From the NCBI GenBank assembly GCA_944354535.1, contig CALVPY010000051.1, forward strand, positions 28,056 through 92,055: 64,000 nt of DNA, in the 5' to 3' direction. This document shows positions 1 to 64,000 of the stretch, one piece after another. The notes beneath the pieces were generated by a model that worked only from the letters and a program-made list of their open reading frames with translations, searched no databases and was not told the origin of the DNA. Origin of the DNA: an uncultured Clostridia bacterium (GTDB lineage Bacteria > Bacillota > Clostridia > Christensenellales > Borkfalkiaceae). A program made the translations under genes and the position numbers. How positions within the stretch are numbered: position 1 is the first letter of the stretch; each line of letters starts with the position of its first letter.

Positions 1-2
1 AA

Positions 3-1694
3 CAGCCGACCCTGGCGGGCGATTATGAGGTGCGCGCCGTCTCCCGCTCCGGCTTCGGAGGAGAGACGCACGGCAAGATCTTTTCCTATTCCGTCCTTCC
101 GCGCAGAACGGAGGTCTTCGTCGCAGAAGAGATTTACGTCTACGGCGAAACGCTCACTGCCTCGGCAGAACTTGCCTATCAGGACACGATCTTGGAAAGC
201 ACATTTTCAGCCCAGGCAATCTCGGAAGACCGCTGTGAAGTCGAGGTGGAGCGCGTCACGATCGTCAGCGAGAACGGGGATGACGTGACCTCTTGTTACG
301 ATCTCGTCTACAAGAGCGCTCTTCTCGCTCTGAAACGGAGAAACATCACCCTTCGCGTAGAAGATGCATTCAAGATATACGACGGCACGCCGCTCTCTTC
401 CGCTGACTATGCTCTCACGGAAGGCACCCTGGCGGACGGAGATACGCTTTCCATCTCCTTTCCCGTCTCTCTTACGGAGGCTGGGGAGAGGGAGAATACG
501 CCTGTGTTCTGCATCCTCAACGCTGACGGGGAAGACGTGACGCCCTTTTATGACATCCGTGAAGAGATCGGCACGCTCAAGGTGGAGGCAAGACACATCG
601 ACATTCTCGGGACGGACTGCGAGAAGACTTATGACGGGCAGCCGCTTGCACTTTCCGCGCTCCGCGTTGCGGAGGCAACGCCGCTTGTCGGCGGACACCG
701 CCTGGAACAAGTAGAGGAGATCACCGAAGCGGGGATCTATTCTGCGGAAGAGCTCCTCCGCATCGTGGACGAAAACGGGCAAGACGTTACATACTGCTAT
801 ACGTTCGACGCTCTGCCCGACATCAGGATCCATCCTCGCAAGATCGCCGTTGAAACGTCGTCCGAGACTTGGGTCTACGACGGAGAACCTCACTCTGCCG
901 CAAGCGAACAAGACTTGTGGCTCGCAGAAGATTCCAAGCCGCTTTTGGCAGGCCATACGCTCTCGGTCGACCCCGCCTGCCTTTCCGCCGTTACTTTGAC
1001 GGAGATCACGGACAGCGAAACGGAGGTAGGGTACCGCGACAACGCGCTCATCTGCCTTATCACGGACGGTTCGGGGAAGGACGTAACGAAAAATTACGAG
1101 ATCGAGTATCGCTACGGGCAGCTGCGCATCAAAACCAAAGTGATCATCACCGTCTATCCCATCAGCAAATACTACGACGGAAAAGAACTTGCCTTCGAAC
1201 GGGAAGGCTATGTGATCAAGGCGCCGCCCGATGAAGACGTTTCCCTTGAAGGTCTCCCTACGATCACCGAGGCGGGTGAGATCACGCTGGGCGAACTCAA
1301 AGCAGGCGTCACGGTCATCATTTCAGAAAAAGGCACGGGAAAGCCCTATCAGGGCATCAACGTGTTAGAATGGAACGGGTCGGACTACACGGCTGTACTG
1401 ACCGTACACCGAAGAGAGATCACGATCACCAGCAATTCCGTTGCGACGGTATGCGAAGGCCGTCCGCTCTACGGATACGAAGAAGGGAAACAGAGTTATT
1501 ACATCTCCATGGGCTCTTTGGCCGAAGGTCACAGGCTGGAAGTAACCGTGACGGGGATCCTGTATCCCGACGAACAGCAGGCAAGCAATACGATCGAGGA
1601 GTTTCATATTTACGACGAAGAGGGCAGAGAGGTAACTCAAAACTATCTTGCAGCGCTCTCCGAAGGGATCCTGGAGTGGATCGAGGAAAAATGA
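3..1694 (+). CDS. Surface-type protein with MBG/Ig-like repeats (3' part of a larger gene)
   Basis: The reading frame is open to the left edge, so this is the C-terminal ~560 residues of a longer protein. At least six repeats of about 85-95 residues can be read. Each has a YDG-type motif (IYDGTPL, TYDGQPL, VYDGEPH, YYDGKEL), a central TEAG-like turn (absent or altered in the VYDGEPH unit) and a closing DVT-x-x-Y motif (EDVTPFYDI, QDVTYCYTF, KDVTKNYEI). This pattern is known from MBG/Ig-like stalk repeats of Firmicutes cell-surface proteins. The C-terminus (WIEEK) has no LPXTG motif and no membrane segment, so any anchor or signal peptide must lie upstream of the window. The last repeat is degenerate (VCEGRPL). 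A role in adhesion or as an extracellular stalk is inferred only from the family. An intrinsic terminator follows the stop codon. Confidence 0.7.
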   Translation, partial: QPTLAGDYEVRAVSRSGFGGETHGKIFSYSVLPRRTEVFVAEEIYVYGETLTASAELAYQDTILESTFSAQAISEDRCEVEVERVTIVSENGDDVTSCYDLVYKSALLALKRRNITLRVEDAFKIYDGTPLSSADYALTEGTLADGDTLSISFPVSLTEAGERENTPVFCILNADGEDVTPFYDIREEIGTLKVEARHIDILGTDCEKTYDGQPLALSALRVAEATPLVGGHRLEQVEEITEAGIYSAEELLRIVDENGQDVTYCYTFDALPDIRIHPRKIAVETSSETWVYDGEPHSAASEQDLWLAEDSKPLLAGHTLSVDPACLSAVTLTEITDSETEVGYRDNALICLITDGSGKDVTKNYEIEYRYGQLRIKTKVIITVYPISKYYDGKELAFEREGYVIKAPPDEDVSLEGLPTITEAGEITLGELKAGVTVIISEKGTGKPYQGINVLEWNGSDYTAVLTVHRREITITSNSVATVCEGRPLYGYEEGKQSYYISMGSLAEGHRLEVTVTGILYPDEQQASNTIEEFHIYDEEGREVTQNYLAALSEGILEWIEEK

Positions 1695-1710
1695 TCGCAT
1701 GACAGGAAAA

Positions 1711-1752
1711 GCCCGCGGGGCGGCAAAAAGTGCCGCCCCGCGGGCTTTCAAT
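1711..1752. terminator. Bidirectional intrinsic terminator
   Basis: A perfect 15-bp GC-rich stem (1711-1725 with 1731-1745) encloses an AAAAG loop. TTT follows on the right and AAAA precedes on the left, so it can end both the repeat-protein gene and the converging XRE gene. Confidence 0.85.
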
Positions 1753-1763
1753 TGGATAGGCCC

Positions 1764-2696
1764 TTACTTCCGCTCCAAAAAGATGCTCACGATCGCGCAT
1801 ACGAGCGCCGCAGCGGGGAAGACGATCCACCCCGGATGCCACAAGTCTCCTAAAATGCCCATCAAAAGATAGGCGAGCGTCGCGCAGATCATGATGGCAG
1901 AGGAGATCTTTCCAGCAAGCCGTTCGCCCTTTGTTTCCGCCGCATCCTCCGCTTCCGCGTCTTTCAGATAGGGATTCGCCTGTAAATGGCGCTCCCAGCC
2001 GATGCCACCGTAGATGAGCGGCACGCACCCGAGCGCCGCTGCAATACAGCCGAGGGCAAGGAAGACGACAAACAGTACTTCCGCATAGCTGCGCACGATC
2101 CAGCCCTCCGTAAAGAGCGCCGCGCCCAGCAAAAATACCGCGATCCCCGCTATGACGGTGCAGCGAAAACGCGCAAATGCACGGCTGTCGCGTTCATTTT
2201 TCAACCGCGGCACAAACTGCGTCGTCACGCCGCCGTAAATGAGAAGGGGAACGCCTGCCAAAAGGCCTGTAAAGAGAGCGCCCAAAGCAACGGCGGAGAC
2301 ATAAGGGGAATCCCATAAACAATATAAAAGCGTCAGCGCCGCAGCACCGAGCAGGATGACGCCGATGCCGCCCGCGATGAGCGCCGCCATCGCAGGAGAG
2401 GGAACAGAAGAGGCGTGATCCGCGGCTTTAACTTGCTCCTCTAAACTGCAAATTTCCAAAGAGGCGCCTGCATTCTCCTCCCGATTTTCCTTCCTTTCCG
2501 TACCGCGCAGAAGCTCATCCACCGTCACATGAAAGACATCTGCAAGCGGAACGAGCTGTGCCGTCTCGGGGAAGGTCTCGCCCGTCTCCCACTTGGAGAT
2601 CGTGCGGTTGGTCACACCCAACTTCTCCGCAAGTTCCTGCTGCGTCAGCCCCGCGCCGCGGCGCAGACTGTACAGATAATTTCCAAATTCATTCAT
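1764..2696 (-). CDS. XRE-family regulator with six-helix membrane domain
   Basis: Residues 1-66 are a Cro/CI-type helix-turn-helix (LTQQELAEKLGVTNRTISKW). A charged linker follows, then about six hydrophobic segments grouped as helix pairs that resemble one another, two of them ending in LLIYGG or PLIYGG. The start at 2696 is chosen because an AAGAGGT ribosome-binding site lies just upstream and the HTH begins at residue 8; the frame extends further upstream without family-like sequence. Membrane-tethered XRE regulators are common in Clostridia and are thought to sense envelope or metabolic cues, but the ligand cannot be read here. It stands alone, and its 3' end shares the bidirectional terminator with the repeat-protein gene. 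Confidence 0.85.
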   Translation of the reverse strand: MNEFGNYLYSLRRGAGLTQQELAEKLGVTNRTISKWETGETFPETAQLVPLADVFHVTVDELLRGTERKENREENAGASLEICSLEEQVKAADHASSVPSPAMAALIAGGIGVILLGAAALTLLYCLWDSPYVSAVALGALFTGLLAGVPLLIYGGVTTQFVPRLKNERDSRAFARFRCTVIAGIAVFLLGAALFTEGWIVRSYAEVLFVVFLALGCIAAALGCVPLIYGGIGWERHLQANPYLKDAEAEDAAETKGERLAGKISSAIMICATLAYLLMGILGDLWHPGWIVFPAAALVCAIVSIFLERK

Positions 2697-2812
2697 AGAG
2701 CGACCTCTTGTTTTTTCTTCATTGTACAGGAGAAAAGCGTCAAAGTCAAGGCTCGCGGCTTCCTGTTTGCTCCCGCAGGGCGGGAATTTGCTCCCGTCTT
2801 GCGGGAGAGCAC

Positions 2813-2842
2813 AAAAAAGGGCCATCCAAAACGGACAGCCCT
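2813..2842 (-). terminator. Intrinsic terminator of the first degV gene
   Basis: On the minus strand a 10-bp stem (two G-U pairs) with a GTTTT loop (2818-2842) is followed by six T, directly after the degV stop codon. Confidence 0.75.
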
Positions 2843-2857
2843 ACCAAAAGATACAAT

Positions 2858-3799
2858 TTAATGGCTGGAAGAGGGAACGGGCGCGCCCGCAGGAGCTCCT
2901 TCGAACGCATCGGTGTCACGGCGCCTGTCTTTGCCCGTAAAGAAGAGGGCGACGGTGCCGGGGCCGACGTGCGAACCCGTGCAGAGGTCGTAGTATTCGA
3001 TGACGATATTGGAAGCACCCATGCCGCGCAGCATTTCGGCAAGAGCATTGGCATCTTCTTCGCAGTCTGCATGCGTGATGAAGACGGGCGCGGAGACATC
3101 GTCAACGCGGTCGCGATACTTGCGGGCGAGCGCCATGAGCGCCTTCTTCCTGCCGTGTTCGCGGCCTTCAAAGACGATCTTGGCATTGGTGCTGCCGTCC
3201 GCACGGAGAACGGGCTTGATATTAAGCAGCGTCCCCGCGATCGCGAGCGTCGTCGAGATACGCCCCGTGCGTTTGAGGTATTTGAGATCGCCCACCGTGA
3301 GATAGCTGTTTACCTTATAGGCATTGACGCGCGCCCACTCGGCACAAGCCTCGAGGCTCTCTCCCATATCGCGGAGCGCAGCGACGCGAAGCGCGATCGT
3401 GCCTTCGCCCATGGAGGCGTTCTTACTGTCGATGACCTCGACCTTACGCTCGGGGTAGCGTTTTTTCAGCTCCTCGGCGGCTCTTACTGCCTGCTGATAG
3501 GTGCCGCTCACGCCCGAGGAAATGAGGAGAAGAAAGACGTCTTTCCCCGCTTCCAGCACGGGGATGAGCGCCTCTATGATATGTTCCTCGGAAAGAAGGG
3601 ACGTCTTGACATCGGCGCCCGCGCGCATATCGTCATAGAGCCGCTTTGCCGTCTCCTCAAAGGGAACGTTCTCATCGAAGCAAAGACGTTCCTCGCCGTC
3701 GACAAGATAGTGATAGGGGATGACGGAAATATGATTTTCCTTTCTGAGTGCAGCGGGAATATTTGCCGCCGAATCTACAATAATTTCAAAAGAAGCCAT
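2858..3799 (-). CDS. DegV family fatty-acid-binding protein
   Basis: The full-length DegV fold (313 residues) is present, starting MASFEIIVDSAAN with the usual early D-S motif. The central SSGVSGTYQQA segment matches the fatty-acid-contacting serine loop, and GDLKYLKRTGRIS and GSHVGPGTVALFF are family hallmarks. DegV/FakB proteins bind fatty acids and present them to FakA kinase for acyl-phosphate formation; no fakA is visible here. The start has a GGGAGGT ribosome-binding site. The C-terminal tail (ending APVPSSSH) is longer and more Pro/Ala-rich than usual. A second, divergent DegV lies at 8342-9238, so the two may differ in ligand. Confidence 0.93.
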   Translation of the reverse strand: MASFEIIVDSAANIPAALRKENHISVIPYHYLVDGEERLCFDENVPFEETAKRLYDDMRAGADVKTSLLSEEHIIEALIPVLEAGKDVFLLLISSGVSGTYQQAVRAAEELKKRYPERKVEVIDSKNASMGEGTIALRVAALRDMGESLEACAEWARVNAYKVNSYLTVGDLKYLKRTGRISTTLAIAGTLLNIKPVLRADGSTNAKIVFEGREHGRKKALMALARKYRDRVDDVSAPVFITHADCEEDANALAEMLRGMGASNIVIEYYDLCTGSHVGPGTVALFFTGKDRRRDTDAFEGAPAGAPVPSSSH

Positions 3800-3864
3800 G
3801 ATATACCTCCCGATCCTTGCATTACAGGCTGTAGGCGTTCGCCCGTCTGCCCGTTTCCATTTAC

Positions 3865-3893
3865 AGTTTATCCTTCTTGATGGAAAAATTCAA
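3865..3893 (-). promoter_or_regulatory. Predicted sigma-A promoter of degV
   Basis: On the minus strand TTGAAT (3888-3893) and TAAACT (3865-3870) are separated by 17 bp, 65 bp upstream of the degV start. Confidence 0.5.
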
Positions 3894-3944
3894 CCTATTT
3901 CTTCAAAATGTAGCTCTATGGATAAATTTGTTCGTTCTATTGCA

Positions 3945-3979
3945 TAAAAAATGGACTCTACTCTCGGTAGAGTCCATTT
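3945..3979. terminator. Bidirectional intrinsic terminator after the nitroreductase gene
   Basis: The stem ATGGACTCTA / TAGAGTCCAT with a 7-nt loop is flanked by A-runs on the left and T-runs on the right, so it can work in both directions. It ends the minus-strand nitroreductase gene. The rest of the 3800-3988 gap holds only the degV promoter. Confidence 0.85.
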
Positions 3980-3988
3980 TTTTGATGT

Positions 3989-4534
3989 TTAACGATTAAG
4001 TGAGAAGGTGTCTCCGAGGGACTTACGCTTCTTTTCGCGGATCTCATACCCTTCCGCCGCATAGCCGACGGCGACGATATGGGGGATACGCACCTTTTCG
4101 GGCAGCCCCAGGATCTCCCGCAGTTTCTTTTCGCTGCGCCAACCGAGGATACAGGTCGAAAGCCCCGCCGCGTCGGCGGCGAGCACGAGATGCGCCGTCA
4201 TGATGCCGATGTCGTTGTGCAGGAAGTCGGTATTCTTGAAGCGGCTCCCGACCGTCGCCGAAAGGTTGCCCGTTCCCTCGAGCACAACGACGAACGCGGG
4301 GGCATCGGATGCGAATTTGTTCATGCCGAGGTCCTGCACGCCCGCCGCAAGCTCTTTCGCCTTCTCTCCCGTAACGGCAAGGAGCTTCCACGGCTGACTG
4401 TTGCAGGCAGAGGGCGCAAGCAGCGCAAGGCGGCAGATCTCCGTCAAAAGCTCATCCGAAACGGGCTTTTTCGCATCGAATGCGCGGCAGCTCTGGCGAT
4501 GCAGATACAATTGTTCGATATCTTTGAGTTCCAT
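3989..4534 (-). CDS. Nitroreductase family FMN-dependent oxidoreductase
   Basis: A 181-residue protein of the usual length for the short nitroreductase family. The N-terminal HRQSCRAFDAKKPVSDE motif supplies the FMN phosphate-binding RxS/R-x-F segment. APSACNSQPWKLLAV is the conserved FMN-contact stretch, and DIGIMTAHLVLAADAAGLSTCILGW is the usual dimer and FMN region. Such enzymes are homodimeric flavoproteins that use NAD(P)H to reduce nitro compounds, quinones or flavins; the physiological substrate is unknown. The gene lies 56 bp downstream of transketolase, separated by a GC-rich hairpin, so it may be cotranscribed with partial attenuation. Confidence 0.9.
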   Translation of the reverse strand: MELKDIEQLYLHRQSCRAFDAKKPVSDELLTEICRLALLAPSACNSQPWKLLAVTGEKAKELAAGVQDLGMNKFASDAPAFVVVLEGTGNLSATVGSRFKNTDFLHNDIGIMTAHLVLAADAAGLSTCILGWRSEKKLREILGLPEKVRIPHIVAVGYAAEGYEIREKKRKSLGDTFSLNR

Positions 4535-4556
4535 GATGTCCTCCGGGATAAACTAA

Positions 4557-4578
4557 GGCGCGGCATAAAAGCCGCGCC
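4557..4578. other. GC-rich hairpin between transketolase and nitroreductase
   Basis: A perfect 8-bp inverted repeat, GGCGCGGC / GCCGCGCC, with an ATAAAA loop. On the minus strand only a weak T-run (TTAGTTT) follows, so it could be a leaky terminator or an RNA-stability element between cotranscribed genes. Confidence 0.5.
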
Positions 4579-4590
4579 CTACGCTTTCTG

Positions 4591-6582
4591 TTACTTTGCA
4601 AGGCTTTTCTTTGCCTTTTCGACAACGTTTTCGACCGTGAAGCCAAACTGCTTGAAGAGCAGGGGGGCAGGGCCGCTCGCGCCGAAAGTGCTCATGGCAA
4701 CGATCTCGCCCTTGTCGCCCGCATACTTATACCAGCTGTAAGGGGAACCCGCTTCCACGCACACGCGCGCCTTGACTGCGGAGGGGATGACGCTCTCCTT
4801 ATACTCGTCGGACTGCTTCTCGAATTCCTCAAAGCAGGGCATGGAGACGACACGCGCCTTGACACCCTCTTCCGCAAGCTGTGCCTTTGCCTTGACGCAA
4901 AGCTCGACTTCCGAACCCGTGGCGAGCAGCAGCACATCGGGCGTGCCGTCGCAGTCGTCGAGGACGTATGCGCCCTTCAATGCCGCAAGTCCGCTGTTTT
5001 CATACTGAGGCAGGTTCTGACGGGTGAGCACGAGCGCGGTGGGCGCAGTACCCGTGAGCGCGGAGATCCATGCCGCCGCCGTCTCCTTGCCGTCTGCGGG
5101 ACGATACACCTTCATGTTGGGGATGGAGCGGAGCGCGATGAGCTGCTCGACGGGCTCATGAGTGGGTCCGTCTTCGCCGACGCCGATGGAGTCGTGCGTC
5201 AGGATGTAGACGACGGGGATGTTCATGAGCGCCGAAAGACGGATGGCGTGCTTGCAGTAATCGGAGAAGATGAAGAAGGTCGCACAATAAGCGCGGAGGC
5301 CGCCGTGCAGCTGCATGCCGTTGGTGATGGCAGCCATTGCGTGCTCGCGGATGCCGAAGTGCATGTTCCTGCCCTCATAGTGGCCGGGCGCAAAATCGCC
5401 GTAGGTGATGATATCCGTATTCTTCATATCGGAGAGGTTGGAGGGAGCGAGGTCCGCAGAACCGCCGATGAGTTCGGGCACGAGGGCAGCGATCTTGTTG
5501 AGGACGACGGAGGAAGTCTGACGGGTCGCCATGGGCTTCTCCCACTTGAAGAGGTCTTCGACTTTGGTGAGATCGACCATCTCGCCGCTCATTGCCGCCT
5601 TGTATGCCTTGGCAAGTTCGGGGTATGCCTTCTCATATTCGGCAAACATCGCCTTCCAAGCCGCTTCCTTCTCCGCGCCGCGCGCGCCCGCTTCTGCCGT
5701 GTGGGCAAAGACTTCGGCGGGGACGTCGAACGCCTCCGTGCAGGGCCAGCCGAGCTTTTCCTTGGTCTTTTGCAAATTCTCGACGCCGAGAGGGGAACCG
5801 TGGCACTTGTGGCTGCCCTCAAGAGGGGTGCCGTAGCCGATCTTGGTCTTGCAGATGATGATGGAAGGCTTGCTCTTTTCTGCCTTCGCCTCTTCGATCG
5901 CTTTCGCAATGAGAGCGACGTCGTCGGGATGGGAGACGAGATCGACGTGCAGCACCTGCCAGTTCTGCGCCGCAAAGCGCATGCCGACGTCTTCCTTGAA
6001 GGTAATGTCGGTATCGCCCTCGATGGTGATGTCGTTGTCGTCATAGAAGAGGATGAGTTTGCCGAGCTCGTGCGTGCCTGCAAACGAGCAAGCTTCATAG
6101 GAGATGCCCTCTTCGAGGCAGCCGTCGCCGCACAGCGCATAGGTGTAGTGATCGACGACGGGGAAGCCTTCGCGGTTGAAGACGGCGGCAAGATGCGCCT
6201 CCGCGACCGCCATACCGACGGCATTTGCGATGCCCTGGCCGAGAGGACCCGTCGTCGTCTCGATGCCGACGGTGTGACCGTACTCGGGGTGACCGGGCGT
6301 CTTGGAGCCGAGCTGGCGGAAATTCATGATGTCTTCCTTGGTGAGCCCGTAGCCGTAGAGATAGAGCAGGGAATAATCGAGCATGGAGCCGTGGCCCGCA
6401 GAGAGCACGAAGCGGTCACGATCGTCCCACTTGGGATCCTTGTTGTTGAACTTCAGAAAATTCTGGAAGAGGGTATAGGCGATGGGCGCAGAGCCGAGCG
6501 GAAGCCCGGGATGACCCGAATTTGCCTTTTGAATGGCCTCCGCCGAAAGAATGCGGATGGCGTTGATGGTAAGCTGATCCAT
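4591..6582 (-). CDS. tkt: Transketolase
   Basis: Transfers two-carbon ketol units between sugar phosphates in the non-oxidative pentose phosphate pathway, using thiamine diphosphate and a divalent metal. The 663-residue length is typical. Visible hallmarks are [15 protein letters not shown] near the N-terminus, [14 protein letters not shown], the ThDP/Mg motif [13 protein letters not shown], and the pyrimidine-domain segment [14 protein letters not shown] with its catalytic His. [10 protein letters not shown] marks the C-terminal domain. It starts 12 bp after the upstream phosphohexomutase stop and is preceded by AAGGAGTAAC, so the two form an operon of sugar-phosphate metabolism. Confidence 0.97.
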
Positions 6583-6594
6583 GATTGTTACTCC

Positions 6595-8106
6595 TTATTT
6601 GATATAGTTTTTGAGATTTTCCGTGAGAAGAAAGCTTTCGTAGCCCGAAAGGAAGGCATCCAGTTCCTTTGCAATGATCTGATTGCCGCCCGTGCGGTTG
6701 CTCTCCACATTGATGGGGAGGATGGGTTCGTGCAGGCTCATGCGGACGAGCGCCCAGCCGTCGCCGTGGTCTTGGTCGAAGTTGATGCGCACGCCTTCGA
6801 AGTTATTGGGCGCGGGAGAAAGATAGGGCGTTTTCCCGACGTACTCCTGAAGATCCTTCAAGAGCCCTGCGCCGAGCGTCTTGAAGTCGCACCCGGGCAC
6901 GAATTTCAGTCTGATCTCGGCCGCCTCCCGAGGCTCGGGAAGGTCAGCAATGAGCGCCGTCAGGTCCTTCCCTTCCTTCGCGCACTTTGCAAGGGCGATG
7001 AGAAGACGGGTCACGAGATAGGCGCCGTCGTCAAGGAAGTAGTTTTCCTTCAAGGCAGCGTGGCCGCTCGTCTCGATGGCGAGAGGGGAGTACTTGCCCT
7101 CCGCGTTGAGGCGCTTGCTCTCGTTGATGACGTTCTTATACCCGCGCTTGAAGCGGTGGTGCACGCCGCCGTGCGCCGCGATGAAGGACGCGAGCCCGTC
7201 GCTCGTCACGGAATCGGTGACGATATAGGAGCCCGGGTGCTCTTCCAGCAGAATGGCGGAAATGAGCGCGATGAGGCGGTTGCGGTTGATCTCCTCGCCG
7301 TCCGAAGAGACTGCCCCCGCACGGTCGACGTCGGTATCGAAGATGATGCCGAAATCGGCATGGTTTTCTTTGACCGCCGCGCAGACGGACTGCATCGCCG
7401 TCTCGTTCTCGGGATTGGGGATGTGGTTGGGAAAGCTCCCGTCGGGTTCCAGAAACTGCGAACCCGTCGTGTCCGCCCCCAGAGGCTTCAAGACGAGGTC
7501 GGCATAAAATCCGCCCGCGCCGTTGCCCGCGTCCACGAGGATGCGCTTGCCCGCAAGAGGCTTCTCCATGCCCGTTGAAAGGCGCACCTTTTCCACAAGG
7601 TCGTTTGCATACTTGGGAAGATAGCTTCTTTCCTCCCGCTTGCCGCCGCCCGCAGGGAATTCTCCCTTTGCCGCGATCTCCAGCACTTCGGAAAGGTCGC
7701 TGCTTTCGAGGCCGCCCTCTTTGACGAAGAATTTGAGCCCGTTCTTCTGATAGGGCAGGTGGCTCGCCGTGATCATCACCGAAGCATCCGCACCGAATCC
7801 GTCTTTGAGCAGCATAAACATGGAAGGCGTCGAAGAAAGCCCCGTGAGGACGACGTCCCCACCGCAGGCATTCACTGCGTCCGCAACGAGCGCCGAGATG
7901 TGGCCCGCCGAAAGGCGGGAATCATGCCCGACGGCAATGACGGGCTGTGCCTTTCCCGACCTCTTCGCCGCCCAGACGTAAAAAGCCTTCGCGATGAGCG
8001 TGACGGCTTCATCCGTCAGCGTGACGGGATCGTCCTTGACGCCCGCGATCGCGGTCCCGCGCACGTCGGTCCCGTTCTTGAGTTGAAACAGTTGTTCTCT
8101 TGTCAT
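6595..8106 (-). CDS. Phosphoglucomutase/phosphomannomutase family enzyme
   Basis: An alpha-D-phosphohexomutase of 503 residues. The active-site phosphoserine loop ITASHLPYQKNGLKFF, the metal loop DTDVDRAG, the sugar-specificity loop IETSGHAALKEN and a C-terminal phosphate loop (MSLHEPILPINVESN) appear in the family's four-domain order. It interconverts hexose 1- and 6-phosphates; glucose or mannose preference cannot be decided by eye. The start at 8106 follows a GAAGGGGGA ribosome-binding site and gives the canonical N-terminus with NGTDVRGTA. It is the first gene of an operon with tkt and has its own consensus promoter, divergent from degV2. Confidence 0.92.
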   Translation of the reverse strand: MTREQLFQLKNGTDVRGTAIAGVKDDPVTLTDEAVTLIAKAFYVWAAKRSGKAQPVIAVGHDSRLSAGHISALVADAVNACGGDVVLTGLSSTPSMFMLLKDGFGADASVMITASHLPYQKNGLKFFVKEGGLESSDLSEVLEIAAKGEFPAGGGKREERSYLPKYANDLVEKVRLSTGMEKPLAGKRILVDAGNGAGGFYADLVLKPLGADTTGSQFLEPDGSFPNHIPNPENETAMQSVCAAVKENHADFGIIFDTDVDRAGAVSSDGEEINRNRLIALISAILLEEHPGSYIVTDSVTSDGLASFIAAHGGVHHRFKRGYKNVINESKRLNAEGKYSPLAIETSGHAALKENYFLDDGAYLVTRLLIALAKCAKEGKDLTALIADLPEPREAAEIRLKFVPGCDFKTLGAGLLKDLQEYVGKTPYLSPAPNNFEGVRINFDQDHGDGWALVRMSLHEPILPINVESNRTGGNQIIAKELDAFLSGYESFLLTENLKNYIK

Positions 8107-8157
8107 AGTCCCCCTTCTTTCGCGCGCAGATTTCGGAATACGCGCCTTATCAGAAGT

Positions 8158-8186
8158 ATTATACCTTGTGACGGCGTGTTTTTCAA
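8158..8186 (-). promoter_or_regulatory. Predicted sigma-A promoter of the phosphohexomutase-tkt operon
   Basis: On the minus strand TTGAAA (8181-8186), a 17-bp spacer and a perfect TATAAT (8158-8163). Confidence 0.75.
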
Positions 8187-8237
8187 GACCTTTTTGCAAA
8201 AAAGTCGGGCGCATTCCCACAATTTTTCCAAATATTC

Positions 8238-8266
8238 TTGCCTCTTGCCACGAAATATGGTATAAT
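8238..8266 (+). promoter_or_regulatory. Predicted sigma-A promoter of degV2
   Basis: TTGCCT (8238-8243), 17 bp, then TATAAT (8261-8266), 75 bp before the degV2 start codon and divergent from the phosphohexomutase promoter. Confidence 0.7.
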
Positions 8267-8341
8267 CGACCTATCGATACGGGCAGCGCTTGCGAAAATT
8301 CGCGCAACGCAGGGTTTCCCGTCAGGAGAGCGGAGAGTAAC

Positions 8342-9238
8342 ATGGCATACAAATTCACACTGTCGACCGATTCGACCTGTGACCTTTATCACGACTTTAT
8401 CGTCGAGAACGACATCAAGTTCGTCTCTTTGACCTTCACGGTGGAAAAGGACGGCAAGATGGAAGATCATCTCGACAACTTCACCAATTATCAAGAGTAC
8501 GTCGATTTTTATAACGAGCTTCGAGAAGGCGCGTTTTCGCGCACTTCCATGCTCAACTACGAATCGCACTACGAGCACTTTTTGAAGCTCGCCAAAGAAG
8601 GCGCGGAAGACGTCGTGCACTTCACGATCTCGAGCGGGCTTTCCCCGACCAAGACGGTCGCCGCCAAAGCCGCCGCCGAAGTCAAGAAGGAGTATCCCAA
8701 GTTCGAAGTGTATGTCGTCGATCCTCTGACGGCGACGGTGGGGCAGGGCGCGCTCGTGCGTATCGCCCTTCAGGACCGCAACGCGGACAAGACGGCGAAA
8801 GAAGCGTACGATCACGTCAATTCGCTGAGGGAGCATATCCAGCACTTCATCGTGGCGGACGATCTCAACTACTTGAAGCGCGGCGGAAGGCTGTCTGCCG
8901 TTGCGGCGGCGGTGGGGGGCGTGCTCTCCATCAAGCCCATCATCTCGTTCGATAAGGAAGGCAAGCTCTTCGTGCTCGACAAAGTGCGCGGCACCAAGAA
9001 AGCCATCTCCTATATCAAGGCGAAGATCGACAAAGAGAGACCCGACCCCGAATATCAATACGTCTTCATCGTGCATACCGACAATTCTCCCTGCGCGGAA
9101 GAACTTGCCCAGTATGTCCGCGATAAGCTCGGCATCGAGCCGTACGTCTCCATCATGGGGCCCGTCATCGGTTCGCACGTCGGCCCCAACGCATTCGCGC
9201 TCGGCTATATCTCCAAGAGCGAACGCAACGAATTCTAA
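8342..9238 (+). CDS. DegV family protein (second copy)
   Basis: A 298-residue DegV/FakB-type fatty-acid-binding protein. It begins MAYKFTLSTDSTCDLY, with the STDSTCD motif typical of the family. FTISSGLSPTKTVAA holds the lipid-contact serines, and DDLNYLKRGGRLS and IGSHVGPNAFALGY are conserved C-terminal family segments. The start at 8342 is chosen because GGAGAG lies upstream and the fold begins there; the longer frame includes promoter sequence. It differs clearly from the DegV at 2858-3799, which suggests a different acyl-chain preference rather than a recent duplication. It has its own promoter and a terminator-like hairpin after it. Confidence 0.93.
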   Translation: MAYKFTLSTDSTCDLYHDFIVENDIKFVSLTFTVEKDGKMEDHLDNFTNYQEYVDFYNELREGAFSRTSMLNYESHYEHFLKLAKEGAEDVVHFTISSGLSPTKTVAAKAAAEVKKEYPKFEVYVVDPLTATVGQGALVRIALQDRNADKTAKEAYDHVNSLREHIQHFIVADDLNYLKRGGRLSAVAAAVGGVLSIKPIISFDKEGKLFVLDKVRGTKKAISYIKAKIDKERPDPEYQYVFIVHTDNSPCAEELAQYVRDKLGIEPYVSIMGPVIGSHVGPNAFALGYISKSERNEF

Positions 9239-9268
9239 CACAATATAGATCACGGCCGCCGGAGAGGG

Positions 9269-9299
9269 GAAGAGAGGAACGTCTCTTCTGCCTTTCTTT
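9269..9299 (+). terminator. Probable intrinsic terminator after degV2
   Basis: GAAGAGA / TCTCTTC stem with a GGAACG loop (9269-9288), followed by the pyrimidine run TGCCTTTCTTT. It lies 44 bp upstream of proS, so it could also act as proS leader structure. No T-box signature was seen. Confidence 0.5.
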
Positions 9300-9331
9300 G
9301 CGGTCTTCGGTAGTATTTTTAGGAGCATTTT

Positions 9332-10762
9332 ATGGCAAAGGAACAGCAATTCGTATCGCAAATCGCCGACATCGAGTCGGACTTCCCCCAGTGGTATTCG
9401 GACGTCGTCTTAAAGACCAAGCTCGTTGACTACGGCCCCGTCAAAGGCACGATGGTCATCCGCCCGTACGGGTACGCCATCTGGGAAAATATCCAAAAGG
9501 AACTCGACAAGCGCTTCAAGGAGACGGGGCATGAAAACGCTTACTTCCCGCTCCTCATCCCCATGTCCTTCATGACGAAGGAGGCGGAGCACGTCGAAGG
9601 CTTTGCGCCCGAAGTCGCCGTCGTCACGCACGCGGGCGGGGAAAAGCTTGCAGAGCCGCTCTGCATCCGCCCGACTTCGGAGACCATCATCGGCACGATG
9701 TACGGCAAGTGGATCCAGTCTTACCGCGATCTTCCCGTCCTCATGAACCAGTGGGCGAACGTCATGCGTTGGGAGAAGACCACCCGTCCCTTCCTCCGCA
9801 CGAGCGAATTCCTCTGGCAGGAGGGCCACACCGTCCACGCCACCGAAGAGGAGGCGATGGAGGAGACGATGAAGATGCTCTCCGTCTATGAAGAGTTTGC
9901 AAAGACCTGCCTTTCGATGCCCGTTCTGACGGGGCGAAAGACGGAGAAGGAAAAGTTCGCGGGCGCCGTCGCCACCTTCGGGATGGAGGCGATGATGCAC
10001 GACGGCAAGAGCCTTCAAGCGGGCACCTCGCATTATCTCGGGCAGAATTTCTCCAAGGCGTTCGAGATCAAATTCCTCGATAAGGACGGCGTGCAGAAGT
10101 ACGCCTACACGACGAGCTGGGGCGTTTCCACCCGCCTCATCGGCGCGCTCATCATGACGCACGGCGACCAGCGCGGCCTCGTCATGCCTCCCGTCGTCGC
10201 GCCCGTGCAGGCAGTCATCGTACCCATCGCAGCAAAGAAGGGGGGCGTCCTCGAAGCCTGCACCGCACTCAAAGAGCGCCTTCAAAAGGCGGGCGTCCGC
10301 GTCGTTCTGGACGATACCGACAACTCTCCCGGCTGGAAGTTCAACGAGTGGGAGATGAAGGGCGTGCCCGTGCGCATCGAGCTCGGCCCGCGCGACATCG
10401 AAGCGGGCAAGATGACCGTCTGCCGCAGGGATACCCTCGAAAAGGGCGAACTTCCCCTCGAAAACGCGGAAGAGGGCGTCAAGGCGCTCCTTCACGAGAT
10501 CGCGGAAAATATGTATGACACCGCCAAGAAGCGCATGGAACAGCGCATCGTCGACGCAGAAACGCTCGACGAGCTTTTGGACGGCGTCAACCGCGGCAAC
10601 TTTGTGCGCGCCGGCTGGTGCGGCTGCCGCGAGTGCGAGGATAAAGTCAAAGAATTTGCCCAGGCGACCGCGCGCGTCTATGCGAAAGAAGATACTGCAA
10701 AGACCTGCGTTGCCTGCGGAAAGAAGTCGGCGCACACCATCGTGTTTGCGCGCGCCTATTGA
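9332..10762 (+). CDS. proS: Proline--tRNA ligase (archaeal/eukaryote-like ProS type)
   Basis: Charges tRNA-Pro. The class II synthetase motifs are visible: motif 2 around TTRPFLRTSEFLWQEGHT and motif 3 in SWGVSTRLIGALIMTHGD. There is no editing insertion between motifs 2 and 3, unlike the E. coli type. The C-terminal domain carries a zinc-type cluster, CGCREC and later CVACG. The length of 476 residues and the final Tyr are characteristic of the short ProS type 3. It has an AGGAG ribosome-binding site. It is followed 30 bp later by asnS, forming a tRNA-charging operon. Confidence 0.96.
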   Translation: MAKEQQFVSQIADIESDFPQWYSDVVLKTKLVDYGPVKGTMVIRPYGYAIWENIQKELDKRFKETGHENAYFPLLIPMSFMTKEAEHVEGFAPEVAVVTHAGGEKLAEPLCIRPTSETIIGTMYGKWIQSYRDLPVLMNQWANVMRWEKTTRPFLRTSEFLWQEGHTVHATEEEAMEETMKMLSVYEEFAKTCLSMPVLTGRKTEKEKFAGAVATFGMEAMMHDGKSLQAGTSHYLGQNFSKAFEIKFLDKDGVQKYAYTTSWGVSTRLIGALIMTHGDQRGLVMPPVVAPVQAVIVPIAAKKGGVLEACTALKERLQKAGVRVVLDDTDNSPGWKFNEWEMKGVPVRIELGPRDIEAGKMTVCRRDTLEKGELPLENAEEGVKALLHEIAENMYDTAKKRMEQRIVDAETLDELLDGVNRGNFVRAGWCGCRECEDKVKEFAQATARVYAKEDTAKTCVACGKKSAHTIVFARAY

Positions 10763-10792
10763 GATCGCCGCAAAAGGCAGGAGTGAGATCGT

Positions 10793-12166
10793 ATGAAACA
10801 CACCGATATTTATGACGTATTGAAACGCCCCGAACTGTTGGGGCAGGAAGTGACCGTCTGCGGCTGGGTGCGCACCTTCCGCGATTCCGCCGCCGTTTCC
10901 TTTTTGGAACTTGCCGACGGCACGAGCTTTCCCCGCCTTCAGATCGTCATCGACAAGAATGCCTTAAAGGTCGATCCCGAATGCACCAAGCTCGGCGCCT
11001 CGGTCTCAGTCAAGGGCGAAGTCGTCAAGGCGTTCAAGGGGGAAGGACATGAGCTCAACGCGAAGGAAGTGACGCTCCTCGGCAAATGCCCGCCCGAGTA
11101 TCCCATCCAGAAAAAGCGCACGACGCTGGAATTTTTGCGCAGCATCCCGCATCTGAGGCTGCGCACCAACACCTTCAACGCCGTGTTCCGCGTGCGTTCC
11201 GTCGCGGCGCAGGCTGTGCACCGCTACTTCCACGAGCACCGCTATTACTACGTCCATACGCCCATCATCACGGCGAGCGACTGCGAGGGCGCGGGGGAGA
11301 TGTTCCGCGTCACCACCCAGCCCTACAACGCCAAGTGCGAGAGCGAGCAGGACTATTACAAGAACGACTTCTTCGGCGTCAAGGCGGGGCTCTCCGTCTC
11401 GGGGCAGCTCGAAGGCGAAGTCGCCGCGATGGCGTTCAGCAAGATCTATACCTTCGGGCCATCCTTCCGCGCGGAGAACTCCAACACGACAAGGCACGTC
11501 GCAGAATTCTGGCACATCGAACCCGAAGTCGCTTTTGCAGAACTGCCCGACATCATCGAGATCGCGGAAGATATGGTCAAATATCTCATCCGCGCCGTGC
11601 TCGACGAATGCCCCGATGAGATCGCTTTCTTCGACAGCTTTGTCGAAAAGGGGCTTAAAGACAAGCTCGAACACGTCGCAACGAGCGATTTCGCCGTCTG
11701 CGATTACACGGACGCCGTCTCCATTCTTCAGAAGGCGGACGTCAAGTTCCAATACCCCGTCGACTGGGGCTGCGATCTTCAGACCGAGCACGAAAAATAC
11801 CTCACCGAAGTCGTCTTCAAGCGCCCCGTGTTCGTCACCAACTACCCGAAGGAGATCAAGTCCTTCTATATGAAGCAGAACCCCGACGGCAAGACGGTGG
11901 CGGCGACCGACCTTCTCGTTCCCGGCATCGGCGAGATCATCGGCTGCAGCGAAAGAGAGGCGGACTACGACAAACTGCTTGCCGCGATGAAGGCAAGAAA
12001 TATGGATATTTCCGCCTACAAGCAGTACCTCGACCTGCGCCTCTTCGGCAGCGTGCCGCACAGCGGGTTCGGGCTCGGGTTCGACCGTTTCGTCATGTAT
12101 GTGACGGGCATGGAGAACATCCGCGACGTCATCCTCTTTCCCCGCACGGTCAACAACATCATGTAA
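10793..12166 (+). CDS. asnS: Asparagine--tRNA ligase
   Basis: Charges tRNA-Asn. It has an N-terminal OB-fold anticodon-binding domain (VTVCGWVRTFRDS, FLELADGTSFPRLQIV) and a class IIb catalytic core. Core motifs include FRVRSVAAQAVHRYFHE, the flipping-loop segment ITASDCEGAGEMF, and the motif 3 stretch GFGLGFDRFVMYVTGMENIRD. Family features favour AsnS over AspS: the SGQLEGE segment and the absence of the bacterial AspS GAD insertion. It is 457 residues, a usual length, is preceded by AGGAGTG, and is terminated by a strong hairpin. Confidence 0.96.
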   Translation: MKHTDIYDVLKRPELLGQEVTVCGWVRTFRDSAAVSFLELADGTSFPRLQIVIDKNALKVDPECTKLGASVSVKGEVVKAFKGEGHELNAKEVTLLGKCPPEYPIQKKRTTLEFLRSIPHLRLRTNTFNAVFRVRSVAAQAVHRYFHEHRYYYVHTPIITASDCEGAGEMFRVTTQPYNAKCESEQDYYKNDFFGVKAGLSVSGQLEGEVAAMAFSKIYTFGPSFRAENSNTTRHVAEFWHIEPEVAFAELPDIIEIAEDMVKYLIRAVLDECPDEIAFFDSFVEKGLKDKLEHVATSDFAVCDYTDAVSILQKADVKFQYPVDWGCDLQTEHEKYLTEVVFKRPVFVTNYPKEIKSFYMKQNPDGKTVAATDLLVPGIGEIIGCSEREADYDKLLAAMKARNMDISAYKQYLDLRLFGSVPHSGFGLGFDRFVMYVTGMENIRDVILFPRTVNNIM

Positions 12167-12168
12167 AC

Positions 12169-12206
12169 AAAAAGGCTCCCAAAATAAAAAAGGGGGAGCC
12201 TTTTTT
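12169..12206 (+). terminator. Intrinsic terminator of the proS-asnS operon
   Basis: Stem AAAAAGGCTCCC / GGGAGCCTTTTTT with an A-rich loop, starting right after the asnS stop codon and followed by six T. Confidence 0.85.
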
Positions 12207-12218
12207 ATGCACTCTTTC

Positions 12219-12247
12219 TTGACAGGCGGCAGAGCAAATGCTATAAT
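12219..12247 (+). promoter_or_regulatory. Consensus sigma-A promoter of the GH42 gene
   Basis: Perfect TTGACA (12219-12224), 17-bp spacer, perfect TATAAT (12242-12247), 34 bp upstream of the beta-galactosidase start. Confidence 0.85.
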
Positions 12248-12281
12248 ACGCGAAGCAACAACTTTACACAAGGAGTATCTT

Positions 12282-14222
12282 ATGGACAAGGTTTATGTGG
12301 GAGCCGCGTACTACCCCGAACTGTGGGACTTAAGCGAGGTAGACAAGGACATCGAGCGTATGCACGCTGCCGGCGTCAACGTCGCGCGTATCGGCGAATT
12401 CGCCTGGAGCAGGATGGAGCCCAAGGAGGGGGAATTCGACTTCTCCTGGCTGCATGAAGTCGTGGATAAGCTGTATGCAGCGGGCATCGACAGCATCCTC
12501 TGCACGCCCTCCTGCACGCCGCCGCGCTGGCTCTTCAAGAAATATCCCGAGACCATCGTCGTCGATTCCAACGACCGCCGCGCGGAGATCTCCTCCCGCT
12601 GCCACCCCTGCAAGACCTCGCCCGTCATGCGCGAGAAAAACCGCATCATCACCGAACAGCTCGCCAAAGAATTCGGCTCGCACCCCGGCGTCATCGGCTG
12701 GCAGATCGACAACGAGATCTACCCTTACGGCGCAGGCTGCTACTGCCCGCTCTGCAAGAACGCGTTCCGTACCTATCTGAAAGAAAAATACGGCACGCCC
12801 GAAAAGCTCAATAAGGCATGGGGAATGTACCGCTGGTCGCTCAACTACGACAGTTTTGACGATGTCGATCCGCCCCGCTTTGAGCAGTGGAAGCACCCTT
12901 CGCTCGAGACGGAATGGCGCCGCTTCCATTGCAAGCAGATCATCTCGTACGTCGAAGAGCAGGCGGATGTGATCCATCAATATTCAAAAGCGCCCGTCGG
13001 AACGGACATGATGGTCACCAATCTTCTGAGCTATTACGAGATGAACAAAAAGCTCGACGTCATCCAATTGAACCATTACGAGCCCGCAAAGTTACTGCCC
13101 GACACCAAATTTTCCTTCGACTTTTTGCGGCCCATCCTGCCCCGTCCCTTCTGGATCACGGAAACGCAGGTCGGCTGGAACGGCAGCACTTCGGCTGCCT
13201 TCGGCTACCGCCCCGAGGGCAACTGCTATGTCAACACCTGGATGCCCATCGCACTCGGCGGCGAAATGAACGAATACTGGCTCTTCCGCGCTCACCCGCA
13301 GGGGCAGGAGCTCGGACACGGTGCGCTCTATTCCGCCCCGGGGAGAGCGTACCGCGTGACGGAAGAAGTCAAACGCGCCGCAGATGACTTTGCAAAGTGC
13401 GCAGACTTTTTGAAGAAGAGCAAGGTCGTCTCCAGGATCGCCATGCACTATTCCTCGACGGCGTACAGTCATTTCGCATCCGCACCGATCCTTGAAAATC
13501 TCGACTACCGCCGCACGCTCGTGCAGAACTTCCACGCCGCCTTCCGCGATACCAACATCGACGTCATCGATACGCAGCATTCCCTGGAAGGCTATGAAGT
13601 CATCCTCTCGCCCTTCCTTGCGACGGTGGACGAAAACGGCCTCAAAGAGCGCATCGTCGAATGGGTGAAGGCGGGCGGCACCTGGATCGTCGGCCCGATG
13701 AGCGACATCTACGACGAAAATACCTGCAGATATGTCAACGCGCCCTATTCCTTCGTCGAAGAGCTTGCGGGCGTATATGTGAAGTACCAGAAGCCCATTG
13801 CAAACGACGTCTTCAAGGCGCGCTTCGAAGACGGAACGGACTGCCCCGTCTCCATGTGCTACGACGCCTTCGAAGCAAGAGACTGCAGGACGCTCGCTTC
13901 CTACGACGGCGACGAATTCGGCGGGCTTTCCGTCATCACCGAACGCAAGGTGGGGGAGGGAAAAGTCATCCTGCTCGGCAGCGTGCCTTCCAAAGAGACG
14001 CTCAGAAAACTTGCGGGCGTTTCTCCCGTCGCCAAGGCGAGCGAGAATCTCGTCCTCGTCGGGCGTTCGGGCGAAGAGAACGGCATCATCGCGCTGGAAA
14101 CGGAACACAAAGAGGGCTCGCTCACTTTGGACGGCACTTATACCGACCTTCTGACGGGCGAAAATATGACGGGTACCGTCAACGTCGCGCCGCACCGCGT
14201 CCTCGTACTGAAAAAGGCTTAA
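12282..14222 (+). CDS. GH42 beta-galactosidase
   Basis: Hydrolyses terminal beta-galactosides. It begins VYVGAAYYPELWD, typical of GH42, and has a TIM barrel whose probable acid/base Glu lies in GWQIDNEIYPYGAG and probable nucleophile in FWITETQVGW. RIGEFAWSRMEP and CTPSCTPPRWLFKKYPE are further GH42 signatures. A trimerisation/glutaminase-like domain (about residues 390-590) and a small C-terminal beta domain follow, giving the usual ~650 residues. There is no signal peptide, so it is cytoplasmic and needs imported oligosaccharide. An AGGAG site precedes the start, and the gene has a perfect promoter. The adjacent esterase suggests use of decorated plant or host glycans. Confidence 0.94.
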   Translation: MDKVYVGAAYYPELWDLSEVDKDIERMHAAGVNVARIGEFAWSRMEPKEGEFDFSWLHEVVDKLYAAGIDSILCTPSCTPPRWLFKKYPETIVVDSNDRRAEISSRCHPCKTSPVMREKNRIITEQLAKEFGSHPGVIGWQIDNEIYPYGAGCYCPLCKNAFRTYLKEKYGTPEKLNKAWGMYRWSLNYDSFDDVDPPRFEQWKHPSLETEWRRFHCKQIISYVEEQADVIHQYSKAPVGTDMMVTNLLSYYEMNKKLDVIQLNHYEPAKLLPDTKFSFDFLRPILPRPFWITETQVGWNGSTSAAFGYRPEGNCYVNTWMPIALGGEMNEYWLFRAHPQGQELGHGALYSAPGRAYRVTEEVKRAADDFAKCADFLKKSKVVSRIAMHYSSTAYSHFASAPILENLDYRRTLVQNFHAAFRDTNIDVIDTQHSLEGYEVILSPFLATVDENGLKERIVEWVKAGGTWIVGPMSDIYDENTCRYVNAPYSFVEELAGVYVKYQKPIANDVFKARFEDGTDCPVSMCYDAFEARDCRTLASYDGDEFGGLSVITERKVGEGKVILLGSVPSKETLRKLAGVSPVAKASENLVLVGRSGEENGIIALETEHKEGSLTLDGTYTDLLTGENMTGTVNVAPHRVLVLKKA

Positions 14223-14234
14223 AGAAGGCTTGCC

Positions 14235-15080
14235 ATGATATACGAAAAAGTCGATCTCTATCGATACTTCGGCATAGAACGGGGGGAACAGGCAGAAGGG
14301 TACCTCACCGCGTATGTTCCCGCTTCCCTCGAACCCGAACTCAAAGCAAAGCTGCGCCCCGGGATGCTCGTCATCCCGGGCGGCGGCTATTGGTTCCGCT
14401 CGGGGCGGGAAAAGGAACCCGTTGCACTTGCCTATCTGCGGGAAGGCTACTGCGTGTTCACGCTCGACTACTCCGTACAGACGGCCTTTCCCGTCCCTCT
14501 CCTCGAAGCCGCGATGGCAATGATCTATCTTCGGGAAAACGCCGCAAAATACGGGCTCGACCCCGCACATCTCGCCGCGATCGGGTTTTCGGCGGGCGGC
14601 CACCTTGCGGGGATGCTCTCCTTGCTCTATGAAGAACCCGAGATCGTCTCGGTTTTAGGCGACAGAGCGAAGGAGGCGCGCCCCGACGCCGTTGTTCTCT
14701 CCTACCCCGTCATCACGATGGGGGAGCGGACGCACGGCGGCACGCGCGATAACATCACGGGAGGGAGCAAGGAACTGTTGCAGCGCCTTTCCCTCGAAAA
14801 ACGCGTCTTAGAGAAAGCGCCTCCTGCCTTTCTTTGGCATACACAGGAAGATGACTGCGTTCCCGTAGAAAACTCCCTTCTTTTGGCTGCGGCATACCGC
14901 AAGGCAGGCGTTCCCTTTGCCTTGCACATCTTTGAGCACGGCCCGCACGGACTGAGCCTCATTTCTCCCGAGACGAGCGATCAGACGGAATACGATACGC
15001 GGCTCGCACCCGTGGGGAAATGGTTTTCGCTTTCCCTCGACTGGCTGAAAAGCCGCGGATTTGCGGTAAGGCCCGTTTGA
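14235..15080 (+). CDS. Alpha/beta-hydrolase, probable carbohydrate esterase
   Basis: A 281-residue alpha/beta-hydrolase. It has an oxyanion segment VIPGGGYWFRSGRE, the nucleophile elbow IGFSAGGHLAG, a probable catalytic Asp in HTQEDDCVPVENS and the catalytic His in HGPHGLSL. This layout matches the BD-FAE/acetylxylan-esterase-like hydrolases commonly encoded beside glycosidases. It has no signal peptide, so it is cytoplasmic. It follows the GH42 gene after 12 bp and is probably cotranscribed, which fits removal of acetyl groups from imported oligosaccharides. The substrate itself is inferred only from context. Confidence 0.85.
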   Translation: MIYEKVDLYRYFGIERGEQAEGYLTAYVPASLEPELKAKLRPGMLVIPGGGYWFRSGREKEPVALAYLREGYCVFTLDYSVQTAFPVPLLEAAMAMIYLRENAAKYGLDPAHLAAIGFSAGGHLAGMLSLLYEEPEIVSVLGDRAKEARPDAVVLSYPVITMGERTHGGTRDNITGGSKELLQRLSLEKRVLEKAPPAFLWHTQEDDCVPVENSLLLAAAYRKAGVPFALHIFEHGPHGLSLISPETSDQTEYDTRLAPVGKWFSLSLDWLKSRGFAVRPV

Positions 15081-15413
15081 TTCGATTTTGCTCGAAATAT
15101 AAAAGAGAGAAAAGCGGCTGTTTTTTCGAAAAACATCGAAACAAGGCATCCTCTTTCGCCGCCGCAAGAAAGCAAAGGGAAGAAAAAATCTTCAAAAAAC
15201 CTTGTAAAAACATTTGACAAAGAGAGAAGAGTTGTGGTATCATTCTCGCGTCAAGCAGAGGCGAACCCTTCTCTCCGCACGGCAGACGGCTTGTGCGGGT
15301 CGATATTTCCCCAAGATACAAGCGGCCGAAACGCGCTTGTAAGAGGGATATTGCGGCAATCAACGGGTCACGCTCATGCGCGATCCGTTTTAATTTTTGT
15401 GAGAGGTGGAAAT
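15081..15413 (+). promoter_or_regulatory. infC operon leader (L20-type autoregulatory leader candidate)
   Basis: This 333-bp gap holds a promoter and a long structured leader. TTGACA (15214-15219) and TATCAT (15238-15243) are separated by 18 bp. About 170 nt of transcribed leader contain several short inverted repeats, for example around ACAAGCG / CGCTTGT near 15320-15345. It ends in an attenuator hairpin immediately before the infC ribosome-binding site. In Firmicutes this operon is feedback-controlled by L20 binding to such a leader; that this leader works in the same way is inferred from operon and layout. Confidence 0.6.
15363..15398 (+). terminator. Leader attenuator hairpin of infC-rpmI-rplT
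   Basis: ACGGGTCACGC (15363-15373) pairs with GCGCGATCCGT (15378-15388), ten pairs of eleven, with a TCAT loop. The T-rich run TTTAATTTTT follows and ends three bases before the infC ribosome-binding site. Confidence 0.75.
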
Positions 15414-15926
<513 letters not shown>

Positions 15927-15990
15927 AAAGCCGCGCGGCAAATCACGCCGCGGCCGAATAAATTCGAAAAACTCATTGGAGGACAAAGAT

Positions 15991-16191
15991 ATGCCGAAAC
16001 AGAAATCGCACAGCGGTAGCAAGAAGCGCTTCTGGCTCACCGGCACCGGGAAGGTCAACAGACCTCACGGCGGTAAGAACCACAAGGCGGAAACCAAGAA
16101 CAGAAAGAGAAAGAGAAATCTTCGTCAGACGACGCTCGTCTCCGCAACGCAGGAGAACACTGTCAAGAAGATGATCCCCTACAAGGACTAA
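15991..16191 (+). CDS. rpmI: 50S ribosomal protein L35
   Basis: A 66-residue, highly basic protein beginning MPKQKSHSGSKKRF, with the family's KTHSGxKKRF-type motif and a C-terminal NTVKKMIPY segment. The start is chosen at 15991 because TTGGAGGACA sits 8 bases upstream; an in-frame ATG 15 bases earlier overlaps that site. It lies between infC and rplT in the standard order. Between infC and rpmI a GC-rich inverted repeat (about 15930-15955) is present. Confidence 0.97.
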   Translation: MPKQKSHSGSKKRFWLTGTGKVNRPHGGKNHKAETKNRKRKRNLRQTTLVSATQENTVKKMIPYKD

Positions 16192-16206
16192 GAGGAGGCT
16201 GAAACA

Positions 16207-16557
16207 ATGCGTATTAAAAGAGGTGTCAACGCTGTCAAAAAGCGCAGAAAGATCTTAAAGCTCGCCAAGGGCTATTGGGGCAATAAGAGCAAGAACTATC
16301 GCATCGCCCGCGAAGCGGTGATGAAGTCGCTCAACTATGCATACGTCGGCAGAAGGCTGAAAAAGCGCGATATGCGTTCGCTTTGGATCGCGCGCATCAA
16401 TGCAGGCGCTCGCATGAACGGGCTCTCCTACTCCCGCCTCATGCACGGTCTGAAGGTCGCAGGGATCGACCTCAACCGCAAGGTGCTTGCAGATCTCGCA
16501 GTCACGGATGCCAAGGCATTCAGCGAACTTTGCGAGAAGGCAAAGGCCGCAATCTAA
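16207..16557 (+). CDS. rplT: 50S ribosomal protein L20
   Basis: A 116-residue protein with the family motifs [24 protein letters not shown], here split by family-typical basic runs, and [25 protein letters not shown]. It binds 23S rRNA early in 50S assembly and, in Firmicutes, represses its own operon through the leader RNA. It follows rpmI by 15 bp with an AGAGGAGG site and is the last gene before a strong terminator. Confidence 0.97.
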
Positions 16558-16565
16558 CGCACCGA

Positions 16566-16592
16566 AAAAGCCTTTTTCCAAAAAGGCTTTTT
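16566..16592 (+). terminator. Intrinsic terminator of infC-rpmI-rplT
   Basis: AAAAGCCTTTTT / AAAAAGGCTTTT stem with a two-base loop and a continuing T-run, 9 bp after the rplT stop. Confidence 0.85.
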
Positions 16593-16615
16593 TCCTATTC
16601 TTCTTGAGTCGTTCT

Positions 16616-17347
16616 ATGGTCATCCTGTCCAAAAACAACCCGCAGGTCAAGGAACTCCGCGCCCTCCGCGAAAAGAAAGCGCGGAAAGAGGCGGGCAGTT
16701 TCCTTGTCGAAGGGGAAAAGATGGTGAAGGAATGCCTTGCAAGCGGCATCCGCTTGAGGCGCATCGTCGCAAGGGAGGACTATCGGGGGGAACTTGCCCC
16801 CGATCTCGTCCTCGGCAGCGATGCCTTTTCGAGCATCTCCGAAGAAAAGACGCCGCAGCCCGTATTGGCGGAAGCCGAACTTCCTGATACTTCGCTGCGC
16901 CCGCCGAAGGGGAGCTGCCTTGTTCTGGACGGGCTGCAAGACCCCGCCAACGTGGGCGCCATCATACGGACGGCGAACGCGGCGGGATACAACGAGCTCT
17001 ATCTCATCGGCTGCGCCGATCCCTTCTCCCCGAAAAGCGTGCGCGCGAGCATGAGCGGCGTCTTCTTTACAGAGCTCATGCAGGGAACGCGGGAAGAGGT
17101 GCTCTCCGTGCTCGCAAACGTTCCGTTCATCGCGGCGGACATGGACGGGGAAAACATCTTCTCCTTCACGCCTCCCGAACAGTTCGCTCTCTGCATCGGA
17201 AGCGAGGGGAACGGTCTTTCCGAGGCCGTCCGCGCAAGGGCGGCGCATACGGTGCGCATCCCGATGGGCGAAAAGACGGAGAGTTTGAACGCCGCAGTCT
17301 CGGCGGGCATCCTCATGTACGAGCTCAAGAGAAATTTGTTTATCTAA
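16616..17347 (+). CDS. TrmH/SpoU family RNA 2'-O-methyltransferase
   Basis: A 243-residue SPOUT methyltransferase. An N-terminal substrate-binding domain (residues 1-95: NNPQVKELRALREKKARKE, FLVEGEKMVKE) precedes the knotted catalytic domain. That domain has motif 1 LDGLQDPANVGAIIRTANA, motif 2 CIGSEGNGLSE and motif 3 IPMGEKTESLNAAVSAGI. The family methylates 2'-OH groups in rRNA or tRNA with S-adenosylmethionine; the exact site is not predictable here. It lacks a clear ribosome-binding site, but no better start exists in frame. It follows the terminator of the ribosomal protein operon, whose read-through could supply transcription. Confidence 0.9.
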   Translation: MVILSKNNPQVKELRALREKKARKEAGSFLVEGEKMVKECLASGIRLRRIVAREDYRGELAPDLVLGSDAFSSISEEKTPQPVLAEAELPDTSLRPPKGSCLVLDGLQDPANVGAIIRTANAAGYNELYLIGCADPFSPKSVRASMSGVFFTELMQGTREEVLSVLANVPFIAADMDGENIFSFTPPEQFALCIGSEGNGLSEAVRARAAHTVRIPMGEKTESLNAAVSAGILMYELKRNLFI

Positions 17348-17370
17348 CGCAGAAACGAGGTTTTATATTT

Positions 17371-18111
17371 ATGTCAGGACACAGCAAATGGCACAATATC
17401 CAGGCGAAGAAGGGGAAAGCGGATGCCGCGCGCGGCAAGCTCTTCACCAAGATCGGCAGAGAACTTGCAGTCGCCGCAAAGGGCAATCCCAATCCTTCCA
17501 CCAACTCCAAGCTCGCCGACGTCATCGCAAAGGCAAAAGCGGCGAATATGCCCAACGACAACATCGAGCGCTCCATCAAGCGTGCCGCGGGCGACTTCGG
17601 CGACCGTGACTACAAGGAGCTCACCTACGAAGGGTACGGCGTGGGCGGCGCTGCCGTCATCATCACGACGCTCACCGACAACAACAACCGCACCGCGGGC
17701 GACGTGCGCGCCATCATGAGCAAGCACGGCGGCTCCCTCGGCACGACGGGCAGCGTCTCCTATATGTTCGACAACAAGGGCGTCATCGTCGTCGAGCGCA
17801 CGCCCGATCTCGACGAGGACACCGTGACGGAATACGCCCTCGACGCAGGCGCGGAAGATGTCGTCACCGAAGACGACGCTTACGAGATCTACACGACGCC
17901 CGCAGGCTTCTCCGAAGCGAGAAAGTATCTCGAAGAGAAGGGGCTCACCTTCCTGCAGGCGGAGATCACCATGATCCCTCAGAACAAGATCACCCTGCCC
18001 GAAGACAAGCTCGAGACCTTCATGAAGATGCTCGACAAGCTCGACGAAAACGACGACGTGCAGACCGTCTATCACAATGTAGAACTTCCCGAAGAGGAAG
18101 AAGAGGAATAA
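17371..18111 (+). CDS. yebC: YebC/PmpR family protein
   Basis: A 246-residue protein starting SGHSKWHNIQAKKGKADAA, the signature N-terminus of the YebC/TACO1 family. It has NMPNDNIERSIKRA, the three-domain length, and an acidic C-terminus (PEEEEEE). Family members have been described as transcription regulators and, more recently, as factors that help ribosomes through difficult motifs; which applies here is unknown. It has no close operon partner: 23 bp separate it from the methyltransferase and about 80 bp from proA. Confidence 0.95.
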   Translation: MSGHSKWHNIQAKKGKADAARGKLFTKIGRELAVAAKGNPNPSTNSKLADVIAKAKAANMPNDNIERSIKRAAGDFGDRDYKELTYEGYGVGGAAVIITTLTDNNNRTAGDVRAIMSKHGGSLGTTGSVSYMFDNKGVIVVERTPDLDEDTVTEYALDAGAEDVVTEDDAYEIYTTPAGFSEARKYLEEKGLTFLQAEITMIPQNKITLPEDKLETFMKMLDKLDENDDVQTVYHNVELPEEEEEE

Positions 18112-18192
18112 TGTCAGGCGGAGGGCGGGAGCTCTCCGCCTTTGCACTTATTTTCGAGCGGTTTGGCGCACGATTTGCAAGGAGGAAAATGT

Positions 18193-19428
18193 ATGACCAT
18201 TCCCGAAGTATGCCGCCTCGCCAAAGAGGGGGCGCACACCATCGCCTATTCGACGGAAGAAGAAAAGAACAAAATGCTCACGCTCGCGGCGGACGCCCTC
18301 ATCAAAGACAGCGCAAAGATCATCGCCGAAAATCACGAGGACGTTATCACCTGCACGCGCGGGGCGCAGTTTCAGGACCGCCTCATGCTCAACGAGCAGC
18401 GCATCGCGGGCATCGCGGAGGGGCTGAAAAAGCTCATCGCACTCCCTTGCCCCGTGGGGGAAGTCATCGAGCGGCACACGGCGGCGTCCGGCATCATGAT
18501 CGAGCGCGTCCGCGTCCCGTTCGGGGTCATCGGGATCGTCTATGAATCCCGCCCCAACGTCACGGCGGATGCCATCGGTCTCTGCATCAAGAGCGGCAAC
18601 GCCGTCGTCCTTCGCGGCAGCAAGGACGCCCTGCGCTCCAACATCGCCATCGTGACGTCGATCAAGGAGGCGCTGAAAGCGGGAGGCTTCGATCCTTCCT
18701 TTATCCAGCTCATCACCGACAAGACGCGGGAAGGGGCGCGCGAATTCATGCGGCAGAAGGGGCTCATCGACGTGCTCATCCCGCGGGGGAGCAAGACGCT
18801 TATCGACAGCGCCCTCGAAAACGCGACCGTCCCCGTCATCGAAACGGGCACGGGCAACTGCCATATCTATCTGGAACAGTCTGCGGACATCGACAAGGCG
18901 ATCCCCATCCTCATCAACGCCAAGACGCAGCGCACGAGCGTATGCAACGCGGCGGAGAGCCTTGTCATCGACCGCAGTTTTGCCGAAACCCACATGAAGG
19001 AGATCTGCGACGCCCTCATTGAAAAACAGGTGGAGCTGGTGGGGGATGCAGAGGCGTGCGCGCTCGACGACCGCATTGCTCCCGCGTCGGAGGAGGACTT
19101 CTATACGGAGTACAACGCCCTCAAAATGTCCGTCAAGATCGTTTCGGGCATCGACGAGGCCATCCCATTCATCAACGAACACTCCACGAGCCACAGCGAA
19201 GCGATCGTCACCGAAGACGATGCGGCGGGGGAGCGCTTTTTGCGCGAGATCGACTCAGCCTGCGTCTACAAGAACGCCTCGACGCGCTTTTCGGACGGAT
19301 TCGAGTTCGGGTTCGGCGCGGAGATGGGCATCTCCACCCAGAAGCTGCACGCCCGCGGCCCGATGGGGCTCCGCGAGCTGACTTCCTACAAGTTCGTCAT
19401 CCGCGGCAACGGACAGACAAGAGCATAA
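18193..19428 (+). CDS. proA: Glutamate-5-semialdehyde dehydrogenase (gamma-glutamyl phosphate reductase)
   Basis: Second step of proline synthesis: NADPH-dependent reduction of gamma-glutamyl phosphate. It is an ALDH-superfamily protein of 411 residues with PFGVIGIVYESRPNVTADA, LIPRGSKTLIDS, ETGTGNCHIYLE and the catalytic Cys in QRTSVCNAAES. The C-terminal GPMGLRELTSYKFVIRGNGQ is diagnostic of ProA. The start at 18193 follows GGAGGAAAAT; the longer frame is non-homologous. proB, the usual partner, is not in the window. A bidirectional terminator follows. Confidence 0.96.
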   Translation: MTIPEVCRLAKEGAHTIAYSTEEEKNKMLTLAADALIKDSAKIIAENHEDVITCTRGAQFQDRLMLNEQRIAGIAEGLKKLIALPCPVGEVIERHTAASGIMIERVRVPFGVIGIVYESRPNVTADAIGLCIKSGNAVVLRGSKDALRSNIAIVTSIKEALKAGGFDPSFIQLITDKTREGAREFMRQKGLIDVLIPRGSKTLIDSALENATVPVIETGTGNCHIYLEQSADIDKAIPILINAKTQRTSVCNAAESLVIDRSFAETHMKEICDALIEKQVELVGDAEACALDDRIAPASEEDFYTEYNALKMSVKIVSGIDEAIPFINEHSTSHSEAIVTEDDAAGERFLREIDSACVYKNASTRFSDGFEFGFGAEMGISTQKLHARGPMGLRELTSYKFVIRGNGQTRA

Positions 19429-19472
19429 CATACAAAACCGGGACGGCGTTCAACGGCAATTCCCATAGAAAC

Positions 19473-19512
19473 CAAAACGAGCAAAAAATCGTAAGATTCT
19501 TTGCTCGTTTTA
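19473..19512. terminator. Bidirectional terminator between proA and the GNAT gene
   Basis: A 17-bp stem with one mismatch (AAAACGAGCAAA / TTTGCTCGTTTT outer part) and a GTAA loop, A/T-flanked on both sides, between two convergent genes. Confidence 0.85.
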
Positions 19513-19531
19513 TTGCTCGGCGGATCAAAAT

Positions 19532-19978
19532 TTAACTTATCTGTTTAAAAAGACGCGCATTCCAAAAATCCATACCGAGCTCATCAATATAGAAATGCAA
19601 GATCGCTCGGTAATTTTTGGCGGCTGCGATAAGCATGATCATGTCAACATCGGGCGAAACTGCCTTTTCTGCGTGCCGAAACAGCCTTTTACCGATCCCG
19701 CAATTTCGATATTGCGGTTTAACATACAACTCATCAATTTCAAAATACTTGGTTCCTGCTTTACAAATCGAGGCGTCTTTCTCAGTCGATGTGATATGAC
19801 CGAACAAATATCCACAAATCAAATCTTCGTCCGTTGCAACAAAGATTCGTTTCTCTTTGAGATCATCCGAACTGTTTCTGCGATAACCACAACAAGAGTT
19901 TTCCTGTTCCCATTCTTTTGAAAGTGTAATCAACTGAACTGCGACACGTTCCGAATAATTGATTTCTTTTATCGTCAT
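19532..19978 (-). CDS. GNAT family N-acetyltransferase
   Basis: A 148-residue acetyltransferase. The acetyl-CoA pyrophosphate-binding motif A is seen in FEIDELYVKPQYRNCGIGKRL, with the R/Q-x-x-G-x-G/A-like stretch YRNCGIGK. The N-terminal strand and C-terminal IDELGMDFWNARLFKQ fit the fold. The substrate is not predictable. Its base composition is clearly richer in A/T than the flanking proA and Nudix genes, which suggests recent acquisition. The gap 19979-20164 has only short A/T-rich sequence and an inverted repeat-like stretch near 20050-20090. Confidence 0.85.
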   Translation of the reverse strand: MTIKEINYSERVAVQLITLSKEWEQENSCCGYRRNSSDDLKEKRIFVATDEDLICGYLFGHITSTEKDASICKAGTKYFEIDELYVKPQYRNCGIGKRLFRHAEKAVSPDVDMIMLIAAAKNYRAILHFYIDELGMDFWNARLFKQIS

Positions 19979-20164
19979 ATATGCTCCCCGTTACACTACC
20001 GTTTTCCTTATCGTAACTATAGAGTAAATCGCTGAAGAACAAAATAAACAAGCGCACTGCCTTACCTGCAAGGTATCGTGCGCTATGTTTTTTTCATTGT
20101 GCTATATTGTTTTATTGCGGTAATTTCCCTGTCGAAATTTCGCCTCAAAGCGTCCCGGTTTCCT

Positions 20165-20662
20165 TTACTTCTTTTTCGGATGCAGTTCGGAAAAGGCACC
20201 CAAGAGGAAATGCTCCGCCGTCGAATTCTTGCGGATGAGTTCCTTTGCCTCTTCGGGCGTACACCACTTCACCTCGGTGAGCTCCTCGTTGAGGACGGTC
20301 TCCGCATTTTCGTCCGCCGTCACGATATAGTTGAGCATCAGAAGGTCTTTCTGCTCATGATAGCGCGACGCATGATAGCGCCACTTGACGGCATTGAGGC
20401 GGGTCTCCTCGCGCAGTTCGCGCACCAGCGCCTTTTCGGCGTTTTCGCCCTTCCTGATATAACCCGCAAACAGCTTATAATCCTCGTCGCCCACATGGCG
20501 CGCCAGAAGGATCTTGTCCTCCGAGCGGTTGACGACGGTCATAGACACCGCAACGGGAAAGAAGGGGAACTTGAATTTTTCGCACTTGGGGCAGTAGGGC
20601 ACGAGGCCTTCGTTCTCCAGGAACCGCAGCGTGAGTTTTTCTCCGCAGTCCATGCAATACAT
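20165..20662 (-). CDS. Nudix hydrolase with N-terminal zinc ribbon
   Basis: A 165-residue protein. Residues 1-32 form a C4 zinc ribbon (CMDC and CPKC). Residues about 35-150 form a Nudix fold whose box reads GYIRKGENAEKALVRELREE, keeping the G-x5-E-x7-RE-x2-EE pattern. Zinc-ribbon plus Nudix resembles NudC-type enzymes (NADH pyrophosphatase or RNA deNADding), but the protein is shorter and lacks the NudC N-terminal domain and an evident SQPWPFP motif. The substrate therefore remains open. It is monocistronic, divergent from purA. Confidence 0.85.
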   Translation of the reverse strand: MYCMDCGEKLTLRFLENEGLVPYCPKCEKFKFPFFPVAVSMTVVNRSEDKILLARHVGDEDYKLFAGYIRKGENAEKALVRELREETRLNAVKWRYHASRYHEQKDLLMLNYIVTADENAETVLNEELTEVKWCTPEEAKELIRKNSTAEHFLLGAFSELHPKKK

Positions 20663-20833
20663 CTCTCTTTCCTCCCGAATTTATTTTCTCTATTTTACGC
20701 TCATGCGGCGGAAATGTCAACCTGAATTTGTAAAAAAATTGCAATAACGCGGTAAAGACTGACAGCAGGCCGCCCGCATTGCCCAAATAGCTTTGCATTT
20801 ATTTGAACGGACGGAAAAATGCAGAACTAACGC

Positions 20834-20863
20834 TTGACAGTTCACGTCCTCCCATTGTATAAT
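20834..20863 (+). promoter_or_regulatory. Predicted sigma-A promoter of purA
   Basis: TTGACA (20834-20839), an 18-bp spacer and TATAAT (20858-20863), 57 bp before the purA start. Confidence 0.75.
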
Positions 20864-20920
20864 GGAATGTATTTTGATAATGCCCGACTATGTGCAATAC
20901 GGGCTTTGGGAGGAAAACAA

Positions 20921-22195
20921 ATGCTGACATCCATTTGCGGGATCAACTGGGGCGACGAAGGAAAGGGGAAGATGGTAGACTTCCTCTCCGAAGGGTACGA
21001 CATCGTCTGCCGCTATCAGGGCGGCAACAACGCCGGCCATACCGTCATCAACGAGAGGGGAAAGTTCATCCTCAATCTGCTGCCTTCGGGCATCCTGCGC
21101 GAGGACGTCGTCAACGTGCTCGGGCCCGGCATGGTCATCGATATCAAGCATCTCACCGAAGAGATGGGGCGCCTTCGCGAAAAGGGCGTCAAGATCGGCC
21201 CCGAGAACCTCAAAATAAGCGACAGGGCGGTCATCACCATGCCCTATCACGTCCTCATGGACTGCATCGAAGAGGAGCGCCTTGCCGATAAAAAGTTCGG
21301 CTCCACCCGCCGCGGCATCGCGCCCGTCTATGCCGACAAGTACATGAAGAAGGCGTTCCGCATGGGCGAGCTCCTGCACACCGACCTCATGTATGCGCGC
21401 GTCAAGGACATCGTCGAGTGGAAGAACCTCACCGTCGCGGGCGGCTATCATCACGAGCCCATCACGACGGAAGAGACCATCGACTATCTGAAAACGTACG
21501 GCGAGCCCCTCAAAGATTACATCTGCGACGTGGGTCTCTTCCTTAACAACGCCAATAAAGAGGGCAAGAAGATCATGTTCGAGGCGCAGCTCGGCGCCCT
21601 CCGCGACATCGACTTCGGCATCTATCCCTATACGTCGAGCTCTTCGACCATCGCGGCATACGCGCCCATCGGCGCAGGTGTGCCCAATCTCAAACTCGAT
21701 AAGTCCATCGGCATCATGAAGGCGTACTCCTCCTGCGTGGGCGAGGGCCCCTTCACGGCGGAATATTTCGGCGAGCCCGCGGAAAAACTGAGAGCGGCGG
21801 GCGGAGAGTACGGCGCAGCGACGGGCCGTCCCAGAAGGGTGGGACCTTTCGACGTCGTCGCCTCCTCCTACGGCATCCGCTGCCAGGGCGCGGACGAGAT
21901 CGTCCTCACCAAGCTCGACATCCTCTCCGTCTACGACGAGATCGAAGTGTGTACCGCATACGAGCTGGACGGCAAGATCATCCACGACTTCCCTTACCCC
22001 GACGCGCTCAACCGCTGCAAGCCCGTCTTCGAGAAGGTCAAGGGCTGGCACACCGATATTTCCAAGTGCCGCAAGAAGGAAGAACTTCCCAAAGAGGCGC
22101 TCGATTACATCAAGTATATCGAAGAAAAGTGCAGCTGCAACATCACCTATGTCGCGGTCGGCGCAGAACGCGATGCGGTCATCAAACTCAAATAA
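20921..22195 (+). CDS. purA: Adenylosuccinate synthetase
   Basis: Joins IMP and aspartate with GTP, the first committed step to AMP. It has the P-loop GINWGDEGKGKMVD (usually GxQWGDEGKGK; Asn replaces Gln here), GGNNAGHTV, STRRGIAPVYADK, and the C-terminal TKLDIL segment with KGW. The length of 424 residues is standard. The start at 20921 follows TGGGAGGAAAACAA; the frame extends upstream only into promoter DNA. It is alone downstream of a good promoter and 57 bp ahead of dapF. Confidence 0.96.
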   Translation: MLTSICGINWGDEGKGKMVDFLSEGYDIVCRYQGGNNAGHTVINERGKFILNLLPSGILREDVVNVLGPGMVIDIKHLTEEMGRLREKGVKIGPENLKISDRAVITMPYHVLMDCIEEERLADKKFGSTRRGIAPVYADKYMKKAFRMGELLHTDLMYARVKDIVEWKNLTVAGGYHHEPITTEETIDYLKTYGEPLKDYICDVGLFLNNANKEGKKIMFEAQLGALRDIDFGIYPYTSSSSTIAAYAPIGAGVPNLKLDKSIGIMKAYSSCVGEGPFTAEYFGEPAEKLRAAGGEYGAATGRPRRVGPFDVVASSYGIRCQGADEIVLTKLDILSVYDEIEVCTAYELDGKIIHDFPYPDALNRCKPVFEKVKGWHTDISKCRKKEELPKEALDYIKYIEEKCSCNITYVAVGAERDAVIKLK

Positions 22196-22252
22196 ATCTT
22201 AAAATACCGAGCCCGCGGGCGATGCCTGCGGGCGTCGGCAATCGATAACGCC

Positions 22253-23086
22253 ATGAAATTTTACAAGATGCACGGCATCGGCAACGATTATATCTATTTC
22301 GATTGCTTCGACCAAATGCCCGAAGACCCGTCTGCGCTTGCGGTCAAGCTCTCCGACCGTCACTTCTCCGTCGGCGGAGACGGCGTCATCCTCGTGTGCA
22401 GGAGCGACGTAGCAGATGGCAAAATGCGTATGTTCAATGCGGACGGCAGCGAGGGGAAGATGTGCGGCAACGGCATCCGCTGCGTCGGCAAGTTCCTCTA
22501 CGAGATCAAGGGAATCCGCAAAGATACCATCACCGTAGAGACGCTGAGCGGCATCAAGACGCTCAAAATGCACACCCAAAACGGAAAAGTGAGCTCGGTC
22601 ACCGTCGATATGGGCGCGCCCGAACTTTTACCTTCCCGCATCCCCGCAAAGTTCGAAGGGGAGAGAGCAGTCGATGTGCCGCTCGCCGTCGAAGGGAAGG
22701 AATACCGCGTCACCGCAGTTTCCATGGGCAATCCGCACTGCGTCGTGTTCGGCGGCGATCCGTATGCACTCGCGCTCGAAAAGATCGGCCCCGCGTTCGA
22801 ACACCACGAAGCCTTCCCCGAGAGCGTCAACACCGAATTTGTGGAAGTGCTCGCAAGGAACGAGCTTAAGATGCGCGTCTGGGAGCGCGGCAGCGGAGAG
22901 ACGTGGGCGTGCGGCACGGGCGCGTGCGCCGTTGCGGTCGCAGCCGTCCTCAACGGCTTTGCCGATATGGGGAAGGACATCCTCGTGCACCTTCGCGGCG
23001 GGGATCTTACCATCGTCTATACGGAGGAGACCGTCTTCATGACGGGTCCCGCCGAATTCAGTTTCACGGGCGATACGGAAATTTGA
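22253..23086 (+). CDS. dapF: Diaminopimelate epimerase
   Basis: Converts LL- to meso-diaminopimelate for lysine and peptidoglycan. The two catalytic cysteines are in GNGIRCVGKF and WACGTGACAVAVAA. The N-terminal FYKMHGIGNDYIYFD and GGDGVIL motifs are typical, and the length (277) is normal. With dapL two genes downstream it gives the direct tetrahydrodipicolinate to LL-DAP to meso-DAP route. The order is dapF-pyrG-dapL-malQ with short gaps. Confidence 0.96.
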   Translation: MKFYKMHGIGNDYIYFDCFDQMPEDPSALAVKLSDRHFSVGGDGVILVCRSDVADGKMRMFNADGSEGKMCGNGIRCVGKFLYEIKGIRKDTITVETLSGIKTLKMHTQNGKVSSVTVDMGAPELLPSRIPAKFEGERAVDVPLAVEGKEYRVTAVSMGNPHCVVFGGDPYALALEKIGPAFEHHEAFPESVNTEFVEVLARNELKMRVWERGSGETWACGTGACAVAVAAVLNGFADMGKDILVHLRGGDLTIVYTEETVFMTGPAEFSFTGDTEI

Positions 23087-23120
23087 TAACACAAGAAAAA
23101 CATCATAGAAGGAAGGACAG

Positions 23121-24725
<1,605 letters not shown>

Positions 24726-24728
24726 AAG

Positions 24729-25928
24729 ATGAAGGTCAACGAACATTACTTCGAACTCAAAGACAGCTATCTCTTTGCGACCGTCGGCAAAAAAACGGCG
24801 GAATACAAGAAAGCGCATCCCGATAAGGACGTCATCCGCCTGAGCATCGGCGACGTCACGCGTCCGCTCGCACCCGCCGTCATCGAGGCGATGCACAAGG
24901 CCGTCGACGACATGAGCCGCAAGGAAAGCTTCCACGGCTACGGACCCGATCAGACGTGCTACGGCTACGGCGCCCTCATCGAGAGCATCAAGGGGAGCTA
25001 TGCGAGAAAGGGGGTCTCGCTCGAAACGGAGGAGGTGTTCATCTCCGACGGCGCCAAGTCCGACCTCGGCAATATATTGGAACTGTTTGCGGATGATACC
25101 GTGGCGCTCATCCCCGATCCCGTCTATCCCGCCTATGTGGATGCCAACGTGATGTCGGGAAGAACGGTCATCTATTCGGACGCGAACGAGGGGAACGGCT
25201 TCCTGCCCATGCCCGACGAAAGCGTGCATGCCGACCTCATCTATCTCTGTTCGCCCAACAATCCCACGGGCGCTGCCTATTCCAAAGAGCAGCTCAAAGC
25301 GTGGGTGGACTATGCGAAAAGGCATGACGCCGTCATCCTCTACGACGCGGCATACGAATATTTCATTCAGGACGAAACGCTTGCGCGCAGCATCTATCAG
25401 GTAGAAGGCGCCAAGGAGTGCGCGATCGAGATCTGCTCTTACAGCAAGACGGCAGGATTTACGGGCGTGCGCTGCGGCTATACCATCGTGCCCCGCGCGC
25501 TCACCCGCGGCGGTCACAGTCTCAACAGGATGTGGGCGCGCCGCCAGTCCACCAAATTCAACGGCGTTTCCTATATCACGCAGATGGGCGCCGCCTCCGT
25601 CTTCAGCGAAGAAGGGGAGAAGCAGATCAAAGCGAATCTTGACTATTACAGAAACAACGCCAAGATCATCGCAGACTGCATGGATCGCCTCGGCATCTGG
25701 TACACGGGCGGCAAGCATTCGCCCTATATCTGGCTCAGATGCCCGAACGGCATGGAGAGCTGGGCATTCTTCGATCTGCTCCTCGAAAAGGCCAACGTCG
25801 TCGGGACCCCCGGAAGCGGTTTCGGCAGGAACGGGGAAGGCTACTTCCGTCTGACTGCGTTCGGCACGGAAGAGAACACGCGGGAGGCATGCCGCCGGAT
25901 AGAGGCGCTCCTCTCGTCCTTGAAGTAA
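24729..25928 (+). CDS. dapL: LL-diaminopimelate aminotransferase
   Basis: Pyridoxal-phosphate enzyme that makes LL-DAP directly from tetrahydrodipicolinate and glutamate, bypassing succinylated or acetylated intermediates. The start MKVNEHYFELKDSYLF and RLSIGDVTRPL are distinctive of DapL. The PLP lysine lies in SYSKTAGFTGVRCGY. The conserved CSPNNPTGA and YDAAYE motifs of class I/II aminotransferases are present. It is 399 residues. It starts 3 bp after pyrG and 12 bp before malQ, so these genes are cotranscribed. Confidence 0.96.
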   Translation: MKVNEHYFELKDSYLFATVGKKTAEYKKAHPDKDVIRLSIGDVTRPLAPAVIEAMHKAVDDMSRKESFHGYGPDQTCYGYGALIESIKGSYARKGVSLETEEVFISDGAKSDLGNILELFADDTVALIPDPVYPAYVDANVMSGRTVIYSDANEGNGFLPMPDESVHADLIYLCSPNNPTGAAYSKEQLKAWVDYAKRHDAVILYDAAYEYFIQDETLARSIYQVEGAKECAIEICSYSKTAGFTGVRCGYTIVPRALTRGGHSLNRMWARRQSTKFNGVSYITQMGAASVFSEEGEKQIKANLDYYRNNAKIIADCMDRLGIWYTGGKHSPYIWLRCPNGMESWAFFDLLLEKANVVGTPGSGFGRNGEGYFRLTAFGTEENTREACRRIEALLSSLK

Positions 25929-25940
25929 GAAGGTATCAGG

Positions 25941-27419
25941 ATGGATAATATAAGATCGGCGGGCGTTCTTTTGCATATTTCCTCTCTTCCCGGAAAATAC
26001 GGCATCGGCACGCTCGGGAAGGAGGCATATCTGTTTGCCAAACGCCTTGCCAAGTCCGGCGTCCGATATTGGCAGATCCTCCCGCTCGTACAGACGGGCT
26101 ACGGCGATTCTCCCTATCAATCCGTCTCCTGCACCTCGGGCAATCCCTATCTGATCGACCCCGACATCCTTGCAGAACAAGAGCTCCTGACGGGGAAGGA
26201 ACTGAAAGCACTCAGGCGCAAGGGGAACGTCGACTACGGCGCGCTCTACACGGAGCGCTATCAGACGCTGCGCACCGCTTATTCGCGCTTCGCGTTCGAC
26301 AGCGCCGAGTTCCGGGCGTTCGTCGATGAAGGCACGCATGAAGACTACGCGCTCTTCATGACCGCAAAGACGGTGTTCGGCGGCAGCTTTGCAAATTGGG
26401 AAGAGAGCCTCCGCCGCCATGAACCCGCCGCGCTGGAAAAGCTGCGCACCGATCATCACGAAGAATACCTCTTCTGGCAGTTTCTGCAGTATGAATTCGA
26501 CCTTCAATGGAGGGCGCTCAAACATTACTGCAATTCGCTCGGCATCCGTATCATCGGGGATATCCCGCTCTATGTCGCCTACGACAGCGCGGACGTCTGG
26601 TCGCATCCCGAACTTTTCAAGCTTGACGGCGATCTGAAGCCCGAAAAAGTGGCGGGCGTTCCGCCCGATTATTTCTCCGAGACGGGACAGCTGTGGGGCA
26701 ACCCGGTATTCGATTGGGCAGCGCATAAAAGAGAAGATTACCGCTGGTGGCGCGCACGCCTTGCAAGAGCGCTCGATACATACGATGTCATCCGCATCGA
26801 TCACTTCCGCGGCCTCGACCGCTACTACGAAGTGGACGCGCACGAAACGACCGCCGTCAACGGAGTCTGGCAGGACGGCCCCAAGGACGAACTCTTCGAA
26901 GGGATCGACTTGTCGCGCATCATTGCGGAAGATCTCGGCGAGATCGATGACGGCGTGCGTTCGCTCATCAAGAGGACGGGGCTCCCCGGTATGAAGGTGC
27001 TTCTCTTTGCCTTCGACGGCAACGAAGAAAACGCCTTTTTACCGCACAATATCGACAAAAACTGCGTCTGCTATACGGGAACGCACGACAACGACACCGT
27101 TGCAGGCTATGTAAAGTCGCTCACATCGGAAGAATTCCTTCTCTTCCGTTCTCGCGTCGCAAAAGAGCTCGAGCGATGCGGCATGAACATCCGTCTCGGC
27201 CGCACGCCCGCAAGCTTTGCACGGGCATTTACGGAGATCGCCATTGCCTCCAACGCAGATCTTGCGGTGGTCCCCGTGCAGGACCTTTTAGGGCTGGATA
27301 ACAGCTGCCGCATGAACCATCCCGGCACGAACGGCGGAAACTGGTGCTGGCGGCTCACCCGACTTCCCTCTCAGGCAGTATTCGGACGACTCAAACGCCT
27401 CATCCGCAAATACAGATAA
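25941..27419 (+). CDS. malQ: 4-alpha-glucanotransferase (amylomaltase)
   Basis: GH77 disproportionating enzyme that transfers maltodextrin segments for glycogen or maltose metabolism. It starts RSAGVLLHISSLPGKYGIG and has the nucleophile Asp in YDVIRIDHFRGL, an acid/base Glu in IIAEDLGEI, and a transition-state Asp in TGTHDNDTVAGY. DLLGLDNSCRMNHPGT is the conserved C-terminal segment. The length of 492 is normal. It lies in the dapF-pyrG-dapL gene run and is followed by mscL after 21 bp. Confidence 0.96.
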   Translation: MDNIRSAGVLLHISSLPGKYGIGTLGKEAYLFAKRLAKSGVRYWQILPLVQTGYGDSPYQSVSCTSGNPYLIDPDILAEQELLTGKELKALRRKGNVDYGALYTERYQTLRTAYSRFAFDSAEFRAFVDEGTHEDYALFMTAKTVFGGSFANWEESLRRHEPAALEKLRTDHHEEYLFWQFLQYEFDLQWRALKHYCNSLGIRIIGDIPLYVAYDSADVWSHPELFKLDGDLKPEKVAGVPPDYFSETGQLWGNPVFDWAAHKREDYRWWRARLARALDTYDVIRIDHFRGLDRYYEVDAHETTAVNGVWQDGPKDELFEGIDLSRIIAEDLGEIDDGVRSLIKRTGLPGMKVLLFAFDGNEENAFLPHNIDKNCVCYTGTHDNDTVAGYVKSLTSEEFLLFRSRVAKELERCGMNIRLGRTPASFARAFTEIAIASNADLAVVPVQDLLGLDNSCRMNHPGTNGGNWCWRLTRLPSQAVFGRLKRLIRKYR

Positions 27420-27440
27420 AAATTACAGGAGTGTAACACT

Positions 27441-27971
27441 ATGGCAGAAGAAAAGCAGGAAAAGAAAGGCTTTTGGAAGGAATTCCGCGAATTCATCGCT
27501 CGCGGCAACATCCTCGACATGGCAGTCGGCATCATCATCGGCGGCGCATTCACGGCGATCGTCAACGCCCTCTGCAACAACATCTTAAAGCCCGTCATCA
27601 ACAAGATCCTTGCGCTCATCTTCGGGGCTGATTCCCTCACGGGCATCTATACCTTCCTGACGACAGTCACTACGATGGACGAGACGGGCGCGGAGATCAT
27701 CGACCTTGCGAATTCCATCTACATCGACTGGGGTACGTTCATCAACGCGGTCATCAACTTTATCCTGACCGCGCTCGTCCTCTTCCTCATCATCAAGGCA
27801 GTCATGAAGGTGAGCAAGCTCCGCGACGAGGCAAAGGCAGCCATTGCCGAAGCAGAAGCAAAGCGCAAGGCGGCAAAAGAGGGCGCTCAGGAAAGCAAAG
27901 ATAGCGCTCAGGAAAGCGCGGCTCTCCCCGAAGGCGAAGCTGCGGCTCCCGCTCCTGAAAAGAAGGAATAA
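27441..27971 (+). CDS. mscL: Large-conductance mechanosensitive channel
   Basis: Forms the stretch-gated pore that releases solutes on hypo-osmotic shock. The N-terminal helix and TM1 are in KEFREFIARGNILDMAVGII, with GGAFTAIV and NALCNNILKPVINK. TM2 is near WGTFINAVINFILTALVLFL. At 176 residues it is longer than the usual ~140. The additional part is an Ala/Glu/Lys-rich C-terminal tail after residue 125 containing a repeated QESKDSAQES-like motif, which extends the cytoplasmic bundle. An AGGAG site precedes the start and a terminator follows. Confidence 0.93.
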   Translation: MAEEKQEKKGFWKEFREFIARGNILDMAVGIIIGGAFTAIVNALCNNILKPVINKILALIFGADSLTGIYTFLTTVTTMDETGAEIIDLANSIYIDWGTFINAVINFILTALVLFLIIKAVMKVSKLRDEAKAAIAEAEAKRKAAKEGAQESKDSAQESAALPEGEAAAPAPEKKE

Positions 27972-27984
27972 CCTCACCCTAAGG

Positions 27985-28012
27985 AAAAAAGACCCGCACG
28001 GGTCTTTTTTTT
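27985..28012 (+). terminator. Intrinsic terminator after mscL
   Basis: AAAAAAGACCCG / GGGTCTTTTTT stem with a short CAC-type loop and eight T. Confidence 0.85.
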
Positions 28013-28108
28013 ATATCATTTTTATGGCGATCGGGTGAAGGCACGCACGAGCGGTTTGCCGCATACAATGAAACAGAACCCGAACGGTTCTTTTCACGGA
28101 GGTTATCC

Positions 28109-28762
28109 ATGTCATTTTTCTCCAACTTTTCATCCGATCATTGCCCCGGGGCGATCACGGGCAATCCGCTGAACGGTCTCTGTGAGAAAGTGTGCATCCA
28201 GGCGGAAAAGATCTTCGATGCAGGCATCGTACAGACGCGCATCGAAAACTACTCCGTTGTACCCGCAAGCTTTCTCCCCGCCTCTCCTACATATCCTCTC
28301 ACGTTCCTGAGCGCCCGTTCGCTCTCCTCGGAAGGCATCGTCTCCGATCTCAACGTGGAGCGCCAGCCCGACGGGCAGTATGCGCGCATCCAGGCCAAGA
28401 TCACCATACCCATCGAGATCGTCTACCTCGATGCGAACGGGACCGAGGGGAAGGCGCTCGGCTCCATCGTGCTCAATGAGGACGTTCTGATGTTCGTGCC
28501 GCAGGCATCCGTCATGCCCTTCACCGTTTCGGCGATCGCCTCCTGCGTCTCGCCCGAAGGGCGGTGGGATCCCGTTTCCAACTCCTTCATTTTGAGCGCC
28601 TGCCTTACCGTCATCCTCAAAGTCTCCATGCAGGTGGAGATCCTGGTGCCCAGCTACGGCTACTGCGCCATCCCGCCCGCACAGGAATATTCGCAGGAAG
28701 TGTGTACGGGCTTCTTCGAGCTGCCGCTCTATCCGCAGAGCCGCACGCCCAGCCAAAGGTGA
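28109..28762 (+). CDS. Conserved hypothetical protein (Clostridia-type, Cys-containing)
   Basis: A 217-residue protein that I do not assign to a function. Its N-terminal part reads NPLNGLCEKVCIQAEKIFDAG, a pattern I associate with uncharacterised Clostridia proteins. The rest is mostly beta-strand-like with alternating hydrophobic residues (YARIQAKITIPIEIVYLD, SIVLNEDVLMFVP). No signal peptide or membrane segment is visible. Several cysteines are present (LCEKVC, ASCVS, SACLT, YGYCA). A spore- or envelope-associated role would be a guess. A GGAGG site precedes the start and a bidirectional terminator follows. Confidence 0.75.
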   Translation: MSFFSNFSSDHCPGAITGNPLNGLCEKVCIQAEKIFDAGIVQTRIENYSVVPASFLPASPTYPLTFLSARSLSSEGIVSDLNVERQPDGQYARIQAKITIPIEIVYLDANGTEGKALGSIVLNEDVLMFVPQASVMPFTVSAIASCVSPEGRWDPVSNSFILSACLTVILKVSMQVEILVPSYGYCAIPPAQEYSQEVCTGFFELPLYPQSRTPSQR

Positions 28763-28778
28763 CGCCGCAACGCATAAA

Positions 28779-28817
28779 ACAAAGAGCCGTTCCCCCAACA
28801 CGGGGCGGCTCTTTTAT
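28779..28817. terminator. Bidirectional intrinsic terminator
   Basis: AAAGAGCCG / CGGCTCTTT outer stem continued by CCCC/GGGG, between convergent genes. It overlaps the last codons of the minus-strand ATPase gene. Confidence 0.85.
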
Positions 28818-29704
28818 TTCTCCGGTTTGGAAGAGGAGTTCCGCTGAAATTCGCGGCGATGCGTTTCGAAGAACTCAAAATATGTCCTGACGCTTTTCAG
28901 CTGCGTCCAGCGCTTGACGTCCACGGGATCGCCGTCGAAATCGTAGATCTTCGCCCCGCGCAGAGAAAGCAGGAAGGGAGAGTGCGTCGCGATGATGAAT
29001 TGGCAGTCAAAAAAGCGCGCTTCCTCTTCCAAAAACTGTTTGAGTTCGAGCTGCTTTTGCGGGGAGAGGCTGTTTTCGGGCTCGTCCAAAAGATAGAGCC
29101 CCGCCCCCCGGATGCGGGAAGTGAAGTAAAAGTAGGCGCTCTCGCCGTTGGACTGTTCGCGCACGTTTTTGTCCATACCGCTTTCGCGGACATAGCCGGA
29201 GAGCGTCTTCTTGCGCGCGTCCGTCACTTTTTTCAGCTCGTCGTAGTCGTCGAGCGACTGCATACGGAAGGGGCCGCTCCTTCGCTTTTGAAAATACTCG
29301 TCAAAGAGCTCCTCACGCTTTGTATCGATGCCCTCGTTGACGGCGCGGAGAGAGAGCATATAATCGAACACATCGTCGCTCGAAACGGCGCGGCTCTCTT
29401 CGGGCAGAGGCGCGAGGGTGCGGAAACCGCAAAGCTTCACATAGTCGTCAAAAAAGCTCGAGCGGTTAAAGGGGGCGTCGCGCCGCAGGGAAAGCGCTTC
29501 GGCGATGACGTTGAGCGCCGTCGTCTTGCCCGAACCGTTTCCGCCGTAGAGGAGGGTCACGGGCGCGAAGTCCAGCCGCTCCAGCCCGCGCGAAGAGAGC
29601 ACGAAGAAGGGGTACATCGTGCTGAAGCAGGTGCGTTTCTCGTCAAGGCGCGCCCTGTATTCCTCATCGTAAGAGGGAAAGGCAAATTCGGAAAGGTAGA
29701 TCAT
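28814..29704 (-). CDS. AAA ATPase of the ABC/OLD-like (AAA_21) type
   Basis: A 296-residue stand-alone ATPase. Walker A is in TLLYGGNGSGKTTALN (residues ~52-65) and a Walker B-like segment reads GLYLLDEPENSLSP, followed by a D-loop and the switch-type His in FIIATHSPFLLS. The short signature region before Walker B (QSNGESAYFYF) resembles an ABC signature. Proteins of this type are often nucleases' partners or stand-alone predicted ATPases; no TOPRIM or HNH domain is present. Its ATG overlaps the stop codon of rqcH by 4 bp (ATGA), so they are translationally coupled, but no functional link is known to me. Confidence 0.85.
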   Translation of the reverse strand: MIYLSEFAFPSYDEEYRARLDEKRTCFSTMYPFFVLSSRGLERLDFAPVTLLYGGNGSGKTTALNVIAEALSLRRDAPFNRSSFFDDYVKLCGFRTLAPLPEESRAVSSDDVFDYMLSLRAVNEGIDTKREELFDEYFQKRRSGPFRMQSLDDYDELKKVTDARKKTLSGYVRESGMDKNVREQSNGESAYFYFTSRIRGAGLYLLDEPENSLSPQKQLELKQFLEEEARFFDCQFIIATHSPFLLSLRGAKIYDFDGDPVDVKRWTQLKSVRTYFEFFETHRREFQRNSSSKPEK

Positions 29705-31359
29705 AGCTCTTTTGCTTCCGTATCCGGCTCGGTCAGGATGGTCTTATAGTCATGATAGACGACAAAGCCCGCTCTTGCTTTGGGCGGCTTTTTCACCTGC
29801 CTTATTGGGCAGTAGTCGACGGGGATGCGCCCGCCCTGCTTAGCGTCCGAATAGCGCGCGCAGATGCCCGCCGCAAAGAGCAGTACTTCCTCGGGAACGG
29901 GGCGGCCGTTCGTGCGGATGACGACGTGGGAGGAGTGATATTTCTGCGCGTGCAGCCATACATCGTCGGGCGAGGAAGAGCGGATGAGGCGGTCGTTCTG
30001 CAGATTGTTGCGCCCCGCCAAAATTTCGAACCCGTCCTTTTCAAAGCGGCGGAAGGGGTACTCGGGCGCAGCTTGTTTCCGCCGTTTCTCGGGCTGTTTC
30101 AAAAGCCCCGCAAGCTGCAGCTCTTCTTCGAGGCATTTAAGATCGTCCATTCGGTCGGCGGAGGAGATGGCGGCGAGCAGGCTCAGCGAATAGTCGAGCT
30201 CTGCCTTGACTTCCGTCTCCTGCGGGCCGAGCGCTTCGAGCGTGCGCTTCTGTTTGCGGTAGCGCTTGAAGTACGCCTGCGCGTTGTCGGCGGGGGAGAG
30301 CCGTTCGTCAAGGACGATCTTTACGGTGCCGCCCGCCTCGTCGTAATAGTTTTCAAGTTCGCAGGAGCGCATCCCCTGTTTCAGGCGGTAGAGGTTGGCG
30401 GTGAGAAGTTCTCCCTTGATCCTGTCCTCTTCCATGCCTTCGCACTGGCGGCGCTTTTCCAGGATCTGGGAAAGCCGCTTCTCCTGCTTCTTTTTGGCGG
30501 AAGAGACGGCGGAAGTGAGCTTTCGCTGCAATTCGTCGAATCCCTTTTTCCTGCGCCTGCCCGCATAGAAGTACTGCTCCGCCGCCGAGATGCTCTCAAA
30601 GGGGATGCCGCCCTCCACAAAGCGTGCAAAAAAGTCGGCGGGGACGCCGTTCTTTTCCACGACGCAGGGAGCGATCTCATCCGAAAAAATAGTATCGTGC
30701 ACATACTGCGCAAAATCGCCGCCCCGATAGCCCGAAACGATCTGCTCCGCCGTGCAGGGAGCGAGCCCCGCAACATGTTGAAAGAGAAAGCGGGGGAGAT
30801 CTTCGGGGAGAGGGGGAGAAAGCAGCGCATAAAGGGCGGGAAGATCGGAAGGGTCTGTCTTGTCCTGCGGGGCGGGGGGAAGATAGGGAGCGCCCGGCAA
30901 GATCGCCCTCCGGCAGTTTTCGTCGATGGTCGTCGTCTTGAGTGCGCCCAAAATGACGCCCTTTTCCGTCAGAAGGATGTTGGAGTATTTGCCCATGATC
31001 TCGACGCGCAGCTCCCGTTCCGCCGTCGAAAAGTCGGAAAAACACAAGACGCGGAAGATGAGGATGCGCTCAAAGCCCGGCGTCTCCACGCTCAGGATCT
31101 CCGCGCCCTGTAAATACTTCCGGAGCAGCATACAGAAATTGGGCGCGGTCAGAGGGTTGGGCGGGTTGTCCGTCGTGAAATAAACCCCGCAATCGGCAGC
31201 ATTCGCGTTGATCGTCAGTTTCAACGTGCCTTTTTGCGTGTATATAAGAAGGGAGAGTTCTTCTTTCCCGGGCTGATTGATGCGGTTGATGCGTCCGCCG
31301 CGGAGGGAAGAGGAAAGCTCTTTGGCGAGAAGTCGTATGGTGAATGTATCCTGCGGCAT
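29701..31359 (-). CDS. rqcH: NFACT family protein, RqcH (ribosome quality control)
   Basis: A 552-residue homologue of Rqc2/NEMF. Bacterial RqcH binds stalled 50S-peptidyl-tRNA complexes and adds C-terminal Ala tails. The NFACT-N domain includes RGGRINRINQPGKEELSL and PNFCMLLRKYLQGAEI. Helix-hairpin-helix and coiled-coil regions follow (residues ~260-420), then the NFACT-R domain with GRNNLQNDRLIRSSSPDDVWLHAQ, split by its usual core, and YHSSHVVI. It begins with a GGAGG site. It was once annotated as fibronectin-binding protein. It forms an operon with the downstream AAA ATPase. Confidence 0.92.
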   Translation of the reverse strand: MPQDTFTIRLLAKELSSSLRGGRINRINQPGKEELSLLIYTQKGTLKLTINANAADCGVYFTTDNPPNPLTAPNFCMLLRKYLQGAEILSVETPGFERILIFRVLCFSDFSTAERELRVEIMGKYSNILLTEKGVILGALKTTTIDENCRRAILPGAPYLPPAPQDKTDPSDLPALYALLSPPLPEDLPRFLFQHVAGLAPCTAEQIVSGYRGGDFAQYVHDTIFSDEIAPCVVEKNGVPADFFARFVEGGIPFESISAAEQYFYAGRRRKKGFDELQRKLTSAVSSAKKKQEKRLSQILEKRRQCEGMEEDRIKGELLTANLYRLKQGMRSCELENYYDEAGGTVKIVLDERLSPADNAQAYFKRYRKQKRTLEALGPQETEVKAELDYSLSLLAAISSADRMDDLKCLEEELQLAGLLKQPEKRRKQAAPEYPFRRFEKDGFEILAGRNNLQNDRLIRSSSPDDVWLHAQKYHSSHVVIRTNGRPVPEEVLLFAAGICARYSDAKQGGRIPVDYCPIRQVKKPPKARAGFVVYHDYKTILTEPDTEAKEL

Positions 31360-31531
31360 AGGGCCTCCTGCATGGTCGCTCCTTGCTGTTCTATGCAGTC
31401 ATTATACCCGAAAAAAGCAAAATTGTAAATAAAAACGCTTTTCTTTCTCGCCCCGTTATGTTAAAATAGTTAGGCAAAAATATCCGATCAGAAACAACAA
31501 AACGCACCGTCGGAAAAATGAGGAGCTATTT

Positions 31532-32836
31532 ATGAATTACCAGGTAGAGACAGCAGAAAAGAGCACCGTCAAGATCACCATCACCTTCACGCCCGAAGAG
31601 TGGAACGAAGCCATCAACGAAGCTTACAAGCAGAACCGCGGCAAATACGCCGTCAACGGCTTCCGTAAGGGCAAAGTTCCCAAGAACGTTCTTGAAATGT
31701 ACTACGGCAAGGGCCTTTTCTATGAAGACGCGCTCAATCTGCTCTATGCCGAGCACTACGGCGCCATCCTCGAGAAGGAGAAGGAAAACTTCACGGCAGT
31801 CGGCGATCCTTCGCTCTCCGTTGACGACATTTCCGACGAGAAAGTCGTGCTCATCGCGGAAGTTCCCGTAAAGCCCGACGTTGAGATCGAGAGCTACAAG
31901 GGTATAAAGATCCCCGAATTTGTATATACTGTTTCGGACGCCGACGTCGACAAGGACATCGAAAACACCCGCCTGCGCCTTGCAAAGGACGAAGAAGTGA
32001 CGGATCGCGCCGCAGAGATGACGGATACCGTCAACATCGACTTTGCGGGCAAGATGGACGGCAAGGCATTCGAGGGCGGCACCGCGGAAGGGTATGACCT
32101 TACGCTTGGTTCCCACCAGTTCATCCCCGGCTTTGAAGAAGGCGTCGTCGGCATGAACATCGGCGAAACGAGGGATATCGAAGTCACCTTCCCCGAAGAC
32201 TATCAGGCAGAAGAGCTCAAGGGCAAGAAGGCCGTCTTCACGGTCACGCTCCACAAGATCACGGGCAAAGTCCGCCCCGAGCTCGACGAGGAATTCGCAA
32301 AGAAGATGGGCAGCGACTCCGTGGACGCTTACCGCGCCAAGGTAAGAGAGCGCCTCGAGCGCAACGCCGCTTCCCGTTCCCTCAACGAGACGGAAAACTC
32401 CATCATCACCGAGATCGCCAAGAACGCCAAGGCGGAGATCCCTCAAGCTATGGTCGACAAGCAGAACGAACTCGCCCTGCAGCGCCTTGAGTACAACCTC
32501 ATGTATCAGGGCATCCGCCTCGACGACTATCTCAAGTACCTCAACACGACGAGAGAGGCGTATATGCACACCTTCGACGAGGAATCGAGGCGCACCGTTC
32601 TGCATCAGCTCATCGTCGAGAAGATCATCAAGCTCGAAAACATCGAAGCAACGCAGGAAGAGATCGACGCAAAAGTCGCAGAACAGGCAAAGAGCGTCGG
32701 CAAAGAGGCTGAGGAGTATAAGAAGACGATGGATCCCCGCCAGCTCGAGTACATCGAGTCGGATATCAAGGTGACCAAGCTCTTCGACTTCCTCAAGGCA
32801 AACAACGAAATGATCAAGCAAGAGGAGAGCAAGTAA
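31532..32836 (+). CDS. tig: Trigger factor
   Basis: Ribosome-bound chaperone and prolyl isomerase. It has an N-terminal ribosome-binding domain with the signature variant [18 protein letters not shown] (family GFRxGKxP), a central FKBP-type domain ([31 protein letters not shown]), and an all-helical C-terminal chaperone domain. The length of 434 residues is usual. A GAGGAG site precedes the start, and a TAAAAT -10-like box lies at 31462-31467. Its stop codon overlaps the clpP start by one base, which couples the folding and degradation genes in the common tig-clpP-clpX order. Confidence 0.96.
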
Positions 32837-33426
32837 TGGAAAGAAACGTGCTTATTCCCTATGTCGTGGAGCGCACGTCGGGCGGCGAGAGGAGCTATGA
32901 TCTTTACTCCCGCCTCCTTGAAGACCGCATCATCTTCCTCGCGGGGGAGATCGACGACGCCGTCGCAAACACGGTCGTCGCGCAGCTCATCTATCTCGAA
33001 GCGAAGGATCCCGGCAAGGACATCAGCCTGTACATCAACAGCCCGGGCGGCTCCGTTTCGGCGGGCCTTGCGATCTACGACACGATGAATTACATCAAGT
33101 GCGACGTCTCCACCATCTGCATCGGTATGGCGGCGAGCATGGCAGCCTTCCTGCTCTCGTCGGGCGCAAAGGGGAAGCGCTTCGCCCTCAAAAACAGCGA
33201 AGTGATGATCCACCAGCCTTTGGGCGGCGCGCAGGGGCAGGCGAGCGACATCAAGATCCACGCGGAACACATCTTAAAGACCAAAGACAAGCTCAACCGC
33301 ATCCTTGCGGCAAATACGGGGAGGCCCCTTGAAGTCATCGAGCGCGATACGGACAGGGATAACTTCCTGTCGGCGGACGAAGCGCTTTCCTATGGTCTTA
33401 TCGACCGCGTGTACGATAAGAGATAA
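32836..33426 (+). CDS. clpP: ATP-dependent Clp protease proteolytic subunit
   Basis: A 196-residue serine protease that forms two stacked heptameric rings. The catalytic Ser is in [13 protein letters not shown], the His in [17 protein letters not shown] and the Asp in [16 protein letters not shown]. The N-terminal [20 protein letters not shown] is the typical axial-loop segment. It is fed by ClpX, encoded 21 bp downstream. Confidence 0.97.
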
Positions 33427-33447
33427 CATTTCTATCCGGAGGATCAA

Positions 33448-34683
33448 ATGGGTAAATACGAACCGAGCTGTTCTTTCTGCGGAAAGGAAAAATCCAAGAC
33501 AAAAAAGCTGATAGCAGGCCCCGACGGGATCTATATCTGCGACGAATGCGTGGAGCTTTGCAAGGATATGCTCGACAAGATGCCCTCTTCCTCTCAGCAG
33601 GGAAAGGTCCCGCTCAAGAAGCCGAGCGAGATCAAGGAAGAGCTCGATCACTACATCGTCGGGCAGGACAAGGCAAAGCGCGTTCTCTCCGTTGCCGTCT
33701 ACAACCACTACAAGCGCATCAATTCGCTTGCAGAGGGCAAGAAGGATGATGACGATGTGGAGATCGAAAAGAGCAACATCCTGCTCCTCGGCCCCACGGG
33801 AAGCGGCAAGACGCTGCTCGCCCGTACGCTTGCAAAGATCCTGAACGTTCCCTTCGCAACGTGCGACGCGACGACGCTGACGGAAGCAGGCTATGTGGGC
33901 GAGGACGTCGAAAACATCCTCTTAAAGCTCATCCAGAACGCCGACTACGACATTGAAAAGGCGCAGCACGGCATCATCTATATCGACGAGATCGACAAGA
34001 TCGCGAGAAAGGGCGAAAACGTCTCCATCACGCGCGACGTCTCGGGCGAAGGCGTGCAGCAGGCGCTCCTGAAGATCATCGAATCGACGCTTGCAAACGT
34101 GCCTCCGCAGGGCGGCAGAAAGCACCCTCAGCAGGACTGTATGCGCATCGATACGACGAACATCCTCTTCATCTGCGGCGGTGCGTTCGTCGGGCTCGAC
34201 AAGATCGTCGCCGCCCGCAAGGACGACGCGGGGCTCGGCTTCGGCGGCAACGTCAAGATGGGCGCGAACGAAGTGGACTATACGCTCCTTGACGACGTCA
34301 AGCCGCAGGATCTCACCAAGTTCGGCCTCATTCCCGAATTTGTCGGCCGTATCCCGATCGTCGTGAGTTTGCAGGCGCTCGACGAAGACGCGCTCGTCAG
34401 CATCCTCACCCAGCCGAGGAACGCCATCATCAAGCAGTACCAGAAACTGGTCGGGCTGGACGGCGTCAAGCTCACCGTAGAGGACGACGCAGTGCGCGAG
34501 ATCGCCAACACCGCCATCCGCTTAAAAACGGGGGCAAGAGGGTTGAGGACGATCATCGAAGGGCTGATGACGGACGTCATGTACGACATCCCGACCAAGA
34601 ACAACGTAGAGGAGGTCATCATCACCAAGGGGTGCGTGATGAACGGCGACAAGCCCACCCTCGTCTACAAAAAATCCGCATAA
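33448..34683 (+). CDS. clpX: ATP-dependent Clp protease ATP-binding subunit ClpX
   Basis: A AAA+ unfoldase. The N-terminal C4 zinc domain has [10 protein letters not shown] and [10 protein letters not shown]. Walker A is [17 protein letters not shown] and Walker B is [11 protein letters not shown]. The ClpP-contacting IGF loop is replaced by the sequence near [14 protein letters not shown], where an exact IGF is not seen by eye. The RYxGxD-type and GRIP (FVGRIPIVV) sites are present. The length of 411 is standard. A strong terminator follows. Confidence 0.96.
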
Positions 34684-34691
34684 AGAACAAC

Positions 34692-34721
34692 AAGGAGCCG
34701 AAACACCTCGGCTCCTTTTTT
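34692..34721 (+). terminator. Intrinsic terminator of tig-clpP-clpX
   Basis: AAGGAGCCGA / TCGGCTCCTT stem with an AACACC loop and T-run. Confidence 0.9.
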
Positions 34722-34786
34722 GTGCTTCGGGCAGAGCGGCAAACGCGGCAAAAATGCGGCAATTTTTCATAGCAGCGCGCTTTTCC

Positions 34787-34815
34787 TTGCTTTTTCTATA
34801 AAAATATGCTATGAT
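34787..34815 (+). promoter_or_regulatory. Predicted promoter of the TM1266-ABC operon
   Basis: TTGCTT (34787-34792), a 17-bp spacer and TATGAT (34810-34815). It gives a leader of about 107 nt before the start codon. Confidence 0.6.
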
Positions 34816-34896
34816 ACAGTCATCTGAGCGGAAAGAGTCTTTCTGACCGTAAAGAGCCGAAAATCAGCTGTTTGGACGCAGGTTTGCGCCGTTTTC

Positions 34897-34928
34897 GCCT
34901 CTTTTCCGCGCAGGGAAGGAGGCTTTTT
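34897..34928 (+). promoter_or_regulatory. Terminator-like hairpin that contains the ribosome-binding site
   Basis: GCCTCTTTTCC (34897-34907) pairs along its full length with GGGAAGGAGGC (34913-34923), with a GCGCA loop and TTTTT directly after. The 3' arm contains the AAGGAGG ribosome-binding site of the next gene. The hairpin could therefore act as a terminator or hide the site from ribosomes. The upstream ~75 nt leader could hold the sensing part; no known riboswitch class was recognised. Confidence 0.65.
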
Positions 34929-35180
34929 ATGTCCGAAGAAAAGCGCATCGCCGTGCTCTCCGTCATCGTGGAAGACCGCGCCGCAACGCCCGCCCTCAAC
35001 GGGTATCTCTCCGAATTCGGGGAATATATCGTGGGCAGGATGGGCATCCCGTACCGCGAAAAGGGCGTCTCGGTTCTTTCGGTCGTCCTCGATGCACCGA
35101 GCGGCGTCATCAACGCGCTCACGGGCAAGATCGGCAGCCTTCCCGGCGTGAGCGCCAAGACTTTATTCAGCAAATATTAA
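34929..35180 (+). CDS. TM1266-family (iron-only hydrogenase system regulator-like) protein
   Basis: An 83-residue ACT-like protein. RIAVLSVIVEDR at the start, YIVGRMGIPYREKGVSVLSVV in the centre and GVINALTGKIGSLPGVSAKTLFSKY at the end match the family named after Thermotoga TM1266, often encoded near hydrogenase-maturation genes. It is thought to be regulatory, but the ligand is unknown. The start at 34929 lies 6 nt after AAGGAGG; a longer in-frame version would overlap the leader hairpin. It is followed after 12 bp by an ABC transporter operon rather than hydrogenase genes. The leader hairpin suggests conditional expression. Confidence 0.85.
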   Translation: MSEEKRIAVLSVIVEDRAATPALNGYLSEFGEYIVGRMGIPYREKGVSVLSVVLDAPSGVINALTGKIGSLPGVSAKTLFSKY

Positions 35181-35192
35181 AGGAGTTCTTGT

Positions 35193-36215
35193 ATGAAACA
35201 CCCTGTCTCTCTTGCACTCGGCGCTGTCTTTCTCGGCGCCGCAGCACTCGGCATGACTGCCTGCGATCAAGGCTCTGCTGGCAACGGATATTCCGTCTAT
35301 GCGCCCGACGGCGCGCCCGCGCTCGCCCTCGTGAATGCCATCGAAGACAAAGCGGAAAAATTTGAATATCACGTCGTCGACTCTTCAACCATCCAGACCT
35401 ATGTCACGGGCGAAGAACCCGAAGCAGATTTCTGCATCCTGCCCGTCAACCTTGCAAGCAAGGTCCTCGGCACGGGCACGACCTATCAGATGCTCGGCAC
35501 GGTGACAAACGGCAATCTCTTTTTTCTCTCGGCAGAGGACAACGAGAACCTGACGAAAGATAATTTATCCACGCTTGTAGGCAAGTCGGTGGGGGTGGTG
35601 CAGCTTCCCAATGTGCCCGGGCTCACGCTGCAAGCCATGCTCAACAAGTACGACATCGACTATCAGATCGTCGAAAACGACGGCGAGAAGGCAACGGACA
35701 AGGTCAATCTCATCGCCTTTGATCCCGCAAACGTCACGCCCGCAGGAGGCTGCGACTACTATCTCTGCCCCGAACCCGCGGCAAGCACGAAGATCAAAGG
35801 CACGGCAAGCGCTAAAAAGCCCTTCCGCATGGCGGGGGATCTTCAGGCGCTCTACGGCGGGGAAGAGGGCTATCCGCAGGCGGTGCTCGTCGCGAAAAAG
35901 TCCGTCCTCGAAGGGGACGAGACCGACAAAGACGCGGTGGAAGCGATGCTCTCCTACATGGAAGAGAGCGGCACTTATCTTGAAACGGTGACGCCCGAAA
36001 CGGTGCTCTCCGCGCTCGACGGCGTGCGCACGGAGGGGATGACCGCTTCCTTCAGCGCCAACAACCTGACAAAAGAAGTCATTGCAAACTGCTCCGTCCG
36101 CTTTACGCCTTCAAGCGAGTGCAAAGAGAGGGTGAACGCCTTCCTCGAAGAGCTCATCGCCGTCAACGAGTCCGCCGCCAAGGCAGTCTCCGACGATTTC
36201 TTCTACAACGCATAA
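35193..36215 (+). CDS. ABC transporter substrate-binding lipoprotein
   Basis: A 340-residue lipoprotein with a type II signal peptide; the lipobox is LGMTAC with Cys24. The mature part resembles NMT1/ThiY- or SsuA-like periplasmic binding folds: APDGAPALALVNAI at the beginning, a hinge segment LVGKSVGVVQLPNVPG and PVNLASKVLGTGT. Members bind small organic ligands such as thiamin precursors, sulfonates or nitrate; the ligand here cannot be told. It stands first among SBP-permease-ATPase genes that follow within 5 bp or with overlap, giving a complete importer. Confidence 0.85.
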   Translation: MKHPVSLALGAVFLGAAALGMTACDQGSAGNGYSVYAPDGAPALALVNAIEDKAEKFEYHVVDSSTIQTYVTGEEPEADFCILPVNLASKVLGTGTTYQMLGTVTNGNLFFLSAEDNENLTKDNLSTLVGKSVGVVQLPNVPGLTLQAMLNKYDIDYQIVENDGEKATDKVNLIAFDPANVTPAGGCDYYLCPEPAASTKIKGTASAKKPFRMAGDLQALYGGEEGYPQAVLVAKKSVLEGDETDKDAVEAMLSYMEESGTYLETVTPETVLSALDGVRTEGMTASFSANNLTKEVIANCSVRFTPSSECKERVNAFLEELIAVNESAAKAVSDDFFYNA

Positions 36216-36219
36216 TATT

Positions 36220-36963
36220 TTGAAACAGCGCATCTTATTTTCCGCCGCGGCGCTCATTGCGGTCTGGCTCATTTGGATCGTCGCCTTCCGCATCATCGCC
36301 AACGAATATATCCTGCCCTCCTTTTCGGAGACCGCCGCCGCTCTCTTCCAATCGCTGGGAGAGGGAGCGTTTTGGCGTGCGCTTTTGAATACGCTCGGAA
36401 GGACGCTTGCGGCTTTTGCCGTATCCATCGTATTCGGCGTGGGGCTTGCCCTCCTTGCACGGCTCTTCCGAGGCGTCCGCGCGTTCTTTGCGCCGCTTAT
36501 CTCCATCCTGCGCACGCTTCCCACGATGGCGATCATCCTCATCCTTCTCATCTGGACGACGCCTTCTGTGGCGCCCGTCATCGTTGCGGGGCTCGTACTC
36601 TTCCCCGCCGCCTATGCGGCGGCGCTCACCGCGATGGACGAAGTGCATGAAAGCTACGGCGCGCTCTCCCGCGCCTACGGCATAAAGAGAACAAGGCAGG
36701 CTTTTAGGATGTATCTGCCGCTTTCGGCGCCCTCCGTTCTGGGGCAGGCAGGGGCGATCCTCTCGATGGGGCTCAAGATCGCAGTTTCGGGCGAAGTGCT
36801 CTCTTCGACAGCGAAAAGCCTCGGCGGCATGATGCAGGAAGCCAAGCTCTTTCTGGAAATGCCGCGGCTTCTGGCGCTCACGCTTGCCGCCGTTCTTTTG
36901 GGCTTTCTTCTTGAAGGGCTGTGCGCCCTTGTTACCAAGCTCTGTGTGAGGTGGCGCAGATGA
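36220..36963 (+). CDS. ABC transporter permease (SsuC/TauC/ThiX type)
   Basis: A 247-residue membrane protein with about six hydrophobic helices and the inner-membrane EAA-like loop ALTAMDEVHESYGALSRAYG. It belongs to the BPD_transp_1 family that partners with NMT1-like binding proteins. The only plausible start in frame is TTG 36220 (KQRILFSAAALIAVW). No strong ribosome-binding site is visible, and it lies 4 bp after the SBP stop, so it is probably translated by coupling. Its stop overlaps the ATPase start. Confidence 0.88.
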   Translation: MKQRILFSAAALIAVWLIWIVAFRIIANEYILPSFSETAAALFQSLGEGAFWRALLNTLGRTLAAFAVSIVFGVGLALLARLFRGVRAFFAPLISILRTLPTMAIILILLIWTTPSVAPVIVAGLVLFPAAYAAALTAMDEVHESYGALSRAYGIKRTRQAFRMYLPLSAPSVLGQAGAILSMGLKIAVSGEVLSSTAKSLGGMMQEAKLFLEMPRLLALTLAAVLLGFLLEGLCALVTKLCVRWRR

Positions 36964-37664
36964 TCTTATCGCACGTCACCAAACAATACCGCAGCGTGCG
37001 GGCGCTCGACGATCTTTCCCTCACGATCGAAGAGGGCAAGATCACGGCGGTACTCGGCGAGAGCGGTGCAGGCAAGACGACGCTCTTAAACTGCATCATG
37101 GGGCTCATCCCGTTCGAGGGGGAGATCGACGGCGAAGGGGGCAAAAAGCCTAAACGGAGAGAAGACTGTTCCTATCTCTTCCAGGATGCGCTGCTCCTTC
37201 CCAACCTGACGGCGGAAGAAAACATCCATTTCGTCCTTCCCAAAGGGATGGGGGAGAAAACGCGCGAGATGCTCGCCCGCGTGGGGCTCAAAGGGAAAGA
37301 AAAAGCCTATCCGCACGAACTTTCGGGCGGGGAAAAACAGCGCGTCTCCATTGCACGGGCATTCTTGTATCCGCACAAACTGCTTTTAATGGACGAACCC
37401 TTTTCTTCCCTCGACCTTGCTATAAAGCGCGCGCTCATGGAGCTCGTCCGCTCGCTCCGCGAAGAGGAGGGGGGAACGGTGCTCTTCGTCACGCACGACG
37501 TGCAAGAGGCGGCGTTCCTTGCGGAGCGTGCGCTCGTACTGCATCGGGGGAAGCTCGTCGGCGATCTTACGATCGACGCGCCCTATCCGCGTGATCTGCT
37601 CTCTCCGCCGCCCGAAGCAAAAGAGCTTGCCCGTATGCTTTTAGAGACGGGTGAAATAAAATGA
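36960..37664 (+). CDS. ABC transporter ATP-binding protein
   Basis: A 234-residue ATPase. Walker A is LGESGAGKTTLLN, the Q-loop lies in YLFQDALLLPNLT, the signature is HELSGGEKQRVSIARA, Walker B is LLLMDEPFSSLD and the H-loop is VTHDVQEA. ATG 36960 overlaps the permease stop by 4 bp. With the two preceding genes it forms a nitrate/sulfonate/thiamin-precursor-class importer. Confidence 0.92.
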   Translation: MILSHVTKQYRSVRALDDLSLTIEEGKITAVLGESGAGKTTLLNCIMGLIPFEGEIDGEGGKKPKRREDCSYLFQDALLLPNLTAEENIHFVLPKGMGEKTREMLARVGLKGKEKAYPHELSGGEKQRVSIARAFLYPHKLLLMDEPFSSLDLAIKRALMELVRSLREEEGGTVLFVTHDVQEAAFLAERALVLHRGKLVGDLTIDAPYPRDLLSPPPEAKELARMLLETGEIK

Positions 37665-37679
37665 ATTTCTCTGCACATC

Positions 37680-37708
37680 TTGACAGCGCGCCTTTGGTAC
37701 GCTATCAT
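37680..37708 (+). promoter_or_regulatory. Predicted promoter of the CoA-disulfide-reductase-like gene
   Basis: Perfect TTGACA (37680-37685), 17-bp spacer and TATCAT (37703-37708). Confidence 0.7.
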
Positions 37709-37738
37709 GTTATATAAGCGAATTTTGGGGAGGAAATC

Positions 37739-39373
37739 ATGAAAGTTGTCATCATCGGCGGCGTTGCGGGCGGTGCGAGCTGCGCGGCAAGGCTGAGAAG
37801 GCTCTCGGAAGAGGCCGAGATCGTGCTCTTCGAGCGCGGCGAAAACATCTCGTATGCGAACTGCGGGCTTCCGTACTATCTGGGCGGGGTCATTCAAGAA
37901 GAGAGCGCGCTCACCGTCGCCTCACCCGCGCTCCTTAAAACCCGCTTCCGCATCGACGTGCGCGTCAGATCGGAAGTTGTTGCCATCGACCGCGATGCGC
38001 ACACCGTCACCGTGCGCACCCCCGAAGGGGAATACCGGGAGCGTTACGATAAACTCGTCCTGACGCCGGGCGCTTCGCCCAAGACCTTCGGGCTTTCGGG
38101 GGAGGGTGTCTTCACCCTGCGCGACATCCACGATACGCTTACGATAGACCGCTATCTGAAAGAGACGGGTGCAAAGGAAGTGCTCGTTGCGGGCGGCGGC
38201 TTCATCGGCGTGGAGATGGCGGAAAACCTCACGCACCGCGGGCTCAAAGTGACGCTCGCGGAATTTGCACCGCAGATCATGCCTCCCTTCGACCCCGAGC
38301 TTGCCCTGCTCCTTTCAGACGCGCTTAAAACGGGCGGCGTCAACGTCAGAACGGATACGGGCGTCAAGGCGATTGAAAAGCAGGGGGATGCCCTCACCGT
38401 GACCTTTACGGACGGTTCTAAGGCGCAGACGGGCGCAGTCGTGCTTGCACTCGGCGTGGCGCCCGAAACGGCGCTCGCCAAAGCTGCGGGCCTCCAAATC
38501 GCAGAAAACGGCGGCATTGCCGTCGACGAGCGGATGTGTACTTCCGACCCCGACATTTTCGCGGCGGGGGATGCCGTCAGCGTCCTCGGCGCAAACGGAA
38601 AGGAGACGCTGGTGCCGCTTGCGGGCCCAGCCAATCGCCAGGGAAGGAGCGTCGCGCAAAACCTTTTGGGCGGCAGCGAGACGAACGGGAAGAGGGTGCT
38701 CGGGGCGAGCGTCGTGCGCGCCTTCGGAACGGTCGGCGCGTGCGTCGGGCAAAACGAAAAACAGCTCAAACGCGACGGCACTGCATATCATAAGATCTAT
38801 ACCTTCCCGCTCTCGCACGCGGGCTATTACCCGGGCGGCACGTCGATCGCCATGAAGCTTTTGTACGATGAGAAGGGGAGCATCCTCGGCGCGCAGGCGG
38901 TAGGGAGCGAGTATGTGGAAAAGCAGATCGACGTCATCGCGGCCGTCATGAAGCTCGGCGGCACGGTGCACGATCTTGCGGAGCTCGAGCTTTGCTATGC
39001 GCCGCCCTTCAATTCCGCCAAGAGCCCCGTCAATATGCTCGGCTTTGTCGCCGAAAACGAGCTCTCCGGGCTCTGTCCCATGATGGCGCCCGACGAATTG
39101 ACGAAGGACACCTTCCTCCTCGACGTGAGGAACCCGCAGGAACTTCTGACGGTGGGCGAATTCCCGAACGCCGTCAATATCCCGCTCGACGTGCTGAGAG
39201 AGCGGCTCGGTGAGCTCCCCAAAGACCGTCCCATCGCCGTTGCATGCATGGTGGGGCTGCGCGGCTATATTGCAGCGCGCATCCTGCGCCGGCACGGCTT
39301 CGACGCCGTCGATCTTTCGGGCGGCTACCGCGCCTATGCACTCTTGAAGCGCGCGGGACTCGTCACAAGATAA
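37739..39373 (+). CDS. CoA-disulfide reductase/NADH oxidase-like flavoprotein with rhodanese domain
   Basis: A 544-residue FAD/NAD(P) disulfide reductase. The FAD motif is VVIIGGVAGGASCAARLRR, and a single redox Cys42 lies in ISYANCGLPYYLGG, as in CoADR/Nox enzymes. The NAD-binding motif is VLVAGGGFIGVEMAENL. The second FAD motif is IFAAGDAV. Residues ~450-544 form a rhodanese domain with the active Cys in VACMVGLRGY. This fusion is known as CoADR-RHD and in characterised members reduces CoA-disulfide, persulfide or polysulfide. Roles in thiol or sulfane-sulfur homeostasis under oxygen stress are inferred. It has its own promoter. Confidence 0.9.
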   Translation: MKVVIIGGVAGGASCAARLRRLSEEAEIVLFERGENISYANCGLPYYLGGVIQEESALTVASPALLKTRFRIDVRVRSEVVAIDRDAHTVTVRTPEGEYRERYDKLVLTPGASPKTFGLSGEGVFTLRDIHDTLTIDRYLKETGAKEVLVAGGGFIGVEMAENLTHRGLKVTLAEFAPQIMPPFDPELALLLSDALKTGGVNVRTDTGVKAIEKQGDALTVTFTDGSKAQTGAVVLALGVAPETALAKAAGLQIAENGGIAVDERMCTSDPDIFAAGDAVSVLGANGKETLVPLAGPANRQGRSVAQNLLGGSETNGKRVLGASVVRAFGTVGACVGQNEKQLKRDGTAYHKIYTFPLSHAGYYPGGTSIAMKLLYDEKGSILGAQAVGSEYVEKQIDVIAAVMKLGGTVHDLAELELCYAPPFNSAKSPVNMLGFVAENELSGLCPMMAPDELTKDTFLLDVRNPQELLTVGEFPNAVNIPLDVLRERLGELPKDRPIAVACMVGLRGYIAARILRRHGFDAVDLSGGYRAYALLKRAGLVTR

Positions 39374-39395
39374 ATGCAGAAGACAAGGAGCACCT

Positions 39396-40520
39396 ATGGA
39401 AAAAGTCATACTCGATCCCAAAGTCAAAAAGAATTTCGGCTTCGGCTGTATGCGCCTTCCCATGCAGGGAAAGGAAGTCGACCTTACAGAGTTCACGAAA
39501 ATGGTGGACGCCTTTCTCGCCGCAGGGTTCAACTATTTCGACACGGCGCACGGATACCTCGAAGGGAAGAGCGAGACGGCGATAAAAACCTGCCTCACCT
39601 CGCGCTATCCCCGAGAAGAATACGTCCTCACCGATAAGCTCTCCAACAACTTTTTCAACAAGGAGGAGGACATCCGCCCCTTCTTCGAGAGCCAGCTTCA
39701 AGCGTGCGGCGTGGAGTATTTCGACTTCTATCTCATGCACGCGCAGGACCGCAACAACTTTGAAAAGTACAAGCGCTGCCGCGCCTACGAGACGGCGTTT
39801 GCCCTCAAAGCAGAAGGAAAGGTGCGCCGCGTCGGGCTCTCCTTCCACGACAAGGCGGAAGTTTTAGAGCGCATCCTTTCGACTTATCCCGAAGTAGACG
39901 CGGTGCAGATCCAATTCAACTATGTGGACTATGAGGACGCTTCCGTCGAGAGCCGCAAGTGCTACGAAGTGTGCCGCAAATTCGGCAAGCCCGTCATCGT
40001 CATGGAGCCTGTCAAGGGCGGCAGCCTCGTCAACCTCCCCACGGGCGCCAAGCAAATTTTGGAATCGCTCGGCGGCGGAAGCCCCGCAAGCTACGCCATC
40101 CGTTTTGCGGCGGGCTTCGAGGGCATCGCCATGGTGCTTTCGGGCATGGGCAATATGCAGATGATGGAAGACAACATCAGCTTCATGAAGGACTTTCAGC
40201 CCCTCAGCGACAAGGAAATGGAAGCGATCGGGAAGGTGCGGGAAATTTTCCGCGCCCAGGGTATCATCCCCTGCACGGCGTGCCGCTACTGCACCGACCA
40301 ATGCCCCAAGCGCATCCCCATCCCCGATCTTTTCGCCTGTCTCAACTCCAAGCGCACCTTCAAGACGTGGAACGCCGATTATTACTATCACAACGTCCAC
40401 GCCGCGGACGGCGGTTTGGCGAGCGACTGCATCCGATGCGGCAAGTGCGAGGCCATCTGCCCGCAGCACCTGCCCATCCGTTCGCTCCTTCAGGATGTCG
40501 TCAAAGAATTCGAGGCCTGA
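39396..40520 (+). CDS. Aldo/keto reductase with C-terminal 4Fe-4S ferredoxin domain
   Basis: A 374-residue protein. Residues 1-275 form an AKR barrel with the catalytic tetrad Asp/Tyr in FDTAHGYLEGKSE, Lys in VLTDKL and His in FYLMHAQDR. Residues ~285-365 hold two Cys clusters, CTACRYCTDQCP and CIRCGKCEAICP, able to bind two 4Fe-4S centres. Such AKRs are widespread in anaerobic Firmicutes; electrons probably enter from ferredoxin, but the substrate is unknown. It lies 22 bp after the CoADR-like gene, and the two redox proteins are likely cotranscribed. Confidence 0.9.
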   Translation: MEKVILDPKVKKNFGFGCMRLPMQGKEVDLTEFTKMVDAFLAAGFNYFDTAHGYLEGKSETAIKTCLTSRYPREEYVLTDKLSNNFFNKEEDIRPFFESQLQACGVEYFDFYLMHAQDRNNFEKYKRCRAYETAFALKAEGKVRRVGLSFHDKAEVLERILSTYPEVDAVQIQFNYVDYEDASVESRKCYEVCRKFGKPVIVMEPVKGGSLVNLPTGAKQILESLGGGSPASYAIRFAAGFEGIAMVLSGMGNMQMMEDNISFMKDFQPLSDKEMEAIGKVREIFRAQGIIPCTACRYCTDQCPKRIPIPDLFACLNSKRTFKTWNADYYYHNVHAADGGLASDCIRCGKCEAICPQHLPIRSLLQDVVKEFEA

Positions 40521-40564
40521 TCGGACGAAAATAACGTACAACACCAAAAAATAAGGAGTTTTTT

Positions 40565-41143
40565 ATGTTGGAACAAGTGATGACCACACGCAGCTGTTCG
40601 CTGAAAGTCAAACTCACCGTCAAAGGGCTCGTCTCGTTCGGGCTCATCGTACTTGCCTTTCTTTTGCCGCAGCTCGTCCATCTGACCCTCGGTCAGGCGG
40701 GCGGCGTCAGGTGGCTCCCGATGTATCTTCCCGTGCTGCTCGCAGGGTGCCTGCTCGGCGTGAGGTGGGGGATGGGCGTCGGCGCCTTGTCGCCTGTTGT
40801 GAGTTTCGCACTCACCTCGCTTTGGGGCGATCCCATGCCCGCAGCGGCACGCCTCCCCTTCATGATCGTGGAGCTCTGCGTCTTCGCGGCAGTTTCGGGT
40901 CTCTTTTCAAAACAGATCGCAAAGAACGGCTGGATGGCATTCCCCGCCGTGCTCTTAGGCGCCGTCGCAGGGAGAGCGTTCTTCCTGCTCCTTGCCGTCC
41001 TTTTCCAGAGCGTCGCGCCCTTTACGGTCGAAGCCGTGCTTTCTCAGATCGAAACGGGGCTTTCGGGGCTCGTCTTGCAGGCAGCCGCGGTGCCGCTTCT
41101 TGTGATGGGGCTTCGCGCTCTCATCCAAAGGGAGAGAGAATGA
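40565..41143 (+). CDS. ECF-transporter S-component-like membrane protein
   Basis: A 192-residue protein with about six hydrophobic helices. It has short loops and a Gly/Ala-rich membrane pattern (LPMYLPVLLAGCLLGVRWG, MGVGALSPVVSFALT) like the substrate-binding S subunits of energy-coupling-factor importers. No vitamin-specific motif was recognised. Its stop overlaps the start of a DUF1893 gene by 4 bp, which implies tight functional coupling. It lacks nearby ECF ATPase genes, so it would have to use a shared module encoded elsewhere. Confidence 0.7.
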   Translation: MLEQVMTTRSCSLKVKLTVKGLVSFGLIVLAFLLPQLVHLTLGQAGGVRWLPMYLPVLLAGCLLGVRWGMGVGALSPVVSFALTSLWGDPMPAAARLPFMIVELCVFAAVSGLFSKQIAKNGWMAFPAVLLGAVAGRAFFLLLAVLFQSVAPFTVEAVLSQIETGLSGLVLQAAAVPLLVMGLRALIQRERE

Positions 41144-41556
41144 ACGACCTCGAACGGGCAAAAGAGGGGCTCAAAGGGCATACGATCTGCCTCGTGCGGG
41201 AGGATGAAATCCTCGCGCGGGACGAGCGCGGGATCGCGCCCATGATGGCGCTGCTTGCAGAGGGAAAGGGCCTTATCGGCTTTTCCGCCGCCGACCGCGT
41301 GGTTGGAAAGGCGGCGGCAATGCTCTTTGTCAAGGCAAAGATCAAGGAACTGTTCGCCGAGACGATCTCGAGATCGGCCGCAGAATTTCTGCAAAAAAGC
41401 GGGCTGCCTTTTTCCTATCGGACGATGACGGAATACATCGTCAACCGCGACGGAACGGGCAGATGCCCGATGGAGAGCGCCGTCCTTTCCTGCAACGATG
41501 CAGAGGAGGGGTACCTTCTCTTAAAGCAAAAACTTGCCTCCATGCGGAGCGCATAA
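41140..41556 (+). CDS. DUF1893 protein (cytidine-deaminase-like fold)
   Basis: A 138-residue protein. ICLVREDEILARDERGIAPMMALL and FSAADRVVGKAAAMLFV are the family's N-terminal features, and NRDGTGRCPMESAVLSCND is the typical C-terminal Cys-containing part. DUF1893 proteins are predicted deaminase-like, with unknown substrate. Translation starts within the stop of the upstream membrane protein (ATGA), suggesting that the pair acts on the same ligand. A strong terminator follows. Confidence 0.85.
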   Translation: MNDLERAKEGLKGHTICLVREDEILARDERGIAPMMALLAEGKGLIGFSAADRVVGKAAAMLFVKAKIKELFAETISRSAAEFLQKSGLPFSYRTMTEYIVNRDGTGRCPMESAVLSCNDAEEGYLLLKQKLASMRSA

Positions 41557-41568
41557 CAAGAAAATTTC

Positions 41569-41600
41569 GGGGCCCGCCACCGCGCGGGCCCGTCGTTTTT
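41569..41600 (+). terminator. Intrinsic terminator after DUF1893
   Basis: GGGGCCCGC / GCGGGCCC stem with a CACCGC-type loop, followed by CGTCG and eight T. Confidence 0.85.
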
Positions 41601-41666
41601 TTTACAAAAAAGAACAGCTTGAGTTCTCTCAAGCTGTTTCGAAACGCGCCTTGCGCTTACAGGACT

Positions 41667-41701
41667 CCCGCAAAGATTTTGCAAGGCAAAAGATTTGTGG
41701 G
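41667..41701. repeat. Hairpin repeat copy 1 (variant) with GA/GA internal loop
   Basis: CCCGCAAAGATTTTGC pairs with GCAAAAGATTTGTGGG except for opposed GA/GA dinucleotides. It is a diverged copy of the two hairpins that follow. Confidence 0.5.
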
Positions 41702-41725
41702 AAAAGTTCACTATATCAAAGGGCT

Positions 41726-41760
41726 CCCAAAAAAGATTTGTGCAGCAAAGATTTTTTGGG
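41726..41760. repeat. Hairpin repeat copy 2 with GA/GA internal loop
   Basis: CCCAAAAAAGATTTG pairs with CAAAGATTTTTTGGG; the only unpaired bases in the stem are opposed GA/GA, which can form tandem sheared pairs in RNA. Confidence 0.7.
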
Positions 41761-41997
41761 AAGAGGGCGAGAAAGCGCTTTCTCGTCAAAGCCACGGCGT
41801 GGCTTTGACCGCTTTCGAGCTAGGAAACAGCGCATTGTGCGCGCTGTTTCCTGACCGAGCGCGGGCACTACCGCGCGAGAAATGCAGGCGTTAAAGAAAA
41901 CAGCTTGAGTTCTCTCAAGCTGTTTCAAAATGCGCCTTGCGGCGACGATGTCTCTGTTGTACGAAATAGCTGCTCGCTGATAGGGGCAAACAGGGCT

Positions 41998-42032
41998 CCC
42001 AAAAAAGATTTGCTTTGCAAAGATTTTTTGGG
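41998..42032. repeat. Hairpin repeat copy 3 with GA/GA internal loop
   Basis: Both arms are identical to copy 2, but the loop differs (CTTTG instead of TGCAG). Conserved arms with a changed loop point to a kept structure or a repeat family. Confidence 0.7.
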
Positions 42033-42055
42033 AAGAGGAGGCGCAGGCGTAAAAA

Positions 42056-42087
42056 GCAACAGGGCAGGAATTTTCCTGCCCTGTTGC
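42056..42087 (-). terminator. Terminator of the original tRNA locus (minus strand)
   Basis: A perfect 15-bp stem GCAACAGGGCAGGAA / TTCCTGCCCTGTTGC with a TT loop. On the minus strand TTTTT follows. It lies 23 bp beyond the 3' end of the tRNA fragment. Confidence 0.7.
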
Positions 42088-42109
42088 AAAATGCGCCTTG
42101 CGGCGACGA

Positions 42110-42155
42110 TGGTACTCCCGACGGGAATTGAACCCATAACTAGCCCTAAGGAGTT
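42110..42155 (-). other. tRNA 3'-half fragment, putative attachment site (distal att)
   Basis: On the minus strand the sequence runs from an anticodon-loop-like CTCCTTA, through GGGCT and a short variable region, to a T-arm (ATGGG-TTCAATT-CCCGT) and acceptor strand CGGGAGT, ending ACCA. The 5' half of a tRNA is missing to the right; no pairing arm AGCCC or acceptor ACTCCCG is found. Such a partial 3' half is the usual scar left at one end of an element integrated into a tRNA gene. The anticodon looks like CCT, but position 37 would be unusual, so identity is left open. Confidence 0.8.
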
Positions 42156-42286
42156 GCACATATTTTGTAAATCGGGGTAAATATCATCCGTTTTTTTGTA
42201 AAATAGGCATTAAAATCGGCTTTTAGCGGTGGTTTTATGGGTTTTTGATGACTGATTTTCGGCTTAAAAATCATCATCAAATACCT

Positions 42287-42319
42287 TTTATACAGAGTTT
42301 ATACCAATTTTATACCAGC
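42287..42319. repeat. Three 11-bp phased direct repeats (candidate recombinase/Xis arm sites)
   Basis: TTTATACAGAG, TTTATACCAAT and TTTATACCAGC follow one another without gaps. The 11-bp period places them on one face of the helix. They lie about 130 bp inside the att fragment, where accessory integrase or excisionase sites are expected. Confidence 0.6.
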
Positions 42320-42336
42320 ATTTTTCATACTTAAAA

Positions 42337-42486
42337 TCACGAATTTAAGTCTTTATTCATTTCTTCAAGTTTTTTAATTTGCTCTTGTTGTTTCATTTCT
42401 TCTAACTCTTTTTTTTGGTGGGCAAGTTTTTGCTTGGACCTATATATCGCGTTCGCTAATGCAATAATTTTCTCCAATTCGTGTAT
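42337..42486 (-). pseudogene. Remnant: C-terminal coiled-coil tail of an unknown gene
   Basis: On the minus strand about 45 codons read as a charged coiled coil (KQKLAHQKKELEEMKQQEQ) before a stop codon. Upstream, from about 42488, the frame runs into the antisense of RHS repeats, so the gene is cut there. No function can be assigned. The A/T-rich stretch 42156-42336 beyond its stop has no gene and holds the phased repeats. Confidence 0.45.
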
Positions 42487-44842
42487 AAATACGGTCACGA
42501 CGTATACGGATAAATACGGTAAGGTAATCGCGACGCGGCAAAACAACGATCTGAATGAAAACGAATACGATGCTGCGGATAATTTGATCAAACACGTTGA
42601 CAGCGATAACAATATCGAGTATAATTATGAATACAACGAACAGGGCGATGTGACTAAGTATTACGAGGGAGATTCTGAAAGTAGCGCTCACGTGAGAGTT
42701 TATAATACATACGACTACTACAATCGTCCTCTGAAAAGCACATACAACGTCAACGGGAAGAATTATTCGTATGAGTGCGAGTATACCGAGTATCCCGATG
42801 AGATGTTGGATGGGTTCACGACGCCGCTTGGCGAAGTGACGTATACGCGGGATGCGTTGACCCGATTGACGCAGAAGACAGTCGCGGCAAAGAATAAGAC
42901 GTTTACCGAGACGTACGCATACCTTGCGAACCTTTCGAACAGCAATTACACGACGCAGCTGGTGCGGGAGCTTAACTTCAACAGCGGTGTTGGCGGTGTA
43001 AAGACGCTGTCGTATACCTATGATGCAAACGGCAACATCAAGACGGTCAAAGAGGGCAGCTCGGAAGTCGCATCGTATGAGTATGACGGTCTGAACCGCC
43101 TGACGCGAGAGAATATTGCGGGCGAAAAGACGGTCGTCTATACGTATGATGCCGGCGGGAACCTGAAGACCAAGAAAGAGTACGCCTATACGAAGTCTGC
43201 AACGCTTGGGACGGTCAAGGATACGTTCAACTACACCTACGCAAGCGGGACGTGGGGAGATCGTCTGACGAAGTATGACGTAGGCAGCATTCAGTACAAC
43301 GAAGCGGGATATCCGACGATGTACCGCGGGCATGTGCTTTCCTGGGAGAAGGGGAATCTGCAATACTTCGACAATACCGATTTCATTTACAATGACAGCG
43401 GGATCCGTATTGCGAAGGGCTCGACGGACTATTTCGTCAAGGGGAATCAGATCCTTGCCGAGAAGCGCGGCAGCACGGTCATCCATTACTATTACGATGA
43501 GAACGGCGTAGCGGGCTTTGAATATGCGGGTCAGCAGTACTACTACCGCAAGAACCTGCAGGGCGATATCATCGGCATCTATGATTCGTGCGGGAATCTG
43601 CTCGGCGAATACAAGTACGACGCATGGGGTAACATCCTCTCGCAGGGCGGCTCGAATATTCTGACGATCAACCCGTTCCGTTATCGCGGGTACTACTACG
43701 ACGAAGAGACGGGCCTCTACTATCTGAACAGCCGTTATTACGACCCCGAAACGGGCAGATTCATTTCGCCGGATGATGTGGGCGTGCTGGATGAAACGTT
43801 TACGCAGCTGAACGGTCTCAACCTGTATGCGTACTGCTATAATAACCCCGTGATGATGACGGACCCGGACGGCGCGTTTGCGCTGACGTGGTGGCAAAAG
43901 CTGCTCATTGGTCTTGCGTTCATCACGCTGGGCGCGATCGCAACAGCGCTTTCGGGCGGTTCATTTGCGGCGGCATTCGTATGCGGACTGTCAGTCGCGA
44001 TGAAGAGTGCGGTGACGGGCGCGATCGTGGGCGCCGTCATGGGCGGACTGACATCGGCATTCAGCGGCGGGAATGTGCTGGAAGGCACAGCAAGCGGGCT
44101 GATGAACGGCTTGTTTGACGGGTTCATGTGGGGCGGCATCACGGCAGGCGTTTCCAACGTGATCAAGCCGGGCAGTTTCTGCTTTATTGCGGGCACGAAG
44201 GTGCTGACCGACAGCGGGCAGAAGAACATCGAAGACATCGAAGTCGGCGATCAGGTGCTTGCCTATGACGAAGAGACGGGTGTAACGGCGTATAAGCCCG
44301 TATTGCACCTGTTCCGGAACAAAAGCAGAGAACTTGCGCATGTCACGATTGACAACTGTGAAATTATTTGTACTCCAGGACATAAATTCTATACGCAAAA
44401 CTGTGGATGGAAGAATGCCAAGGATCTGAAAAAGTCGGATATTCTTCTGCTTTCTGACGACGTGCATGCGCATATCGTTAATGTATATGTAAAACGGCTG
44501 GAAGAAGAAGTTACGGTATATAACTTTGAGGTTGCTGACTTCCATACCTATTATGTTGCAGACTGTAATGTTTTGGCTCATAACAGGAATTGTAACTATT
44601 ATAAAGCGACCCGACAAAACGAAAAACTTGTTCGCGGTAGGCGTATTACCCAAAAGCAAGCATTAGATCAGATTCGCAATGGAAATGACATAATATCAAG
44701 TTCTCGGTCGGGGGCTAAATCTTTGGCAAAAAAAGCATTTGGCAACTCAAGGGTATATAGCGAGATTCATCCATATATTGATAATGCAATGCCTCATTTC
44801 CATGACGCACGACATCATATTTATCATATATTCTTTGACTAA
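42485..44842 (+). CDS. 5'-truncated RHS-repeat polymorphic toxin with Hint domain and C-terminal toxin tip
   Basis: RHS/YD repeats start abruptly at about codon 42488 (TYTDKYGKVIA) with no start codon, promoter or signal. The repeats (YEYDGLNRLTRENI, YTYDAGGNLKT) lead to the RHS core end FRYRGYYYDEETGLYYLNSRYYDPETGRF, broken here by its usual variable residues. A hydrophobic Gly/Ala region (residues ~475-560) follows, then a pretoxin Hint domain: CFIAGTKVLTDSG, ICTPGHKFYT, VADFHTYYVADCNVLAHN. The last ~85 residues are the toxin tip, rich in His near its end (MPHFHDARHHIYHIFF); I do not recognise its family. Complete proteins of this type exceed 2,000 residues, so this one is a fragment or a silent core-tip cassette. 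It could be read from the upstream TTG 42434 by fusion. Confidence 0.8.
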   Translation: MNTVTTYTDKYGKVIATRQNNDLNENEYDAADNLIKHVDSDNNIEYNYEYNEQGDVTKYYEGDSESSAHVRVYNTYDYYNRPLKSTYNVNGKNYSYECEYTEYPDEMLDGFTTPLGEVTYTRDALTRLTQKTVAAKNKTFTETYAYLANLSNSNYTTQLVRELNFNSGVGGVKTLSYTYDANGNIKTVKEGSSEVASYEYDGLNRLTRENIAGEKTVVYTYDAGGNLKTKKEYAYTKSATLGTVKDTFNYTYASGTWGDRLTKYDVGSIQYNEAGYPTMYRGHVLSWEKGNLQYFDNTDFIYNDSGIRIAKGSTDYFVKGNQILAEKRGSTVIHYYYDENGVAGFEYAGQQYYYRKNLQGDIIGIYDSCGNLLGEYKYDAWGNILSQGGSNILTINPFRYRGYYYDEETGLYYLNSRYYDPETGRFISPDDVGVLDETFTQLNGLNLYAYCYNNPVMMTDPDGAFALTWWQKLLIGLAFITLGAIATALSGGSFAAAFVCGLSVAMKSAVTGAIVGAVMGGLTSAFSGGNVLEGTASGLMNGLFDGFMWGGITAGVSNVIKPGSFCFIAGTKVLTDSGQKNIEDIEVGDQVLAYDEETGVTAYKPVLHLFRNKSRELAHVTIDNCEIICTPGHKFYTQNCGWKNAKDLKKSDILLLSDDVHAHIVNVYVKRLEEEVTVYNFEVADFHTYYVADCNVLAHNRNCNYYKATRQNEKLVRGRRITQKQALDQIRNGNDIISSSRSGAKSLAKKAFGNSRVYSEIHPYIDNAMPHFHDARHHIYHIFFD

Positions 44843-44858
44843 AAAGAGGGGGGATAAT

Positions 44859-45200
44859 ATGAGTTCCCAGTATTATTTGGGTAAAGGACTTCATGATGCG
44901 GAAGTCTTGCAAATTAATGAAATACAGCTTTCATATGACTACCATGAAAAGAATCCACGTCGGAATTATCTGGAAATCGAATTAAATTCTTCTCAAGCTT
45001 TATTTGATAGCAACGTTAAAGCGGTTCGGCTGTATAATTATAAGATTATTGAAGGTGATTTAAGTTTAATTGGGACCTGGTGGTTAGATGATCAAATTGT
45101 TTCACAAGGATCATTTTTGGTCATCAAAATGCAATTTCGTTCGCAAAGTGCAATACACAAATTGACGGTAAAGTGTTCGGATTATGAAATGATAAAGTAG
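44859..45200 (+). CDS. Putative immunity protein for the first RHS toxin tip
   Basis: A 113-residue, A/T-rich gene starting 16 bp after the toxin stop with an AAAGAGGGGGG-type site. The N-terminal GKGLHDAEVLQINEIQLSYDY recalls small beta-rich immunity-like proteins with an LHDAE motif; no domain can be named with confidence. Toxin tips are nearly always followed by their immunity gene, so the role is inferred from position. A hairpin at 45264-45290 follows. Confidence 0.65.
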   Translation: MSSQYYLGKGLHDAEVLQINEIQLSYDYHEKNPRRNYLEIELNSSQALFDSNVKAVRLYNYKIIEGDLSLIGTWWLDDQIVSQGSFLVIKMQFRSQSAIHKLTVKCSDYEMIK

Positions 45201-45263
45201 ACCAATATAACTCGTGTCATGTGATTTATACTTACATGTCAAGCACAAAATAGTAACCGAGAG

Positions 45264-45290
45264 CACAGATAGTAATTTTAACTATCTGTG
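45264..45290 (+). terminator. Hairpin at the junction of the two toxin cassettes
   Basis: CACAGATAGT / ACTATCTGTG, a perfect 10-bp stem with a 7-nt A/T loop, then TTCTCGTTC. It could end the immunity gene; it also overlaps the start of the orphan cassette at 45288. Confidence 0.5.
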
Positions 45291-45944
45291 TTCTCGTTCA
45301 ACACGACGAAAGAGACGAAAGAGTGGTGCACGGTCAGCATCAGAGGCGCGGAAGGCGAACTCTACGAGATCACTTCGACGCCGGGGCATAAGTACTTTGT
45401 GCCTAGCAACAGGGTGCGGAAGGACAGCCGTGCGCCGGAGCACGCAAGCTATGCGGGCCTGAGCGAAAAGTGGGTCTCCGCCTGCGACTTAAAGCATGGC
45501 GATAAAGTCCTTCTTTCCGACGGCATGCTTTGCGAAGTGGAAGGCGTAACGCTGAAGCAGCTCGAAACGCCCGAAACGACTTACAACCTCGAAGTTGCCG
45601 ATTTCCATACCTACTACGTCTCCGATGCCTGTGTGTTGGTACATAATAATAAGTGTCATGAGTTGGGCAAACAGGGCGAGGAATATATTGCAAGGACGCG
45701 TGGACTTTCTAAGAATACCAATTTTTATAAAAAAACAGGTATCCCAGATTTCTTTGATAATACCAACCATATTTTAATCGAATCAAAGAATGTAGCACGG
45801 CAGAGCTTTACAGGTCAGCTACAGCGATATTTGACCTATGCTCAAAGCCATGGAATGCAAATGGAACTGTATGTGCGGCAGGGAACGAAACTAAGCAAGA
45901 ACCTGCTTGCATCGGGAATAAAAATTATGAGGTTTTCTTGGTAG
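45288..45944 (+). CDS. Orphan RHS tip cassette: partial Hint domain plus Tox-REase-like nuclease
   Basis: The frame opens inside a Hint domain (EGELYEITSTPGHKYFVPS, NLEVADFHTYYVSDACVLVHNN). The catalytic N-terminal Hint block is absent. Residues ~125-218 are a toxin tip with TGIPDFFDNTNHILIESKNV, where D and E-x-K fit a PD-(D/E)xK nuclease, then QLQRYLTYAQ and YVRQGTKLSKNLL. This pattern matches Tox-REase-7-like tips. The GTG at 45288 lacks a ribosome-binding site. It is best seen as a silent cassette that can replace the tip of the upstream RHS gene by recombination in the shared Hint region. Confidence 0.8.
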   Translation: MFSFNTTKETKEWCTVSIRGAEGELYEITSTPGHKYFVPSNRVRKDSRAPEHASYAGLSEKWVSACDLKHGDKVLLSDGMLCEVEGVTLKQLETPETTYNLEVADFHTYYVSDACVLVHNNKCHELGKQGEEYIARTRGLSKNTNFYKKTGIPDFFDNTNHILIESKNVARQSFTGQLQRYLTYAQSHGMQMELYVRQGTKLSKNLLASGIKIMRFSW

Positions 45945-45945
45945 T

Positions 45946-46725
45946 ATGGAACAGCGGGAAATAGAATATATTGCGGAACAAGAGTGGAAGCGATATCAAG
46001 AATGGCGAAAAGATCCCAAGAATGCAAAAGTAGTGAATTTTGCAGATAGGATCTACCATGATTTGAACGAACTTGGATATGACATTCAATGGGGATTTGC
46101 CATGCAACCTACGGTATTCAATGGAGATAATAGGATCTTTCCTATCTGCAAAAAATATATTGAAGAGGCGGGAGATGACCCCGAGTTGCAGGGTTGTGTC
46201 GCAATGACAGTGGGAATTTTGGGTCATAAAAAGATGCGAATCGCGACAGAATACCTGTTGAAAAAGTATCGGGAAGCATTGGCCAAGAATGCATCCTTTC
46301 ATATCCTCAACACATATGGGGATACGATTTACAAGATACGGGATGAGCGATATATCAAGGACTATATTGAACTAATCGATCCAAAAACGATCCATGTGAT
46401 GTCTTCTTTCTTCATTGATCTGTTAGGGAAGTTAAAAGTGCATGAGGTGGAGGATGTTCTGATTGCGTTGGTAGACCATCGTTCCGCTCCTGATGCATCG
46501 CAAAACTTGGAATCATATTATTTTCTTGGATATAATCTTACAGTGTCCGAATCTGCGATAAAAGCATTGGGGCTTCTGAAGTGCAAGAAAGCGATCCCTG
46601 TGATTGAGAAGTACCTGCACCCGGAGACATTGCCAGGGTTTTTCCCAAACGATAAGAGGAGGAAGTCTCATATCACAGAGTTTCGCAATCTTGCCCGTAA
46701 AACAATAGAGCGGATCAATCGTTAA
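45946..46725 (+). CDS. HEAT-repeat-like immunity protein of the orphan nuclease tip
   Basis: A 259-residue, A/T-rich and mostly helical protein that starts one base after the toxin stop. Pairs of helices with ALGLLKCKKAIPVIEKYL and VEDVLIALVDHRSAPDA are typical of HEAT/ARM-type repeats, known among immunity proteins of REase-type toxins. It has no signal peptide, as expected for protection in the cytoplasm. Two terminators follow, which isolates the toxin locus from the regulators downstream. Confidence 0.75.
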   Translation: MEQREIEYIAEQEWKRYQEWRKDPKNAKVVNFADRIYHDLNELGYDIQWGFAMQPTVFNGDNRIFPICKKYIEEAGDDPELQGCVAMTVGILGHKKMRIATEYLLKKYREALAKNASFHILNTYGDTIYKIRDERYIKDYIELIDPKTIHVMSSFFIDLLGKLKVHEVEDVLIALVDHRSAPDASQNLESYYFLGYNLTVSESAIKALGLLKCKKAIPVIEKYLHPETLPGFFPNDKRRKSHITEFRNLARKTIERINR

Positions 46726-46735
46726 GAATAAAATA

Positions 46736-46770
46736 AAAATCGGAGAAAATTTCTCCGATTTTTATTTTTT
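46736..46770 (+). terminator. Intrinsic terminator after the HEAT-like immunity gene
   Basis: AAAAATCGGAGAA / TTCTCCGATTTTT stem and a long T-run. Confidence 0.85.
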
Positions 46771-46802
46771 ACTAGTTTGTGCGACTACCTCATATAACTC
46801 AA

Positions 46803-46840
46803 AAAAACACGGTTTGTCTTATTGACAAACCGTGTTTTTT
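46803..46840. terminator. Second, bidirectional-looking terminator
   Basis: AAAAACACGGTTTGTC pairs with the complementary arm ending GACAAACCGTGTTTTT around a TTATT-type loop. Neither neighbour obviously needs it, so it may be left over from an excised or deleted gene. The remainder up to 46981 is A/T-rich with a GCCGAA / TTCGGC inverted repeat at 46908-46930. Confidence 0.75.
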
Positions 46841-46981
46841 GTAAAAAATTACCGAAATAGTGGAACAAAAGCCCTGGTTGGCGGATTGATATAGTGTAAA
46901 CATTTTGCCGAAAAAGCGGTAAATTCGGCATATCGTTTTATGATACTCTGTTTACAGAAGAAGTTCGTCGGGGGGGCATGT

Positions 46982-47401
46982 ATGCAAAAGAAAATTACTG
47001 CGCAGACAGTAATTGAATACGTTTATATGCTGTTCCGAAAACGACGGGCTTTAGACGAGGATATCAGGAGGGAGGTGAACAAACTGATCGTAAAGTGCAA
47101 TGCTCATCTGTGTTCGGAAGGAGATAAGCATCTATCCGATCGGTTAAAGGAGATCGAGACGGAAGAAGATTACGAATGCTGGATGAAAGTTTTCCAAAAG
47201 GCAAAGGAGAGCGTTTTGTTATTGCGTTCTAACGGTCAGATTTCGGAAGAACTGTTTGATGCAGTATTGCAGGGAGAGAATTATATTTACGGGTCGATGG
47301 ACAAGTTTCTTTCGCCCAGCAGATACTATGAACGGGAACGGAGGGTGTTTCACGCCGTAGTAAAATACTTGTATTATTATCGGTTGGTACTTGTAGAATA
47401 G
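46982..47401 (+). CDS. Hypothetical protein in element regulator region
   Basis: A 139-residue protein that I do not recognise. It is charged and probably mostly helical (TVIEYVYMLFRKRRALDED, RYYERERRVFHAVVKYLYYY), without signal peptide. The start is placed at ATG 46982 because the earlier in-frame ATG at 46941 overlaps a TATGAT -10-like box. A G-rich stretch precedes the start instead of a clean AGGAGG. It lies just upstream of an XRE regulator and a sigma-like gene, so it may belong to the element's control region. Confidence 0.6.
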   Translation: MQKKITAQTVIEYVYMLFRKRRALDEDIRREVNKLIVKCNAHLCSEGDKHLSDRLKEIETEEDYECWMKVFQKAKESVLLLRSNGQISEELFDAVLQGENYIYGSMDKFLSPSRYYERERRVFHAVVKYLYYYRLVLVE

Positions 47402-47493
47402 TAATTAGAGTATCTATTTCTATGGATAGCGAAGTATTATATACCGAAGTTTGCTTTGTTATATAATCAAAGTACGTTATCCGCAGGAGTGAA

Positions 47494-47832
47494 GTGATCG
47501 CTATTATGGGTATATTTGAGCATTTGGAAGAATTATGTAACGAGCGAGGCATCTCTTTTTACGAGTTGGCACAGCGTGCCGATATTACTCCTGCTGCAAT
47601 TTACAGATGGAAAGGCGGAGAAGCTGCCGTTTCCCTTCCGTCTTTGATGAAGGTGTGTGATGCGCTGGGAATCACAATAAATCAATTCTGGAACGGGATA
47701 CAGAACGATCAATTATCAGAAGAACAAAATGAATTATTGGATAGCTTTTCTAAGTTGTCACCTTCGGATAAGAAGTTTGTTTTGGAAGTGATAGATTTTA
47801 TTATAGCCAAGAATCTGGAAAAAAAGAATTGA
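47494..47832 (+). CDS. XRE-family transcriptional regulator
   Basis: A ~112-residue protein with an N-terminal Cro/CI HTH (ISFYELAQRADITPAAIYRW) and a C-terminal helical tail containing SKLSPSDKKFVLEVIDFII. The GTG at 47494 is preferred because AGGAG ends four bases before it; ATG 47506 would be 16 bases away. It resembles the short repressor-like proteins found in Firmicutes conjugative elements. It is followed after 34 bp by the sigma-like gene and may control it. Confidence 0.85.
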   Translation: MIAIMGIFEHLEELCNERGISFYELAQRADITPAAIYRWKGGEAAVSLPSLMKVCDALGITINQFWNGIQNDQLSEEQNELLDSFSKLSPSDKKFVLEVIDFIIAKNLEKKN

Positions 47833-47866
47833 GAGGTAGGTCGGTATTACAAGCGAAGAGGTGGGT

Positions 47867-48718
47867 GTGTTGATCCGCCTTGTTGCCAAGAAAGATCAAG
47901 CGGCATATGTACGCTTGGCGAACGGGATAACATTGCAACTGAAGGCAATCGGTTTTGCTATCACCGGAAACATGGAGGACGCGAAGGATGTCGTTCAGGA
48001 GACGTTATTAACGATAGCAACAAAAGCATATCAATTTAGGGATGGACAGAATGGTTGGGGCTGGGTGAGGAAAATAGCAATCAACTATTCGCGTAAGATT
48101 TATAATCGGAATAAAAAATCTCATTGTTCCTTGGACAGTGAAGATTTATGGGATGAGTTTGAGGAAGATAGAATATTTGAATGTGTATTGGTTCACGAGA
48201 TCTTCCAAACTTTGACGCATGAAGAACAAGTTCTTCTTATGATGAAATTTTGGTTTGAAATGCCATATCGGGAAATAGCATCATGTTTACATCCCCAAGA
48301 GATTTTATCAGTACAAGATTATAATATAAATAATGGGACAAGTTTTCTAAATCTCGACGACCATAGTGACATAATATCAATCGCCTACACTAGTTGGCGG
48401 TTTGAGGAAGATGATAGCTTAGCTTATATAATATCCAACATATCGATTCGGTCGGAAACAAGTTATAGTGAGATCAGATATTATATTAAAGAGGTTGCGC
48501 AAGAGCTATCGGTTTTCAAACAATATGAATTAGCGGATGAGAATATTGCGATTGGCGGAATAGAAGTCAGCTTTGCATCGGAGATAATCAATCAGGTCAT
48601 ATACCATGTGGACGCGAAGTTTATCTATGAGGAAGTTTACTACTATCTGACGATTGATTCAACGGATGAAAATTGTCTGGAAAATACCGTAAGGTTGTTA
48701 CTTGAGTCTGCAAAGTAA
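47867..48718 (+). CDS. ECF sigma factor fused in frame to an anti-sigma-like C-terminal tail
   Basis: Residues 1-~140 are an ECF sigma factor: region 2 has GNMEDAKDVVQETLLTIATKA and WVRKIAINYSRKIYNRN, and region 4 begins THEEQVLLMMKFWFEMPYREIAS. Region 4 stops before its recognition helix, at CLHPQEIL. The remaining ~140 residues are beta-rich and Tyr-rich (FIYEEVYYYLTIDSTDENC), resembling extracellular parts of DUF4367-type anti-sigma/lipoproteins, but with no membrane helix. An in-frame deletion joining neighbouring sigma and anti-sigma genes is the simplest explanation. GTG 47867 is chosen because AGAGG lies six bases upstream. DNA recognition at -35 is probably lost. Confidence 0.7.
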   Translation: MLIRLVAKKDQAAYVRLANGITLQLKAIGFAITGNMEDAKDVVQETLLTIATKAYQFRDGQNGWGWVRKIAINYSRKIYNRNKKSHCSLDSEDLWDEFEEDRIFECVLVHEIFQTLTHEEQVLLMMKFWFEMPYREIASCLHPQEILSVQDYNINNGTSFLNLDDHSDIISIAYTSWRFEEDDSLAYIISNISIRSETSYSEIRYYIKEVAQELSVFKQYELADENIAIGGIEVSFASEIINQVIYHVDAKFIYEEVYYYLTIDSTDENCLENTVRLLLESAK

Positions 48719-48721
48719 ACG

Positions 48722-48748
48722 AAAGGGGTGCCTGTGGCACCTCTTTTT
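48722..48748 (+). terminator. Intrinsic terminator after the sigma fusion gene
   Basis: AGGGGTGCC / GGCACCTCT stem with a TGT loop and a T-run. Another A/T-rich hairpin (GCGGC / GCCGC, 48814-48841) lies further on. The remainder of 48749-48861 shows no gene. Confidence 0.75.
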
Positions 48749-48861
48749 CTGTAAAATAAAAATTATAACACAAGATATATGACAGACGTGCGCCGGTATA
48801 TAAAAGATTTTTGCGGCTTGAAAAAATAATTTTTTGCCGCGGAAAAATTGCCTTTTTTCTC

Positions 48862-48890
48862 TTGACTTTTCCCGATGAGGGTGATAAGAT
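48862..48890 (+). promoter_or_regulatory. Predicted promoter of the small zinc-ribbon gene
   Basis: TTGACT (48862-48867), 17-bp spacer and TAAGAT (48885-48890), about 95 nt upstream of the start codon. Confidence 0.55.
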
Positions 48891-48987
48891 AGAAATATAA
48901 ACAAACGTTCGCATTTGAATGGTTGCTTGTGAGATCGGTATCCCCGTTGCCGTCTCGACATGATCTTTGCTTTGGAGGTGATCGAAT

Positions 48988-49158
48988 TTGTGTAAACGAA
49001 TGGTGTTAAAGTGTCCGTTCTGCGGCGCGACGCTATTGAAGGTAAGTATTTGCAAAGAGGTTGAGATCGAGTGCAGGGAGTGCGGTGCATCGCTGCTGAT
49101 CTCGAAAGAGGAAAGCGGGTCCTGCGTGGTAAGCGCAAGACCGAGGAAGGCAGGTTAA
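48988..49158 (+). CDS. Small Com-like zinc-ribbon protein (56 residues, TTG start)
   Basis: The frame TTG 48988 to TAA 49158 encodes a 56-residue protein with two knuckles, CPFCG and CRECG, 17 residues apart and preceded by a basic MCKRMVLK segment. This fits the Com-type zinc-finger translational regulators of phages and elements. A nearly perfect GGAGGTGAT ribosome-binding site ends five bases before the TTG; an in-frame ATG at 49000 is too far from it. A promoter stands upstream. The target of regulation is unknown; a structured RNA region directly downstream is a candidate. Confidence 0.75.
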   Translation: MCKRMVLKCPFCGATLLKVSICKEVEIECRECGASLLISKEESGSCVVSARPRKAG

Positions 49159-49187
49159 TTCATAAGACAACTGAATACGTAAAAACG

Positions 49188-49246
49188 TATCACGTTCGCG
49201 GACAGAGGCAGTATAGAACCATAAGACCGAACTGCGCGGCGTGATA
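49188..49246 (+). ncRNA. Candidate structured RNA element
   Basis: Nested pairing can be read: TATCACG (49188-49194) with CGTGATA (49240-49246), CGCG (49197-49200) with CGCG (49235-49238), and CAGT (49209-49212) with ACTG (49231-49234), enclosing an 18-nt loop. Bulges separate the helices. It sits in the 311-bp gap between the zinc-ribbon gene and the next gene, upstream of two terminators, as expected for a leader or small RNA. Function is not known. Confidence 0.4.
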
Positions 49247-49291
49247 TAAGTTGTGCAGAAACAGAAGCTATCCGTAAAAAGAAGTTATCCA

Positions 49292-49348
49292 CGCCTCACA
49301 AGGATCGAACCCATATAGGGCTTTATTCTTGTGGGGCGTATTTTTTTT
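49292..49348 (+). terminator. Long-loop intrinsic terminator/attenuator
   Basis: CGCCTCACAAG (49292-49302) pairs with CTTGTGGGGCG (49328-49338) around a loop that itself contains CCCATATAGGG, followed by eight T. Confidence 0.7.
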
Positions 49349-49359
49349 GCGCCTTTTTG

Positions 49360-49400
49360 CGCCCGATCGCGGTTTGATCCGACCGCAGTCGGGCGTTTTT
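49360..49400 (+). terminator. Second intrinsic terminator in the same gap
   Basis: CGCCCGA-TC-GCGGT pairs with ACCGC-AG-TCGGGCG (one mismatch and one wobble), followed by TTTTT. Two strong terminators within 110 bp suggest a regulated entry into the downstream element genes. Confidence 0.75.
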
Positions 49401-49469
49401 CATGTTTACGGGGCGGATCCGTCCGATTGCGATTTTCAAAGAAAAATCAAAAATCGGAGGATTTCAAAC

Positions 49470-49958
49470 ATGAAATGGAACGACGGACTGGAACGTGCTC
49501 TCTTTATGAAGGAGCAGGCAAAACTTCGCAAGCAGTATCTTGCTGCGGGCATGACGGAAGAACAAATTCGTGCGCTGTATAAGTTTGATCTGAATTGGTA
49601 CAAAAACGGACGGCGTGAAGCGGTACATACGCAGCGTCTTGACATACAGTCGGGCGAAGATGAGGACATCAACAAGGACAATCCTCTCTACAAGAAGTTT
49701 TTTGAAAAACTTGCAGTAGAGGATAATCATGCCGACTATTCGAGGTTTGGCTGGATAGAGGAAATCGAAGATGAGCGGTTGAAAGCGGCTGTTGGACAAC
49801 TGACAGAAAAGGAAAGGGAGATGATAGCCATGTTGTTAGAAGGATTTAATCAGAATGAGATTGCAGCCTATTTTGGCGTAAAAAAGGCTGCTATTTCACG
49901 AAAAATCTGGAGGATAAAAAATTTCTTAAAAAATTTTCTCTTGGATGTAAACTTTTAG
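49470..49958 (+). CDS. ICE-type sigma-70-like HTH protein
   Basis: A 162-residue protein starting MKWNDGLERALFMKEQAKLR, with AAGMTEEQIRALYKFD, an N-terminal layout known from proteins of Firmicutes conjugative elements. The C-terminal 55 residues are a sigma region 4-like HTH (LTEKEREMIAMLLEGFNQNE, AAYFGVKKAAISRKIWRIKN). A region 2 is not evident, so a regulator rather than a full sigma factor is likely. A CGGAGG site ends nine bases before the ATG. It sits downstream of two terminators and upstream of two small HTH genes. Confidence 0.8.
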   Translation: MKWNDGLERALFMKEQAKLRKQYLAAGMTEEQIRALYKFDLNWYKNGRREAVHTQRLDIQSGEDEDINKDNPLYKKFFEKLAVEDNHADYSRFGWIEEIEDERLKAAVGQLTEKEREMIAMLLEGFNQNEIAAYFGVKKAAISRKIWRIKNFLKNFLLDVNF

Positions 49959-50019
49959 CCCTCATACTTGCCTACCTATTGAGGGGGAGTTGAACAAACT
50001 CACTCGAAGGAGATAAAAA

Positions 50020-50280
50020 GTGAAGCTAAATATTGCAGGGTGCCGCTCTTATATCGGGCGGGAGAAAATCAAGAACATGCAGGAACTTTCAGAAAGACTG
50101 GGGTTAAGCATTCCCGTTATCTTGTTGCTCGAACAGGGCAAGGAGATCGGATACGATGCTGTAAAGGATATTTTTAATAGCCTCGGCGAAGCGTTTGTGC
50201 GTGAAATCATAGACTTCGGGGAGGAAACGATGGATGGCTTTCAAAGCAAATACGTTCTTGTCGGAGATAAGCTGTACTGA
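50020..50280 (+). CDS. Small HTH protein of the element
   Basis: An 86-residue protein from GTG 50020 with AAGGAGAT five bases upstream. The central MQELSERLGLSIPVILLLEQG segment looks like an XRE-type HTH that lacks part of the usual core. It overlaps the next gene by 47 bp in another frame, which indicates translational coupling. No further function can be given. Confidence 0.7.
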   Translation: MKLNIAGCRSYIGREKIKNMQELSERLGLSIPVILLLEQGKEIGYDAVKDIFNSLGEAFVREIIDFGEETMDGFQSKYVLVGDKLY

Positions 50281-50734
50281 TTATTCTGACGGACTGTCGT
50301 TGAACTTCCGCGCTCTGCGTTGTTGGCTTCACCAAAAGGGGATCACGATGGGGAAGTTGGCAAAGATGCTGAAAATGCCGCGTCGTAAGCTCCGATGGAA
50401 ATTATACAAACGCAAAAAGTTCAGTAAAAAGGAAATCACATCGCTCGTTTATATTCTCGGAGCATGGTCTGCGATCAGGGTATTGTGGTTTCCATCGTTA
50501 CAAGAGAAAAGGAGGATCAGAGATGAATTGGAGGAAAGACAGATGAGTAATAAATTCGATCCCGAGAAGCCCTATGGGGGAGTGCTTTTAAGCGAGAGCA
50601 GAAGCCGCAGGATCGAAGATGAATACAGAGAAATGTACGATGGCTGGGAAGAAAGCGGGGCAATCGTAGAGCTTGCGCTCTATTCCGACGAGCTGCCGAG
50701 CAAGAAACTGCTTCGGAGGAAAGATAATGACTGA
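50234..50734 (+). CDS. Element protein with HTH-like N-terminus; possible internal start
   Basis: A 166-residue frame. The first ~90 residues hold an HTH-like segment (LHQKGITMGKLAKMLKMPRR, KFSKKEITSLVYILGAWSA). The rest is an acidic segment beginning MSNKFDPEKPYGGVLL. The latter has its own in-frame ATG (50543) with GGAGG eight bases upstream, so either one two-domain protein or an extra 63-residue product is made. It overlaps the start of the giant downstream gene by 8 bp, so translation is probably coupled to it. Confidence 0.65.
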   Translation: MAFKANTFLSEISCTDYSDGLSLNFRALRCWLHQKGITMGKLAKMLKMPRRKLRWKLYKRKKFSKKEITSLVYILGAWSAIRVLWFPSLQEKRRIRDELEERQMSNKFDPEKPYGGVLLSESRSRRIEDEYREMYDGWEESGAIVELALYSDELPSKKLLRRKDND

Positions 50735-53700
50735 AAACAGGCTTTCGGAAAGAAACGCGAAAATTGCGGAGATGCTTGAAGATGGCGAAAAGCTCAAAAA
50801 CTTCTACCGCTTTATTGCGCAAAATCCCTATATCCTTCTGCACGATGCCTGCCAGATCATCATAGAACGCCCGGACGCTGTCATCTGCAACACGATGGAC
50901 GACTGGAACGCCATGGGCAGGCGCGTCACAAAGGGCAGAAAGGGCATTCCTTACTTCGATAAAGACGGATTCAAGCAGTTCGTCTTTGACGTGCGGGATA
51001 CTCACGGCGACGACCGCTACCAGCGTGACATTCTCCCTTTGCGCGTCCTCTTGAAAGGGCTTGACGAACTGAACGGGACAAACATTTTCGATGACGGGCG
51101 CGGAGACTATCGCAAGATACATAGCGGCGTTTATCGCTTTCTCGAACACAGCGGGGAGTTGACGGGCGATGAGCAGCGCGACGCGCTTTTCACGGAAGGC
51201 ATCGCGTTCTGTCTCTACTGCAAGACGGGTTTTCCGAAAACGGCAAACATTCATCTTCAGGGACTTCCGTACTCGTACAGAGATAACGCGGCGTTCGTCA
51301 AGGAGATGTATATCCGTTCGGAGCTATTCACGCAGGAAGTCTCGGACGCTTACGAGGCGAGCCGGGCAAAGGTAGAAGTTATCGACGACACGGAAGAAGA
51401 GGTGATTACAGACGAACCGCGGATCTCGGGCGGTTCCGAACAGGAGCCGGACGAAAAGACCGAACAGGTTATATCCGTTAGTCCGTATTATCGCCGCTAT
51501 CTGGATGCACAGAAGAAAGACCCGCAGGCGATTGTGCTTATCCGCTTGGGCGATTTTTACGAGGTCATGGGCGACAATGCGCGAACAGCAGCGGAAGTGC
51601 TCGATTTGACACTTACAAGCCGTGACGTGGGTCTAACCGAACGTGTTCCGATGTGCGGCTTCCCTTATTACGTTTCTGAGATATATACGGAAAAGCTCGT
51701 GCAAAAGCACAGCGTTATCATTTTAGAGGACGGCAAGGAGCCGGTCTCTCTTGCACCCCAAAACAATGCGGCGGAAAGCGAACAGCAGCCGCCGCAGCCC
51801 GAGGACAGATCGGAAGACTTGGCACCCATCGACGAACAGTCGGAGGAAGCCGAGGAAGATGACTTTGACGAGGACACATCCGAACAGGATGAACCCGAAG
51901 AAGCGCATCAGCCTAACCCCAAGCAGGGCGAAAAGGGCATCAAAGACAGAAAGCGTAGGCAAGAGCCGCAGCTTTCCATGTTTGACCTGTTGGAGCCGCA
52001 GGAAAAGAACGAGAAGGAACAGCTCATCGAGCGTTCTTTGAAGTACGGCAGCGGCATGGAACACGGCAAGTTCCGTATCTATGACAAGTATCAAGATAAC
52101 CCGACCGTCAAGGAGTTTGTTGACTTTTTGAAACGCGAGTACGGCATCGGCGGTCATGGCGGTTGGGGCGGGGACGAGGAATGGCACGACAGCAAGGGCA
52201 TTCAGATGTCCGTCCTCGGCGAAAAGGGCGAGACGCTCGTTGAGGCGTTTTTGAAATGGCCGGAAGTCGCCGTGCGCATCGCCGAACTCATCGATGACGG
52301 CAGCTATTTTTCCGAACAGGAAAAGAAGGAGTATGCCGCATACAGCGGGCAGGCCGAGGGCGTCGATAAGAGGTTGGAAGGCGTCGTTTCCTATATCGTC
52401 GATGACGGCACCAAGAACACGAGCGAAGGCAGTTGGGTGGTCTATTTCGATGAGTTCGGCGAGGACGAGCAGTTCGTCAGAGACAATGCAGGAGAAATCG
52501 TTGGCTTACTCTCTAAGCGGGAGGAAGTCTCCGACGTCGAATTGCTGGAAAACGGCATTGACCTCACATTTTACCTCGACTATTGTTCGAACCTTGAAAT
52601 CGACGATCAGCTCGAAGAATGGGATGACGACGAGAAGGATGAGCAAAATACAGAACTTTCGTCCGTCCTCGACCAAGCAGACCTCGGCGGCGCAAAGACA
52701 AGGTTTCGGAACAATGTCGCGGCAATCAGACTTGTGAACAGGCTGTATGCGGAGAACGCAACCCCCACGGCAGAGGAAAAGAAAACGCTTGCTCGGTTTG
52801 TCGGCTGGGGCGGTCTGGCGCAGGCGTTCGATGAGAACAATGAAAGCTGGAAGAAGGAATATGATGAACTGAAAGACCTTCTTCCAAAAGAAGATTACGA
52901 CAACGCAAAATCAAGCACCTTAAACGCCTACTACACGCCCAAAGAGGTGATAGAGGGCATCTATATGGCTCTCGAACGTTTCGGTGTGAAGGGCAACAAC
53001 CGCATATTAGAGCCTGCGATGGGTACGGGTAACTTCTTCGGCTTTATGCCCAAAGGCATTGCTGATGGAAGTCGCCTGTACGGTGTGGAACTCGACAACC
53101 TCACGGGAAAGATAGCAACCAAACTCTACCCGCAGGCGAACATTCAGATCAAGGGATTTGAGGACACGACCTTCCCCAACGACAAGTTCGATATTGTCGT
53201 GGGCAATGTCCCCTTCGGCGGATACGGCGTCGCGGACAGCGATTACAACCGCTATAACTTCAAGGTTCATGACTATTTCCTCGCCAAGAGCGTGGATAAG
53301 ACGAGGCCGGGCGGCATCGTCGCCGTCATCACTTCAAAGGGCACGATGGATAAGCTCAACCCGTCGGCGCGCAGGTATGTCGCGGAGCGGGCGGAACTTC
53401 TCGGCGCGATACGTTTACCCAACAACGCCTTCAAACAGACGGCGGGCACGGAGGCCGTCGCGGATATCCTCTTTTTTCGCAAGCGTGAGGAAAGGATAGC
53501 CGACCTCTCCCACGAGCAATGGATCGGCACGGGTAAGACGGAGGAGGGGTACGAGATTAACAATTACTTTCTCTCGCACCCGCAGATGATCCTCGGAACG
53601 CTCGCGGAGGAACACGGCTTATACGGCGGGATAGACACGACGGTCAAGCCGGACGGCAGGGCCTTACAGGACGCGCTCGCCGAGGCGATAAAGAATTTGC

Positions 53701-56700
53701 CCGAAAGCGTCTATCTCGCGCCACAGACGCCGCCCGCAGAGGAGCGGGAGTCAGAGGTCGATTACAATGTCAAACCCTTCTGTTATAAAGCGGAGGGCGG
53801 CAGGCTGTATATGCGCATCGGCGATGAGATGGCCGAACAGGCTATCCCTAAAAGCCCCAAAGACGCATATCAGAGAATATGTGGCATGATTGCTCTCCGA
53901 GATGAGCTGCACCATATCCTCGATATTCAGATACAAGGCTGTTCGGACGATGTGCTGGAACGTGAGCAATGGAATCTCAACAGCAGGTATGACTTGTTCG
54001 TCAAGAAGTACGGAAATCTCAACAACCAGACGAACAGCAGGCTCTTCAAGGATGACGGCGACAGCGCACTTTTATTTGCGGCGGAGAACGTCAATGAGGA
54101 GACAAAAGCCGTCACAAAGGCGGATGTGTTCTTCAAGCGCACCATACGCCCGTATGTCGTGCCGACCTCGACGGACGACCCGTTCGAGGCGCTGCAAATA
54201 AGCCAAAACGAGCGCGGAAAAGTCGATATTGCCTACATGGAAGAGCTGACGGGCAAGGACTATGATACCGTACTCTCCGAACTCGGAGCCTCCGTGTTCC
54301 GCGATCCCGAAAAGGTTGTGGAAGGCGATCGATATTCCGGCTTTGTCACGAACGAAGAATACCTTTCCGGGCAGGTCGTAAACAAATTGGAGCGCGCGAA
54401 AGAGGCCGCCGAGAGCCATCCTGAATATCAAAAGAACGTGGATGCACTTCTCATGGTGCAGCCCGACAAGCTGACGGCGAGCGACATCTCCGTTCGGCTC
54501 GGCGCGACATGGGTGGATAAAGGGTACTATAAGCAATTCTACTGCGAGCTGTTAGGCGTGCCGTGGTATCTGAGAGACAGCGTGGAACTCACGTATAACC
54601 CGCACGACTCTTCGTGGCGCTTGGATCAGAGGGACAACGTTCGCCATACAACGGATATGCGGCAGAAGGAGGTGTACGGCACCAAACGCGCTCCCGCTTA
54701 CAGGCTGTTTGTGGATGCACTCAACTTAAAATCGACCACCATTACGGACTTGGTGGAAGAGGACGGCAAAGAAAAGCGCGTCGTAAACCAAGCCGAAACG
54801 ATTGCTGCGAGGGAAAAGCAGAACAAAATAAAGGAAGCGTTCGCCGATTGGATTTTCAAAGACCCTGAACGCAGGGCGGACTTAGAAGAAACCTACAACA
54901 GGCTGTTCAATCAGACGCGGCTGCCAAGCTACGACGGGAGTTATCTCAAATTCCCCGAAATGAACCCGGCGATCGAGCTGAAGCCGCACCAAAAGAATGC
55001 CGTGCATCGCATCATCACGAGCGATAAAAGTACGCTGCTTCATCACGTCGTCGGCGCGGGCAAAACATTCACGGTCGTTGCGTCGATCATGAAGATGCGG
55101 CAATTAGGACTTTGCAAGAAGGCAATGGTCACTTGCCCCAACCACCTTGTTCAGCAATGGGCCGGGGAATGGAGAAAGCTCTACCCCAACGCGCATATCC
55201 TCGTCGCCACAAAGGAGGACTTGGAGAAGGACAACCGAAAGAAGTTTGTGTCAAAAGTTGCCCTCGGCGATTGGGACGGTATCATCATCGCGCAGTCATC
55301 CTTTGCTAAAATTCCCATTTCACAGGAGCGGCAGGTAAAAAAGCTCAAAGAAGAGATAGCGGCTGTAGAGGCTACCATTCAAAAGCAATGGGAAGAAAAC
55401 GGGATGCCGCGCGGCGCTGTCAAGAACCTTGAAACCATCAAAAAGGGCAAGGAAAAGCAGTTAAAGAAGCTGATGGACGCAAGCGGCAAGGACGACGTGT
55501 TGAAGTTTGAGGACTTGGGCGTCGATTACCTTTTTGTGGACGAGGCGCACTCATACAAAAACCTGTTCCTCTTTACGAAAATGAACAACGTCGCGGGGAT
55601 CTCGACCGCCGCGAGCCAAAGGGCGAGCGACTTGAAATTAAAGTGTGAGTATTTGCAGGAGATTCGCGGCAGCGACAGGGGCGTGGTGTTTGCGACGGGT
55701 ACGCCCATCTCCAACTCCATGACGGAGATGTACACGATGCAGACCTATTTGCAGCCGTCCGTTTTGAAAGAGCTTGGCATGACCTTCTTCGACGGTTGGG
55801 CGGCAGACTTCGGCGAGACGATCACGAGTATGGAGCTGTCTCCCTCCGGTCAGGGGTACAGGGCGAGGACGCGCTTTGCAAAATTCACGAACTTGCCCGA
55901 ACTATTAAAACTGTACCGCTCCTTTGCCGATGTGCAGACATCGGACATGGTCAAGCTCGACGTGCCCGAAGCGGAGCGGCAGGTCATCAGCCTTAAACCA
56001 TCGGACACGACCATCGAGCTTGCAGAGGAGATTGCAGAGCGGGCGGACAGGATCCACGACGGGCACGTTGACCCGCACGAGGACAATATGCTCAAAATCA
56101 CCTCGGACGGAAAAAAGCTCGCACTTGACCCGCGCTGTTTTGTGCCCGAGTCGCAGGACGAGGAGGGGAGCAAACTCAACGAGTGCGCACAGCGTATCTT
56201 CGAGGTGTGGACGGATACGAGGGATAGAAAGGGAACGCAGATCGTCTTTTGCGATTTATCCACGCCGAAGGTGAGATTTGAGGACTACGAGTACGGCAAG
56301 GACTTCGACGCCTATAACGACTTGAAGTATAAGCTCGTGCGCATGGGCATCCCCCAAGAGGAGATCGCCTATATCCACGAGGCGAACACAGAAGATCAAA
56401 AGCAGGCGCTCTTTGATAAAGTCAATTCGGGCGCGGTGCGCGTTCTTTTCGGCAGCACGGAAAAGTGTGGCGCGGGAACGAATGTGCAGAAGCGGCTCGT
56501 CGCCTTGCACCACCTCGATACGCCCTACCGTCCCAGCGATATGGAGCAGAGAGAGGGGCGCATCATCCGTCAGGGCAACACCAATGAGATGGTCAAGATT
56601 TTCACCTATGTCACGGAGCGCACGTTCGACAGCTATTCCTATCAGATACTCGAAAACAAGCAGCGCTTTATCGCGCAGATAAACCGCGGCGATCTGACTG

Positions 56701-59700
56701 TGCGCGAGGCGGAGGACATCGATGAAACGACACTTTCATATGCAGAAATTAAGGCTATCACGGCGGCAAATCCCAAGATAAAGCGCAAGATGGAGGTGGA
56801 TGCAGAGGTCGCAAGGCTGCGCGTCCTCGAAGGACAGTACAGGAAGAACCTGTACGCATTGCAGGACAAGATTTATAAGACTTATCCCGAGGATATCCGA
56901 AAGCAGGAACTTCGCATTGCGCATATCGAAAGAGACCTCGAAACGCTCAAAACGAGCCGTCCCGCAGACCCCGAAGCGTTTGAAATCAGCGTAAACGGAA
57001 AAGTTTACAAAGACCGGAAAGAGGGCGGGAAAGCCCTTACGGACGCACTGTATTCGGGCAAGGACGGCGTTCCCGTCGCGGAATATTGCGGATTCAAGAT
57101 CGCCATGAAACCCATGACGATGCTGATGACGGGGCGGGAAATCATCCTCACCGCCGAGGGGCAGTACGAATACGGCATCGGCGACAGCCCGAGCGGAAAC
57201 CTGACGCGCATCGAGAACTTCTTCGATGACTTGCCGGGGAGAGCGGATCTTCTCAAAAAGGGGTTAGAGCAGTTACACGCCGACCTCGAAATCGCCAAAG
57301 AGCAGGTAGAAAAACCGTTTGAACAGGCGGAGAGGCTCAAAGCACTTCTCTCCGAACAGGCGCAGCTGAACGCCGAACTCAACCTCGACAAGCGCGATGA
57401 AGTCATCGTTGCGGACGAGGAAGAAGGGGAGGAACAGTATAAAGCGGTGCCCGAAACGATCAATCAAAATTGGGAGGTGAACATGATAGACGAAGATGAT
57501 AAAGTTGCGGCAATGATGGTGGACTTGCTCCCTGACTATGCTGTCACAAATGAGGATATGCACGCTTACGGCTATCGGTGGGACGGGATGCTGCCCGTTA
57601 CGGGGAATGTTGCAAAGACGCTTGGCATAGTCGGCGTGCCAGTTTACGAGCTGCGTCACAACGATACCGAGGCAATGGCAGACGATGCTTCTATCTTTGA
57701 TGAAAAGGACAGGATATTCGGCGTGGAAAAACCCGATTGGCTGAACTTTTTGCAGACGGAGATGGGGCGTGATTACATCGCCGCACGAAAGGAAGTGACG
57801 GGGGCTGTGCTCATCGCGCTCGATGGTGAGGACATGAGCTACTTTTCAAACACCGAGCGCGAATGGTTATGGGAGCAGTACGGCACGGAAGTGTATGCGC
57901 TTGAAAAGGCGCTCGAAGGACGGGGCGAGCCGTCCGCCGCGAGGATGAAGGAGTATGCTTTGCCCATCTTTGAAGAGCAGGTGGAAAAGCTCAAAGCCGA
58001 GCTGCCATTCGACGAACACGGCTGGAGTGAGGAGGATATTCATGCGTCTGTATTTAATAACGTGAAGGACGCGGAACTCAAAGATGTTTTGCAAAAGCAC
58101 AGTTATGAGGTGCGGCTCAATGACTTTCTGGATAAGGAACTTTCAGAGTTTAAGTACCTGAACGGCAGAACGACGGGCTTTACGCAGGATGAGATATTCG
58201 ATATTTCCAACGATCTGAAACCGTCTTTCGAGGATAGCGAGTTTGCGGCAAATATGTCGGGTGAAGAGTTCGATGATTGGTATGACGTTTTCCGAGAGGA
58301 AGAGCTGATCCCTTTGTTAAATCAAAGGGCGCTTCCCGGCGAGGAATATTTATCGGAGTATGAGGATAATCCACTCGACCTCCCCGCGATGGACGACGGG
58401 CTTACAGTCCTTGCCGTGCAGACGGACATTGCGCTGGGTAAGGAGAGTTCGCTTAACGGTGTGTCTCTTCTGAAAAATGAGGAAGTCAATAGGTGGTACG
58501 TCACGACTAAGACGCGCGACGGCGCAGGGAATAACTTGACCGTCGGAGATACGATGAATATGGAAACGCTTGGAATCAGCGCGGGAGAAACTGATCCGAA
58601 CGTCATCAGGACGTTTTACTCGGAACAGGATGCGCAGGCGTTTTTCAATGAAAAGGTGCAGGTACTTGGTTCCGTGCAGGAAAATTACGAGCGCAAGACA
58701 CCCGATTATGAGGAAGAGGTCATAAATAGCGTCAACACGGAATTTGAGACCTATAAGGCGGATATGCTTTCTAAAAGCCCCGAAGAGATTTTCCAAGAGA
58801 ATTATAAAATCCATGTAATGACCGAACTTAAAGAAGTGATCGAAGAAGGCGTTCTGAATGACTACATTGATAAGGAGTATTATAAGGCGCTGTATCAGGA
58901 CAGAGGCAGTATTCTTACATCGCTCTACGATGACTATCTCCATAACGAGTATGCAAGCGTCGATAGTTACAGCGATACGGCAGACTTTATTCGCGACTAT
59001 TGCGAGCGTTATCATAAGACAGCATTGTATGCGGATGCGTCGTTGTATCTGAAAACGGCAGAATATGCACGGGAGCATGGGGAGCTGGAAGAATTTCGGC
59101 GTTCCCGCAAGCTCAACGAGGCGTGCCGGGAGGAGATAGACGATGCCATCTCGAAGAACTTTGACGGGATGCACTTAAAAGAAGGCTTTGAGAAGGACGT
59201 CATCGAAAAATACGGCCGCACACGTGTCAGCTATATCCTCGCCACGACCATTCGCGAACACGCGTGGGACGGGCGTTACAGCCCGAAAAACAGGGCATGG
59301 GCGGAGAGTATTCCTATCTCCGAAAGTGAGAGCGAACGGGCAAACAGTTGCCTTCATTCGCACCCTGCGATCATCGACGGCATGGCGAGCATGATGAGGG
59401 AATACGAACAAAGACATCAGAAAACAAGTGCTGCTTCTTTGGAAAACACAGAGCAGCAGAAGGAGGAAAATTTGGCTGAGAACAGGTATCTGAAACAGAC
59501 GGCCCGCGGCGATAAGGTCATGAGCATCGCCGAGGACAGGAGCGGAAGAAATATTGCCGTCGTGCAGAGGAAGAACGACTATACCGTCGCCATCGGCTAC
59601 GATACGTCGGACGGCACATGGGCACAGGGTGTGTATGACTTCAAGGACGAAAAGGCGGCGAACGACTATCGCGAGCGGCATTACGGGAAGAACAGCGAGC

Positions 59701-61574
59701 CGCCCGAAAAGTGGTACGAGGTATTTGTATCCAAGGATGCGCTCATTAAGACGTACAACAAATCTTCGCTCATGCGGATGCCGTCGAGCAACAAAGAATA
59801 TGCGGGCTACACCTACTATGTGTTCAATAACCGCATGAAGGAGAGCCGCCAGCTCGTGGACAGGGAGAGCGATTCGCCGGAGCTTTGCTATAAGCTTCTG
59901 CTCACGGAGGGCGAAGTCGTGCATCTTCGCAACCGAGACGGCGACGAGGTCGAACTGACGGCGGAGGAATTTTCTGAAACTGTCAACCATACGTCGGACA
60001 AGGACTATGCGCGGGAGAACAAGCCGCGCCTTGCAATCAACATTCCGCGCGACGCGCTCATCAAATCGTACGAAAGTTCCTCGCTGTATCGGGCACCCAA
60101 CACGGGGGAATATGAGGGATATGCCTACTATCTCCCGAATTCCGTCGTTGGCGAAAACGTGCAGGCGGAGGACGGGAGCTATACGGCACAGCTTCCAGAA
60201 GATTTTACGGTCATGCTCCGCAAGGGCGAGGATGAAGTCGAACTTTCCGCGCGGGAATTTCAGGAGCTTGTAGCAAATACGTCGTCCGAGGACTATAAGC
60301 GTCCGCCTTCGGCAATGGACGAGTACCGAGAGCAATATGCAGAGGAAAAGGTGTGGAGCGATATCCCCGTCTCCGAGAAGGCAGTCATCGCGAACTATGA
60401 AAGGAGCGTGCTTCTGCGAATGCCCAAGGGCAATTACGAGGGAATGGTCTATTACATCCCCGCCGGCATGGTGCGAAAGGACGAGGACGGCATTCGCCTG
60501 CGCCTGCCCGAAGATTTTGAGGTGCACTTAAAAAACGGCACGGACGAGAAGCTCGACCTTTCGGTGAAGCAGCTCATGGAGGAGCTCGCAGATAAGACGG
60601 ACGAGTACTACGAGAGCATCTACCGCCGTCCCAGCGAGGAAGCGAGAAAGGCGTTTGAAAAGGTGGAAAATGACCTTCGCGCACATCTTCCCGAGGAGAT
60701 GAAAGAGAAGTCGAATTGGGTGGTGGTGCGCACGAAGGAGAACAAGGACACGGGCAGGCTGGAGAAGTTCCTCATCGACGTACATACGGGCAAGTTTGCC
60801 GAGAGCGATAATCCCGAGACGTGGACAGACTTTGATACTGCCTGCGAGTACGCGAAGGAGCACGGCGGCGTGGCGCTCGCCTATGCGCTGGACGGCAAAG
60901 ACAACATCGCCTGCATCGACCTCGACCACTGTATCGGTGAGGACGGCGAACGTTCGCCGCTCGCAGAGGAGGTGCTGTCCAAGCGCGGAGAGACGTATAT
61001 CGAACGCTCTTTAAGCGGCAAGGGCATCCATGTGTTTGGCAAAACGAAAGGGAGCGACCTTCGTTCCTTCTCCAAGGAAGGGGATATGGAATACTATCAG
61101 GGAGGCCGCTTTATCGCTATGACGGGTGACGGTGCGGAGAATTCTTGTCTTGAAAGTCTGGATACGCCCGAGATGAAGGAAGTGCTCGAACGAAAGTTGG
61201 AAAGGCGAACGGAATGGAAGAACATCGGAAAGGGTGAGGCAGGGCTGACGCAGATGGAGGATCACGAGCTTCTCGAAAAGGCATTCTCGGCGAGAAACGG
61301 CGATACGGTCAGGAGACTGTATAACGGCGAAGATCTCAGGCACAACCATTCCAACTCGGATATGTCGCTCATGAACTATCTCGCCTTTTACAGCGGTGGA
61401 AACGTTGAGCAGATGACGCGCATTTTCGCTACGAGCGGGCTGTACCGCCCCGAGAAACACGCGAGCTACTACGAGCACACTGCCATCAAGGCGGCGAAGG
61501 ACACGCCGCACTACACGCCGCCCAAGGCTCCCGCATCCGCTCCCAAATCTTCGGGCGGTAACAGCAAGGCATAA
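50727..61574 (+). CDS. Giant polyvalent protein: MutS-I-like, N6-methyltransferase, SNF2 helicase, YodL/DUF3848/DUF3849 and primase-polymerase modules
   Basis: 3,615 residues from ATG 50727, with CGGAGGA seven bases upstream. Modules in order: an N-terminal helical domain; MutS-I-like domain (~252-340: AIVLIRLGDFYEVMGDNA, VPMCGFPYY); acidic linker; methyltransferase (~733-880) with motif I LEPAMGTGNFFG and motif IV NVPF; SNF2 helicase (~1414-2000) with GAGKT, DEAH, and EQREGRIIRQGN; YodL-like (~2245-2290); DUF3848- and DUF3849-like (~2670-2860; IREHAWDGRYSPKNRAW). Three related repeats (~2912-3290; ALIKTYNKSSLMRMP, ALIKSYESSSLYRAP, AVIANYERSVLLRMP) and a primase-polymerase-like domain (~3305-3460: CIDLDHCIGEDG, ERSLSGKGIHVF, EYYQGGRFIAMTG) complete it. 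Polyvalent proteins of conjugative elements combine anti-restriction and replication-start functions; the exact activity of this fusion is inferred. Confidence 0.88.
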   Translation: MTENRLSERNAKIAEMLEDGEKLKNFYRFIAQNPYILLHDACQIIIERPDAVICNTMDDWNAMGRRVTKGRKGIPYFDKDGFKQFVFDVRDTHGDDRYQRDILPLRVLLKGLDELNGTNIFDDGRGDYRKIHSGVYRFLEHSGELTGDEQRDALFTEGIAFCLYCKTGFPKTANIHLQGLPYSYRDNAAFVKEMYIRSELFTQEVSDAYEASRAKVEVIDDTEEEVITDEPRISGGSEQEPDEKTEQVISVSPYYRRYLDAQKKDPQAIVLIRLGDFYEVMGDNARTAAEVLDLTLTSRDVGLTERVPMCGFPYYVSEIYTEKLVQKHSVIILEDGKEPVSLAPQNNAAESEQQPPQPEDRSEDLAPIDEQSEEAEEDDFDEDTSEQDEPEEAHQPNPKQGEKGIKDRKRRQEPQLSMFDLLEPQEKNEKEQLIERSLKYGSGMEHGKFRIYDKYQDNPTVKEFVDFLKREYGIGGHGGWGGDEEWHDSKGIQMSVLGEKGETLVEAFLKWPEVAVRIAELIDDGSYFSEQEKKEYAAYSGQAEGVDKRLEGVVSYIVDDGTKNTSEGSWVVYFDEFGEDEQFVRDNAGEIVGLLSKREEVSDVELLENGIDLTFYLDYCSNLEIDDQLEEWDDDEKDEQNTELSSVLDQADLGGAKTRFRNNVAAIRLVNRLYAENATPTAEEKKTLARFVGWGGLAQAFDENNESWKKEYDELKDLLPKEDYDNAKSSTLNAYYTPKEVIEGIYMALERFGVKGNNRILEPAMGTGNFFGFMPKGIADGSRLYGVELDNLTGKIATKLYPQANIQIKGFEDTTFPNDKFDIVVGNVPFGGYGVADSDYNRYNFKVHDYFLAKSVDKTRPGGIVAVITSKGTMDKLNPSARRYVAERAELLGAIRLPNNAFKQTAGTEAVADILFFRKREERIADLSHEQWIGTGKTEEGYEINNYFLSHPQMILGTLAEEHGLYGGIDTTVKPDGRALQDALAEAIKNLPESVYLAPQTPPAEERESEVDYNVKPFCYKAEGGRLYMRIGDEMAEQAIPKSPKDAYQRICGMIALRDELHHILDIQIQGCSDDVLEREQWNLNSRYDLFVKKYGNLNNQTNSRLFKDDGDSALLFAAENVNEETKAVTKADVFFKRTIRPYVVPTSTDDPFEALQISQNERGKVDIAYMEELTGKDYDTVLSELGASVFRDPEKVVEGDRYSGFVTNEEYLSGQVVNKLERAKEAAESHPEYQKNVDALLMVQPDKLTASDISVRLGATWVDKGYYKQFYCELLGVPWYLRDSVELTYNPHDSSWRLDQRDNVRHTTDMRQKEVYGTKRAPAYRLFVDALNLKSTTITDLVEEDGKEKRVVNQAETIAAREKQNKIKEAFADWIFKDPERRADLEETYNRLFNQTRLPSYDGSYLKFPEMNPAIELKPHQKNAVHRIITSDKSTLLHHVVGAGKTFTVVASIMKMRQLGLCKKAMVTCPNHLVQQWAGEWRKLYPNAHILVATKEDLEKDNRKKFVSKVALGDWDGIIIAQSSFAKIPISQERQVKKLKEEIAAVEATIQKQWEENGMPRGAVKNLETIKKGKEKQLKKLMDASGKDDVLKFEDLGVDYLFVDEAHSYKNLFLFTKMNNVAGISTAASQRASDLKLKCEYLQEIRGSDRGVVFATGTPISNSMTEMYTMQTYLQPSVLKELGMTFFDGWAADFGETITSMELSPSGQGYRARTRFAKFTNLPELLKLYRSFADVQTSDMVKLDVPEAERQVISLKPSDTTIELAEEIAERADRIHDGHVDPHEDNMLKITSDGKKLALDPRCFVPESQDEEGSKLNECAQRIFEVWTDTRDRKGTQIVFCDLSTPKVRFEDYEYGKDFDAYNDLKYKLVRMGIPQEEIAYIHEANTEDQKQALFDKVNSGAVRVLFGSTEKCGAGTNVQKRLVALHHLDTPYRPSDMEQREGRIIRQGNTNEMVKIFTYVTERTFDSYSYQILENKQRFIAQINRGDLTVREAEDIDETTLSYAEIKAITAANPKIKRKMEVDAEVARLRVLEGQYRKNLYALQDKIYKTYPEDIRKQELRIAHIERDLETLKTSRPADPEAFEISVNGKVYKDRKEGGKALTDALYSGKDGVPVAEYCGFKIAMKPMTMLMTGREIILTAEGQYEYGIGDSPSGNLTRIENFFDDLPGRADLLKKGLEQLHADLEIAKEQVEKPFEQAERLKALLSEQAQLNAELNLDKRDEVIVADEEEGEEQYKAVPETINQNWEVNMIDEDDKVAAMMVDLLPDYAVTNEDMHAYGYRWDGMLPVTGNVAKTLGIVGVPVYELRHNDTEAMADDASIFDEKDRIFGVEKPDWLNFLQTEMGRDYIAARKEVTGAVLIALDGEDMSYFSNTEREWLWEQYGTEVYALEKALEGRGEPSAARMKEYALPIFEEQVEKLKAELPFDEHGWSEEDIHASVFNNVKDAELKDVLQKHSYEVRLNDFLDKELSEFKYLNGRTTGFTQDEIFDISNDLKPSFEDSEFAANMSGEEFDDWYDVFREEELIPLLNQRALPGEEYLSEYEDNPLDLPAMDDGLTVLAVQTDIALGKESSLNGVSLLKNEEVNRWYVTTKTRDGAGNNLTVGDTMNMETLGISAGETDPNVIRTFYSEQDAQAFFNEKVQVLGSVQENYERKTPDYEEEVINSVNTEFETYKADMLSKSPEEIFQENYKIHVMTELKEVIEEGVLNDYIDKEYYKALYQDRGSILTSLYDDYLHNEYASVDSYSDTADFIRDYCERYHKTALYADASLYLKTAEYAREHGELEEFRRSRKLNEACREEIDDAISKNFDGMHLKEGFEKDVIEKYGRTRVSYILATTIREHAWDGRYSPKNRAWAESIPISESESERANSCLHSHPAIIDGMASMMREYEQRHQKTSAASLENTEQQKEENLAENRYLKQTARGDKVMSIAEDRSGRNIAVVQRKNDYTVAIGYDTSDGTWAQGVYDFKDEKAANDYRERHYGKNSEPPEKWYEVFVSKDALIKTYNKSSLMRMPSSNKEYAGYTYYVFNNRMKESRQLVDRESDSPELCYKLLLTEGEVVHLRNRDGDEVELTAEEFSETVNHTSDKDYARENKPRLAINIPRDALIKSYESSSLYRAPNTGEYEGYAYYLPNSVVGENVQAEDGSYTAQLPEDFTVMLRKGEDEVELSAREFQELVANTSSEDYKRPPSAMDEYREQYAEEKVWSDIPVSEKAVIANYERSVLLRMPKGNYEGMVYYIPAGMVRKDEDGIRLRLPEDFEVHLKNGTDEKLDLSVKQLMEELADKTDEYYESIYRRPSEEARKAFEKVENDLRAHLPEEMKEKSNWVVVRTKENKDTGRLEKFLIDVHTGKFAESDNPETWTDFDTACEYAKEHGGVALAYALDGKDNIACIDLDHCIGEDGERSPLAEEVLSKRGETYIERSLSGKGIHVFGKTKGSDLRSFSKEGDMEYYQGGRFIAMTGDGAENSCLESLDTPEMKEVLERKLERRTEWKNIGKGEAGLTQMEDHELLEKAFSARNGDTVRRLYNGEDLRHNHSNSDMSLMNYLAFYSGGNVEQMTRIFATSGLYRPEKHASYYEHTAIKAAKDTPHYTPPKAPASAPKSSGGNSKA

Positions 61575-61612
61575 AATAAGCGGCTGCCGTTTGGCAGGAA
61601 GGAGGTTAAAAC

Positions 61613-61744
61613 ATGAGTAACAATGAAAAACCCGAGATCGTCATTCCGAAAGGATATACGATCGATGAAATGCTCGACTTGGAAGGCGATCTGTGGGACG
61701 AAGACCCCATCGGACAAGAGGAGGTGAGGATCCGCTTTGAGTGA
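61613..61744 (+). CDS. Small hypothetical protein (43 residues)
   Basis: A short acidic protein (MSNNEKPEIVIPKGYTIDEM ... GDLWDEDPIGQEE) with an excellent GGAAGGAGG site ending six bases before the ATG. Its end contains the ribosome-binding site of the ardC-like gene and overlaps that gene's TTG start. No function is assigned; it may serve as a translational coupler or be a small anti-defence or accessory protein. Confidence 0.65.
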   Translation: MSNNEKPEIVIPKGYTIDEMLDLEGDLWDEDPIGQEEVRIRFE

Positions 61745-63425
61745 GGAAAATACGGCGTACGAAAAGCTGACGCCGCAGAGGAAACTACTTTACGATGCCG
61801 TCATGCGTAACCTTGAAAACGGCACGGGTATCTGGGAGCAGGGCTGGGAGGGTGGTGGAGGTGCGCCGGTATCGGCCATCAGCGGAAAGAGTTATAAGGG
61901 CGTCAACCGATTGTCCCTGATGGTCGCCGCCATGGAGCGGGGATATTCCGATCACCGCTGGATGACGTACAAGCAGATGACGGATAAGGGCTGGAGCTTC
62001 AAGCGAAACGAAGTGGGAAAGAGCCTCGGCAAGAACGCGGGGGTGACGATCGAGTATTTCGAGCTTCGGGATAAGGAGACCAAGCAGCCCTTTAATAGAC
62101 ACATTTTAGACGGCATGACGGCAGATGAGCGCAACGAGTATATGGAGGAGAACGTCTATCCCCTGCGCAAATATTACCGCGTGTTCAACGGCGACATCAT
62201 TGAGGGCATCCCTGCGCTCGAGAAGAAAAAGACGGACGAGAGCGGTTACAACCAGAGGGCGCAGCGGCTTATCGATTTTTGGAGCGACACGGAAAGCCCC
62301 ATCCGTTACGGCGGGAGCCTTGCGTTTTATTCCCCCAAGACGGACGAAATTCATCTGCCTAAGCGGGAATATTTTACCGATATGCCGTCCTTCTATTCGA
62401 CGGCATTGCACGAGATCGGGCACAGCACGGGCGCAAAAAATCGACTCAACCGTGAGATGGCGACGGACTTCTCGTCGGAGCAGTATGCCGAGGAAGAACT
62501 TCGGGCAGAGTTTGCGTCCATGTTCCTTGAGCAAGATTTGGGCGTTGGAGTGACAGACAAGCATCTCCAAAACAACAGCGCTTACATCGGCTCGTGGAAA
62601 AGCAGGTTGAAGGAAGACCCGAACGTTCTTTTCAAGGCAATCGCCGATGCAGAGCGTATCACGGCGTTCATCATGGCAAAGGAGAAGCTCATCCAAAAGG
62701 AGACGGAACCTTTTGCCGTTGTGGAGGATACGGATGAGTACGGTGACCCCGTTTACAGGGTGATGATGTGCGTGGAGAACGGCGGGACACAGTACGCTTT
62801 GGCGGGCTTCGGTTTTCACAGCAGAGAGGCGTTGATGGCGGAGTTCGGCAAAATGCAGGAGCTGCCATTTTGGAAAGACAAGGAATTCGAGGAAGTCAGC
62901 CGTGAAGAGCTTGAGGCGCGGAGCATCGAGCGCAATAAAGCGCAAACGCAAAAGGCAGAACGGCTTGCAAAAGTGGAGGAAGAAAAGTCGGAAGTGTTTC
63001 TCCCGCCCAGCCAGGTTGCAAAAGCACAGCCGAGAGAAATGGCAGCGGGAAAGCCCGTCGATATGGCGGGAAGGGGCATCGACAGCCTCACACATATGGA
63101 AGACAGAGAGCTTGTCGAACAGGCGATGAAGACGAGGAAAGGTGCAAAGTTCTCCGCTCTTTTCAACGGCATTTCCCTTCTCGGGAGCGAGGAGAAGGAT
63201 GAGCGTGCGCTCATGGCGCGGATCGCAGTCTTCACGAATGACAAGCAAAAAATGATGCGCGTGTTCCGCGCTTCGGGACAGTACCGCGACGAAAAGCCCA
63301 ACGCCTATTACAGCAAAATGGCGGACGAGGAACTTGCTTTTGTGAAGGCACTTCGTCAAAGATCGGAGCTTAAACCGCAAGCAAACACGAAGCGCAGACG
63401 CGCGGGAATCAATGCAAAAAGCTAA
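61737..63425 (+). CDS. ArdC-like antirestriction protein with zincin domain and primase-associated C-terminal module
   Basis: 562 residues from TTG 61737, about ten bases after AGGAGGTGA. Residues ~1-130 form an ArdC N-terminal ssDNA-binding domain (YKGVNRLSLMVAAMERGYSD, WMTYKQM). Residues ~200-300 form the metallopeptidase with FYSTALHEIGHSTGAKNRLN, in which HEIGH plus a downstream Glu (AEEELRAEFASM) gives the zinc site. ArdC-type proteins protect incoming single-stranded DNA from restriction. The last ~100 residues (MEDRELVEQAMKTRKGAKFS, VFRASGQYRDEKPNAYY) match the C-terminal module of the preceding giant protein. The two proteins therefore share a part and probably act together. Confidence 0.88.
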   Translation: MSEENTAYEKLTPQRKLLYDAVMRNLENGTGIWEQGWEGGGGAPVSAISGKSYKGVNRLSLMVAAMERGYSDHRWMTYKQMTDKGWSFKRNEVGKSLGKNAGVTIEYFELRDKETKQPFNRHILDGMTADERNEYMEENVYPLRKYYRVFNGDIIEGIPALEKKKTDESGYNQRAQRLIDFWSDTESPIRYGGSLAFYSPKTDEIHLPKREYFTDMPSFYSTALHEIGHSTGAKNRLNREMATDFSSEQYAEEELRAEFASMFLEQDLGVGVTDKHLQNNSAYIGSWKSRLKEDPNVLFKAIADAERITAFIMAKEKLIQKETEPFAVVEDTDEYGDPVYRVMMCVENGGTQYALAGFGFHSREALMAEFGKMQELPFWKDKEFEEVSREELEARSIERNKAQTQKAERLAKVEEEKSEVFLPPSQVAKAQPREMAAGKPVDMAGRGIDSLTHMEDRELVEQAMKTRKGAKFSALFNGISLLGSEEKDERALMARIAVFTNDKQKMMRVFRASGQYRDEKPNAYYSKMADEELAFVKALRQRSELKPQANTKRRRAGINAKS

Positions 63426-63446
63426 AGGATCAAAGGAGGATACATT

Positions 63447-63803
63447 ATGAAAGCAGTCAGGATCAACGAGGAATACTATTCGGTCATCAAGGAGATGACG
63501 GAGCGTCAGGCGGGGGAGTTCGTCAAGAAACTGTGTGCACGCATCTACGAGGGAAAGCCTATCATTACGAGAGACCCTTACCTCAAAGGCGTGTTCGTCT
63601 CGGTGGAAAAGGACATTGCCATCTCCAAACAGAACAGCCTTAACGCGCGGAAAGCTCTCGAAAAGAACGCGGAAAGGCAGAGGGAACAGCGGCTTGCAAA
63701 CCTCGGCTTTGCGCTCGGAAGTGCCCTTGCAGTGGCACACGCAGCCGCGGTGGAAGATGGGGCGGGGCTTGAGCAAAACAACCGCAAATCGGGTGTCAGT
63801 TGA
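63447..63803 (+). CDS. Small element protein, DUF6291/replisome-organizer-like N-terminus
   Basis: 118 residues with AAAGGAGGATAC nine bases before the ATG. YSVIKEMTERQAGEFVKKLC and the central KGVFVSVEKDIAISKQN resemble the N-terminal module of small phage or element proteins of the DUF6291 / replisome-organizer type. The C-terminal part is charged, then Ala-rich (ALAVAHAAAVEDG). The role is unknown; it closes the run of element genes before the non-coding end. Confidence 0.65.
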   Translation: MKAVRINEEYYSVIKEMTERQAGEFVKKLCARIYEGKPIITRDPYLKGVFVSVEKDIAISKQNSLNARKALEKNAERQREQRLANLGFALGSALAVAHAAAVEDGAGLEQNNRKSGVS

Positions 63804-63819
63804 AGAAAAACCGCAAGGG

Positions 63820-63887
63820 GGAGGTGGAAGGGTATGACGCGAAAAAACAGGTAGGAGGTGGGATGATTTGACCCGAAAAAACAGGCA
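63820..63887 (+). repeat. 34-bp tandem duplication containing ribosome-binding site and start codon
   Basis: Units 63820-63853 and 63854-63887 align without gaps: both have GGAGGTGG, a start codon (ATG / TTG) and a TGAC-x-CGAAAAAACAGG stretch. The first unit encodes MTRKNR and stops; the stop TAG lies against the second site. Confidence 0.7.
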
Positions 63888-63948
63888 GGATAAGGAAGTT
63901 GGGATAAATCCCGACTTCGAGGGGGCACAAGCGGGAAACCCGCTTTGA
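63868..63948 (+). CDS. Very short ORF (26 residues) with strong ribosome-binding site
   Basis: From TTG 63868, MTRKNRQDKEVGINPDFEG and seven more residues are encoded. AGGAGGTG ends seven bases upstream, so translation is plausible. It may be a leader peptide or a truncated gene; the first six residues repeat those of the upstream duplicate. Length is too short to assign a function. Confidence 0.4.
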   Translation: MTRKNRQDKEVGINPDFEGAQAGNPL

Positions 63949-64000
63949 TTTGTACCCAGAAAGTTGGACTTTTTTCAAACGGGATAGTGTAATAAGCGGA
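63895..64000. other. Inverted-repeat region, possible transfer origin or leader
   Basis: TGGGATAAATCCC (about 63901-63913) and AAGCGGG-AAA-CCCGCTT (63929-63945) are neighbouring inverted repeats, followed by a T-run (63970-63975) and the sequence GATAGTGTAATAAG at the edge. Such arrays occur in oriT regions upstream of mobilisation genes, but no relaxase is visible here. A simple terminator is the alternative. Confidence 0.3.

Follow-up and report, generated by a model that had tools for sequence, protein, structure and literature searches.

The closest described systems are the polyvalent proteins of conjugative elements, in which several unrelated domains are joined. The text of Iyer et al. 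(2017; PMC5512222) lists both MutS-I and Primpol among polyvalent-protein domains in Firmicutes, reports an ArdC-N header in 93% of conjugative polyvalent proteins, and describes Tn1549-like polyvalent proteins as giant chains with an LPD36-methylase-SNF2 unit. The same text describes DarB as a protein of the phage head and reports an antirestriction role for it. ArdC of R388 joins ArdC-N to a zincin metallopeptidase (PMC7213743). Two further systems share single modules with the locus studied here: the NrS-1 primase-polymerase and MutS. The conversion of transferred single-stranded DNA into protected double-stranded DNA in Gram-positive recipients is, to our knowledge, poorly known.

The stretch of DNA analysed here (the window; 64,000 nucleotides) is the end of contig C51 (positions 28056-92055 of 92055) in a 1.93-Mb draft genome of an uncultured Clostridia bacterium. 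From about 42 kb on in the window, GC falls and skew rises, as a mobile region would show; the left part of this low-GC region holds a gene for an RHS-repeat protein with a pretoxin HINT domain (42434-44842), followed by one for a protein with HINT plus Tox-REase-7 (45288-45944). The initial annotation had placed a polyvalent protein of 3,615 residues at 50727-61574, and this frame proved real and intact: its stop ends at 61574, and the ATG at 50727 is preceded by GGAGG; a TTG start at 50673 is in frame as well. Pfam, PHROGs and PDB sequence searches backed every module that had been named. Two AlphaFold models (mean pLDDT 78.6 and 80.7; 18 and 21 aligned sequences) matched MutS at MutS-I and the NrS-1 primase-polymerase at the C-terminus. 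The features of the gene and of its two downstream neighbours are as follows (aa, residue numbers).

50727..61574, + strand: polyvalent protein gene, 3,615 aa, ATG start with a GGAGG ribosome site
50727..51371, + strand: ArdC-N-like N-terminal domain, aa 1-215, named from an indirect HMM link; possible ssDNA-binding header
51480..51746, + strand: MutS domain I, aa 252-340 (Pfam, MutS sequence match, Foldseek)
51555..51563, + strand: F-Y-E (F-x-E mismatch-reading motif), aa 277-279, aligned with GDFYE of E. coli MutS
51969..51983, + strand: QLSMF, beta-clamp-binding-like peptide, aa 415-419, within a disordered linker
51999..52361, + strand: X430 domain (unnamed; phrog_38613), aa 425-545, present in both clades
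52689..52901, + strand: LPD36, domain aa 655-725, GWGG at aa 693-696 (motif GXGU as defined in the text of PMC5512222)
52914..53726, + strand: predicted gamma-class adenine methylase, aa 730-1000, with LEPAMGTGNF (aa 761-770) and NVPF (aa 827-830)
53205-53216, + strand: methylase motif IV, NVPF, aa 827-830 (translation)
54924..56933, + strand: SNF2-type SF2 helicase/translocase, aa 1400-2069, with GAGKT (aa 1443-1447) and DEAH (aa 1605-1608)
58716..59405, + strand: DUF3848 and DUF3849, aa 2664-2893 (Pfam)
59559..60656, + strand: beta-rich region, aa 2945-3310, resembling about three tandem repeats
60678..61166, + strand: predicted primase-polymerase palm, aa 3318-3480, with D3398/D3400 and H3435
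61269..61526, + strand: NrS-1-type helix bundle domain (HBD), aa 3515-3600 (Pfam, profile comparison)
61737..63425, + strand: partner gene, 562 aa, with ArdC-N, zincin metallopeptidase and C-terminal HBD (about 63102-63356) (Pfam, profile-profile)
63447..63803, + strand: next gene, DUF6291 protein (1.5e-4, below cutoff); DUF6291 follows ArdC in L104 too

A scan for the methylase-helicase core gave 63 loci, and the core tree split clade A (23 loci from 22 assemblies) from clade B. MutS-I and the primase lay in one ORF of 3,403-4,117 residues in 18 of the 23 clade-A loci, in agreement with the initial annotation, which had joined these modules in one chain; a chance fusion was ruled out by this recurrence. 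Two of the exceptions were cut by contig ends (L041, L049), L044 had no MutS-I, L050 had no N-terminal part, and L045 carried an in-frame TAA ahead of the primase, with the N-terminal domain on another frame. The primase was not a separate protein: it shared the ORF in 21 of the 22 clade-A loci with a primase match, L045 being the exception. An assembly chimera or a decaying fusion, to which L045 with its TAA and separate N-terminal ORF would correspond, is refuted by these relatives from 22 assemblies, and we give it practically no weight. Identity was 43-56% in the remaining 40 loci, of which many are fragments, except for two short helicase fragments (L094, 77%; L087, 92%). Within the sequence available for these 40 loci, neither MutS-I nor primase was seen; complete clade-B chains end shortly after the helicase. 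In the family, aa 1-1100 had a relative at E 1e-30 in 20 of 201 genomes (own included).

As judged by sequence, the chain fits a polyvalent protein of conjugative elements. Its predicted LPD36, gamma-class methylase and SNF2 helicase follow one another in the order of the DarB-like dyad and form the same unit as in the Tn1549-like giant chains. Eco57I methylase matched aa 810-891 in Pfam (E 1.4e-5; 25.7 bits, cutoff 25.3), M.TaqI was matched at E 0.0029 in the PDB sequence search, and SNF2-rel (aa 1421-1612, E 7.5e-11) and Helicase_C (E 1e-5) were matched in the helicase; the DarB-like antirestriction PHROG covered aa 653-2257 (E 0). These matches, together with the kept motifs, bore out the methylase and SNF2 helicase modules named initially. 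GWG of LPD36 was kept in all clade-A (23/23) and clade-B (27/27) rows. In the same 23 and 27 rows, N, P and F of motif IV as well as L-E and G-x-G-x-F of the SAM motif were unchanged, and the Walker A lysine and D-E of motif II were invariant; H of DEAH was replaced by Q or D in 3/23 A rows and by D in 5/27 B rows. A conserved stretch (aa 1000-1400) lies between methylase and helicase.

The initial annotation had read NVPF as a sign of possibly altered methylase activity. We dropped this reading, since V occupied the second position of motif IV in 48 of the 50 rows (clade A, 23/23; clade B, 25/27; A and I once each), and phage P1 DarB, with its methylase-helicase core, has GNVPFGG at the same place. 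NVPF is a family rule and the normal methylase motif of the DarB family. Four further phage proteins with this core, taken from the 30 matches listed, all had NPPF. The text of PMC5512222 prints the DarB-type motif IV as NPP(Y/F), which the chain lacks, having NVPF instead; this form is too narrow to exclude membership because the archetype, P1 DarB, fails it too. P1 DarB matched only the methylase and helicase models here, at E 1e-4.

A core of this kind could be all that matters. According to this main rival, the protein is a plain DarB-type antirestriction factor, and MutS-I and primase are passengers from gene fusion. The extent of the PHROG match agrees with it, as does the distribution of the core, which is the most widely shared part of the chain and occurs in clade B without MutS-I or primase; two clade-A loci also lack MutS-I. 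Against it, the modules keep their catalytic and F-x-E residues (see below), and the primase fusion apparently happened twice. Moreover, the HBD was as little changed as the helicase: dN/dS for the two was 0.035 and 0.045 (window-L038) and 0.037 and 0.074 (window-L033), and was 0.09-0.15 for the primase and 0.12-0.14 for MutS-I, with dS near or past saturation. Overall, dN/dS ranged from 0.035 to 0.285 where a value was obtained (22 of 24 module comparisons), and these values are only rough because dS was mostly above 1. We regard the passenger reading as possible but rather unlikely.

About 1,250 residues separate the helicase from the primase; the initial annotation does not mention them, nor the ArdC-N-like N-terminus or the downstream partner gene. 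In this stretch, DUF3849 was matched at E 2.2e-38 and DUF3848 at E 3e-6, under its Pfam cutoff, and a fold search with the repeat region (aa 2945-3310) returned no solved relative at E 0.001.

The C-terminus had been called primase-polymerase-like, and PDB sequence, fold and catalytic-residue matches all agreed with this. Five primase PDB chains (7ola and NrS-1 entries such as 6a9w) matched aa 3318-3576 (4.6e-23 to 2.4e-17), the modelled C-terminus matched the NrS-1 primase-polymerase fold (E 1e-15), and the NrS1 HBD model of Pfam matched aa 3541-3592 (E 2.3e-10). By sequence and model, the chain carries the D-x-D, S-x-S-G-x-G-x-H and HBD of an NrS-1-like primase-polymerase. Palm and HBD are common to the chain, NrS-1 (6a9w, 7rr3) and 7ola by sequence, and to the chain and NrS-1 by predicted fold; 7ola is a SaPI primase. 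The NrS-1 enzyme has a C-terminal helicase, whereas here the primase ends the 3,615-residue chain with no helicase there. The first metal D was kept in 22 of 23 sequences (L037 has N), and the second D and the H in 23/23. Of the NrS-1 HBD residues R249, K251 and Y261, only R249 was matched by a like residue, R3574, which was present in all 22 giant-chain HBDs and in 17 of 20 partner HBDs; the alignment stops at NrS-1 residue 251, with K251 facing E3576, and K251 and Y261 have no mappable counterpart. In NrS-1, R249 is required for priming while extension is comparable without it, and N300 HBD mutants lose priming and keep extension, as reported in the text of PMC8718748.

A primase of this type might serve the plasmid-like replication of the element itself, in the donor or after excision, rather than second-strand synthesis on entry. 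In the class, 28 of 391 genomes (own included) had a primase match at E 1e-10 in a scan that scored at most three candidates per genome, and most matches were to solo primases or primase-helicases, their frames about 200-890 aa long, as own replication would predict. Entry is suggested instead by the fusion to an antirestriction core and by the pairing with ArdC. No replication initiator was found above the Pfam cutoff in the chain, the one candidate being a weak Rep3_N match (E 0.03) in the repeat and primase region. We consider this use of the primase quite improbable and prefer a role on entry.

Among the matches listed, frames of more than 2,000 aa with a primase were only that of the window and one in G341, a genome of another family. 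In G341 the primase-HBD part forms the N-terminus of a 3,748-aa chain of clade-B type, the opposite end from clade A, where it is C-terminal. Parsimony on the core tree gave two state changes for the primase fusion. A single clade of all fused primases was rejected (p-AU 0.025) by an AU test that was picked after the tree had been seen and that involves a long branch to G341; branches in the primase tree are long, and its bootstrap had yet to converge. The primase-polymerase appears to have been fused twice, at opposite ends in two lineages, which fits the argument already made in the text of PMC5512222 for several separate primase entries into polyvalent proteins. A solo primase of the same kind, 309 aa, was found in G570.

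At the other end of the chain, the MutS-I-like module of the initial annotation was confirmed by a Pfam MutS_I match (aa 253-334, E 4.9e-17), the MutS fold and the kept F-x-E. E. coli MutS matched the chain in the PDB sequence search (2e-12) and in a separate comparison (6.2e-15), and MutS was the best Foldseek match of the modelled domain (E 1.3e-6, 40% identity over 82 columns, 1.6 A). Unlike MutS, the chain has none of the other MutS domains, as searched with Pfam. In MutS, F36 and E38 read the mismatch; PDB titles among the fold matches name E38 mutants bound to G.T. Both F and E were kept in 20/20 N-terminal MutS-I copies, window included, and in 29/29 MutS matches fetched from a class-wide search. 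This search used the N-terminal profile and for the most part recovered cellular MutS (at least 372 of 391 genomes), so it does not serve as a count of MutS-I chains.

Three relatives (L048, L049, L051) have a second MutS-I-like stretch 3' of the helicase. In these second copies F was lost in all three, and E was kept in L049 and L051 and replaced by D in L048; since the L049 and L051 copies are near-identical (80 of 82 residues), the contrast with the first copies amounts to about two independent cases. Loss of F in the second copies and its retention in the first suggest that the first copy is maintained for reading DNA. The N-terminal MutS-I looks functional, a true mismatch domain by sequence and model. 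It is not essential to the chain, because it is missing in L044 and L050.

The domain ahead of MutS-I (aa 1-215) was modelled with pLDDT of about 90. Direct comparisons did not identify it as a plain ArdC-N domain: aa 1-220 had no Pfam match, and profile-profile comparison with the ArdC-N of the partner reached hhalign probabilities of 0.1 and 0.3 out of 100. The link left is transitive, in that the N-terminal clade HMM matched the protein at L053:4515-6539 at aa 29-92 (E 3e-8), and this protein has Pfam ArdcN at aa 18-137 (9.7e-9). The ArdC-N label is therefore a weak one.

MutS-I is followed by a linker (aa ~345-425) that is largely disordered, with pLDDT under 50 at aa 414-426, and then by X430, modelled with pLDDT of about 88. 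The linker is just 53-55% identical to those of L038 and L033, and its sole nearly invariant positions in 18 aligned sequences are Q415, F419 and R408. B. subtilis MutS carries QLSFF. The text of PMC13254535 prints a five-residue clamp consensus, Q-phi-x-[L/M]-[F/L], and QLSMF at aa 415 is the only match to it in the chain; of the printed consensus, the scoring covered this five-residue form. A first pattern, drawn up after the motif of the window had been seen, gave 21 matches 5' of the methylase in 49 proteins vs 0.82 expected from shuffles. A widened pattern, set after inspection of the data, was found in the block before X430 in 19/21 clade-A and 12/22 clade-B proteins (31/43) vs 6/1,944 other blocks of the same proteins. 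The printed consensus gave 4/21 and 10/22 (14/43) vs 7/1,944, the printed consensus plus M at position 2 gave 8/21 and 12/22 (20/43) vs 7/1,944, and the older QL[S/D]LF form gave 1/21 and 3/22 (4/43) vs 0/1,944. Under each pattern the clamp-like peptide is enriched at the position before X430. This predicted peptide may link the chain to the replication clamp.

The most interesting other reading arises from these two elements together: MutS-I and the clamp-like peptide might block host mismatch repair by occupying mismatches and the clamp site of MutS, and thereby let heteroduplex or mismatched element DNA evade repair or keep recombination from being rejected. MutS-I with the look of a true mismatch domain stands beside a clamp-type peptide, cellular MutS too binds the clamp (in the text of PMC8744996), and MutS-I also precedes a DarB core in a phage chain, L174. 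Interference of this kind sits less well with the lack of any further MutS domain in the Pfam search, and with the presence of the clamp-like peptide in clade B, where no MutS-I was seen. We judge it unlikely and favour a role of the peptide and of MutS-I in the establishment of entering DNA.

In the partner protein, Pfam detected ArdcN (4.3e-22), MPTase-PolyVal (1.1e-35) and, below cutoff, the HBD (0.0014). Unlike in the Tn1549-like polyvalent proteins in the text of PMC5512222, the metallopeptidase is not in the giant chain but in this neighbour gene, and compared with R388 ArdC, whose ArdC-N and metallopeptidase it shares, the partner has an extra C-terminal primase-type HBD. An HBD profile made from giant chains alone found the partner HBD in 19/19 complete ArdC ORFs (E 1e-24 to 9e-10), and profile-profile comparison of the two HBDs gave 1.6e-31. 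ArdC lay downstream in 20 of the 22 loci with a primase (that of L045 is cut), and the other two loci end within 1 kb. With the same models, neither partner HBD nor ArdC-metallopeptidase was matched in clade-B loci.

The window contig stops before any transfer genes; a T4SS/relaxase neighbourhood was seen in L104 (genome G040) and, via contig C6, in the genome of the window. The order in G040 is giant chain, two small opposite-strand genes, ArdC, DUF6291, a stand-alone N6/N4 DNA methylase (L104:3492-4430), an unnamed 177-aa gene, MobL-type relaxase and coupling protein, with a TraG-type ATPase further on. Contig C6 breaks off within a gene for a coupling protein (69% identity); next to it are homologues of the G040 transfer region (4/7 matched ORFs at 70-79% identity, the others at 44-49%) and a TraG-type ATPase. 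Three recombinase ORFs lie at this end as well, and two of them have the full make-up of a resolvase-type serine recombinase. From the gene order we infer that C51 and C6 are linked. The L104 relaxase had no match in the draft genome of the window, which has a gap there, and the oriT of the element was not located.

We propose, with about even confidence, that the giant chain serves an integrative conjugative element as an establishment protein on the recipient side. The analysis shows the modules with their conserved active-site and reading residues, low dN/dS, the HBD on both proteins, the conserved clamp-like peptide and a conjugative setting; the activities and the order of steps are inferred, and the protein may be either made in the recipient or carried into it. 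The ArdC-N-like domain and the HBD would hold incoming single-stranded element DNA, beside the partner ArdC-metallopeptidase. The primase-polymerase would then lay a primer where the HBD recognises a start site, and the QLSMF-type peptide would engage the host beta clamp, allowing the replicase to extend the primer. The LPD36-methylase-SNF2 unit would travel along the forming duplex and methylate adenines ahead of host restriction, and MutS-I, its F-x-E intact, would halt or position the machine at hairpins, junctions, heteroduplex or other DNA that is mismatched, looped or kinked. Its probable role is to help DNA that has just been transferred to persist in the new cell and turn double-stranded. 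Each step could be tested through defined residues: D3398/D3400, Q415/F419, F277/E279 and N827.

The initial annotation had suggested that DNA protection, structure recognition and priming may be one machine. This is plausible from the domain make-up, and the shared HBD and the clamp-like motif add to it. One chain would unite priming, a probable link to the replication clamp, sensing of DNA structure and methylation. That the chain shares its HBD with the neighbouring ArdC suggests common DNA sites of action for priming and ArdC antirestriction. We advance only tentatively the further idea of a two-protein, clamp-coupled complex, in which the giant chain and the ArdC-metallopeptidase, sharing a primase-type start-site domain, would prime the entering DNA, bring in the host replicase by way of a MutS-style clamp peptide, check the duplex by means of a working mismatch domain and methylate it. 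If true, double-strand conversion and restriction protection would be one coupled act in elements of gut Clostridia.

Two further observations count against the proposed mechanism: the peptidase activity of R388 ArdC is not needed for transfer (text of PMC7213743), and the adjacent stand-alone methylase of L104 could be the real protector. The text of PMC5512222 proposes that proteins of this class pass through the channel. We did not assume such passage for a chain of about 400 kDa (our estimate), because R388 ArdC acts in recipients and does not require export (text of PMC7213743).

The initial annotation had implied that MutS-I and a primase in such proteins are new, which does not hold, as both were described in 2017 (text of PMC5512222). 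That text, its figures and FTP supplement aside, does not mention a single chain that combines MutS-I, methylase-helicase and Primpol; in its main text the word 'clamp' is absent, and PriCT occurs only with Primpol. Among the papers listed in searches of the open PMC literature, none reported an HBD on an ArdC partner or a clamp-like peptide in such proteins. The predicted HBD on the ArdC partner, the clamp-like peptide and the retention of F-x-E would be new beyond 2017.

According to the text of PMC5512222, MutS-I occurs outside MutS itself only in polyvalent proteins of Bacteroidetes and Firmicutes; by sequence matches, its range now seems wider than these phyla and includes viral contigs and a cyanobacterial plasmid. 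In IMG/VR, 5 loci out of 47 pattern matches had MutS-I, and a clade-A chain was in none of the five. Small viral-contig proteins carry MutS-I with F-x-E intact (L170:9902-10399, L171:9983-10303 and L172:9749-10402, in frames of 166, 107 and 218 aa). In two polyvalent chains from phage contigs (L173:7214-14350, which is cut, and L174:7172-19543, 4,124 aa), MutS-I with F-x-E precedes the DarB core. A 'strawberry notch' protein of a cyanobacterial plasmid (L180:2040-8810) has MutS-I with F-x-E near its C-terminus, and a 331-aa frame on a faecal phage scaffold (L181:11467-12459) joins a PcfK-like part to MutS-I. Finally, an ArdC-metallopeptidase in G570 (L165:6615-9419) carries LPD25 and matches to the repeat region of the clade-A giant chain; parts therefore seem to move between the two proteins.
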